Shown here piece by piece: positions 1-32,897 of a stretch of DNA of 32,897 nucleotides. The stretch is taken from positions 1-32,897 of the IMG/VR virus record IMGVR_UViG_3300042338_000941, one strand, 5' to 3'. How positions within the stretch are numbered: position 1 is the stretch's first letter; every line of letters starts with the position of its first letter. Position numbers and translations under genes: made by a program. The notes beneath the pieces are model-generated. The model was not told the DNA's origin. It worked only from the letters and a program-made list of their open reading frames with translations, and made no database searches. This DNA is from a virus.

Positions 1-133
1 CACGACAACGACCTCGTCCCACAGGCCGCGGGCGGATTCGATGAGTCTACGCAAGATCGCCCCCTCGCCGGGGCCGGCGATGAGGGCGATCGAAACAAGC
101 GGGGGGTGCTTCATTTTCTTTAGGAGGAAGGCC
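1..133. repeat. Terminal redundancy (left copy) marking a circular genome
   Basis: Bases 1-133 match 32765-32897 with one difference, A at position 7 against G at 32771, leaving 126 perfectly matching bases after it. The duplicated stretch holds the first 38 codons of the glycosyltransferase at 30737-32878 (here on the minus strand from 114 down to 1) and its upstream leader. The mismatch is in the third base of codon 36 (Val) and is synonymous. Cutting one copy gives a 32,764-bp circle in which the capsid gene is followed directly by the glycosyltransferase. The overlap lies inside a coding region far from the terminase genes, so I read it as assembly overlap on a circular or circularly permuted molecule rather than a physical terminal repeat. 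Confidence 0.9.
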
Positions 134-159
134 GGCCGCACCCCCCGATGCGGCCGGCC
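130..159 (-). terminator. Strong GC hairpin after the major capsid gene (partial terminator or mRNA stabiliser)
   Basis: There is a perfect 11-bp inverted repeat (130-140 against 149-159, GGCCGGCCGCA) with an 8-base loop. It lies 20 bases after the capsid stop codon and 15 bases before the start of the next gene once the circle is closed. On the minus strand it is followed by TTCCTCC rather than a run of T, so it is not a textbook intrinsic terminator. A role in lowering expression of the glycosyltransferase relative to the capsid, or in protecting the capsid mRNA, fits its position. Confidence 0.6.
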
Positions 160-178
160 CACCAGTTGGTCTAATTAC

Positions 179-1051
179 TTAGACGATACGGACGAGCGAG
201 CTGGTCGATCCGCGTCCCACGCCGAACAGCAGGATGTAGCTGCGGTTCGTGGTGCCGAGGGTGGGGTTCACCCACTCACGCACGGCGAGAGACAGTCCGC
301 TTTCCGGATCCGTGACGACGTCCTGGGAGCCAGGATAGTTGTCGAGGGCTTCGGGCACGCGGGCCGCCACGATGAGGGCTTCCTTCTGGGCCGCGAAGCC
401 CTTGGAAACCGCCGACGGGAGCGCCGTATAGCTGAACACTTCGATGCCGTTGACCAGGCCGACGGAGCCGGACTTAACCGCGTCCCCTTGGATCTGGGCG
501 TTGGCCACGATGTTGGAGTCGTTGAGCAGGCTGGCCTTGTTGTCCGGGGAGACGATCGCGTAGCGGTCGTTCGACGGAACTTTGTTGTTGTCCAGGCTAA
601 AGCCCAAGCTCACCACGCCGCGGTACGTGAGCGCACCGGCGGAGACGGAGAGGGTCGAGCTGTAGGCCGTGGTCACCAGGCCGAGGAGGTTATCCACCAT
701 GCTCTTGCCGAGCGCGTAAGCCGCGCTGGAGGCAAAGCGGTTGATCAGGTCGATCGAGGAGCTGTATTTCTCAGCGTCCGTGATCGCGTAGGTGCTGTGG
801 ATCAGGTTGCTCAGGCTGATGGTTGCATCAGTCTGGGTACGATCCTGGGCCACGTAGCCCTGCGTGGTGCTGTAGGCACCGGCGGTGCCGACGGTCACGA
901 GGTGGGTGGTGATCGTGTCGTTCATTTTGGCGGGAACATCCGAGAAATCGGTGACCGCCTTGGTGAGGAAGGGCAGGGAATCCACCAGCGTGGTCAGTGC
1001 GCGCTGCGCAATGGCCTTGCCGTTGGAGACCGAGCCGAGTGTGTTAGCCAT
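179..1051 (-). CDS. Major capsid protein (HK97 fold expected)
   Basis: 290 aa. The ATG is preceded by AGGAG about 12 bases upstream. The gene lies directly after the prohead protease and portal, the standard place for the major capsid protein. The sequence has the feel of P22-like or related HK97-fold coat proteins: an N-terminal helix (about 10-35) that runs into a stretch ending DTITTHLV, a long Ala/Ser-rich helical spine region (about 90-125), and beta-rich C-terminal parts ending in a hydrophobic strand. There is no long N-terminal delta domain, consistent with a separate scaffold, probably the C-terminal half of the upstream protease protein. Identity rests on gene order plus general sequence character, not on a catalytic motif. 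Confidence 0.85.
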   Translation of the reverse strand: MANTLGSVSNGKAIAQRALTTLVDSLPFLTKAVTDFSDVPAKMNDTITTHLVTVGTAGAYSTTQGYVAQDRTQTDATISLSNLIHSTYAITDAEKYSSSIDLINRFASSAAYALGKSMVDNLLGLVTTAYSSTLSVSAGALTYRGVVSLGFSLDNNKVPSNDRYAIVSPDNKASLLNDSNIVANAQIQGDAVKSGSVGLVNGIEVFSYTALPSAVSKGFAAQKEALIVAARVPEALDNYPGSQDVVTDPESGLSLAVREWVNPTLGTTNRSYILLFGVGRGSTSSLVRIV

Positions 1052-1074
1052 GGTGTGTGTGTCTCCTGGTTAGG

Positions 1075-2049
1075 TTATCGTGCGAACTTGATTTGTTTAA
1101 AAATCTCCGCCGCACGACGGGGATTCTTTTCTGCGTTGAACTGCGCCAGCAGCTCTCCGCGAGAAAGTGTTTTGGAAACTTCGACCTCGATGGGCTTGAT
1201 GCCGCGGGAGGCTTCGAGCTCAATGACCTTGGCGGCGAGCTCGGCCTTAAGGGCCGCGGCTTCGTTGGTCGCGGGCGCCTCGGCCTTGATCTCCTCGATC
1301 TTGGCTTCCGCGGCCACGGGCTCCGGGACGGGCTCGGCCTTGGGTTCCTCGGCCACGGGAGCTTCCGCCACGGCGGCTTCGAGGTTCTTCTCGTCAGCCT
1401 TGGCAGCCATCGGCTCCTCGACCACGTCCTCGGACGCGTCGGCCTGCAGCATGGCCATGATGGCGTCCAGCTTGGCGTTGATGTCGGAGAGGGTGGGCTC
1501 GGCCAGTTTGGCGGGCTCTGCCGCCGGGGCCGCCGGGGCTACGGGCGCCGCTTCCATGGCGGGCGTCTCTAGCTTGGTTTCTTCAACCTGTGATGTTTTG
1601 GTCACGGCGTTTTGCTTGCTGTCAACCCGTGCATGGAAAACTCCGGTGGGGTTGGCGGCTGGAGAGGTCACAAGGTCAACAGAAAACAGGGTCTGGACGT
1701 CTGCCAGTTGCGTGCCATCGGCCGCCTCCCGGGGTACCCCGCTAAAGCTGATGGAAAATCCGATCTGGCCAGGAAGCGTGCTGATCAGCTCGCTGAAATA
1801 GGCAAAGCCGTCATGGCTTTCAAAAAGAGTCAGGTCGGCGCGGACGCGGCCGCCATCCAGCCCAAAGTTTTCCAGATAGCCGATGATGTTGGAGACGCTG
1901 GACGAGTGATCGGAGAGGACCTTCACCTGCCCGGCTTCGTTCCCCTTTTCGACAACTTGGGAAAGAGTCTCCGCGTCGATGACCATGCCATGGCCCAGAG
2001 CGGGGCCGGCAGTAATGACGGAGATGCCCTTGAATTTCTTTTCGGCCAT
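1075..2049 (-). CDS. Prohead protease with C-terminal scaffold-like extension
   Basis: 324 aa from the ATG at 2049. A TTG at 2073, directly after the portal stop, would add 8 residues; neither start has a clear Shine-Dalgarno. The N-terminal half (about 1-160) looks like a phage prohead maturation protease: LSDHSSS carries the candidate catalytic His, followed by a glycine/tyrosine strand, and IGFSISFSG the candidate nucleophilic Ser, as in U35/S78-type herpes/HK97-fold proteases. The second half (about 165-324) is extremely rich in Ala, Glu, Pro and Lys and predicted helical, typical of a scaffolding domain. It would assemble the prohead inside the shell and then be digested. It sits between portal and capsid genes. 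Confidence 0.8.
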   Translation of the reverse strand: MAEKKFKGISVITAGPALGHGMVIDAETLSQVVEKGNEAGQVKVLSDHSSSVSNIIGYLENFGLDGGRVRADLTLFESHDGFAYFSELISTLPGQIGFSISFSGVPREAADGTQLADVQTLFSVDLVTSPAANPTGVFHARVDSKQNAVTKTSQVEETKLETPAMEAAPVAPAAPAAEPAKLAEPTLSDINAKLDAIMAMLQADASEDVVEEPMAAKADEKNLEAAVAEAPVAEEPKAEPVPEPVAAEAKIEEIKAEAPATNEAAALKAELAAKVIELEASRGIKPIEVEVSKTLSRGELLAQFNAEKNPRRAAEIFKQIKFAR

Positions 2050-2073
2050 GCGCTGGCCGGGCGTGTCAAACAA

Positions 2074-3693
2074 TCAGCTTTTCTTTTTCTTGGCGGGCTT
2101 ATTTTTTAGGCCGATCGCCTTGGCCACCATGTTGAGCTCCTTGTCGGACAGCTCCAGGTCGGGCTCGTCTTTCATGGTGAAAGCCTCGGTCAAAACAGTA
2201 GCAGGGGCAGGTTCGGCCTTGAGCTCGACCGGGGCCTGCATGGTCACGGTGACGGTGGGCTGGCTCATTTCGGGAGCCGGGGTCTGGGCGGCCGGCTGAT
2301 CTGCCGGAGGCTCGGAAGGAGGGGTCTGGGCCGCGGGAGCCGGCTGGTTGGGAATGAACTGCACGTCGGCAACTTGGATTCCGGCGGCGTCGCACTTCTG
2401 CCTGATGTAGACCTGCTCGGCGATCTTCTGGTCGATGGCATCCTGCCAGTCCTCTCCCCTGGCCGCATAGATGTCGGCGTAGGTGGTGAGGCCCAGCTTC
2501 AGGTCCTCGCGGTCGGCGGCGCTGTCGCGTCCGGCGTCGATCGTGGTCTGCTTGGGCGTATGAAAAGTGGACTGCCACCAGCGGTCCATGCCGCGGGGCG
2601 GAGTAAGGTCACCGCGTTTGATGGCCTTGGCCAAGGCCCAAAGGCGGACCCGGGAAACCAGCTGGGTAATGATGGCTTGGCTGATTTCGTCAAACCGGCG
2701 CTGGGCTTGCGCCAACACGAACCGCTGGGAGGGGCCGGACAGGTCGGCTTTCCACAGGTACTCATACGGCAGGCCAAGGCCGGACGCCACGGCCCGCAGA
2801 AACTGATCCATAAACTCTGTCAGATTCGGGCTGGGCCGGTCGTCCTTGATCTCGCGGATCTTTCGGCCGTTGGGCACGTTCCAGATCGCCCCGGAGCCAA
2901 AGATCCGATCCGTGGTGATGCCATCGGTGGTGGTGGTTTCGGGACCAAAGAATCCGGCGCTCCCCTCCCCCTCCAAGGCCAAGCCGATGGTGGAGGACCG
3001 CTTCACGCTGACCATGGTATTGGTCAAAATCTCCTCGCGGTCTTGGATCAGGTTAAGGCAGGTGACCAAACGGGAAAGGCTGCGCAGTTCGTCGGCCCGG
3101 TCGCGCTCCGCCAGCACGATCAGATCCGGGGATTGAATCTCGGAGAATTTGTCGTCCTGGCCGAGGTTGATGTAGTAGGAAAGCGGGCGGCCTTGCGGAT
3201 TCACCCGCACGCCGTCGATGATGCGCTTGTCGCCCTGCAAGTAGTCGGGGGTCTCGCAGCGGTGGGCTTCCACCATTTGAAGCATCGGCCAGCCGTCGCC
3301 GTTGTCGGTCAGTAAAATAAAGAGCTCGTTGTCGCGCAGCATGGTGCGGGTGGCCACCTGCTGAAGCGTGTTCCAGTCCAAAAGGCCGCGGACGTCGCAA
3401 GCTAGCGACCAGTTGGCCAGCCATTCCTCGGTCGCGCGGTTCCAGCCCTCATCGGAGGTGCGGGATTGCATCTTAATCCCCGGGCCGACGGAGTTGCGGA
3501 CCATACAGTCGATGGCACCACGTACCACGGGCGAGTTGTAGAACCAGTAGCGGGCAAGGCCCAGAACCTGCTTGCGGCTTTGATTGGTGACATCGGTCCG
3601 CGTGTCCTGCGGGGTGACGTAGATGTGCTGGCGCTTGGTGTAATCCTGCGCCCCTGCCCGGACAATCCGGCCGAACCAGCTGCCCAGGCTCAC
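2074..3693 (-). CDS. Portal protein (lambda gpB-type)
   Basis: 539 aa, starting at GTG whose GTGA overlaps the stop of the upstream gene. The N-terminal region has the arrangement expected of the lambda-type portal family: an early segment with SRKQVLGLARYWFYNSPVVRGAID, where a helix is followed by Asn-Ser-Pro and a conserved VGPGIKMQS strand, then a Trp-rich stretch and an MLRDNELFILL segment. The portal forms the dodecameric ring at the capsid vertex through which DNA passes. The last about 110 residues are a low-complexity Pro/Ala/Glu tail ending in Lys-rich sequence, longer than usual and probably disordered. It follows the large terminase, as in lambda. Confidence 0.93.
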   Translation of the reverse strand: MSLGSWFGRIVRAGAQDYTKRQHIYVTPQDTRTDVTNQSRKQVLGLARYWFYNSPVVRGAIDCMVRNSVGPGIKMQSRTSDEGWNRATEEWLANWSLACDVRGLLDWNTLQQVATRTMLRDNELFILLTDNGDGWPMLQMVEAHRCETPDYLQGDKRIIDGVRVNPQGRPLSYYINLGQDDKFSEIQSPDLIVLAERDRADELRSLSRLVTCLNLIQDREEILTNTMVSVKRSSTIGLALEGEGSAGFFGPETTTTDGITTDRIFGSGAIWNVPNGRKIREIKDDRPSPNLTEFMDQFLRAVASGLGLPYEYLWKADLSGPSQRFVLAQAQRRFDEISQAIITQLVSRVRLWALAKAIKRGDLTPPRGMDRWWQSTFHTPKQTTIDAGRDSAADREDLKLGLTTYADIYAARGEDWQDAIDQKIAEQVYIRQKCDAAGIQVADVQFIPNQPAPAAQTPPSEPPADQPAAQTPAPEMSQPTVTVTMQAPVELKAEPAPATVLTEAFTMKDEPDLELSDKELNMVAKAIGLKNKPAKKKKS

Positions 3694-4019
3694 GGATTAA
3701 TCGGCAGCATGATGCCGAAGTTGGGGTAACTGACGTTACCGTTGCTTTTGGTTAGGAAATTTTCAATTTCCGCGCTGGTGGTGAAATCCTTGACGGATTT
3801 CCAAGCGCCCAGGGCCAGCTCCGTGATCGCCATCGGATTGATGCCCGGCTGCAGCTGGTAGCTAAAAGATTTGCCGGCCACGGAGGCGGAGACCATTACC
3901 TTGCCCCCGTTGGTGAAGGTGTTGGCCTGCCCGGCCGCAAGGGCTTCCAGAGCCAAGCGAAGGGCAATCGGATCCTTCGAAGCCTGTATCCATAGGGAAA
4001 AAATGAGCCCACGCTCCAC
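3690..4019 (-). CDS. Small protein between terminase and portal (gpW-like position)
   Basis: 109 aa from a GTG at 4019 with AAGG about 5 bases before it; the end overlaps the portal start by four bases. In lambda this slot holds gpW, the head-completion protein, and small proteins here often serve as connector or joining factors. The sequence has an N-terminal helix with repeated Ala-Leu, a middle beta segment (VMVSASVAGKSFSYQL) and a C-terminal helix, but at 109 aa it is longer than lambda gpW and I see no clear family motif. The assignment is positional only. Confidence 0.5.
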   Translation of the reverse strand: MERGLIFSLWIQASKDPIALRLALEALAAGQANTFTNGGKVMVSASVAGKSFSYQLQPGINPMAITELALGAWKSVKDFTTSAEIENFLTKSNGNVSYPNFGIMLPINP

Positions 4020-4026
4020 GCGCCTT

Positions 4027-5820
4027 TCATGTTGTCAATTTAGCGGGCGCCTCCTGCGGCCGGTTTTGTTCGTGCTCCAGAAACACCAGCACCAGCTTCT
4101 CGCAATCCCCCAAGTGGTTTGCACCCACCACTTCCCACGTCAGCTCTCGCTGGCCGTACCTTAGCTTGCGCTCCACCAGCCGTTCATTCGTCAGCTGGCT
4201 GATGTAGTCACGGCCCAAGTTACGCGGCAGCCACCAGTCCGCCCCCGTACGCTCCTTGATTTTATTGATGTAGAGCGTGTGCTTAAACACGTTGTCGTCG
4301 TACTGCACCAGCGGCAGCGTCCGGCCCAAGTGCTCGACAACCTGTTTCACGACGCTGGCCCGCATCCCGGCGCTGGCCGCCCGGCCCTTGCTGGCCCAAA
4401 ACTTTCCGGCCGCCCGGATCACAAATTCATACACGCCGCCGGTCCTCCGGGCCGCGTAGCCGGAGTCCACAAATCCACCAAGGCAGCTCATGCCTTCCCC
4501 ATCCTTGCCGCGCACCGGATACTTTTGCCCAAACTTTTGCAGGACGGCATCCCATCCGATCAACTGGCCGTAGTCCACTAGCGCGCTCCATGGTTTCCCT
4601 GCGTTTTTTCCGTAGGCCCGAATCGTGTACCACAGCTCCGTCTGCTGCACGTCCACGGCCATCATCAGCCCTTCCGGATCCATGGGGCACTCTCCCAGCA
4701 GATATTCCGGGCTGGCCTTGATGACGTCCTCCACGGCGCTTGGCTTGACCGTGGCGGCCGCCGGAGTCCATGGCTTGGCCAGGTAGCTGTTCACGAAATG
4801 GTGCAGACCGCGGATGCTTTCTTTGTCTTGGATAAACATCACGGCCAATTCGCCCCAGGTCTTGTGCGGGCTGTAGAGAGCGTTGAGGTGATAGCTGCGG
4901 CGGCCCGGCTCGCCTTGGGCCGTGGGCTTCCACTTGCCCTCTCGCATCATTTCGTTTCGTTCGCTGAACGGGATCTGCCTGCGGCACCCTGGGCACTCGT
5001 AGTGCGTCGTGGCCTTAACCTTGTCGAAGTCCCACGCGTTGCTGTCCGGATCGTGCGCGGATTCGTCCCACCGCACGCCCTCCCACTCCAGATTGAATTG
5101 ATGATGGCATTGGCGGCATGCGATCATGTAGTAGCGTTGGTCGCCCCGCTGAAATTCCGTCCAGATGTTGACCCCTTGGTCGATCGTCGGCGTGGACGCC
5201 TGGACGTAAAGCCAGTGAGGAAAGGATTCCATCCGGGCGCCGATCAGCTGCAGCGGCGCCGCCTCCTTGGTGTTCCAGTCCGGAAACTTGTCGATCTCGT
5301 CGGCGATGCTCATGCCTACACTGCGTGAACTAAGATTGCTCTCAGACCCCGCTCCCACCCACCAAACCGTGCCCGATTTGAATCTCTGCTCGTCCAGCTT
5401 CATCTCGTCGTCGTTGTCCGGACAAAGCCGGCCTAGGCATGGGTTGCTTTGTACCAGCTCCATCCAGCGGTCCGCACTGATGGACCGCGCCAGCTTGAGC
5501 GACGGCAGCACCACCATGCAGGGCGTGGCCCGATTCGTCAGCCGGTGCGCCAGCATTAGCTGCAGGGCCGTGCTTTTGCCGCATTGCACCGCAAAACATA
5601 GCGTCAGCTCATGCACCCCCGGGGCCGTCGCGCTGTCCAGCACCTCCCGCAGGTAGGGCATCGAATCCAGGCTGACCTTGCCCGGCTTGCTCGGGCTGTA
5701 TCTTTCCGAAAACCAGATGTTTTGCTCTGCCCACTTGCTGACCGAGTCCATCCCTGCGGGGCGCAGAAACTTAAACGCCGCCCCTACCCCATGGACTGAT
5801 GATGATGACGTAATCGTCAT
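4027..5820 (-). CDS. Large terminase subunit, GpA family
   Basis: 597 aa, the DNA-packaging motor and nuclease. Visible features: ATPase Walker A as CFAVQCGKST at about 75-84, Walker B as SIADEID at about 171-177, a zinc-finger-like pair CRQC (235-238) and CPGC (276-279) typical of the lambda GpA family, and a nuclease start at MMAVDVQQTELWY with Asp390. Length agrees with the family (about 600-650 aa). The ATG overlaps the small terminase stop (ATGA). GpA-type enzymes usually cut at cos sites next to the terminase genes, but I could not locate a cos by eye. Confidence 0.95.
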   Translation of the reverse strand: MTITSSSSVHGVGAAFKFLRPAGMDSVSKWAEQNIWFSERYSPSKPGKVSLDSMPYLREVLDSATAPGVHELTLCFAVQCGKSTALQLMLAHRLTNRATPCMVVLPSLKLARSISADRWMELVQSNPCLGRLCPDNDDEMKLDEQRFKSGTVWWVGAGSESNLSSRSVGMSIADEIDKFPDWNTKEAAPLQLIGARMESFPHWLYVQASTPTIDQGVNIWTEFQRGDQRYYMIACRQCHHQFNLEWEGVRWDESAHDPDSNAWDFDKVKATTHYECPGCRRQIPFSERNEMMREGKWKPTAQGEPGRRSYHLNALYSPHKTWGELAVMFIQDKESIRGLHHFVNSYLAKPWTPAAATVKPSAVEDVIKASPEYLLGECPMDPEGLMMAVDVQQTELWYTIRAYGKNAGKPWSALVDYGQLIGWDAVLQKFGQKYPVRGKDGEGMSCLGGFVDSGYAARRTGGVYEFVIRAAGKFWASKGRAASAGMRASVVKQVVEHLGRTLPLVQYDDNVFKHTLYINKIKERTGADWWLPRNLGRDYISQLTNERLVERKLRYGQRELTWEVVGANHLGDCEKLVLVFLEHEQNRPQEAPAKLTT

Positions 5821-6419
5821 GCAATCATGCGCGCCTTGATCGCCTCATAGGTTCGTCCGGTTTCCTCGCGCATAATGTCGTGAATTTCCTGGGCGTCTTT
5901 ACCTACAAGCCGGCTGCCCTTGTTGACCAGCGCCTCCAGGCCACGCTGAAATTCAGCCGCCAACCGCTCCACTACCTGATTGTGTTGCGTCACTGTGATC
6001 ATGATCCCCGCCGTCACGCGGGCCTTGGCCAGTTCCTCGGCGGCATCCCGAGCACGCTCTTGGGTGGCAATGACCTTGTCCAGGGCCAGCCGGATCCCGT
6101 TCACGTCCTTGGCCTCCTTGGCTTGGTCCAAAAGTTTCATGGCCTCCCGCTCGGCTACCTTTGCTCGGTTAGCCCTCTCCCTTACCTCGGTTAGTTCCGG
6201 TGTTTCACCCGGCAAAGCCGTCTCCAGGCTGACCGGTCCGTCCGGATCCGTGTAGGCCGCGGCCGCTTGGGCAACCTTGCACCTAGGGGAGCGCTGCGAA
6301 TTGGCAGATCTCCATGCGCTGGCCTCCTCCATGCTGGTCAACGGCATACCTTTGGCCACCCACTTGGCAACGGCCTGCCGGCTGCATCCCCACTCTTTGG
6401 CTAAATCGCTAGCGGTCAT
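5817..6419 (-). CDS. Small terminase subunit (Nu1-like)
   Basis: 200 aa from the ATG at 6419. The frame is open upstream to 6722 but that part is low-complexity sequence from the repeat region and I do not count it. The first 35 residues form a helix-turn-helix: MTASDLAKEWGCSRQAVAKWV, as in lambda Nu1, the DNA-recognition subunit of terminase. The rest is a long charged helical region (about 75-190) suited to oligomerisation and contact with the large subunit. The stop overlaps the large terminase start. Identity follows from the HTH, the size and the neighbour. Confidence 0.85.
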   Translation of the reverse strand: MTASDLAKEWGCSRQAVAKWVAKGMPLTSMEEASAWRSANSQRSPRCKVAQAAAAYTDPDGPVSLETALPGETPELTEVRERANRAKVAEREAMKLLDQAKEAKDVNGIRLALDKVIATQERARDAAEELAKARVTAGIMITVTQHNQVVERLAAEFQRGLEALVNKGSRLVGKDAQEIHDIMREETGRTYEAIKARMIA

Positions 6420-6526
6420 AGGTAGCCGCCAACCTGTCAACCTAGGGCTTGCTAAGGTTACTCTCGCAAAATCAACGGGAGTCGTCGCCACCGCGGGCTG
6501 TAGCCGATTAAAAGATTCCTTACCGG

Positions 6527-6797
6527 CATGGCCAAGGACCATGACGGCACCATGAGCCTGACCATGCTGTAATATAAACCAGTAGTAATTAATAAGTAAT
6601 ACACATGGCAACATGGTCAACATGGTCAGTCCCCATACAAATGCGCGCGCGCACCCGCGCGCCCGCGCTGGAGATCTTTGGCAACAGATAGGCGTGTATA
6701 AGCAACTTACCATGATGACCATGACTACTTTAATGAAACCAATTAAACGGGAGCGGGTTGCGTTGCGACATGGTCTGCAACATGGCAGGGCACATGG
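6527..6797. other. Candidate replication origin: CATGGTC/GACCATG repeat cluster with AT-rich core
   Basis: By eye I count twelve CATGG or CCATG cores, in both orientations, at about 6527, 6539, 6550, 6562, 6604, 6612, 6621, 6710, 6719, 6769, 6781 and 6793. Chance would give fewer than one in this length. Two perfect tandem 9-mers ACATGGTCA lie at 6611-6619 and 6620-6628. Between them are an AT-rich tract (6571-6602) and an alternating GC tract (about 6641-6670). The cluster fills the space of over 300 bases between helicase and small terminase and runs into the helicase 3' end. Iterons plus an AT-rich unwinding element next to primase and helicase suggest an origin; an operator array for the late genes is the alternative. 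Confidence 0.55.
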
Positions 6798-8365
6798 TGC
6801 ACTTGAATCATCCTGGCATGACCCTCGCCCTTAACCTCCAAGCGCTTAACACCAAACGTTCTACCATCAAACCTAGCCAAGATCTTACCAAAGGCTGACC
6901 TTTCACGCCTTACCTGCTTGTCCTGCCTTTCCTCGTCTGGAGGCGTTTCATCTAACACCCAAGCAAAAAGCCCCATCTCACGAGATTTTGCCATTAACTC
7001 TGCAGGGCGAAACTCTAAGACCGGCTGTGTCTCGTCTACCATCACGGCTCCCACCAGCTTCTCCATGTCGGCCAGGGTATCGTCTGCACTTACCAAAGGC
7101 GCAGTGCATGGGTGAATCCCAGTGACAAGCTGTACAATGCCACCTACCTGAGCCGACCATCTGGGGAAACTGCTGTGATTTACGGATCCGGGCGTCCGGC
7201 CTTGCGCGTCCCAGTGCTTAACAAACGCCCACAGGGCGCCCAGTAACTGCGGCCGGGCCGACAAAATGTCCTCCTCGCTGATAGCTCGGCTGTACCGCCT
7301 TTCCTCAATCTTTGCCTCCTGAACGTGCAGAGACAGCTGCAAACACCGCCGACGCATGTCTGCATTTACCCTGGCGGTATTGGCGGTCACGTAAATCAGG
7401 CAGGACTTTTCCACCTCAAAATTACGAGATGCACCCAACACCCGGCCGGCCCATACGTTGGCCGTAATAAAAGCCTCCAAGCTGGACGACTTAATCTCAC
7501 CCCTCCAGTTATCAAACACCAAGTAAGGCTCCCCATTAATCGCGGCCGCGTTCAGCGCCTTGGTAAGCTCCTCGCTTTCACTGCCTTCCGGAGGTGCCGT
7601 GATCTTCATAGGCCCAAACACCGGGCACACCGCCAGCCTGCACAGCAACGTCTTGCCAGCCCCTTCCGAGTTGGCTGAAAAGATGAACGCTGGCCGTGGT
7701 TCCCGCGGGGCCAGCATCAGGTCAAGATACGGCGCAAACATTGCCGCCAACGCCACAGCCTTTGACCTAGCGGCCTCAGCCTCATTGGTGGGCCACGGGA
7801 AATCCACCATCCACTCCTCAAAAACAGCCTTGGCTTGTTCCAACGTCATGTCGTCATGCAACTCCATTTCCGACCTGGTCAGCACCTGTGTTTCTGCATC
7901 GTACCCTTCCGGCAACAGCTCAAGCGTCCCATCCTTTCGGATCACAGGCAGTCTTACGGTGGCCACCCTGCGGATCGGCCGTAGTTCCCGGATAAATTGC
8001 TCACTAGCCAACACCCCGGACGCACACTTGTCGGACATGCTGGCCGCCTCCTCGCCGTGCTCGCCTAGCTTGTAAGGCGCCACGTAATCCTCAATCCAGC
8101 TATGAAACTTCTCCGAGGTCATCACCGACAGACGGCCTCGTCGGTTCACCATCAGCACGATACCGTCCCGCTCAAACAGATCCTGCTCCCTCAATGCTTT
8201 CCCCAGATCCTCAGCCGTCTGACCTATTCGGTGACCATTCCCAGGCAGCCTGACCTTGGGCAGAACGCTGCTGACCACCGCCGGCCCCGCTTCCGCATGC
8301 CCTATAAAATCAGAAACATCTGCACTGGCCTCCCATAAAGCATCCAGCACTTGCCCATCCTTCAT
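6743..8365 (-). CDS. AAA+/superfamily-3-like replicative helicase
   Basis: 540 aa from the ATG at 8365, which overlaps the primase stop as ATGA and has GGAGGA 7 bases upstream; an ATG 15 bases earlier is less well placed. The ATPase core shows Walker A as ANSEGAGKT (about 231-239, with Asn where Gly is usual), Walker B as YLVFDN (281-286), a sensor-1-like VTANT (326-330) and a following RRR that may hold the arginine finger. The N-terminal about 220 residues match no motif I know. Paired with the primase, it would unwind phage DNA at the adjacent repeat cluster. The C-terminal HHVPCHVADHV stretch is encoded by copies of the CATG repeat. Confidence 0.75.
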   Translation of the reverse strand: MKDGQVLDALWEASADVSDFIGHAEAGPAVVSSVLPKVRLPGNGHRIGQTAEDLGKALREQDLFERDGIVLMVNRRGRLSVMTSEKFHSWIEDYVAPYKLGEHGEEAASMSDKCASGVLASEQFIRELRPIRRVATVRLPVIRKDGTLELLPEGYDAETQVLTRSEMELHDDMTLEQAKAVFEEWMVDFPWPTNEAEAARSKAVALAAMFAPYLDLMLAPREPRPAFIFSANSEGAGKTLLCRLAVCPVFGPMKITAPPEGSESEELTKALNAAAINGEPYLVFDNWRGEIKSSSLEAFITANVWAGRVLGASRNFEVEKSCLIYVTANTARVNADMRRRCLQLSLHVQEAKIEERRYSRAISEEDILSARPQLLGALWAFVKHWDAQGRTPGSVNHSSFPRWSAQVGGIVQLVTGIHPCTAPLVSADDTLADMEKLVGAVMVDETQPVLEFRPAELMAKSREMGLFAWVLDETPPDEERQDKQVRRERSAFGKILARFDGRTFGVKRLEVKGEGHARMIQVHHVPCHVADHVATQPAPV

Positions 8366-9228
8366 GCCGATTTCCTCCACACATCCATCCAGTCATAAAA
8401 ATCCACCTTTCCATCCATAGGAGCCGATGGCCATAGGAGCTCCCACCTCACAATTCGCACCTGGCAGCCTCCCTTGTCCCGCAGAGCCTTAGCCACGGCC
8501 AGCCCGTGATCCTGTCCTGCCTTGTCTCGGTCCGGCACAATAACTACCCGCCTTTTGGCCAGCGTCTGCGTGTATTCCTCACGCCATTTCCCAGCCCCCA
8601 TCGGCGACGTGGTCGCTGCAATCTTTCCATCAGCTGCGGCGGCAGCATCCGCATCCTTCTCGCCCTCAAAAATCCCGACCACCAGCTCCGGGTTGGCCAG
8701 TAACTGCGGTAACCGATAAAGGACCGGTGTGATCCCAGCCAATGTCCACAGCCACCAGTTTCCCTCACGGTCCCGGCTGGCCTGTTTGTTCCCAGCCCTT
8801 TCGCCTTCCGCGGCCGGCCTCCGCTGGCGAAACATCTTGGGTTCATAACGCAGCGTCTGGTGCTTTAACTTGCCGTCTGCGTCTAGGTAATCGTACACCT
8901 TTACAATTCTTGGCTGCGGTTTGCCGTCCTTCCGGACTGGTGCAGGAGCCAGATCCCCTGCCCATTCGCGCATCATCCGTATCGCCTCCTTGGCAGATAC
9001 CCCGCGCACCTTTTCAATTAGCGTAATTTGATCGCCGCTTTCCTTGGTGCCGTGATCCGTCCAGACCAGTCCCTTGTCGCCCTGCCATACCGAAAAGCTC
9101 GGGTTATCGTCCCCCTGCCGGATCGGGCTGCACATCTTGCCAGGCCCGTCCGGAAAGCCCGGGATCCCCAGCCGCTTGGCGGCGTCGGGCAGAGGGATCC
9201 GCTCCTTTAGCTGGTCAATCGTCAGCAT
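8362..9228 (-). CDS. DNA primase, Toprim type
   Basis: 288 aa from the ATG at 9228, which overlaps the previous gene by 7 bases. The N-terminal part recalls DnaG/CHC2 zinc-binding domains in a reduced form: CSPIRQGDDNPSFSV followed by WTDHGTKESGD, with only one Cys left, as seen in some phage and plasmid primases. The Toprim domain follows: the acidic motif FEGEKD at about 187-192 and the VPDRD motif at 231-235. It would make RNA primers together with the helicase encoded next. At 288 aa it lacks a DnaB-interaction domain. Confidence 0.8.
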   Translation of the reverse strand: MLTIDQLKERIPLPDAAKRLGIPGFPDGPGKMCSPIRQGDDNPSFSVWQGDKGLVWTDHGTKESGDQITLIEKVRGVSAKEAIRMMREWAGDLAPAPVRKDGKPQPRIVKVYDYLDADGKLKHQTLRYEPKMFRQRRPAAEGERAGNKQASRDREGNWWLWTLAGITPVLYRLPQLLANPELVVGIFEGEKDADAAAAADGKIAATTSPMGAGKWREEYTQTLAKRRVVIVPDRDKAGQDHGLAVAKALRDKGGCQVRIVRWELLWPSAPMDGKVDFYDWMDVWRKSA

Positions 9229-9635
9229 GATTTTACCACAATCCCCCGCCGCTTTCCCCGGATCGACGGCTTCCAGCCACATTTCCGCGCGTTACATACT
9301 GTGGCGTGATCGCAGTCCCACGCCCTGGCAATCATGGAAACGGTCATCCCGGCCGCGTACTGCTTTTTCCAAAACTCCCATCTCTGTGCCACCACGTCCG
9401 GCGTGCGGTTTCTTGTCTTTTTACCGTTAACCGGCCGATAGCTGATTTCCTTTGGCACCTCCAGCACCGGCAGTTGCAGCTCTGGGGCCTTTAACGCCGT
9501 CCGCAGGACCGCCTCATTTTGCAGCCGATTCAGTGCCTTTTTTAGCTCATCCAGTTCACGCTCCCAGTGGGCTGACTTTTTTTCCAGCACCGTCAGGCGG
9601 TAGTTTTTCGCCGCCTCGATTAATTTGTTGTCCAT
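9222..9635 (-). CDS. Coiled-coil protein with DnaA-domain-IV-like HTH (paralogue 2)
   Basis: 137 aa with a strong Shine-Dalgarno (AGGAGG) before the ATG. Residues about 5-45 are a charged coiled-coil-like helix. The C-terminal part holds VVAQRWEFWKKQYAAGMTV and IARAWDCDHATVCNARK, which resembles the C-terminal DNA-binding helices of DnaA (the family pattern is roughly IG..F...H.TV..A). It is related to the 154-aa protein at 11360-11824 through the shared pattern VVAxRWxxWKxQxAxGxTVxxIAxAWxCxH. There is no ATPase domain. It lies just before the primase, so a role as origin-binding or regulatory protein is plausible. Confidence 0.6.
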   Translation of the reverse strand: MDNKLIEAAKNYRLTVLEKKSAHWERELDELKKALNRLQNEAVLRTALKAPELQLPVLEVPKEISYRPVNGKKTRNRTPDVVAQRWEFWKKQYAAGMTVSMIARAWDCDHATVCNARKCGWKPSIRGKRRGIVVKSC

Positions 9636-9789
9636 GACCTTCCTCCTTTGTTTTTCCTAAAATAATCAGGCACGTGTCCACCAGGGCGATGGATGTGCGC
9701 ACCTCCGGGTTGGCGCTTGCCTCCCGGATCCGCACAAGCGTCCCCCGCAACGTGCCCAGCACGTCGCGCAGCCAAGCCAGATCCGGCAC
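9556..9789 (-). CDS. Small hypothetical protein
   Basis: 77 aa from a GTG that follows the stop of the upstream gene directly. The first 45 residues are amphipathic helix with no recognised motif. Its last 27 codons overlap the start of the next gene by 80 bases and read as Lys/Gly-rich sequence produced by that gene's Shine-Dalgarno region, so the functional part may be only the N-terminal about 50 residues. Function unknown. Confidence 0.5.
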   Translation of the reverse strand: MPDLAWLRDVLGTLRGTLVRIREASANPEVRTSIALVDTCLIILGKTKEEGHGQQINRGGEKLPPDGAGKKVSPLGA

Positions 9790-10422
9790 CTAATCCCTAG
9801 CCTTGACGTACTCTACAAACTCGATGACCGGCTTGATCTGCTCGCGCACCTTGGCGTGCCAAGCCAGGTCTCCCCGCCAGCCATCGTCCAGGGACCGCTT
9901 CCAGACCTCAAACTCCGTCACCCAAGCCGCCAAGGTAAAGATCCCGCTAGATCTCTCGTCAGATCCGCGCACCACCGCATTGGCAGCGATTGACCGATTT
10001 AAGTCGTTCGGAGTTAGCTTTTCCGATTCAGCAGTTTTCGCCCATCTGTCCTGCTCTTTTATAGTTTTTAGCTTTTGAAGGACAAGGTAGTGAGCCGCGG
10101 TTAACCCAGGTCTGCGCTTTTCAATCGGCACTGTGCCAAGTGTTAGCAATGCGTTTGTTTTTGGCCCAAAATCAAACTCTAACTGATCAAGAGCTTCTGC
10201 CATTTCAGATTGATCAAACCAAGCGGAGCCGTGGGCCAGCCAATCAGCCTCAAACCATGTTTGCGCACGCTTAAAACTTTGCAGGGCACGGCCCACCTCC
10301 TTCCACTGCTCGATGTTCAATACCTTTTCAAACACCAGCCCGTTGGGCGTGATCCGCACCCCGGGCACCTTCTCCACCGCCCGGCCCTCACGGTCCAGGC
10401 GCTTTAATTCAATTATTTGCAT
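9790..10422 (-). CDS. Hypothetical early protein, replication region
   Basis: 210 aa; AGGAG lies 8 bases before the ATG, and the start is 10 bases inside the upstream gene. The protein is soluble, with a middle segment rich in Trp and acidic residues (about 45-90), a helical part around LTAAHYLVLQKLKTIKEQ and a C-terminal Trp-rich region. I do not recognise a family. Its place between an HTH protein and the primase group suggests a role in replication or its control. Confidence 0.65.
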   Translation of the reverse strand: MQIIELKRLDREGRAVEKVPGVRITPNGLVFEKVLNIEQWKEVGRALQSFKRAQTWFEADWLAHGSAWFDQSEMAEALDQLEFDFGPKTNALLTLGTVPIEKRRPGLTAAHYLVLQKLKTIKEQDRWAKTAESEKLTPNDLNRSIAANAVVRGSDERSSGIFTLAAWVTEFEVWKRSLDDGWRGDLAWHAKVREQIKPVIEFVEYVKARD

Positions 10423-10922
10423 TTTTTATCTCCTTTTTTTCCGATTGATTGCCGCCTCCAGTGCCGCTCCCGCTGCACTGTTCGATAACTTTCCACCGCC
10501 TCCGCGCTTTTGGTGTGCGCGTTGCGTCGGAATCCCAAGAAATCCAGCCACCACTGCACCTGCTTGCTTACCGCCGCCCGCGTCACCCCCATCTCCTTGG
10601 CCGCGGCCGTTTGCGTCCACACCCCGTTCAGGGCATCACTGTTGATCGCAAACATCAGTGCATACACCCTCAGCCGCACGTTCCCCGGCTTCACCAACAT
10701 CGGCAGCACGCGGGATAAAGTCTCCACCGTTAGCTGCCTGGCCTGATCTGCCGTGGTAATCGTCAGCCACTTTTGAAAGCCGGGCAGGCCACCACTGCTG
10801 TACGATTCCGTCGCTTCCCTATAAAGGGCCTCGATGGGGTTGTCGCATAAGCTGGCCATATCGGGGGTATGGCTCGCCTCCGGCCTGTCGGCCGCGTCGC
10901 AATGGTGGCCTGCGTAGGTCAC
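10413..10922 (-). CDS. HTH protein of the early operon
   Basis: About 169 aa if started at the GTG at 10922, which overlaps the previous stop by one base (TAGTG). The same frame is open up to an ATG at 10952 inside the neighbour, and an ATG at 10859 is also possible. The centre holds a helix-turn-helix-like sequence, TAAAKEMGVTRAAVSKQVQWW at about 115-135 of the longest frame, and the C-terminus is very basic, so DNA binding is likely. The N-terminal part has no recognisable motif. It could be a replication or transcription regulator. Confidence 0.6.
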   Translation of the reverse strand: MTYAGHHCDAADRPEASHTPDMASLCDNPIEALYREATESYSSGGLPGFQKWLTITTADQARQLTVETLSRVLPMLVKPGNVRLRVYALMFAINSDALNGVWTQTAAAKEMGVTRAAVSKQVQWWLDFLGFRRNAHTKSAEAVESYRTVQRERHWRRQSIGKKGDKKCK

Positions 10923-11020
10923 TACGCCTCCCAGCTTTTCAGGACCGGCCACGCCAACACCAGCAGCACTATGGCCGCTGCCGGTATGGCCATTCTCACG
11001 ATCAGTTCTAGTTCACTCAT
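10922..11020 (-). CDS. Very small single-pass membrane protein
   Basis: 32 aa. The ATG overlaps the previous stop (ATGA) and the stop overlaps the next GTG. After a short acidic start (SELELIV) the chain has one hydrophobic segment, AIPAAAIVLLVLAWPVL, long enough to span a membrane, and a short charged end. The coupling on both sides is the main evidence that it is real. Role unknown; small early membrane proteins in phages sometimes alter host envelope functions. Confidence 0.5.
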   Translation of the reverse strand: MSELELIVRMAIPAAAIVLLVLAWPVLKSWEA

Positions 11021-11220
11021 TTATTGCCTCCTTGTTTTTTGATAAAATCCACCAGCACTTCCTCCAGGCGCTCCACCCGGGCCTTCAGCCCTTGGATTTC
11101 GATGTCTCGCCTAGCGTTCATAAACGCGTCCTGCACGCCAGCGCTCCAGCTGGCATGCCCCATCACGCCTTCCTGTTCCAAATCCCTTACGTCAGTTGGT
11201 TCAATTATTGTTTTATTCAT
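11017..11220 (-). CDS. Small coiled-coil early protein
   Basis: 67 aa from the ATG at 11220, coupled through ATGA to the genes before and after. The C-terminal half (about 38-60) is a regular heptad-like helix (IQGLKARVERLEEVLVDFI), likely a dimerising coiled coil. The N-terminal half is acidic. No known family. Confidence 0.55.
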   Translation of the reverse strand: MNKTIIEPTDVRDLEQEGVMGHASWSAGVQDAFMNARRDIEIQGLKARVERLEEVLVDFIKKQGGNK

Positions 11221-11363
11221 GCCATTACCACCTTGTGACGCCGTATATGCCGGCGGTTTTTGCCGTTGTTTTTGCACCGATATGCCTCCCGGCCCTTGAC
11301 CTTGCGCTTGCAGGTTGTGCCTGGAATTTTGTCTGCCGTGTAGATATAACGGGCCTCGCTCAT
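11217..11363 (-). CDS. Small basic protein
   Basis: 48 aa, coupled by ATGA to both neighbours. It is strongly basic, especially CKRKVKGREAYRCKNNGKNRRH, with two Cys about 12 residues apart. Nucleic-acid binding is possible. No recognised family; support comes from the overlap pattern and uninterrupted frame. Confidence 0.45.
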   Translation of the reverse strand: MSEARYIYTADKIPGTTCKRKVKGREAYRCKNNGKNRRHIRRHKVVMA

Positions 11364-11824
11364 TTTCGTGGTCTCCCGCTGTAGCCGGCTTGAAACTCGT
11401 GCTTTTCTGCGTTGGTAATGCTGCTGTGGTTACAGCCCCACGCCTTGGCGATTTGCTCCACCGTGTAGCCTTGCGCCCTTTGTAATTTCCAAAGCGCCCA
11501 CCGCTTGGCCACTACGGCCGCCGTCCGGTTGCGCCCGGATCCCCTTCGCTGGCCCTTGGCCATCTTGCTTTTGGCAATCTTTAGCTCCGCGGGTACGGCA
11601 ATGTCCTGCCAAGACAAAATAGATCCAGCCAGCACCTCTGCCTCCTGCAGGTTCCTCCGCTTTAGCTCCATCCGGGCCACGGCTGCGTTTTGCCTCATCG
11701 TAGCCAGCGCGCTGGTCATCTCCTTTACCGCCGGCAAAATCTCGTCATTGATTCGCCGCTCCAGCTGCGAGACGCGGTAGGTCAGCGCAGACATCACCGG
11801 ATCCAGTTCGTTTAGGTATTTCAT
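11360..11824 (-). CDS. Coiled-coil protein with DnaA-domain-IV-like HTH (paralogue 1)
   Basis: 154 aa, ATG coupled to the upstream stop. Residues about 8-60 form a long coiled-coil-like helix; a basic linker (KMAKGQRRGSGRNR) follows, then the DNA-binding-like part with VVAKRWALWKLQRAQGYTV and IAKAWGCNHSSITNAEK. This recalls the helices of DnaA domain IV. The same layout appears in the 137-aa protein at 9222-9635, so the two are probably paralogues, though their N-terminal halves have diverged. Origin binding or regulation of the early operon are the leading ideas. Confidence 0.6.
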   Translation of the reverse strand: MKYLNELDPVMSALTYRVSQLERRINDEILPAVKEMTSALATMRQNAAVARMELKRRNLQEAEVLAGSILSWQDIAVPAELKIAKSKMAKGQRRGSGRNRTAAVVAKRWALWKLQRAQGYTVEQIAKAWGCNHSSITNAEKHEFQAGYSGRPRK

Positions 11825-11991
11825 CGCCCCTTCTCCACGTGCTTTAGCTTTTTGTAATACCCGCGGATGGAATCGTGCGGCTTGAGCCGGGCATTTTTCT
11901 TTCGCCGGTCAATAATCACGTGCACAGCCCGGCCCGTATTGGCGATGGTTACAAACCCGGCAAAAGCCAGCAGTTGTTTGGCAAAGCTCAT
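11821..11991 (-). CDS. Small basic hypothetical protein
   Basis: 56 aa from the ATG at 11991, which overlaps the previous stop (ATGA). A hydrophobic N-terminal stretch (AKQLLAFAGFVTIANTG) could be a signal or membrane segment, followed by a very basic part (IIDRRKKNARLKP, YYKKLKHVEKGR). The positive charge on the C-terminal side suggests the C-terminus stays in the cytoplasm. No known family. Confidence 0.45.
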   Translation of the reverse strand: MSFAKQLLAFAGFVTIANTGRAVHVIIDRRKKNARLKPHDSIRGYYKKLKHVEKGR

Positions 11992-12176
11992 CTGGTTTTG
12001 CCCTCCTTGCCGGCCAAATCCTTGCCGTATACCGGCAGACAGGTTTCTATAAAATTTCGCACAAACTGCTGGCCCAGCTTTTCGCTTTGCGTTGGGAACA
12101 CCGATAAGCCGTTTTTCACCTGGCAGTCCACGGCCTCGCTGCCGTCTTGGCGGATTGTGATGACCACCTGGGTCAT
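11988..12176 (-). CDS. Small hypothetical early protein
   Basis: 62 aa, ATG coupled to the previous stop. It begins with a beta-like stretch (TQVVITIRQDGSEAV) and continues with an amphipathic helix (SEKLGQQFVRNFIETCLP). No motif recognised. Confidence 0.45.
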   Translation of the reverse strand: MTQVVITIRQDGSEAVDCQVKNGLSVFPTQSEKLGQQFVRNFIETCLPVYGKDLAGKEGKTR

Positions 12177-12373
12177 GCCCCCTCCTCGCGCAGGTGTTCA
12201 AAATGCTCATAGCCCACCGGCGCCGGCTCCTCCGGCCGCTTGGCAATCAGTTTACGCAGCTCGTCCGGATCCATACCCTGCTGCTCATGCCGCACTAGGT
12301 CGGACGTCACATTAAACTTGGCCAGCAGCCCTTCCGTCAGCTTGTCCACCACCTTCTTAGCGGCCTCACTCAT
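12173..12373 (-). CDS. Small hypothetical early protein
   Basis: 66 aa, acidic and predicted helical, coupled at both ends by ATGA overlaps. A leading helix (AKKVVDKLTEGLLAKF) is followed by a charged linker (EELRKLIAKRPEEPAPVGY-like character). No family recognised. Confidence 0.45.
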   Translation of the reverse strand: MSEAAKKVVDKLTEGLLAKFNVTSDLVRHEQQGMDPDELRKLIAKRPEEPAPVGYEHFEHLREEGA

Positions 12374-12522
12374 TGCTGGGCCTCGTCTTTCACCTTCTTG
12401 GCGAACCAGGCGGCAAAGCTGACGGCAAAAACCAGCAGCCCCCAGCCGGCTCCGACAATGAGAGCCCAGCCGGTAATGACGGCCACCATCTTGGCGATGT
12501 CCAAAAAATCGGAGGGCGTCAC
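12370..12522 (-). CDS. Small membrane protein of the early operon
   Basis: 50 aa from a GTG overlapping the previous stop (GTGA); its end overlaps the next ATG. One long hydrophobic stretch, VAVITGWALIVGAGWGLLVFAV and onward, could span the membrane once or fold as a tight hairpin, followed by a short charged cytoplasmic-type tail (KKVKDEAQQ). Function unknown; superinfection exclusion or host envelope modulation are possibilities with no direct evidence. Confidence 0.45.
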   Translation of the reverse strand: MTPSDFLDIAKMVAVITGWALIVGAGWGLLVFAVSFAAWFAKKVKDEAQQ

Positions 12523-12731
12523 AGAGGCCTCCGCATCCACGCGGTTTTCTCTGCGGCGAGCCCGCGGATCAACTCCATCACCTCGCGGGCCTTTTTCGCC
12601 TCGTCGCAGGTTTGCTGTGTTACGCCGGTGTTACGTTTTTTCTGTAACTCACTGTCACTTCGGCGATGGCAGTGGAGGGATTTGAACCCCCGATCATTCA
12701 GAAAACTGTTGTTTTGTTTTATTAACTGCAT
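12519..12731 (-). CDS. First ORF of the early operon, running through the attP core
   Basis: 70 aa. An excellent AGGAG lies 6 bases before the ATG, and the stop overlaps the next gene by GTGA. The frame reads straight through the tRNA 3'-end fragment at 12667-12691, so residues about 14-22 are encoded by the candidate attachment core. The C-terminal part is a charged helix (DEAKKAREVMELIRGLAAEK). If attP is right, integration would separate the start from the rest and only the circular phage would encode the whole protein. The conventional alternative is a short gene starting at the internal GTG/ATG near 12580. Confidence 0.4.
   Translation of the reverse strand: MQLIKQNNSFLNDRGFKSLHCHRRSDSELQKKRNTGVTQQTCDEAKKAREVMELIRGLAAEKTAWMRRPL
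12667..12691 (-). other. Candidate attP core: 3' end of a tRNA gene
   Basis: Read on the minus strand the segment gives a T-arm, GGGGG-TTCAAAT-CCCTC, with the canonical seven-base TTCAAAT loop, followed by CACTGCC (acceptor 3' strand) and A (discriminator); no CCA is encoded. Upstream sequence does not form an anticodon or D arm, so this is not a complete tRNA gene. A tRNA 3' end 92-116 bases from an integrase start is the classic attP of phages that insert into tRNA genes, where the phage core restores the tRNA. The host tRNA should begin with GGCAGTG; its amino acid cannot be told from this part. Confidence 0.75.
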
Positions 12732-12776
12732 CGATTTCTCCTATTTTTGTTGCGTTTTTGGGCGATTTGTTACGCT

Positions 12777-12805
12777 TGTATCATGGCGTCGATTTTCACC
12801 CGCAA
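12777..12805 (-). promoter_or_regulatory. Candidate leftward early promoter
   Basis: On the minus strand there is TTGCGG (12800-12805), a 17-base spacer and GATACA (12777-12782). The -10 is weak, but a transcript starting near 12770 would lead directly into the AGGAG and ATG of the first early ORF. The same TTGCGG hexamer serves as -35 in the candidate switch promoter at 14279. The element overlaps the integrase start codon, so it could couple early transcription with integrase control. Confidence 0.3.
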
Positions 12806-13943
12806 CGACAGTCCGCACTATTGGCTGAGATTCAAATCCCCGCAGGGCACGTGGAAGGCCAAGGCCACCACGTGGATGGCCGGCAATCCCCTTCACCGGG
12901 CCAAAGCCATCGAGGAGGCCGCCCGCATATCGGTCAACGAAAGGCGCCCCAAAATCAAAGACGACTGGATCCTGCCCTTTATCCTGTCCTACCAGGCCAA
13001 CCTCAAAACCATCATTCACTACCGCAACTCCTGGCGCTGGCTGGAGCTTTACCTGGTCCACCGCGGCATCACGGCGGAACAGTTTTCCCCCGCTGAGGCC
13101 GAGGCCTACATCAGCTGGCGTACCCAGCCGACCCGCCGCGTCTCCGGCCGCGCCGTCCACCGCAACCAAGCCCTGCGGGACATCAAGATCATGAAATGGA
13201 TTCACCGCCACGGCCGGCTCCTCGGCCACTGGCAGATGCGCGACCTGGACGACTACCGCCTCCGCTACGCCCCCAACAAGCGTATCAAGCCCCCCTTTAC
13301 CGACGAGCAGATCGCCCGCGCCCGCCAAGCCATGGCCCACATGCCGCCGGCCCAGCAATGGATGCGCGTGGCCTTTGAAATCGGCCTGGCCACCGGATGC
13401 CGCCTGTCCGAAACCCAGATCCCCATGCACTGCATCGACCTGACGGCCGGCACCATCACCTTCCCCACACCCAAAGGCGGACCTGCCAAGGCCTTTACCA
13501 TCCCTATTCCCAAAGCCCTGATCCCCATGCTGACCGCCATGAAAAAGGCCGGCCTGCGCCAGACCTGCACCCTGCCGCCCTGCGCCAGCCGGGAGTTCCG
13601 CGTGCTGTTTAATCGGCTGGGGCTGTATTTGCACTGCTTTCATTCCCTAAGGGTTACCCGTGCATCAAACCTGCGCCGGGCAGGAGTGCCGTTAGGTGCG
13701 GCCATGCGGCTGCTAAATCACGGTTCAGAACTGATCCATGAGACGTACGTCCGGCACGACGTGGCCGATCTGCGGGCGTGGATTGATTTTGGGCAACCAC
13801 CTCCCGCCGCCAACGGTCAAAATCCTCCGCCACCACCAGCCCCAACACGCTGGGGAAACCGGCCTGCCGGCTTATCGCCAACATCTTCCCGTAAGAATAC
13901 CCGTATGCGGCCGCCAGCTCCCGCAGGTTCATCGCCTGGTTAA
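12783..13943 (+). CDS. int: Tyrosine-recombinase integrase
   Basis: 386 aa from the ATG at 12783. Catalyses integration and excision at the attachment site. The catalytic set is visible: Arg207 in ATGCRLSE, a Lys in the following beta-turn (near 231), His287 and Arg290 in HSLR, His313 in LNHGS and the nucleophile Tyr322 in HETYVRH. The N-terminal half (about 1-165) holds the arm- and core-binding domains. No clear Shine-Dalgarno precedes the ATG; a TTG 36 bases upstream would lengthen it. The last about 45 residues, Pro/Arg-rich after FGQPP, overlap the opposite-strand HTH gene and are probably non-essential. It is one of only three plus-strand genes. Confidence 0.95.
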   Translation: MASIFTRNDSPHYWLRFKSPQGTWKAKATTWMAGNPLHRAKAIEEAARISVNERRPKIKDDWILPFILSYQANLKTIIHYRNSWRWLELYLVHRGITAEQFSPAEAEAYISWRTQPTRRVSGRAVHRNQALRDIKIMKWIHRHGRLLGHWQMRDLDDYRLRYAPNKRIKPPFTDEQIARARQAMAHMPPAQQWMRVAFEIGLATGCRLSETQIPMHCIDLTAGTITFPTPKGGPAKAFTIPIPKALIPMLTAMKKAGLRQTCTLPPCASREFRVLFNRLGLYLHCFHSLRVTRASNLRRAGVPLGAAMRLLNHGSELIHETYVRHDVADLRAWIDFGQPPPAANGQNPPPPPAPTRWGNRPAGLSPTSSRKNTRMRPPAPAGSSPG

Positions 13944-14037
13944 GCCCACGCTTCGCCACGGCGGCCGACACGTACTCCGCGCGCGGGGGCTTCCCGTTTT
14001 CCCTGGCACCGTCACCGTTGAAAGCCCCCACGCTCAT
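13654..14037 (-). CDS. Small HTH protein, excisionase-like candidate, overlapping the integrase end
   Basis: 127 aa. Residues about 36-75 form a helix-turn-helix-like region: MNLRELAAAYGYSYGKMLAISRQAG, followed by FDRWRREV, recalling MerR/excisionase-type wing proteins. The last 290 bases run antisense to the integrase C-terminus including the Tyr codon region, so the essential part may be only the N-terminal about 80 residues. Its place between the RHH gene at 14045 and the integrase suits a recombination directionality factor or regulator. It starts 7 bases after the RHH stop, so both belong to one minus-strand unit. Confidence 0.5.
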   Translation of the reverse strand: MSVGAFNGDGARENGKPPRAEYVSAAVAKRGLNQAMNLRELAAAYGYSYGKMLAISRQAGFPSVLGLVVAEDFDRWRREVVAQNQSTPADRPRRAGRTSHGSVLNRDLAAAWPHLTALLPGAGLMHG

Positions 14038-14044
14038 GGCCGGA

Positions 14045-14224
14045 CTATCTTTGTTCCTCGATTTCGAGTTTGTGGCGCTCGATGAGTTCGGTGACGAGTT
14101 GCGAAAGAGAAAGACGGCGATCGTCGGCCATGCGGATTCCGGCCTTTTTCACGTCCACCGGGATGTAGAGGTTGGTCGGCTCGCTCTTATCACGGGGTGC
14201 CATATGACGCACGCTGTGCGCCAT
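14045..14224 (-). CDS. Ribbon-helix-helix regulator, minus-strand partner of the switch
   Basis: 59 aa; an internal ATG at 14203 would give 52 aa. Core: EPTNLYIPVDVKKAGIRMAD, then RLSLSQLVTELIERHKLE. This is the Arc/CopG pattern: a short beta strand of alternating residues (TNLYIPV), helix A, a turn (RLSLSQ) and helix B. Such proteins dimerise and bind DNA with the paired strand. It is transcribed away from a second RHH gene at 14306-14524 with about 80 bases between them. By analogy with Arc/Mnt or CI/Cro the pair could decide between lytic growth and lysogeny. Confidence 0.7.
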   Translation of the reverse strand: MAHSVRHMAPRDKSEPTNLYIPVDVKKAGIRMADDRRLSLSQLVTELIERHKLEIEEQR

Positions 14225-14314
14225 CTTTATGCCGTCAACAAAAATCTTCAGGTTGGCGGAAATTATTTTTTTGGCGGCTTGCGGAGTGTGCTGTTTTAGC
14301 GCATAATGTGTGTC
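14225..14314 (+). promoter_or_regulatory. Divergent switch region: TTGCGG-N17-CATAAT promoter and TTGGCGG repeats
   Basis: This gap separates the two RHH genes. On the plus strand TTGCGG (14279-14284), 17 bases, then CATAAT (14302-14307) form a good promoter. The expected start lies near 14314, which would put a GTG in the correct frame (14315) at the very 5' end of the mRNA, i.e. a leaderless transcript. Two direct TTGGCGG repeats (14253-14259 and 14271-14277, 18 bases apart) next to the -35 are candidate operators. No comparably good minus-strand promoter is seen. Confidence 0.5.
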
Positions 14315-14524
14315 GTGAAGAAAGAGCGGACCAACGTTTACCTGCCCAAGGAGGTCAAAAAGAAGGCCATGGACTTGGCGTACCGCTCTGGCATGTCCCT
14401 TTCCGTGTTCATCACCCAGCTGCTGATTAAGGAGGCGGCCCGCGAACAGGGTTTTATCAAAGAGAGCCCTGCCCTGTATGCCACCGCTCCGTTACGGGGA
14501 AAAACTAGGACAAAGAGGATATGA
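14306..14524 (+). CDS. Ribbon-helix-helix regulator, plus-strand partner of the switch
   Basis: 72 aa from the ATG at 14306, or 69 aa from the GTG at 14315. The ATG overlaps the candidate -10 box (14302-14307), so the GTG, at the likely transcription start, may be the real one. The core KERTNVYLPKEVKKKAMDLA, then SGMSLSVFITQLLIKEA is a standard CopG/RHH fold: ribbon, helix, turn, helix. The basic C-terminus (RGKTRTKRI) is longer than in the minus-strand partner. The stop overlaps the start of the secreted protein, so both are made together. A repressor or prophage-state regulator is likely. Confidence 0.72.
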   Translation: MCVVKKERTNVYLPKEVKKKAMDLAYRSGMSLSVFITQLLIKEAAREQGFIKESPALYATAPLRGKTRTKRI

Positions 14525-14985
14525 TTCAACAGGCGGCTGTTTTGGTTTTATGCCTGGCGGCTGGATCTGTAATGGCGCAAATCTATGCCGATCCCATCCA
14601 GTCTGTGGGAGGGGGTGGACGATCCGTGCGAATTTCCACCGGCGCCATAGAGCCCAAGGACCCGGCCCCGCCGCAAAAGCTGCGCGCCAACATGCGCTAC
14701 TTGACCCCGGGAACGGTGCTGGCCAAGAAAACCGTGGGCAAGGAAACCTGGCTGCAGCTGGAGGTTAAGCGCAAGGACGTGGACGTACGGGAAATGTGGA
14801 TTGCGGACTATCCGGGAGCCGCCTCCGTAGGCGTGCAGCAGAAAATCCCCTGCGTAGTCGTGCTGGGAGACCCGCGCGAGGAAATTCAGGGCCGGCGTTT
14901 GGGCTATTGGCTGGCCAGCGGACCCTACGACCTTAATTACATCCGCGCTTTTGAGATCCGCCGCCCCGGCGTGCCGGTGGACTGA
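14521..14985 (+). CDS. Secreted protein coupled to the RHH regulator (candidate lysogenic-conversion gene)
   Basis: 154 aa; its ATG overlaps the previous stop. The first 19 residues are a signal peptide, IQQAAVLVLCLAAGSVMAQ-like with small residues before Gln, predicted to be cut after Ala19. The mature part is beta-rich with SH3-like character (RYLTPGTVLAKKTVG, WLQLEVKRKDVDV, WIADYP), exported to the periplasm. I recognise no family. It is the last gene of the only plus-strand unit besides the integrase, so it is probably made in the prophage state. Its end overlaps the opposite HTH gene by 53 bases. Confidence 0.6.
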   Translation: MIQQAAVLVLCLAAGSVMAQIYADPIQSVGGGGRSVRISTGAIEPKDPAPPQKLRANMRYLTPGTVLAKKTVGKETWLQLEVKRKDVDVREMWIADYPGAASVGVQQKIPCVVVLGDPREEIQGRRLGYWLASGPYDLNYIRAFEIRRPGVPVD

Positions 14986-15217
14986 CCAGCCGGTAGTGCG
15001 GCAGGCCGCGGATCCCCCGCCCCCACTTCACCCGGAAATCCTTGCGCTCGGCCAAGCCGGCCGCCACCAGCTCGGCACACTTTAGCTTGGCCATTTCATA
15101 GCAAACCCCCAGCTGCTCCCCCACCTCCCGGGCTGTCTTCCATCCCGGCGGCACCGTCTCCACCCGCTGGCTCAGCAGCCGGTCCAGCGCCTCCGCCCAT
15201 TCCGGCTTCTTGCTCAT
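14933..15217 (-). CDS. Small winged-helix-like protein
   Basis: 94 aa, ATGA-coupled to the metallophosphoesterase. The centre, KTAREVGEQLGVCYEMAKLKCAELVAAGLAERK, has the shape of a winged helix: a first helix, a recognition helix and a turn into a strand (FRVKWGRG). The C-terminus is basic. It ends the large minus-strand late operon and overlaps the secreted-protein gene tail to tail. Possibly a late regulator; no closer family can be named. Confidence 0.55.
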   Translation of the reverse strand: MSKKPEWAEALDRLLSQRVETVPPGWKTAREVGEQLGVCYEMAKLKCAELVAAGLAERKDFRVKWGRGIRGLPHYRLVSPPARRGGGSQKRGCN

Positions 15218-15951
15218 ACCGGGAACCTCCACTCCCCCTTGACCGGCGTGGCCAGCCAGCTGACGCACGCGTCGTGGCAATACTCCCCGTAGGCAAACCC
15301 ATGCCCCCACTGGTACGTGGCGCGGCGAGCCCGGGCGTAGCCCATGGCCCCGATGTTGGCCAGCGTGCCCACGCAGATGCCCACCGGCGAGCGCAGCACC
15401 CGCCCCCTCGCAATCTCCGGCCGATGCAGGTGCGCCATGACGATGTTTTTGCCGACGGATTCCACGGTGTCCCGCACGGCGCTGACGGAACACTGAAAGC
15501 CATGCAGGAACACGGTATCCCCCAAAAGAAAAAGCCCCTCCTCGATGTCGTAAGGCAACAGCCGGGCCTTTAGTTTTTTAATCGTCTGCTCGATCGCTTG
15601 CGTCCCCTGCTCCGCGGCATAGGCCACCACGGCGGACGGCGAGCGCACCAGCGACCAGAGCCTGGCTTCATGGTTGCCCTGCAGGCAGGTGGTCACTTCC
15701 AGCTCCTTGAGGTGGGTCATGCCATGCAGGTAATCATCGGCAAAGCTGGCCGCACGGTCCGGCTCATCCGGATCCTTGCGGGCACCAGCTCGCCAACAGG
15801 CGGTATCCAGAAAATCCCCCAAGTGGATGGTCTCCACAGGGCGCCAACGGCGTTTGAACGCCAGCACCTGTTCCCAGGCAGGGCGAGATATAAATCCGGC
15901 GTGGGTACAACCCACCGCCATCCAGCGTCTCCACTTGCGGACGACGTTCAC
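15214..15951 (-). CDS. Calcineurin-like metallophosphoesterase
   Basis: 245 aa from a GTG; an ATG 10 codons on would also serve. The family motifs are in order: VGCTHAG (about 13-19) where Asp-x-His is expected, HLGDFLD (43-49, metal ligands), QGNHE (91-95), FLHG (148-151) and AHLHRP (173-178). The Asp of the first motif is replaced by Cys15, which may lower or change metal use. Such enzymes act on nucleic-acid ends, nucleotides or phosphoproteins; the substrate is unknown. It lies in the accessory end of the late operon after the lysis genes. Confidence 0.75.
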   Translation of the reverse strand: MNVVRKWRRWMAVGCTHAGFISRPAWEQVLAFKRRWRPVETIHLGDFLDTACWRAGARKDPDEPDRAASFADDYLHGMTHLKELEVTTCLQGNHEARLWSLVRSPSAVVAYAAEQGTQAIEQTIKKLKARLLPYDIEEGLFLLGDTVFLHGFQCSVSAVRDTVESVGKNIVMAHLHRPEIARGRVLRSPVGICVGTLANIGAMGYARARRATYQWGHGFAYGEYCHDACVSWLATPVKGEWRFPV

Positions 15952-15987
15952 TGCTTGTTCCGATGTGTCAAAGGCTTGCGGGCCTTG

Positions 15988-16326
15988 TTACTTCTTGTCC
16001 TCGTAGCCGGGAAGCCCCTGGAGCACTTGTAATATTTTTACACAAGCCGCGCGGCTATCCGCCGCGGCGACCGAGGTGTCCTCAGCCCCTTTAAGCGCCA
16101 GGTCCGCAATCACGGCCAGCTGGACCTTGTGGGTATAAACATAAGACACGAGATCCAAAACCTCGCTGATTGCATCGCTCCAGCATGGCCGCAGCCACAG
16201 AGCCCCGCCGTGCTCCTCCTGACCCTTGCGGTACTTCTTGGAAAAGTCCCGGACAAACACCTCCAGAATGCTCTGCAGGTGGAGCTCATGCTCCTTGCTC
16301 ATCGGCGGCGTGACCGGCGCGCTCAT
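15988..16326 (-). CDS. MazG-like / phage nucleotide pyrophosphohydrolase candidate
   Basis: 112 aa, ATGA-coupled to the endolysin. The middle KYRKGQEEHGGALW followed by DAISEVLDLVSYVYTHKVQL resembles short phage MazG-like proteins, in which Glu and Asp residues of two helices bind Mg and hydrolyse (d)NTPs. Only part of the acidic set can be confirmed by eye. A role in nucleotide house-cleaning or in damping a host alarm response is plausible. The C-terminal helix is not conserved as far as I can tell. Confidence 0.5.
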   Translation of the reverse strand: MSAPVTPPMSKEHELHLQSILEVFVRDFSKKYRKGQEEHGGALWLRPCWSDAISEVLDLVSYVYTHKVQLAVIADLALKGAEDTSVAAADSRAACVKILQVLQGLPGYEDKK

Positions 16327-16895
16327 GGCTTACGCAGGGAAACCTTGCGGGAGGTGGAAAGTGGAAGGCGGGAAGATTTACGAACCAGCTTCGTAGAGCC
16401 ACTGAACACGGGGCTGTTTTCGGCCTGCATCTTTTGCCGGTTCTTTTCCGCGATCCGGGTGCCGGGGCTGTCGTTCTCTTTGGCCGCCAGTTCACGCCAG
16501 TCCTTAAAATCCGCGTCCTCATAGTGGGGCAGCTCCCAGGTCAGAGTTCTTAGCCGGTGCTTCTCCCCTATTTCCGACATTACGGCGTAGGTCTTCACAT
16601 CATCCCAGCAGGCGGTCAGCCCGTTGGTGCTGCTCTGCGCCAGCGGCACGGCATCCACCGCGCGGCCGTAGCAGTGGAAGCTCTGGCACACGGGCGTGCC
16701 CCGGGCGTTGGTCACCTTGGGCCGCTTCTTAAACAGATCGTCCTGCTCGGCTGGCGTCCGCGTGCTGCAGTAGATCAGCACGGGGATCTTCTTCATGATC
16801 AGTTCCTGATACCACTTGGCCACGCGCTCCTTGAATCCCGGAGCCAGCTTTGCGATGTGGCCCTCGCTGCGGTCAACGATCTGGCGCCAGGTCAT
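16323..16895 (-). CDS. Endolysin, peptidase M15 family
   Basis: 190 aa. The zinc-site motif is clear: SFHCYGRAVD (72-81, pattern SxHxxGxAxD) and the catalytic ELPHYE (121-126), typical of VanY/D-Ala-D-Ala or L-Ala-D-Glu endopeptidases that cut the peptide stems of peptidoglycan. There is no signal peptide, so it needs a holin to reach the wall. After residue about 140 comes a basic Ser/Arg/Lys-rich tail (SSRLPLSTSRKVSLRK), longer than usual, possibly membrane- or wall-binding. Coupled by ATGA to the lipoprotein upstream. Confidence 0.88.
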   Translation of the reverse strand: MTWRQIVDRSEGHIAKLAPGFKERVAKWYQELIMKKIPVLIYCSTRTPAEQDDLFKKRPKVTNARGTPVCQSFHCYGRAVDAVPLAQSSTNGLTACWDDVKTYAVMSEIGEKHRLRTLTWELPHYEDADFKDWRELAAKENDSPGTRIAEKNRQKMQAENSPVFSGSTKLVRKSSRLPLSTSRKVSLRKP

Positions 16896-17200
16896 TTGGC
16901 CTCGGCTCTATGCCGCCATTTCTCTGTTTCAGCCAGACTTGCAGATAGCGCCTTGAGCGCGGCGACATACTGGTCGCGATAAGCGGCCGGAGCGGGGCCT
17001 TCTTTTCTTTCGATCTTGTCCCAGTCGTAGATGAGCGCCTCAATCGTCTCCGGGCGTGGGGGCGGGCCGTCCGGAATCGGCGTGACCGTGGCACAGCCGG
17101 ACAGGCTAAGAATCAGCAGGAGGACGCTTAGTCCACCAGCTATCAATCTTTTGGTCCCGCTTGCGCCGCTCGGCCTCGATGACGGCGTCCCGGTACTCAT
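16892..17200 (-). CDS. Lipoprotein, outer-spanin (Rz1-like) candidate
   Basis: 102 aa from the ATG at 17200. The signal ends in LSLSGC, a lipobox with Cys36; the mature start TPIPDGPPPRP is proline-rich as in Rz1. The rest is helical. The gene begins inside the 58-aa membrane-protein gene (17106-17282) in another frame, as in the classic nested Rz/Rz1 pair. An outer-membrane lipoprotein would mean a host with two membranes. Its stop overlaps the endolysin start. Confidence 0.6.
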   Translation of the reverse strand: MSTGTPSSRPSGASGTKRLIAGGLSVLLLILSLSGCATVTPIPDGPPPRPETIEALIYDWDKIERKEGPAPAAYRDQYVAALKALSASLAETEKWRHRAEAK

Positions 17201-17282
17201 GCCGGTTCTTGCCCCGGTTTTGCAGCCACCAGAGCACCAGCGCAGCCAAGGTGCCGAGGACGGTAAGGGCACCGGTAATCAC
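17106..17282 (-). CDS. Small membrane protein, inner-spanin-like candidate
   Basis: 58 aa from a GTG with GGGGAGGGG just upstream. The N-terminal ITGALTVLGTLAALVLWWL is a membrane segment; a charged helix (KNRHEYRDAVIEAERRKRDQK) follows. This is the layout of an inner spanin, but it is far shorter than lambda Rz (153 aa), so a holin accessory is an alternative. The lipoprotein gene starts within it in another frame, which favours the spanin reading. Confidence 0.5.
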   Translation of the reverse strand: MITGALTVLGTLAALVLWWLQNRGKNRHEYRDAVIEAERRKRDQKIDSWWTKRPPADS

Positions 17283-17292
17283 TTCCCCTCCC

Positions 17293-17457
17293 CTATTTGC
17301 GGGAGATTTGCTGGATGAAATCGACGATCTTTTGGAGAGTCCGCTCGGGTTCGTCCCCGGGGATCAAGGTGGCGACGGCAATGGCCGCACCCAGCACGGT
17401 CGCCAAGACGCCGATGTAGCTCTGCCAGTTGTTAAGGATGTGGGTGATGATTTCCAT
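17293..17457 (-). CDS. Holin-like single-pass membrane protein
   Basis: 54 aa. One hydrophobic stretch IGVLATVLGAAIAVATLI flanked by an amphipathic start and a charged C-terminal helix. Size and place between the XhlA-like gene and the spanin and endolysin genes suit a small holin or antiholin. No family motif, so this rests on topology and context. Confidence 0.5.
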   Translation of the reverse strand: MEIITHILNNWQSYIGVLATVLGAAIAVATLIPGDEPERTLQKIVDFIQQISRK

Positions 17458-17489
17458 GCCGTGGCCGGCATGTCAAAAGGGCTTGAGGA

Positions 17490-17714
17490 TCAATGACCCA
17501 GCAGGCGGTTTTTAATGATTTCCCAGGCGGCGGCCAGCACCCCGAAGACAATGGTGGAGATCAGCCAGACCCGGCCCTTGATCGTGCCGGCCTCGTCCTC
17601 CAGGGCCTTCATCTTGCCCTTGTGATCCTCGAATAATTCCAGGATATGGATCTGGCGCTGCTCAATCCGCGCCACGGCGATGCGGAGCTCGGTCAAAATA
17701 TCCGAATCACTCAC
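17490..17714 (-). CDS. XhlA-like membrane protein
   Basis: 74 aa from a GTG overlapping the previous stop (GTGA). Residues about 5-50 are a coiled-coil-like helix (ARIEQRQIHILELFEDHKGK), followed by one membrane segment VWLISTIVFGVLAAAWEII near the C-terminus. This matches the XhlA/hemolysin-type holin-associated proteins, first named in Bacillus PBSX, and found in various phages. It opens the lysis cassette. Confidence 0.6.
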   Translation of the reverse strand: MSDSDILTELRIAVARIEQRQIHILELFEDHKGKMKALEDEAGTIKGRVWLISTIVFGVLAAAWEIIKNRLLGH

Positions 17715-17851
17715 ACCTCACACTCCTCTGCGCCCTCACAGATGCGGACGCACTCCGAACCGGTCTCGTCAAAGAATCTCTCGATGTAGCCTTCGGCCTC
17801 CAGATACTCAAGCGCGGCGATGAAGTCGCCGTAGGTGTAGGCAGTAGCCAT
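17711..17851 (-). CDS. Small acidic hypothetical protein
   Basis: 46 aa, overlapping the XhlA-like start by four bases. Sequence begins MATAYTYGDFIAALEYLEAEGYI, continues acidic, and ends with three Cys in the last 13 residues (ECVRICEGAEECEV-like), possibly a metal site. No family known; the coupling and the good frame support it. Confidence 0.45.
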   Translation of the reverse strand: MATAYTYGDFIAALEYLEAEGYIERFFDETGSECVRICEGAEECEV

Positions 17852-17854
17852 GGT

Positions 17855-18181
17855 TCACATCCCCTCCGGCACGGGCGGGGCGAGGAACTGGACGGCATCG
17901 GCCTCGTCGTTGGTTTGGGCCGCTAGGATCAATCCCTTGCATCGCAGGTATTCGTTTCGGCAGGCGGCGATGTAAGACTTGATGGCCTCGCAACGCTCTG
18001 GTGAATAGATGCCAAGGGCGGCGTTTTGTTGGGTGGCTTCGTCTAGACCAGCGGATTGAATGGTTTCGGTTGCCGACATGCGAATCCTTTCAATATTTTC
18101 ATTTCTACATGCGCCTATCCCCCTGTCGTCACCGATGGCCACAGATTTTCCGTCAATTCCAACAATTTGCCATCTTCCCAT
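17855..18181 (-). CDS. Hypothetical protein after the tail fibre
   Basis: 108 aa from the ATG at 18181 (AGGA 9 bases upstream), or 74 aa from the ATG at 18079, which has AAAGGA about 6 bases upstream. The common part is helical with several Cys (AACRNEYLRCKG) and no motif I recognise. The extra N-terminal part is AT-rich like the fibre gene before it, so the shorter form may be the real one. Confidence 0.5.
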   Translation of the reverse strand: MGRWQIVGIDGKSVAIGDDRGIGACRNENIERIRMSATETIQSAGLDEATQQNAALGIYSPERCEAIKSYIAACRNEYLRCKGLILAAQTNDEADAVQFLAPPVPEGM

Positions 18182-18182
18182 T

Positions 18183-18932
18183 TTATGATTTCCTTATTGC
18201 CATCCAAGCTGGGCGTATTCCAGAAAATGCAAAAGTGCTTGCTGTTAGCGTTGTCGGTAGCGACTCGGTTCCGCTGTAAGCAAAAGCATACTCAAGCGAA
18301 TCAAGATTAAGCCCTGCGACAGTGTTTGCACTCCAATTTGCCAAATCAGGTGAATTGGCTCCCCCATGGAAAAGCGCTGCATTTCTTATTGAGCCATCAT
18401 CCGAAATTCTATATGTAAGCGGCACATCAGAAGCAGAGACAAGGCACAGCCAGTATAAGTCTGGCTGAAGAGTAGTGGAAGAAACCGTGATTTCAATGTT
18501 TGAGCTACCCGCCAAGGAGGCAACATTTGCGCTTTCAACCAAAAGAGTTTTTGGAACTCCTGCGCTTCTGTCATGCGTATAAAGACCAAACTTAAAATTA
18601 CTCTGCGCTGTGGTTCTGTTGACATAAAGTATTCTATCAAAAGTGAATGAAAAATTCACAAAAATAGGCGAAAAAAATAATTTGTCTGCGGCAAATGTTG
18701 TGTTTGTTCTGTTTAATCCTCCGAAAGAGTTTATTACATGATAGGTATAAAGGCTGGAAGTGTATCCAGACAGTCTCCATGGGGAGGTCTGGATAAATGA
18801 GCCAGACCCCAAAAGTTGCTTGTCCTCTTCCCCCGCCGCCGGAGCGGGAACCAAGCCCGCCGTGCCTGCGGCTGAACTGGTCGCACCGACCATATTGCTC
18901 GCCGCACTCCCGCCGCCGCCGAAGAAGCCCAT
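18183..18932 (-). CDS. Distal tail / receptor-binding protein, mosaic
   Basis: 249 aa. The N-terminus MGFFGGGGSAASNMVGATSSA and the following EEDKQLL-GSGSF segment look like a conserved tail-anchoring part, written in GC-rich DNA. From about residue 50 the coding DNA becomes AT-rich (18183-18790) and the protein is beta-rich, with Tyr/Asn/Thr as in receptor-binding heads. This break is typical of receptor-binding tips exchanged by recombination. Role in host recognition is inferred from position at the end of the tail genes. Confidence 0.65.
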   Translation of the reverse strand: MGFFGGGGSAASNMVGATSSAAGTAGLVPAPAAGEEDKQLLGSGSFIQTSPWRLSGYTSSLYTYHVINSFGGLNRTNTTFAADKLFFSPIFVNFSFTFDRILYVNRTTAQSNFKFGLYTHDRSAGVPKTLLVESANVASLAGSSNIEITVSSTTLQPDLYWLCLVSASDVPLTYRISDDGSIRNAALFHGGANSPDLANWSANTVAGLNLDSLEYAFAYSGTESLPTTLTASTFAFSGIRPAWMAIRKS

Positions 18933-18935
18933 GGC

Positions 18936-20171
18936 TTAAGCCTCTTTCGCCACCCAGCGGGAACTGGTGGTGGTGCTGATGAGCGAAACCAAGCCCTGCG
19001 GGATCGTCGTCTCCCAGGCGTAGCCCTGCCCGGCCGTCAGGTTGATGCCGTTCACCGTGGTGGCGGTGGCTCCCACATTCACGAAAGCCGACCCGGTGGT
19101 GACTTGGACGAGCAAGTAACTTCTGGTCGTACTGCTGGCGAATAAAGTCACGGCCGAATTTGCGGTAACAACCGTGCCGGAGCCGTCGATGAAAGTGACG
19201 CGGGGAAGCTGGGGCGCGAGCGTGGGCAACGAGCCGATGGTGACGGAATTGCCGACCGTGACCGTGCCGGAGATGGCAGGGAGAGATAGGACATTATTTA
19301 CATAATTGATTTCATCCAAAACCACACCATCCTTACCGCCCGCCAAGTAAACAGGTATCCCCTGAGTAACTCCTCCAGTCAGGTCTGTTGAAACCAAGGG
19401 AACATTCGCCGTGACCGTGCCGGAGATGGGGAGGGGGCCAGCCCCGCTTTCCTCTGTAACCCCCACAATGCTTGTTTCACCATTAGCATTTCTAAATCCG
19501 ACCATTACGCCTGCTCCGCCCGAGCTTTCTCCAGCTACTGAAATAAAGTTTTCTTGTCCATTTATTAGCCTTTCAATATTAGCCGTGACCGTGCCGGAGA
19601 TGGGAAGGGGGTTGCCAGAAAATACTGAATCTTGGTAATTGCCATTAAGCTGAATTGCAACAGGAAGTGGGTAATCTGTGTTATTTACAACTTTAAAGAC
19701 ATTATCAGCCTGTATTTCATTAAAGCCTATTGGAACTGCGTTATTTACACTAGTGTTAACCGCGCCTACACCAAAGTCTTGAGCCAAAAGACCGGAAGAT
19801 TGTAAGTTGCTTAAAGTTAAACTAGCTGTAACTGCTCCACGCACTCCTATTGTCACTGAGTTTAAGTTTGCTGGGGAAAGATTCGCCGTCACCGTTCCCG
19901 CAATGGTCTGGGTGGCTGGGAAGTTGGAGATGGAAACGCTGGAAATCGACAACGCCGGCATCGTGGTCACGGCTACGGATACGGCGCTGGCGCGGAGCTC
20001 GGCGTTGGTCAGGCCACCGGCCGCCGTCACATTGATCGCTGGCATCGTCACCACGTTCACGCTGACCACGTTGGCCACGGTGACGGTGTTGACCATCACG
20101 CTGGCCACCACGGGCTGGCTCAGGGTGACGACGCTGGGCGTCTCGGTTAAAGATAAATAGATGTCGGACAT
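18936..20171 (-). CDS. Repeat-containing tail fibre / baseplate-associated protein
   Basis: 411 aa, beta-rich, Val/Thr/Ala-rich, with repeated PISGTVTA-type units (for example PLPISGTVTANI and PLPISGTVTANV), each written by near-identical DNA. The C-terminal about 80 residues (RSYLLVQVTTGSAFVNVG and on) look like a compact head. Such repeat sequences occur in phage fibre and decoration proteins. Start is the ATG at 20171, with no Shine-Dalgarno since it follows the inverted repeat element at 20177. Central part 19290-19840 is AT-richer than both ends. Confidence 0.65.
   Translation of the reverse strand: MSDIYLSLTETPSVVTLSQPVVASVMVNTVTVANVVSVNVVTMPAINVTAAGGLTNAELRASAVSVAVTTMPALSISSVSISNFPATQTIAGTVTANLSPANLNSVTIGVRGAVTASLTLSNLQSSGLLAQDFGVGAVNTSVNNAVPIGFNEIQADNVFKVVNNTDYPLPVAIQLNGNYQDSVFSGNPLPISGTVTANIERLINGQENFISVAGESSGGAGVMVGFRNANGETSIVGVTEESGAGPLPISGTVTANVPLVSTDLTGGVTQGIPVYLAGGKDGVVLDEINYVNNVLSLPAISGTVTVGNSVTIGSLPTLAPQLPRVTFIDGSGTVVTANSAVTLFASSTTRSYLLVQVTTGSAFVNVGATATTVNGINLTAGQGYAWETTIPQGLVSLISTTTSSRWVAKEA
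19258..19604 (-). repeat. Three near-identical 19-23-bp repeats in the fibre gene
   Basis: The motif GTGACCGTGCCGGAGATGG (plus strand) occurs at 19258-19276, and as the longer GCCGTGACCGTGCCGGAGATGGG at 19408-19430 and 19582-19604; a diverged copy lies near 19885. They encode ISGTVTA units and are in one reading frame, so they could recombine and change the number of repeats. Confidence 0.75.
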
Positions 20172-20176
20172 AGTAT

Positions 20177-20254
20177 TTTACCGCAGAGGCGCAGAGAGCG
20201 CGGAGGGGTGGCCTGAAATAAATCTTTGCGTCCTCGGCGTCTTGGCGGTGAGAA
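20177..20254. repeat. Inverted-repeat element with 7-bp periodicity
   Basis: The left arm (20177-20206) reads ACCGC-AGAGGCGC-AGAGAGCGC and the right arm (20224-20254), reverse-complemented, reads ACCGCCAAGACGCCGAGGACGC, so both follow the pattern CGCnnAG repeated about every seven bases. They could fold into a long imperfect hairpin. This resembles an abundant family of dispersed palindromes I recall from Verrucomicrobiota and other environmental bacteria. It fills most of the 98-base gap between 20171 and 20270 and ends 6 bases before the fibre gene start. It may be a host-derived mobile repeat. Confidence 0.65.
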
Positions 20255-20269
20255 AAGGATTGGTCATGG

Positions 20270-20608
20270 CTAGTTTACGGTTATCCGTGGGCTTAATGTC
20301 ACCGCGCCCTGCAATAGCCGGGTGCTGACTCCGGCGCTGGTCACCATAAACAGATCCCACTTCGCCCCGGCGGTGGGGACAAGCAGGCTGGCCGCGCTGG
20401 TCACGCTCATCCGCACCTGGCCGCCGGCCGCGCTCACCACGCTGCAGGCGATGGCGGTCGCAACCGTTCCGCTGGGGAACTGGCGGATCTCGGCCTTAAA
20501 GGTCCGGCCAGAGACGTCGATCGTCCCCTGGGTGGCGGTGGTGAGGAAAAGATCCCGGGTCCAGTCCGCCCCCTGCTCGATCGTGATGTTGTAGGTGGGC
20601 GCGGGCAT
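20270..20608 (-). CDS. Small tail / baseplate-type protein
   Basis: 112 aa. An N-terminal strand NITIEQGADWTRDLFL and alternating beta segments recall small phage proteins whose QG-x-D/TW-type start is followed by an immunoglobulin-like or BppU-like fold. This is a weak likeness. It follows the glycosyltransferase and precedes the fibre gene. A structural tail role is likely. Confidence 0.55.
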   Translation of the reverse strand: MPAPTYNITIEQGADWTRDLFLTTATQGTIDVSGRTFKAEIRQFPSGTVATAIACSVVSAAGGQVRMSVTSAASLLVPTAGAKWDLFMVTSAGVSTRLLQGAVTLSPRITVN

Positions 20609-20612
20609 GGGG

Positions 20613-21668
20613 TTACGGCGAAGGAGGGCGTGTCAAAGAAGGGGCGGTGTTAAAATCGTAGAACTTTTTAGGCCGCCAGCGCAGGTGGCCGTCGTACTCC
20701 CCGCCCAGCTCGTGGTACGCCTCGTGCACCTCGATCTCATCAGTGCGGCGGCCGTCTTTATCCACCTTCCGCTTCACGTGGGAGCAGACGACGTGCGGGA
20801 TGACGGCCATCCGCAAGCCGTGCGGGTGCCAGCGGTTCCAGCACAGGAATAGATCCTGGGTGCCCTTCAGGTCGTAGCCCTCAAACGTGGCTAGGGAGAG
20901 GGCCTTTTTGTTCAGCAAGGTGCAGCCCAGCCCCACCCAGTCCGTGGGCAGAATGGCTCCGCGGCCGATGGCCGGGTAGGCGCTTTCCAGCCATCCCCTT
21001 TTCCGCCAGCCCTTGGCCTGCAGCTCAAAAATGTTCCCCTTTGGCGGGCACTCCCGGATCCGCTTGTCCAGCCCACCCCATTGCTTCAGCTCCTCCTCGC
21101 TCGGGCGCTCCTTCTTTTTGGCCAGATCCTTGAGGCGCTTTTCCCGTGCCTCGATCTCCTTTTGCATTGTTTCCGGGATCTGCCGTTCCTCGTGGGTAAA
21201 ATCCTCTGCAATGGGGTGCTGGGCGGTGCCGCGGCCGCCCAAAAACTGGCCGTTTGGATACGTGACCATGGCGATGGAGTAGTAGCCGTCGTCGAAGGCC
21301 AGCGTGTCGCGCAGGACGCGCAGGGCGTTAGGCGGTACGAGGACGTCGCTCTCTACGCACCAGCATTGCTCGGCATCCAGCTCTCTGGCCTTGGCAAAAG
21401 CGGCCTGCTGCAGCCGGGCGATGATGAGCTGGGCTTCGTCTTGGTAGGCTTTCTGGCGGTCGTCCGCCTGGCCGATGACGATGTGGTGTAGCACCATGGA
21501 CGGGAACTTGGGTGCCACCTGTGCGATCATCTGGGCGCATTCTGGGGAATCGTCTGTGGCTAGGATGAGGTGGCCGGGCTGGCCCCGCATGGCGGTGGCG
21601 CAGTGTTCGGCCCAGCTGGGCACGGAGTAGCACCAGCCGCGGGTAAAGAAGGTAAGAAGGGCGGTCAT
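20613..21668 (-). CDS. Glycosyltransferase-like protein coupled to the Ser/Thr-rich tail protein
   Basis: 351 aa, ATGA-coupled to the 662-aa tail protein. The N-terminal alpha/beta part leads to a candidate nucleotide-sugar motif WCVESDVLVPP (about 103-113; the E-S-D group stands for the usual DxD), and a later GTQDLFLCWNRWHPHGLRM fits the second acidic and Trp-rich segment of GT-A folds. Between them is a charged helical insert with EKRLKDLAKKKERPSEEELKQW. GT-A enzymes move sugars onto proteins or glycans in the cytoplasm. The coupling makes the upstream Ser/Thr-rich protein an obvious substrate candidate, but this is inference. Confidence 0.65.
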   Translation of the reverse strand: MTALLTFFTRGWCYSVPSWAEHCATAMRGQPGHLILATDDSPECAQMIAQVAPKFPSMVLHHIVIGQADDRQKAYQDEAQLIIARLQQAAFAKARELDAEQCWCVESDVLVPPNALRVLRDTLAFDDGYYSIAMVTYPNGQFLGGRGTAQHPIAEDFTHEERQIPETMQKEIEAREKRLKDLAKKKERPSEEELKQWGGLDKRIRECPPKGNIFELQAKGWRKRGWLESAYPAIGRGAILPTDWVGLGCTLLNKKALSLATFEGYDLKGTQDLFLCWNRWHPHGLRMAVIPHVVCSHVKRKVDKDGRRTDEIEVHEAYHELGGEYDGHLRWRPKKFYDFNTAPSLTRPPSP

Positions 21669-23653
21669 TTGGCCGTAGCGACTGCGGCGAGGAATGTGCG
21701 GCTATTGACTTCGACAAATTCGCTTCGTGCCAACTGGTTAAACTTGGCGTTTCCGAGGCTGTAGTTGGCGTTGGTCACAAATCGATTACCTCCGAAATCA
21801 GCCATTTTTCCAGATGCGGTTCCGCTGGCGGTGTATAGCTTGGCCGGGATGGGCACATGGCGACTGAGCGCAGAATTGGCATAGGTCACAAATCCGGCTC
21901 CTGATCCCATGGCAAAAGATCCGCTCTGGGTGCTGGCTCCCGACGACCACGCAGCGCTCACCGTGGATGGCTGCGTGGAATTGGCATAGGAATACCAGGC
22001 GGCCTTAGACAGCAATGAGGTCGTGTATTGATTCAGCCCGTGGGCAGTCCAAGGAACGATCGGCCCGAGCAGGGCCTCGGTATTGGCAAAGTCGCCTGGC
22101 GACCAGTAGGCATTCCCGATCCTTGACGTGGTGGTCGTGGGCGTGGCCAGGCTGGTGCCGGACGTGCTTATTTCCAGAGTGGTGGTGGATCCAGACGAAT
22201 GGCGGCTGCTGGCCGTCCATGATTCCTGCACTGTGATCGTCTCATAGACGGGCTCATCGTTTTCATCGTAGCTGATGACGTCGCCCTGTTCGGTGTAGCT
22301 GACCACCACCTCCGAGGTGCTGGCCTGGGAAAGTGTCGCAAAAAGCCGCCACGACGAGGAAAGATAGGACCAGCAAAGGGTGGCAAAATCCCTGGAGACG
22401 CGCCAATAGCTGTCCGTTTTTGGTTTTGTAAAAATAATGGGAACGGAGCCGAAGGAGTTGGCGTAGTAACCCGCCCACACGTTTGGGTTGTCTTGCCCAT
22501 TGTAAAAATTGATGGAATTTCCGTTGGCCGTCCAGACGGGTGGAGACAGGCGGAACGATCCGTAGACCGGGCCCGAGCTGCCCTGCGTCCAGAACGTCAC
22601 ATAGCTGGAATTAAAATTTCCTCCCTCGCTGAGCAGGCTGTTGGCAAAGGCTTTGCCGGAAGCCAGGAAACTAAACGTGGTGTTTTGTTCGGCAAAAGTG
22701 GTGCCGGTAACGACATGCTGGGTGATGGTGGCGGTGGAATGAGAGTAGGATTCCGTCTCATTAACTGTGAAGTTAGAGGTTTTGATTTCGGTGTCTGTGC
22801 CAGCCACGTTAAACGTGGAGCTGCTGGTGTATGAGCTCGTTATGCTGATGCCGACGGAGGTGTTGTAGAAAATGCTGGTCAACACCTGGCACAGGCTATC
22901 GAAGGAGTGGCTGCCATGTGAAAACGAAACCGCCGGGTTGGCCTGCAGGGCAGTGCCTGTGGCCAGAAACCCGATCGCCACGGGCTTGAGGTAGGTCGAA
23001 GGGCTGATGTACTGCTGGCCGCGGGTAACAAAAAATCTGAAGGAGCTCAATGAGCCCATGTGCTCGCCCGCATAAATCTGCCCGGTGGTGGTTCCGCTTT
23101 GCGTGGAGGTGTAGGTAGCCGTGGTGCGTACGCGGGAGGTGGTGGCGGACAGCAGGGAGGCCAACGAGGACGCCAATGCGTAGGCAAACGTGACCGAATG
23201 AACAGAGGAGGCCGTGGTCTGCCCGGTGATGACGTAGGTGGTGTCCGAGGTTGTCTGACGAAACTCCGTCAAAAAAGTCCCCGGGGATCCCAAGTCCTGC
23301 CCCGGCGGCACGGTTGCGGTGGACGAGCTGGACGAGCTGGCGCTGGCGGTTCCGCCGCTGGTGGGGAACGATACATAGGTGATGGACCAGCTGACCGACT
23401 TGGTGACGTTGCTCTCGCTCCTGGCCCCGGCGGGAAGGAGGGTGGAGTATTTATGGGCATTGGGAGAATCCCCATAGGTTTCGCTATATTCCGTGTAGGA
23501 GTTACCGTCATAGGCCCACGTGTGGGTGGTGTGCGAAGTTTTGGTGGAGAAGGTGCTGTTCCCCGAAAGATCGCTGCTGGCCACGTAGCGCTGCGTGGCA
23601 CTGCCGGTTGTTCCGGCGTTGCTGGTCGTCAGATAATGATGGTACGTGAACAT
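21665..23653 (-). CDS. Ser/Thr-rich tail protein (tail tip or fibre)
   Basis: 662 aa. Much of the chain is Ser, Thr, Tyr and Ala, including poly-Ser (TASASSSSSSTATV, around 105) and long Ser/Thr runs in the first 350 residues. It is beta-rich with few charged residues, as for fibres or tail tips. Its place after the tape measure and two unknown tail genes suggests the tail tip, where lambda has gpJ, but there is no gpJ likeness and no catalytic motif. Hydroxyl-rich surfaces are good acceptors for O-linked sugars from the coupled enzyme. Confidence 0.65.
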   Translation of the reverse strand: MFTYHHYLTTSNAGTTGSATQRYVASSDLSGNSTFSTKTSHTTHTWAYDGNSYTEYSETYGDSPNAHKYSTLLPAGARSESNVTKSVSWSITYVSFPTSGGTASASSSSSSTATVPPGQDLGSPGTFLTEFRQTTSDTTYVITGQTTASSVHSVTFAYALASSLASLLSATTSRVRTTATYTSTQSGTTTGQIYAGEHMGSLSSFRFFVTRGQQYISPSTYLKPVAIGFLATGTALQANPAVSFSHGSHSFDSLCQVLTSIFYNTSVGISITSSYTSSSTFNVAGTDTEIKTSNFTVNETESYSHSTATITQHVVTGTTFAEQNTTFSFLASGKAFANSLLSEGGNFNSSYVTFWTQGSSGPVYGSFRLSPPVWTANGNSINFYNGQDNPNVWAGYYANSFGSVPIIFTKPKTDSYWRVSRDFATLCWSYLSSSWRLFATLSQASTSEVVVSYTEQGDVISYDENDEPVYETITVQESWTASSRHSSGSTTTLEISTSGTSLATPTTTTSRIGNAYWSPGDFANTEALLGPIVPWTAHGLNQYTTSLLSKAAWYSYANSTQPSTVSAAWSSGASTQSGSFAMGSGAGFVTYANSALSRHVPIPAKLYTASGTASGKMADFGGNRFVTNANYSLGNAKFNQLARSEFVEVNSRTFLAAVATAK

Positions 23654-24301
23654 CTAGGCGCCGCTGCTGACGTCCCAGTAGTAGTAGATGTCGTAGGCGT
23701 TATCTTGCGGCGTGGCGGGCGTCTTGACCACACGTACGCTTTCACGGATCACGGCGGAAAGGCTGTGGCATCCGATCGTTCGGTAGATTTTTCCCTCGTC
23801 AATGTACGCAAGCGGCCACGAAAAGCTGGTGGGAGCCAGAGGCGTGGTGGGGCTGACGGCGGAAACAGAGAAAGCGGTGTCGATGCTAAAAGCGGTGACC
23901 CCCTTGCCGTCCGTGGTGATGTCCAGAATGACATGAGCGGCGTCATCCTTGCCCACGGAAAGAGTGGTGGTGCCGAAAATCATGCAGTCGATGTAATTGG
24001 ATGCGTAGATGCCGTTAAGCGTGCCGGGCGAAACCATGACGGCGTAGTTGCTGGAATCCGCCGAGGCTATCGTCACGTCAAAAGGGCATGTCTCCCGCAC
24101 CGCTGATCCTGACCGCGACAACAGCTGGATGGTAGTGCCTCCCCTGGTGCGGTTGATTGTGTAGCCGGGCCCGGGCTGAATGCGCACCTGCTCCACGGCT
24201 TCCCGCAGCTTGTTAAGCTTTTCGGCCAGCTCCCGCGGGGATGGGTTTGGGCGGACCTCGAAAGGCCCGATCTGGAAGCTGTCGGGCTGGTCAAAGGCCA
24301 T
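23654..24301 (-). CDS. Hypothetical tail protein
   Basis: 215 aa. A start with FQIGPFEVRPNPSPRELAEKL and a short helix (to about 45) is followed by beta-rich sequence with few charges. It lies between the 222-aa and the 662-aa tail genes with almost no spacing, so a part in the distal tail is likely. No family recognised. Confidence 0.6.
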   Translation of the reverse strand: MAFDQPDSFQIGPFEVRPNPSPRELAEKLNKLREAVEQVRIQPGPGYTINRTRGGTTIQLLSRSGSAVRETCPFDVTIASADSSNYAVMVSPGTLNGIYASNYIDCMIFGTTTLSVGKDDAAHVILDITTDGKGVTAFSIDTAFSVSAVSPTTPLAPTSFSWPLAYIDEGKIYRTIGCHSLSAVIRESVRVVKTPATPQDNAYDIYYYWDVSSGA

Positions 24302-24303
24302 GG

Positions 24304-24972
24304 CTACGGGGTGTAGAGGTCAGCGTCCCAGCCGTTTTCGCCGCTAAGTTCGTACTCCTCCGTCACGGTATAGGCTCCGGCCTGACCACGCGCCGAAAGG
24401 GAGACCAGCAGCCAGTCCGCATCTGTCGGCTTGGCGGCATAAAATATATTTGGATCCTTGATTTTACCCAGCTTCGAGCCGGAAGGTATGCTGGAGGAGA
24501 AGTAGGTTTTGCGAAGGATGACGGATGGCACGTAGTAGCTCTCCTGGCCAGATAGCATTTTCGTCGCCAGCTCTGCCATCTCCGTCACGCCGGCAAAGCC
24601 GGACCAATCAGGCAACGCCTTGGACCCGTCAATCGGGTTTTGCACAAAATCCTTCACCTCTTTCTGCTCCTCGGCCGTTAGGTCGGCATAGCGCGGATGA
24701 GCCGGGAGCGGCACGGTGCGCAGGCTGCCGACAAACTCAATCCCCACGATATTTCCGCCAGAGCTGGTGACGGATCCGGCCGCAGTCAGATCATATTGAA
24801 AGGTGGTGCGGACGGTGCCGGCCTCCGCCGTGACCACCGTCTTGGAGTAAAGAGAGGCGCTGGCAATCGTGGGAGCCGTCGCAATCGCATCGCCCACGTA
24901 AGTGATCGTGAGGGTTTTCTTGCCGGACTTGTCTTGGACCTCTGTCCGGCCGGGTTGTTCGTAGGTGGGCAT
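24304..24972 (-). CDS. Hypothetical tail protein
   Basis: 222 aa, beta-rich first half (KTLTITYVGDA), a helical middle (LTAEEQKEVKDFVQNP) and beta-rich end (AYTVTEEYELSG). It follows the tape measure directly. Distal tail or hub role expected by position; no motif recognised. Confidence 0.6.
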   Translation of the reverse strand: MPTYEQPGRTEVQDKSGKKTLTITYVGDAIATAPTIASASLYSKTVVTAEAGTVRTTFQYDLTAAGSVTSSGGNIVGIEFVGSLRTVPLPAHPRYADLTAEEQKEVKDFVQNPIDGSKALPDWSGFAGVTEMAELATKMLSGQESYYVPSVILRKTYFSSSIPSGSKLGKIKDPNIFYAAKPTDADWLLVSLSARGQAGAYTVTEEYELSGENGWDADLYTP

Positions 24973-24975
24973 AGA

Positions 24976-26190
24976 TTACTCCACTCCCAGCGGTGTCACG
25001 GATCCGCGGTTGGTTCCGGCCATTTCCTGCAAGGCTTTGGCGGAGACCGCGCTGCTGTCCTTGATGGCACGCAGGTAGTCCTTGGTCTCGTTGCCGCCCA
25101 CCTGGGCAAAGCGGCCGCCTCCGCCAACTTGCTGAAGGGAATCAGCCAGGACCTGCATGGAGCCGGTCGTCCCGCCCATCCCAGACAGCCGATCCTTGAT
25201 TTGAGCCATCTCCACCCCGATGGCACTTGCCTGCAGATCGCCGGCCTCGGTCTTAAAGGATTCGGCCAGTTTCTTTTCAGCGGACAGCCGGGAATAGTTG
25301 GCCAGAAGGCGCTGGGCAATCTGCTCTTGGGTCATCCCCTTTTCAGCGATCTTGTTTTCTATATCCAGGCGCTTTCTGGCGTTTTCCAGAATTTTTTCTT
25401 GATTTGGGTTAGCAAAAGGACGCCTTGTTGCCTCGCCCATGTCTTTAGGGGTGCGCTCTGGGGCTTTTGACTCGAGTATCTTGGCCACATCGGTCAGCCC
25501 TACAAAACGAGCCATGGCAGCGGCGGCAGGGGTAATCGCAGCAGCAATCTTGCCAAAAACCATGGTGATGCCGTTGCCAATAACTGTGATTGCGTCTTTT
25601 GCGTTACTCAGTGCCTCAATTTGCTTATCAGTGAAAACCCCCATCGCTTCACCTATTCTCTGAATTTCAGCTGCCCCCAAACGAAGCGTCGGTAAAAGAT
25701 CCGTGGCCGACCGCCCCATCAGCTCCTGGGCGATGCGAAACTCATCTGCCCCTAACGCGCCTCTTTGCGCAGCGTCTGCAAAGGCCATCATAATGTCCTG
25801 CGGGCTGGCCTTGCGAAGGTCCTGTACGGAAAGACCGATCCTGCTGAAACTTTCGGCCAGTTTGTTGTCCGTGCCGGCTTTGCTGGCGTTAATCGCGGCC
25901 TTGTTTAAGGCCGCCGCCACCGTCTCCAGGCTGGCGCCGGACAGCTCGGCCGCATTGCCCAGCAGCTGCAGCTGGCTGGCGGAGATGCCGAACTTGTTGG
26001 CCAAGTCCTGCAGCTGGTCGCCCTTGCTGATGGCGTTGCTTAGGCTGGAGACAAGTTTGTCGATGGCAAAAAAACCGACAAACATGCCGCCGATCCCCTT
26101 GGCAAAGGAGCCCACCTTGTTCTGCAACCGGGCCAGCCCGGTTTCAAAGGCGTTGGTCTCCAGCCCGATTTTGGCTTTTAGCTCGGCCAT
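24976..26190 (-). CDS. Tail tape measure protein (short)
   Basis: 404 aa. Begins MAELKAKIGLETNAFETGLARL, the usual start of tape measures, then has hydrophobic segments (about 30-45 and near 215-240, VIGNGITMVFGKIAAAITPAAAA) between long helices. These features fit the protein that sets the tail length and is ejected through the tube. Using about 0.15 nm per residue, the tail would be near 60 nm, short for a siphovirus. Follows a tail-completion-like gene. Confidence 0.85.
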   Translation of the reverse strand: MAELKAKIGLETNAFETGLARLQNKVGSFAKGIGGMFVGFFAIDKLVSSLSNAISKGDQLQDLANKFGISASQLQLLGNAAELSGASLETVAAALNKAAINASKAGTDNKLAESFSRIGLSVQDLRKASPQDIMMAFADAAQRGALGADEFRIAQELMGRSATDLLPTLRLGAAEIQRIGEAMGVFTDKQIEALSNAKDAITVIGNGITMVFGKIAAAITPAAAAMARFVGLTDVAKILESKAPERTPKDMGEATRRPFANPNQEKILENARKRLDIENKIAEKGMTQEQIAQRLLANYSRLSAEKKLAESFKTEAGDLQASAIGVEMAQIKDRLSGMGGTTGSMQVLADSLQQVGGGGRFAQVGGNETKDYLRAIKDSSAVSAKALQEMAGTNRGSVTPLGVE

Positions 26191-26191
26191 T

Positions 26192-27019
26192 TTAGAACCC
26201 CATCGCGCGGGCGCTTCTGGACATGGAGTGCCCGATTGCGGAAATCATTTTCTGCTTCTGAATGTCAATGGCCCTTTGCATTTGTCCTTGGTTCAGGCAC
26301 TTATCAATCCACGGAACGCTGTTGGTCATAATGACGTGCGGGTTTTTGCCAGCGGTGGCGTCATCCACGCCGCCCAGCCGGCGCTTGGACGCCTGCTGAT
26401 GGACCCAGGCCGGGATCCCCCTCCATCCGCCCAACTCCTTGGCGCAGGCAGCCCAGCCGGCCTTGGCCGTGCCCACGCGGTCCTTCACTTTTCTCATATA
26501 GGATCGGATGACGTTGAAATTGGTCACGGCCATGCGAGGAAACTGGTTTCTGGAAACTTTGCGCCTCGCCCCGTACCTAGCCTTCTGGTGCTCTCCGCCT
26601 TGGTCAAATTTGCCAACTTGGGTCGCCTGATATGGATCGATCATCAGGTCATTCAGCAGCTGGCGCGCCTTGTCGTAATTGGCGGTGCGGACGAGCCGCA
26701 CAAAAGCCGCGGCCGCCTGATTGGCGGATTTTACCCGTGGCACCTCGGCAATCGCCTTGCTGGAGTTTTTTAGGTCGTAAGCCACCGTGCCGGCCTCCTT
26801 GTAGACGCGCCCAATTTCCACGCCGATGGTCTTTTGCGCTTGGTCTCGCGTGGCCTTCGCCATGCCAAACGGCGCCGTCTGATGGGCAAAATTGACGGCA
26901 ATCAGCCGCGCCTGGGATTTGATCACCTCCGGCCAGCTTTTTTTCTGGCTGGCGTAGAAGCGCAAAAGCGCCGCCTTAAACTCCCGGTCGTCGATCTGCA
27001 TGAACGTGCCCGCCATCAC
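26192..27019 (-). CDS. Minor tail / tail-completion-like protein
   Basis: 275 aa from a GTG overlapping the upstream stop (GTGA), or from the ATG three bases on. The segment LRFYASQKKSWPEVIKSQAR, LIAVNFAHQTAPFG and the region to about 60 resembles minor tail proteins of the Z or gp10 type, but confidence is limited. A basic middle part (QKARYGARRKVSRNQFP) follows. It comes before the tape measure. Confidence 0.5.
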   Translation of the reverse strand: MMAGTFMQIDDREFKAALLRFYASQKKSWPEVIKSQARLIAVNFAHQTAPFGMAKATRDQAQKTIGVEIGRVYKEAGTVAYDLKNSSKAIAEVPRVKSANQAAAAFVRLVRTANYDKARQLLNDLMIDPYQATQVGKFDQGGEHQKARYGARRKVSRNQFPRMAVTNFNVIRSYMRKVKDRVGTAKAGWAACAKELGGWRGIPAWVHQQASKRRLGGVDDATAGKNPHVIMTNSVPWIDKCLNQGQMQRAIDIQKQKMISAIGHSMSRSARAMGF

Positions 27020-27594
27020 CCAGCCCTCTGCATCGCCCGCTTGCGTTTCACCTGCTCAATCGCCTCCTGCTCGCCCGGGCTCACCAGCTCCACCTCCGCC
27101 CCCCGCTGCTTGGCGATGGCCACGTAGTACCAGTGGGCCAGCCCGATCGGCATGGTCCAGCTCCTGTCCTCACCAAAGCCGTGCCGCACCAGCCACGCCA
27201 CCACGTCCAGCGGCTGGGGCAACGGGCACAGCTCCGGCCCCTTCGGCCGCTCCTTCTGCTCCTTTTCCCACAGCATCGGCGGGGCGTGAAAATCCCGGAT
27301 GTAGGCGGAAAACTTGGCGGCCTCCACGGCGAGCTTGCATTGGCGCGTCCGCAGCGCCCACAGCATCAGCCGCCATCCATGCGGGATGCGGTACTCCGGC
27401 CAACGGCCGGAACAGATTGAAACGGCCAGGCGCAGATCGGTCATGGTGACGCCGCTTTTGCCGTGCCATAGCGGGCTTTCGATCAGCTCCAGCAGCGTGG
27501 CGTGCCAGAGGGACAAGGGCTGCAGGCGGACGCCCAGGACGACGTGATCGTCCCGGTTGACCAGGCTCTCGGAAAATAGTTTATCCAGGGCCAC
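27016..27594 (-). CDS. Tail assembly-associated protein (chaperone-like position)
   Basis: 192 aa from a GTG. Helical, with many Trp and Leu (LSLWHATLLELIESPLW, WRLMLWALRTRQC). The position between tail tube candidates and the tape measure, where lambda has the G/GT tail chaperones, suggests the role. No slippery frameshift site that I can confirm. Confidence 0.45.
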   Translation of the reverse strand: MALDKLFSESLVNRDDHVVLGVRLQPLSLWHATLLELIESPLWHGKSGVTMTDLRLAVSICSGRWPEYRIPHGWRLMLWALRTRQCKLAVEAAKFSAYIRDFHAPPMLWEKEQKERPKGPELCPLPQPLDVVAWLVRHGFGEDRSWTMPIGLAHWYYVAIAKQRGAEVELVSPGEQEAIEQVKRKRAMQRAG

Positions 27595-27612
27595 GGCGTG
27601 GGGCCCGGAGGC

Positions 27613-27912
27613 TTAGGTCAGATCCGGGTAATTGATGCCGCGGATGGACACCTTGGCCACGTCACCCAGCGTTCGGCGGCGCTCCACGCTGGTGGTCTGG
27701 AAGGTCAGGCCCTTGGCGTTGAAGGTGTTGGTGGCGGAGTAACCATCGTCGATGCCCTCGATGCTGGCTTCCACGCGGTCGTTGTAGGCTTCCTTGACGG
27801 GTGGGACGGTGTTTTCCGTGCCGCTTTCGGTGATCAGCTGGTCCACGGTGCCGGTCAGCGTCGCGTTGGTGACGACAAGCCCGCTGATGGAAATGGTGGT
27901 GCCTACGGCCAT
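27613..27912 (-). CDS. Small tail tube-like protein
   Basis: 99 aa, beta-rich: TTISISGLVVTNATLTGTV and later ASIEGIDDGYSATNTFN. A pair with the next gene (27923-28204); together they lie where the tail tube gene is expected. I assign a structural role only by position and beta content. Confidence 0.5.
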   Translation of the reverse strand: MAVGTTISISGLVVTNATLTGTVDQLITESGTENTVPPVKEAYNDRVEASIEGIDDGYSATNTFNAKGLTFQTTSVERRRTLGDVAKVSIRGINYPDLT

Positions 27913-27922
27913 GGTTTACTCC

Positions 27923-28204
27923 TTACGGAATGGCGCCCCAAGACAGCTGCGTTTCCGTCACGCGGGGCTCGTCCGTGTTGGTTTCGCGATACTCAAAACC
28001 CACCACGGCGCCGTTGGTCATTGTGCCGCTGGCCAGTGTGGGTAGTGTGCCGCTGTAGGTCTCCACGCGCTTCTCGCCTTGGGCGTACTTCTTAAAGCCC
28101 TTTTTGACTGCCCCATCCGCGCCTTGCACGAAAAGGCGCTCGAAGGACGTGGCGACTGTTTCTGAAAGAGTGGTGCTGGCGGGTGTGCCGTAGGTGTAAG
28201 CCAT
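27923..28204 (-). CDS. Small structural tail protein
   Basis: 93 aa, beginning MAYTYGTPASTTLSETVATS, mostly beta strands. Opens the tail section after the epimerase-like gene. Likely structural; the exact part unknown. Confidence 0.5.
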   Translation of the reverse strand: MAYTYGTPASTTLSETVATSFERLFVQGADGAVKKGFKKYAQGEKRVETYSGTLPTLASGTMTNGAVVGFEYRETNTDEPRVTETQLSWGAIP

Positions 28205-28222
28205 ACGCCCGAATCAATACTG

Positions 28223-28672
28223 TCAACCGTCCTGCACGCCCCAGCGGTACGGGATCGCCGGATCATGCGCCGGCCGGCGCTGCTCATCTGGATTTTTTCT
28301 GTCGTAGGCGCGATCGGGCAGGTTTAGGACAATCGCCTCCTGCGGCCCGACGGCGGCAAAGCCGTGCCAGACACCCGGGCGGATGGTCACCAAGCAGGGC
28401 CGATGCGGGCTAAAAAAAACGCTGCCCGTTTGATCGGTCTCCTCGTCCCAGAAGCCGGCCTGCACGCAGCCGGCCAGGCAGGTCACGCGGTCGCTTTGGC
28501 GGACGTGATGATGCCACGCCTTGACGACCCCGGGCCGGATGGTCGTCACGTACGCCTGCCCAAAATCAATCCCCTCGCCCCGCAGGATTTCCATCAGCCG
28601 CCCGCGTCCGTCCTCGTACCAGGACAGCTCCGTCACGGAGCCAAAGAAATGCTCCGTGGTCTGCCCGATCAC
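28223..28672 (-). CDS. dTDP-4-dehydrorhamnose 3,5-epimerase-like sugar enzyme (RmlC/cupin family)
   Basis: 149 aa from the GTG at 28672, which overlaps the previous stop as GTGA. The RmlC family marks are present: RPGVVKAWHHH (about 47-56) with the His pair that holds the catalytic base, IRPGVWHGF (98-105), LNLPDRAYDRKNPDE (117-130) and an IPYRW end (140-144). RmlC inverts C3 and C5 of dTDP-4-keto-6-deoxyglucose on the way to dTDP-rhamnose; other members are 3- or 5-epimerases or 3,4-ketoisomerases. The other rhamnose genes are absent, so it would draw on host precursors. It lies among tail genes. Confidence 0.8.
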   Translation of the reverse strand: MIGQTTEHFFGSVTELSWYEDGRGRLMEILRGEGIDFGQAYVTTIRPGVVKAWHHHVRQSDRVTCLAGCVQAGFWDEETDQTGSVFFSPHRPCLVTIRPGVWHGFAAVGPQEAIVLNLPDRAYDRKNPDEQRRPAHDPAIPYRWGVQDG

Positions 28673-29088
28673 GACGGGTCTACGTAAAAGATGGCGGTCA
28701 GGCTGTCGGCCATCGCCCGCTCGTTGGTCTCCGTGCGCTCGGCCTGGATGTGGGATCCCAGAATGGTGACCCCGGCGGTAATGCCGGAGATCATGGCGGC
28801 ACGATCCTTCAGCCGGGCCTCCGCCCATAGAAAAGCGGCGGTGTGGCTGGCCACGGTGGCCGTCTCTTGGATGGGCGTCATCACGCTGGCCTGCACGGTG
28901 ATCTTTCGGGTGTTTGTCTGGATCCCCTCCTCCATGGTCTCCGCACTTTCGGCGTGGATGACGAGGGCGGGCATCTCCAGCTCCGTGATTTTATGAGCGG
29001 CCTGCACCTGCAGGGCGACCGGCTTGGCCGGGCTGACGGTGGTTAGGTAATCCGCCAGCTTGGATTCAAAGGAAAGGCGCAGGCTCAT
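28669..29088 (-). CDS. Tail terminator / connector-like protein
   Basis: 139 aa, coupled by ATGA to the gene before and GTGA to the epimerase. Alternating helices and strands (ITVQASVMTPIQETATVA, AFLWAEARLKDRA, MADSLTAIFYVDP). Its size and place suit gpU/tail terminator or head-tail joining proteins. No firm family. Confidence 0.5.
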   Translation of the reverse strand: MSLRLSFESKLADYLTTVSPAKPVALQVQAAHKITELEMPALVIHAESAETMEEGIQTNTRKITVQASVMTPIQETATVASHTAAFLWAEARLKDRAAMISGITAGVTILGSHIQAERTETNERAMADSLTAIFYVDPS

Positions 29089-29396
29089 CGCACGTCCTCT
29101 GGATTGCCCAGCGTGACGGTGATCAGCCCGGCGTCCTCCTGGGTGCTCATCACGCGCTTAGTGGCGTTGGCCACAGTGATCGTGCCCAACAGGGACGGAG
29201 CGCTGGCGGCCGTGGCCGGGTAGACAAACTCTGCCGGGGCGGGCGTGACAAGTCCGCCCATGCCTAGCTCCCCGCTCTTTTCGCCAGGCGTATACATGCC
29301 GGTGACCGTGGTGCCGCCGATGGAGGCGGTCACGGATCCAGCCCCGGCGATCATGTCGGAAAGGCCGGCGGTCATCATGGTGTCCAGCTCGGTCAC
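29085..29396 (-). CDS. Head-tail connector-like protein
   Basis: 103 aa from a GTG with AAGG about 10 bases upstream. Beta-rich: SVTASIGGTTVTGMYTPGEK, LLGTITVANATKRV, LITVTLGNPEDV. In lambda the FII head-completion protein has this place and this kind of fold. Assigned on position. Confidence 0.5.
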   Translation of the reverse strand: MTELDTMMTAGLSDMIAGAGSVTASIGGTTVTGMYTPGEKSGELGMGGLVTPAPAEFVYPATAASAPSLLGTITVANATKRVMSTQEDAGLITVTLGNPEDVR

Positions 29397-29406
29397 GGTC
29401 AGAGCC

Positions 29407-30069
29407 TTATGTCAAAATCCGCGCCCAGACGACGTCCCCGTCCGTGCGGACGGATTCCACCTCGTAGGCCAGCCGCCCCAGCCCGTTGTCCCCCAACGTT
29501 TCGGCGGTGACGGCGCAACCTTTCTCAAGGTTGGCCGGATTGTGCTGCATGTCCCTTGGGTGATCGGAAATTTCCTTCAGCCATTTGTTGTAAAGATGAT
29601 CGGGCCGTTTTGTTGGAATCTGCGTAATCTCCATCCGTTTGCGGATGGCCACGTCCTCCCCTCCCCATCCGCGCAGGTCGCTGGGGAAGCCATTGCATTT
29701 TTCATAGGCCGCCGCGTAGAAGGCGCAGCACGAGGCCAGGCCCTCCGGGTAGCCGTGCAGCTCCAGGAACCCTTCGCCGTGGTAGAAAAACTCGTCCGGC
29801 AACGGCCCCTCCGGGATGCGGTAGTCCGTGTTGCAGTGGACAAAAAGGGCGTTGCGGTCGTCCAAGGCCGCCTGCTGGTAGCAGGCATTGTACAGGAGCC
29901 CGCGGTTCCAGCCCTTGTCGTCCGCCTGCTCGGCCACGTAGATGCGGTAGAGGCAGCCCGGGTTGGCCCGCATCACGGCCCGGATGTTGGCGATCCAGCC
30001 GGCGATTTCCTTGCGGCGGAAAAGCTGGTCGCCGGCCGCCCGGTGCACGGTAAGCCAGGCGATCTTCAT
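29407..30069 (-). CDS. Beta-1,4-galactosyltransferase-like glycosyltransferase (GT7-like)
   Basis: 220 aa from the ATG at 30069, ATGA-coupled. The marks of the beta4GalT family are visible: KGWNRGLLYNACYQ (about 52-65, the FNRA-like segment), FVHCNTDYRIP (77-86, in place of the HDVD-like donor metal motif) and the GWGGEDVAIRKRM end (134-146, family motif GWGGEDDD). It would move galactose or GalNAc from UDP-sugar to an acceptor sugar. Members of this family are better known from animals and bacterial capsule loci, and it lies in a phage structural operon. Confidence 0.75.
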   Translation of the reverse strand: MKIAWLTVHRAAGDQLFRRKEIAGWIANIRAVMRANPGCLYRIYVAEQADDKGWNRGLLYNACYQQAALDDRNALFVHCNTDYRIPEGPLPDEFFYHGEGFLELHGYPEGLASCCAFYAAAYEKCNGFPSDLRGWGGEDVAIRKRMEITQIPTKRPDHLYNKWLKEISDHPRDMQHNPANLEKGCAVTAETLGDNGLGRLAYEVESVRTDGDVVWARILT

Positions 30070-30740
30070 GCCAGGATCCAGCGCTCGACGGCCTCGTCCG
30101 GCGTGGCCACACGGGTGGCGTGGTGGTTTTCCCGGTGGAAATCCTCGCTGGGGCAGAAAGCCCCGCGGGTGGCGCCGATGTTTTGGATCCGGCTGACGCG
30201 GGGAAACATCTCTCCCATGCCCAGGTTGTCCCGGATCCGCTGCACCCCGCCGTCCCAGAAGGAGGTGTCCCAGCCGGGCAAAAGATATTTTTCCCAGTGC
30301 TCCCGCCAGGTGGCCCAGCCCCAAGGCGTAAACCAGTGGCGGAAGTAGGCCATGTCGGGCAAAGCCTCGCCGCCGTGCTGGTTGTAGCCAGACACGGTCA
30401 GCGTCATCGGGCTGGCGTTCCGACCGGCCCACTCAAACCAGCGCAGCGCGTCCCGGCTTGGGACGGTGTCGTCCTCCAGATGGATGTGGTAGTCGGACGC
30501 CTCAAAACCCAGCTCCATGCAGTATCGGATGGCCGCCCCGCACCCTAGGTGCTGCGCCGGGATGTGCACGGTGATGCCGTGGCACTTGGCGATGTAGGAA
30601 AGCTGGTCAGTGCAGTCGGACGGATCCAGCACGGCCGTCACGCGGTACTCGCTGGCGCCGTCGCACCGCTCCAGCGCCTCGACGACCTGGGCAAAATAGT
30701 CCGGCCGCCGGTGGGCGGAAACCGTCAGCGTCTTGGTCAT
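30066..30740 (-). CDS. GNT-I-like glycosyltransferase
   Basis: 224 aa, ATGA-coupled to the 713-aa enzyme. Contains the donor-binding motif HLEDDTVPS (87-95) and FTPWGWATWREHW (137-149); this WGWATW block is typical of a glycosyltransferase group related to GNT-I/GT13 in bacteria. GT-A fold with no membrane segment, so cytoplasmic. The sugar and acceptor are unknown; neighbours are two more glycosyltransferases. Confidence 0.8.
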   Translation of the reverse strand: MTKTLTVSAHRRPDYFAQVVEALERCDGASEYRVTAVLDPSDCTDQLSYIAKCHGITVHIPAQHLGCGAAIRYCMELGFEASDYHIHLEDDTVPSRDALRWFEWAGRNASPMTLTVSGYNQHGGEALPDMAYFRHWFTPWGWATWREHWEKYLLPGWDTSFWDGGVQRIRDNLGMGEMFPRVSRIQNIGATRGAFCPSEDFHRENHHATRVATPDEAVERWILA

Positions 30741-32878
30741 CCCTTAAGAAGCGCGTAGGCCGCCAGGTTGCCGCCCGTGCCCTTGTTGTTCTGCAGGGCG
30801 TCCTCACCCAGCCCCTCGGCACGGATCTTGAGGCCGTTGGTGCGGTTGTAGTCCGGCGTGGCGCAGACCAGCGTCCGCGTCCCCTTTTCCCGCAGGGCGT
30901 GGGACATGACAAAATCGTCCGCCATAAAACGCGCCCGGCCCTTTTCGTCCAGCTGGGCAAACTCCTTGGCCGTCAGGCTGGGGAACTTGGCCATGTCCGG
31001 CATGTCTTTGAGCCGGCAGGCAACAGCCCCAAAACCCTCCAGAATCTCCGCGTGGCCGAGGTGGTCGGGTGCTATGGCGTAGCCCTTCGGCCCGGTCATA
31101 AAAAATCCGCACAGCCCCATGGCCGAGCCGTCCGGGCAGTTTTCCACCAGCGTCTGCACCATCCGCGGGCTGTAAAGGATGTCGTCATCGCACCAGACCA
31201 CGAAGTCGTCTAGGCCAAGCGTCTTGGCGTCGATGCCGTTTTGCACAGCTCCGACAAACTTTGTCGCCGGGCCGTGGTCGCGGCTTCGGTAAATGGTGAT
31301 TCGCCCCTCATCCGCCAGCTTTTGCAGCTCGGCCGGGATCTCCGGGAACCGTTCCCCGGTGCGGGCCAGCTTTTCGGCCACGGACAGCACGATCTCGTCC
31401 GCTGGCATAGACTGCGCCAGCAGGCTTTGGATAGTGGGCAGGATGGTGTGGATCCGCTTGGGCGTGGTGGTCAGGCCGATGAACACCTGATTCTTTTTAT
31501 CGACGGGATTGGGCAACCGCTCAGCCCCGGGGGGCACGGTCCCATCCTCCAGCAAAGCCGCATCCCAGCGCAGGCCGGGTAGCGGCGCGTCCTTGGCCTT
31601 TACCGTCAGGATCAAGTCGCCCAGAGCCTCACTGATGGCTTCATCGGCGCTCTGCACAATGTGCAGCCGGTCCGCAATTTTGTGGCCCTTCTGAGTGAGC
31701 AGCAGGTGCTGGATGCCGTTGGAGGCGTCCGCGCAGTCCGTGTAGAGCGCCATGGATTTTAGGCAGTCATCGGGCTCTCCGGCGTGAATGACGGTGATCC
31801 GGCCCCAGGCTCCGCGGAAGCCGTCCCGCACTAGTTTGTTGGCGTCATCATGCTGGCCCAGCGCCCGCAGGCACTGCGCCATCAGCTGCCGGGGCAGGTG
31901 CTTGTACCAGCGATTCTCCTGGTTCCAGTCCTGCGTGGACGGCATGGCGTCCACCTGTTTCAGAATATGATAGGCCGTGGAAAAATCCCCGTGATCCATC
32001 CGATCACTGGCCAAAAGGCCGTGGGCCTCCCGGCGCATGGGGGAAAGCGTGATGGCCTTGCCAATGTGGTCCAGCCGTTTGGTGCGCTCGGCCAACATCA
32101 TGGATGCCTGCACGTGGAGCTGGTACTTTTCCGTGCCGCCCACGTCGGCGTGTTCCAGTGCCAGCAGGCACGGACCGATGGCTTCCTGATAGTTGTTTTT
32201 TAGAAAATGCTCCTGGCATAAGTAGTACCATTCCATCCCGATGCCCTGCAGCCGGCTGGCGATGATCCGCTTGTTGCGCTCGGCGGATGTAACCTTCGGC
32301 CCGGAGGGCGCGTGCAGGATGCGGAGGTGATTGGCCAGGCCAATCTTGGCACCCTCCACGGGCTTAACCCGCTCGTGGATCTGCCGCTCCCAGTAAGCGG
32401 ACAGCTTGCCGTCCGGCATCCGGCGGAAGATCCGTTCCCGGCGGTTGTTGCGCATCCCGCTGTTTTGCACGTCGTAGGTGGTGACCAGCAGATCCCACTC
32501 CTCTTTGCCGGATTCCCTCGCCTCAATCTGGGCGCGGTGTAGGGCCGCTTGGCCGGGCTCAAAGACGTCGTCGCAGTCCGCCCACAGGACGTACTTGCCC
32601 TTGGCCAAGCTGAACGCCTGATTTCTGGCGGCCGCAAAATTATCAATGTGTGGCCAGTCTGCGTTCTCCGGGGCGTTATGATATTCCGCAAACACTCCGG
32701 CATCTCCGGCTGCTTCCTGGAGCGATTGGCGCAAATCGTCCGAGCTGTTTTTGCCGACGGCCGCCACGACGACGACCTCGTCCCACAGGCCGCGGGCGGA
32801 TTCGATGAGTCTACGCAAGATCGCCCCCTCGCCGGGGCCGGCGATGAGGGCGATCGAAACAAGCGGGGGGTGCTTCAT
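30737..32878 (-). CDS. Two-domain glycosyltransferase (GT2 / helical middle / GT-A)
   Basis: 713 aa. Domain 1 (1-about 210): a GT2 fold with VSIALIAG strand, YVLWADCDDVFEP (DxD at 101-104) and a Trp-rich region. Middle (about 220-440): tandem helices, TPR-like (QEAIGPCLLALEHADV, AYHILKQVDAMP). Domain 2 (about 470-713): IGLTTTPKRIHT, VVWCDDDILYS (acidic triad) and YAIAPDHLG onward, a second GT-A type core. It follows the capsid gene across the circle junction and starts the sugar island. The first 38 codons are duplicated at the window start. No Shine-Dalgarno is clear. Confidence 0.75.
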   Translation of the reverse strand: MKHPPLVSIALIAGPGEGAILRRLIESARGLWDEVVVVAAVGKNSSDDLRQSLQEAAGDAGVFAEYHNAPENADWPHIDNFAAARNQAFSLAKGKYVLWADCDDVFEPGQAALHRAQIEARESGKEEWDLLVTTYDVQNSGMRNNRRERIFRRMPDGKLSAYWERQIHERVKPVEGAKIGLANHLRILHAPSGPKVTSAERNKRIIASRLQGIGMEWYYLCQEHFLKNNYQEAIGPCLLALEHADVGGTEKYQLHVQASMMLAERTKRLDHIGKAITLSPMRREAHGLLASDRMDHGDFSTAYHILKQVDAMPSTQDWNQENRWYKHLPRQLMAQCLRALGQHDDANKLVRDGFRGAWGRITVIHAGEPDDCLKSMALYTDCADASNGIQHLLLTQKGHKIADRLHIVQSADEAISEALGDLILTVKAKDAPLPGLRWDAALLEDGTVPPGAERLPNPVDKKNQVFIGLTTTPKRIHTILPTIQSLLAQSMPADEIVLSVAEKLARTGERFPEIPAELQKLADEGRITIYRSRDHGPATKFVGAVQNGIDAKTLGLDDFVVWCDDDILYSPRMVQTLVENCPDGSAMGLCGFFMTGPKGYAIAPDHLGHAEILEGFGAVACRLKDMPDMAKFPSLTAKEFAQLDEKGRARFMADDFVMSHALREKGTRTLVCATPDYNRTNGLKIRAEGLGEDALQNNKGTGGNLAAYALLKG

Positions 32879-32897
32879 TTTCTTTAGGAGGAAGGCC
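32765..32897. repeat. Terminal redundancy (right copy)
   Basis: Right-hand copy of the 133-bp overlap described at position 1. It holds the real start of the glycosyltransferase gene (ATG at 32878) and 19 bases of its leader. The one difference from the left copy is at 32771. Confidence 0.9.

Follow-up and report, generated by a model that had tools for sequence, protein, structure and literature searches.

A capsid-linked glycosyltransferase island with an exchangeable position in uncultured phages: a candidate module for virion glycosylation

Background

To our knowledge, virion glycosylation has been established in few phages, most of which are mycobacterial. In mycobacteriophages it is linked to antibody recognition. 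Three articles (PMC12363180, PMC11256854, PMC12619734) describe virion glycosylation in the mycobacteriophages Che8, Corndog and Myrna (Freeman 2023, as cited there) and report glycans on the capsid and tail subunits of Che8. Che8 has three coupled glycosyltransferase (GT) genes, one of which is fused to a Methyltransf_24 domain. Among bacterial enzymes, GmaR of Listeria is the O-GlcNAc transferase of flagellin, a substrate that it is proposed to bind through its TPR (PMC9638930).

The locus described here lies in IMGVR_UViG_3300042338_000941, the 32,897 nt of which are referred to as the window. The record is a circular phage genome with a 133-bp terminal repeat: comparison of its ends shows that bases 1-133 repeat bases 32765-32897 with one mismatch. 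The window is the complete record, and the genome measures ~32.8 kb. The source phage is uncultured and water-borne; Verrucomicrobiota are a weak lead for the hosts of its lineage. The features of interest, all on the minus strand, are as follows.

179..1051, minus: major capsid protein (MCP); PHROG major head proteins, phrog_283, 9.7e-23
130..159, minus: RNA hairpin in the MCP-GT1 gap; covarying stem, invariant loop
30737..32878, minus: GT1, 713 aa, core gene (Pfam, PDB profile, AF2, Foldseek, gene order)
GT1 residues 1-190: GT-A/GT2 domain, DCDD at 101-104
GT1 residues 196-356: TPR helices
GT1 residues 361-455: degenerate alpha/beta domain
GT1 residues 465-713: second GT-A domain, DDD at 557-559
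30066..30740, minus: GT2, 224 aa; GT13-like (GnT-I/POMGnT1) glycosyltransferase, putative extender
29407..30069, minus: GT3, 220 aa; GT7-like (beta-1,4-galactosyltransferase), in the variable position
29085..29396, minus: head-tail attachment-like protein (PF05354 0.0077, below cut-off); downstream edge of the exchange slot
28669..29088, minus: tail terminator-like protein (phrog_20428, weak at E 0.093, and synteny)
28223..28672, minus: RmlC-like/WbuC-like cupin (PF14667), putative sugar-nucleotide epimerase or isomerase
20613..21668, minus: GT4, 351 aa; GT-A-like motifs, flanked by Ser/Thr-rich tail proteins

The island resembles Che8 in its phage-encoded, ATGA-coupled GTs and in the presence of a methyltransferase domain within the set. 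Virion glycosylation itself is thus already known from Che8; what would differ here is the capsid-linked, predicted TPR initiator and the swapped putative cap. In particular, the Che8 GT genes lie near the genome end, whereas GT1 of the window lies behind the capsid gene, and the Che8 set has no TPR initiator. In the phages described here, the putative capping gene is swapped between lineages. Profile comparison (hhalign) of Che8 gp108-gp110 with GT1-GT4 gave weak local matches only, which are not convincing as homologues.

Results and discussion

Gene order and the GT2 and GT3 enzymes

A preliminary description of this DNA had placed three coupled glycosyltransferases directly after the major capsid gene. 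The MCP gene is indeed immediately upstream of GT1, but only through circular closure of the record, since the two genes become neighbors when the record ends are joined at the 133-bp repeat. The genes named in that description are all open where it located them, ATGA overlaps couple the glycosyltransferase genes, and the assignments of GT1, GT2, GT3 and the cupin have Pfam matches (a weak one for GT2) and are strengthened by PDB matches and profiles.

The GT2 gene product matches GNT-I in Pfam weakly (1.6e-4, under the curated cut-off of the family), GnT-I in the PDB (8e-6) and, over residues 6-208, the POMGnT1 profile (3.3e-10). Its EDD and FWD are invariant, and the EDD metal motif and the W-D catalytic pair of the GT13 enzymes are kept in homologous position. 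It is found in many, not all, of the relatives. GT3 matches Glyco_transf_7C (3.6e-9) and beta-1,4-galactosyltransferase (3e-11 in the PDB, 3e-24 by profile), and retains GWGGED and HPRD, that is, the family profile, the WGGED motif and the metal-binding His (HxRD) of GT7 enzymes. The two differ from the GT13 and GT7 families in being soluble, short and phage-borne. The 19-residue hydropathy maxima of the GTs and the cupin (0.73-1.21) indicate soluble proteins with no strong hydrophobic segment.

GT1 as a predicted polypeptide glycosyltransferase

GT1, previously described as having two domains, is a two-enzyme protein with GT-A domains at both ends. Pfam identifies Glycos_transf_2 (2.5e-13) and, weakly, a second GT2-like domain at residues 478-579. 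The best solved GT structures matching its profile are polypeptide glycosyltransferases of GT2-plus-TPR build, namely GmaR (6.5e-14), SunS (6.6e-6) and ThuS (2e-4). The features of this class, a GT-A domain with an acidic motif followed directly by TPR helices, are both present, and D101, D103 and D104 are invariant in an alignment of 40 sequences. The AF2 model has a pLDDT of 85.8, and its top Foldseek matches, obtained independently of the profile search, are again SunS and ThuS, with TM-scores that are low because of the domain arrangement. In both sequence and predicted fold, the N-terminal half of GT1 (GT2 fold and TPRs) thus lies nearest to enzymes that act on polypeptides, and GT1 is probably an initiating polypeptide glycosyltransferase.

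The similarity to these enzymes is not complete. GmaR shares the N-terminal GT2-type domain and the TPRs that follow it, but carries an antirepressor part where GT1 has its second GT-A domain, and the GT1 gene is phage-borne and lies beside a capsid gene. The S-glycosyltransferases SunS and ThuS likewise join a GT2-type domain to helical repeats, but their substrates are small bacteriocin peptides and they lack the extra GT-A domain. Foldseek also relates GT1 to heparosan synthase 2 and the chondroitin polymerase K4CP, which have two GT-A domains per chain; these, however, are polysaccharide polymerases without TPR, and their sequence match to GT1 is weak.

Linkage of GT1 to capsid genes

GT1 is next after the MCP gene in all 71 loci with room among relatives found by capsid and, conversely, the MCP gene is upstream of GT1 in 77/77 GT1 loci with room. 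The gap is 66-132 bp, except in six loci where it is 393 bp and holds the attachment gene. The link stays even while terminase is swapped among relatives (94-99% versus about 30% identity). A second lineage, with a phrog_1005 capsid, has the same link in 78/78 loci (the two genes are no more than about 230 bp apart in 52 of these and 0.8-2.8 kb apart in the other 26), and the podovirus ctKR88, with an SU10-type capsid, has it as well. The phrog_1005 and ctKR88 capsids have no sequence relation to the MCP of the window, so that three capsid families are involved in all. The arrangement had been called unusual: it is so against isolated phages, as GT1 and GT3 have no match in 50,697 phage records, but within the lineage it is the rule.

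GT1 alleles do not follow those of the MCP. GT1 identities of 91-93% occur with an MCP identity of 60%, and a GT1 identity of 71% occurs with an MCP identity of 92%. The idea of a GT1 specific to the accompanying MCP was therefore rejected as stated, since the alleles recombine. GT1 distances correlate better with those of the attachment protein (0.67) than with those of the MCP (0.56; n=28), which suggests that the acceptor may be a virion protein other than the MCP. The conserved, Ser/Thr-rich C terminus of the capsid protein (SLVR) was also considered as acceptor and set aside as evidence, because locus L078 lacks that Ser yet carries GT1.

The exchange slot

The position downstream of GT1 is occupied in all 46 relatives examined. 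Its only occupants are GTs, proteins that are methyltransferases or resemble them, and a sugar-nucleotide SDR. There are at least eight different slot contents, that of the window included. Across both lineages, exactly one of five variable families is present per locus in 92/93 loci. The island genes have dN/dS values of about 0.03-0.33 in the computable pairs, indicating purifying selection; the corresponding values for GT1 are about 0.1-0.2.

This comparison does not support a single fixed pathway made up of all five proteins: GT1 is universal in the lineage, the slot is swapped, the cupin occurs in only 3 relatives and GT4 in 4/38 records. Random, independent insertion would fit the cupin and GT4, which are sporadic, and the set as such is not conserved; it does not fit the GT1 core or a slot that is of glycan type in all 46 loci.

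Proposed mechanism and alternatives

The reading we favor, at somewhat better than even odds, is that the island serves to glycosylate the virion, with GT1 acting on a virion protein and the slot extending and capping the glycan. As a late-operon gene next to that of the capsid, GT1 would be expressed with the structural genes, and its TPRs would grip a phage structural protein; the N-terminal GT-A domain would attach the first sugar to a side chain and the C-terminal one would add a second. GT2, of GlcNAc-transferase type, may then elongate the chain, and the enzyme in the variable position would cap it, a role that would fall to GT3 (of Gal or GalNAc type) in the window and to an O-methyltransferase or a different GT in its relatives. 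In phages that have the cupin, this protein may modify a host nucleotide sugar. Recombinational swapping of the capping gene would alter the outward side of the glycan and leave its protein-linked core constant, which suggests that these lineages routinely vary their sugar coat. Domains, motifs, gene order, linkage and exchange are observed, whereas a virion protein as acceptor, the order of steps, the sugars and the benefit (changed adsorption, shielding or stability) belong to the model. Several points weigh against it: the independence of GT1 from the MCP allele, the low Foldseek TM-scores, the lack of convincing homology to the Che8 enzymes, and phage P8625, the isolate with the nearest capsid, in which a GT of this kind does not follow the MCP. 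Enzymes of GT7 and GT13 type could also build a host surface glycan equally well. Of the earlier suggestion that a single pathway decorates the virion or the host glycan, virion decoration stands as the best reading and the single pathway is not supported.

It is unlikely, though the strongest competitor, that the enzymes alter a host surface glycan during infection, in the LPS, capsule or S-layer, and thereby block re-adsorption or infection by other phages. Such a role is often proposed for phage GTs, for example in pelagimyophages; GT7- and GT13-like enzymes with an RmlC-like cupin are compatible with work on a surface polysaccharide, and rapid exchange at the slot would suit an arms race over it. 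The location of the genes at a late, capsid-adjacent site in lineages of three capsid families argues against it, as does the closeness of GT1 to polypeptide GTs. Prophage-type conversion of the host surface, with superinfection blocking, is likewise less likely than virion glycosylation and finds no support: by hydropathy, the island lacks the membrane flippase and membrane-anchored GTs of Gtr-type lysogenic O-antigen conversion, there is no integrase match, and a search of 84,980 species genomes of bacteria and archaea gave no relative of either the capsid or GT1. These results also count against host-surface modification in general. That the acceptor is a host protein, such as pilin, flagellin or an S-layer protein, which a GmaR-like GT1 modifies so as to alter reception, seems quite improbable. 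The top match of GT1 does act on flagellin, and GT1 is independent of the MCP allele, but its gene is in the head operon and is kept beside capsid genes of three families.

We give very little weight to the possibility, already disfavored, that independent cargo genes without common function gather in a permissive gap. The sporadic cupin and GT4, and the precise insertion of the cupin, fit such gathering; the universality of GT1 and the selection on it, the never empty, exclusively glycan-type slot and its one-of-five occupancy do not. Least credible of all is glycosylation of DNA, in which hypermodified bases are decorated against restriction. Phage GTs are known to act in this way (see PMC12619734), but no base-hypermodification gene is among the Pfam and PHROG matches, the genome is 32.8 kb, and the enzymes that GT1, GT2 and GT3 match are directed at proteins and glycans.

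More broadly, we tentatively suggest that aquatic lineages with unrelated capsids may build on their particles a constant, protein-linked core, laid by the capsid-linked GT2-TPR initiator, to which a galactosyl-type or methyl cap is added; the cap would be exchangeable and move between lineages as a single-gene allele. If true, the two-part glycan would be a general, genetically programmed means of phage-surface variation, built partly with enzyme families that process animal glycoproteins. Two large lineages of uncultured phages have in any case the capsid-linked predicted initiator among their core genes. Both presumably meet no antibodies, which implies another selective force, such as adsorption, grazing, stability or competition. 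The swap slot offers a natural series for probing the role of the outer sugar, and GT1, as a soluble, two-domain predicted protein glycosyltransferase, may be of practical use.

The cupin, GT4 and other features

The RmlC-like epimerase gene of the preliminary description is a cupin gene, with its start at a GTG at 28672 that overlaps the tail-terminator stop rather than at 28828. The protein matches PF14667, a polysaccharide-biosynthesis type cupin (2.4e-12; 47.4 bits against a cut-off of 28.7), and the dTDP sugar isomerase 3ejk (4.8e-12). Judged by eye against the catalytic His-Asp-Tyr set of RmlC, a His and an Asp are apparently kept and the Tyr position is apparently Asn. The gene is precisely inserted between the tail terminator and tail protein genes.

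GT4, described earlier as a further glycosyltransferase, has no match to a Pfam family or PDB structure, and its model (pLDDT 51, from a three-row alignment) is unusable. Its label therefore derives from GT-A-like motifs (ESDV, GLGC, GTQD and H are conserved), by which it is probably a GT-A glycosyltransferase.

The hairpin in the MCP-GT1 gap had no match in an Rfam search. The possibility of a frameshift in the tail protein was dismissed, because relatives have the same two ORFs.

Gene order and the capsid-linked glycosyltransferase

When the whole IMG/VR record is compared with itself, bases 1-133 repeat bases 32765-32897 with one mismatch, so the ~32.8-kb genome is complete and either circular or circularly permuted. 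Read on the minus strand across the join, the order is terminase, a small protein, portal, a 332-aa protein (protease position), the major capsid protein (MCP), the glycosyltransferases GT1, GT2 and GT3, an attachment-like gene, tail terminator, an RmlC-like cupin gene, two small tail proteins, other tail genes and a 404-aa tape measure. The principal features are:

179-1051, minus strand: MCP, upstream of GT1 across the join
30737-32878, minus strand: GT1 (Pfam, profile, AF2 model)
30066-30740, minus strand: GT2 (profile)
29407-30069, minus strand: GT3 (profile and motifs)
20613-21668, minus strand: GT4, candidate glycosyltransferase (motifs only)

ATGA overlaps couple GT1 to GT2 and GT2 to GT3, and the GTG start codon of the cupin gene overlaps the stop of the tail terminator. 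Two small adjoining tail-protein genes (27613-28204), separate ORFs in relatives too, stand where one major tail protein is expected. The terminase large subunit (4027-5820) is swapped between L012/L026 and L013/L020 (94-99% versus ~30% identity), with portal and capsid nearly identical.

Scanning IMG/VR with GT1 brought up 337 relatives. Among the best 78 of these, an MCP lies upstream of GT1 in all 77 loci with room, at a spacing of 66-132 bp in 71; an attachment gene intervenes in six divergent loci. Scanned from the MCP side, GT1 is the next gene in 71/71 loci with room; the two samples are best-scoring matches, overlap each other and include near-duplicates. Portal, MCP and GT1 are kept together despite terminase exchange (94-99% versus ~30% identity). 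A second lineage has an MCP of phrog_1005, with no similarity to the window MCP by profile comparison; there, a related GT2-TPR protein is found downstream of the MCP in 78/78 loci with room (within ~230 bp in 52, at 0.8-2.8 kb in 26). A third case is the podovirus ctKR88: one small gene after its SU10-type MCP comes a GT2-TPR protein with a GT-B domain as its second half, followed by two further genes, one of which encodes a GT-B enzyme. The GT2-TPR half is the constant part across three capsid families, and the second half varies.

Pfam places Glycos_transf_2 at the N terminus of GT1, with a second, weak glycosyltransferase match. Against solved structures, a 40-sequence GT1 profile matches many TPR proteins and, as best glycosyltransferases, GmaR (6.5e-14), SunS (6.6e-6) and ThuS (2e-4). 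GmaR transfers GlcNAc onto flagellin, its TPR domain being proposed to recognise that substrate (PMC9638930). In the AF2 model (pLDDT 85.8), TPR-like helices and an alpha/beta domain separate a first GT-A domain from a second, GT-A-like one. Its best Foldseek matches are SunS and ThuS, followed by two-domain GT-A polymerases, with low TM-scores because the domain arrangement differs.

An RNA hairpin occupies the MCP-GT1 gap (130-159, minus strand), its 13-bp stem carrying an invariant ATCGGGGGGT around the loop. Across 21 distinct aligned sequences 98.9% of cells are paired, with two-sided changes at 8/13 pairs. It has no real T-run and no match in Rfam, and may hold island expression down relative to capsid or shield the capsid mRNA.

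The exchange slot and the accessory enzymes

The slot between GT1 and the attachment-like gene is empty in none of 46 relatives. It holds GT2 plus a Methyltransf_24 enzyme in 25, an FkbM methyltransferase in 8, GT2 plus a GT3-like/SDR sugar-nucleotide epimerase fusion in 5, GT2 plus MT_C6, a second methyltransferase-like family, in 4, a GT34-type glycosyltransferase in 2, and two rarer sets in the rest; the window's GT2 with free GT3 is an eighth arrangement. In relatives lacking the latter pair, DNA similarity to the window stops at the GT1 stop codon and restarts ~20 bases before the attachment gene. Counting loci of both lineages with any of the five families MT_C1, MT_C6, FkbM, GT3 or GT34, exactly one is present in 92/93. 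MT_C6 has no Pfam match and appears methyltransferase-like from SAM-binding and FkbM-like motifs identified by eye. The window GT3 is 60% identical to a GT3 of the phrog_1005 lineage versus 47-48% to those of sister phages. Island genes are under purifying selection.

One slot protein of L029, L030, L031, L049 and L082 combines a GT7-type glycosyltransferase with an extended SDR sugar-nucleotide epimerase (Epimerase 1.8e-44), a fusion which suggests sugar donor supply and transfer in a single chain.

The GT2 profile matches POMGnT1 (3.3e-10) and GnT-I; that of GT3 matches beta-1,4-galactosyltransferase 1 (3e-24), with key motifs kept. GT2 homologues also occur in large, unrelated phages: on an AT-rich (36%) contig (L119, 5478-6720), next to a methyltransferase-like gene, and in Microbacterium phage Magritte (L190, 2192-4217), with UDP-glucose dehydrogenase and terminase nearby. 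The cupin, matching PF14667 and a dTDP-sugar isomerase, is a precise insertion present in three relatives. GT4 occurs in 4/38 records, disrupted into two ORFs in one (L065), and lies next to a tail protein of 662 residues, 32% of them Ser or Thr (window 20613-23653; L187).

Virion glycosylation as the probable function

Glycosylation of virion proteins is the best reading of the island, because GT1 is of the GT2-TPR type with a fixed place by three capsid families, because no membrane anchoring of its enzymes, lysogeny genes (among the ORFs scanned against family libraries) or relatives in bacterial genomes were found, and because Che8 offers a precedent. GT1 would initiate the glycan, GT2 extend it and the slot enzyme cap it. 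Ser/Thr content is 22-32% in capsid, attachment, small tail and tail-fibre proteins alike, so none is singled out as acceptor. GT1 does not track the MCP allele, and its distances fit the attachment protein better.

Nearly all MCPs with GT1 end in SLVR(I/L)V after Ser/Thr (window 179-215), L078 being an exception; the motif is missing in P8625, a phage without GT1.

Glycosylation of the Che8 capsid is reported (PMC12363180, PMC11256854, PMC12619734). Che8 likewise has coupled glycosyltransferase genes, encoding a GT2 fused to Methyltransf_24, a further GT2 and a GT25 enzyme. The enzyme types are analogous, and a test for homology found none; read from its sequence, the island would thus work like the Che8 system, as a variant of that kind. 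New are a capsid-linked putative initiator of GT2-TPR type as the core gene of a lineage, and an exchange slot whose proposed capping families are common to lineages with unrelated capsids.

The nearest isolates are Verrucomicrobia phage P8625 by MCP (29%), which has no glycosyltransferase behind its MCP, and Akkermansia phage Moulinsart by terminase (30%); both infect Verrucomicrobiota, a weak lead to the host.
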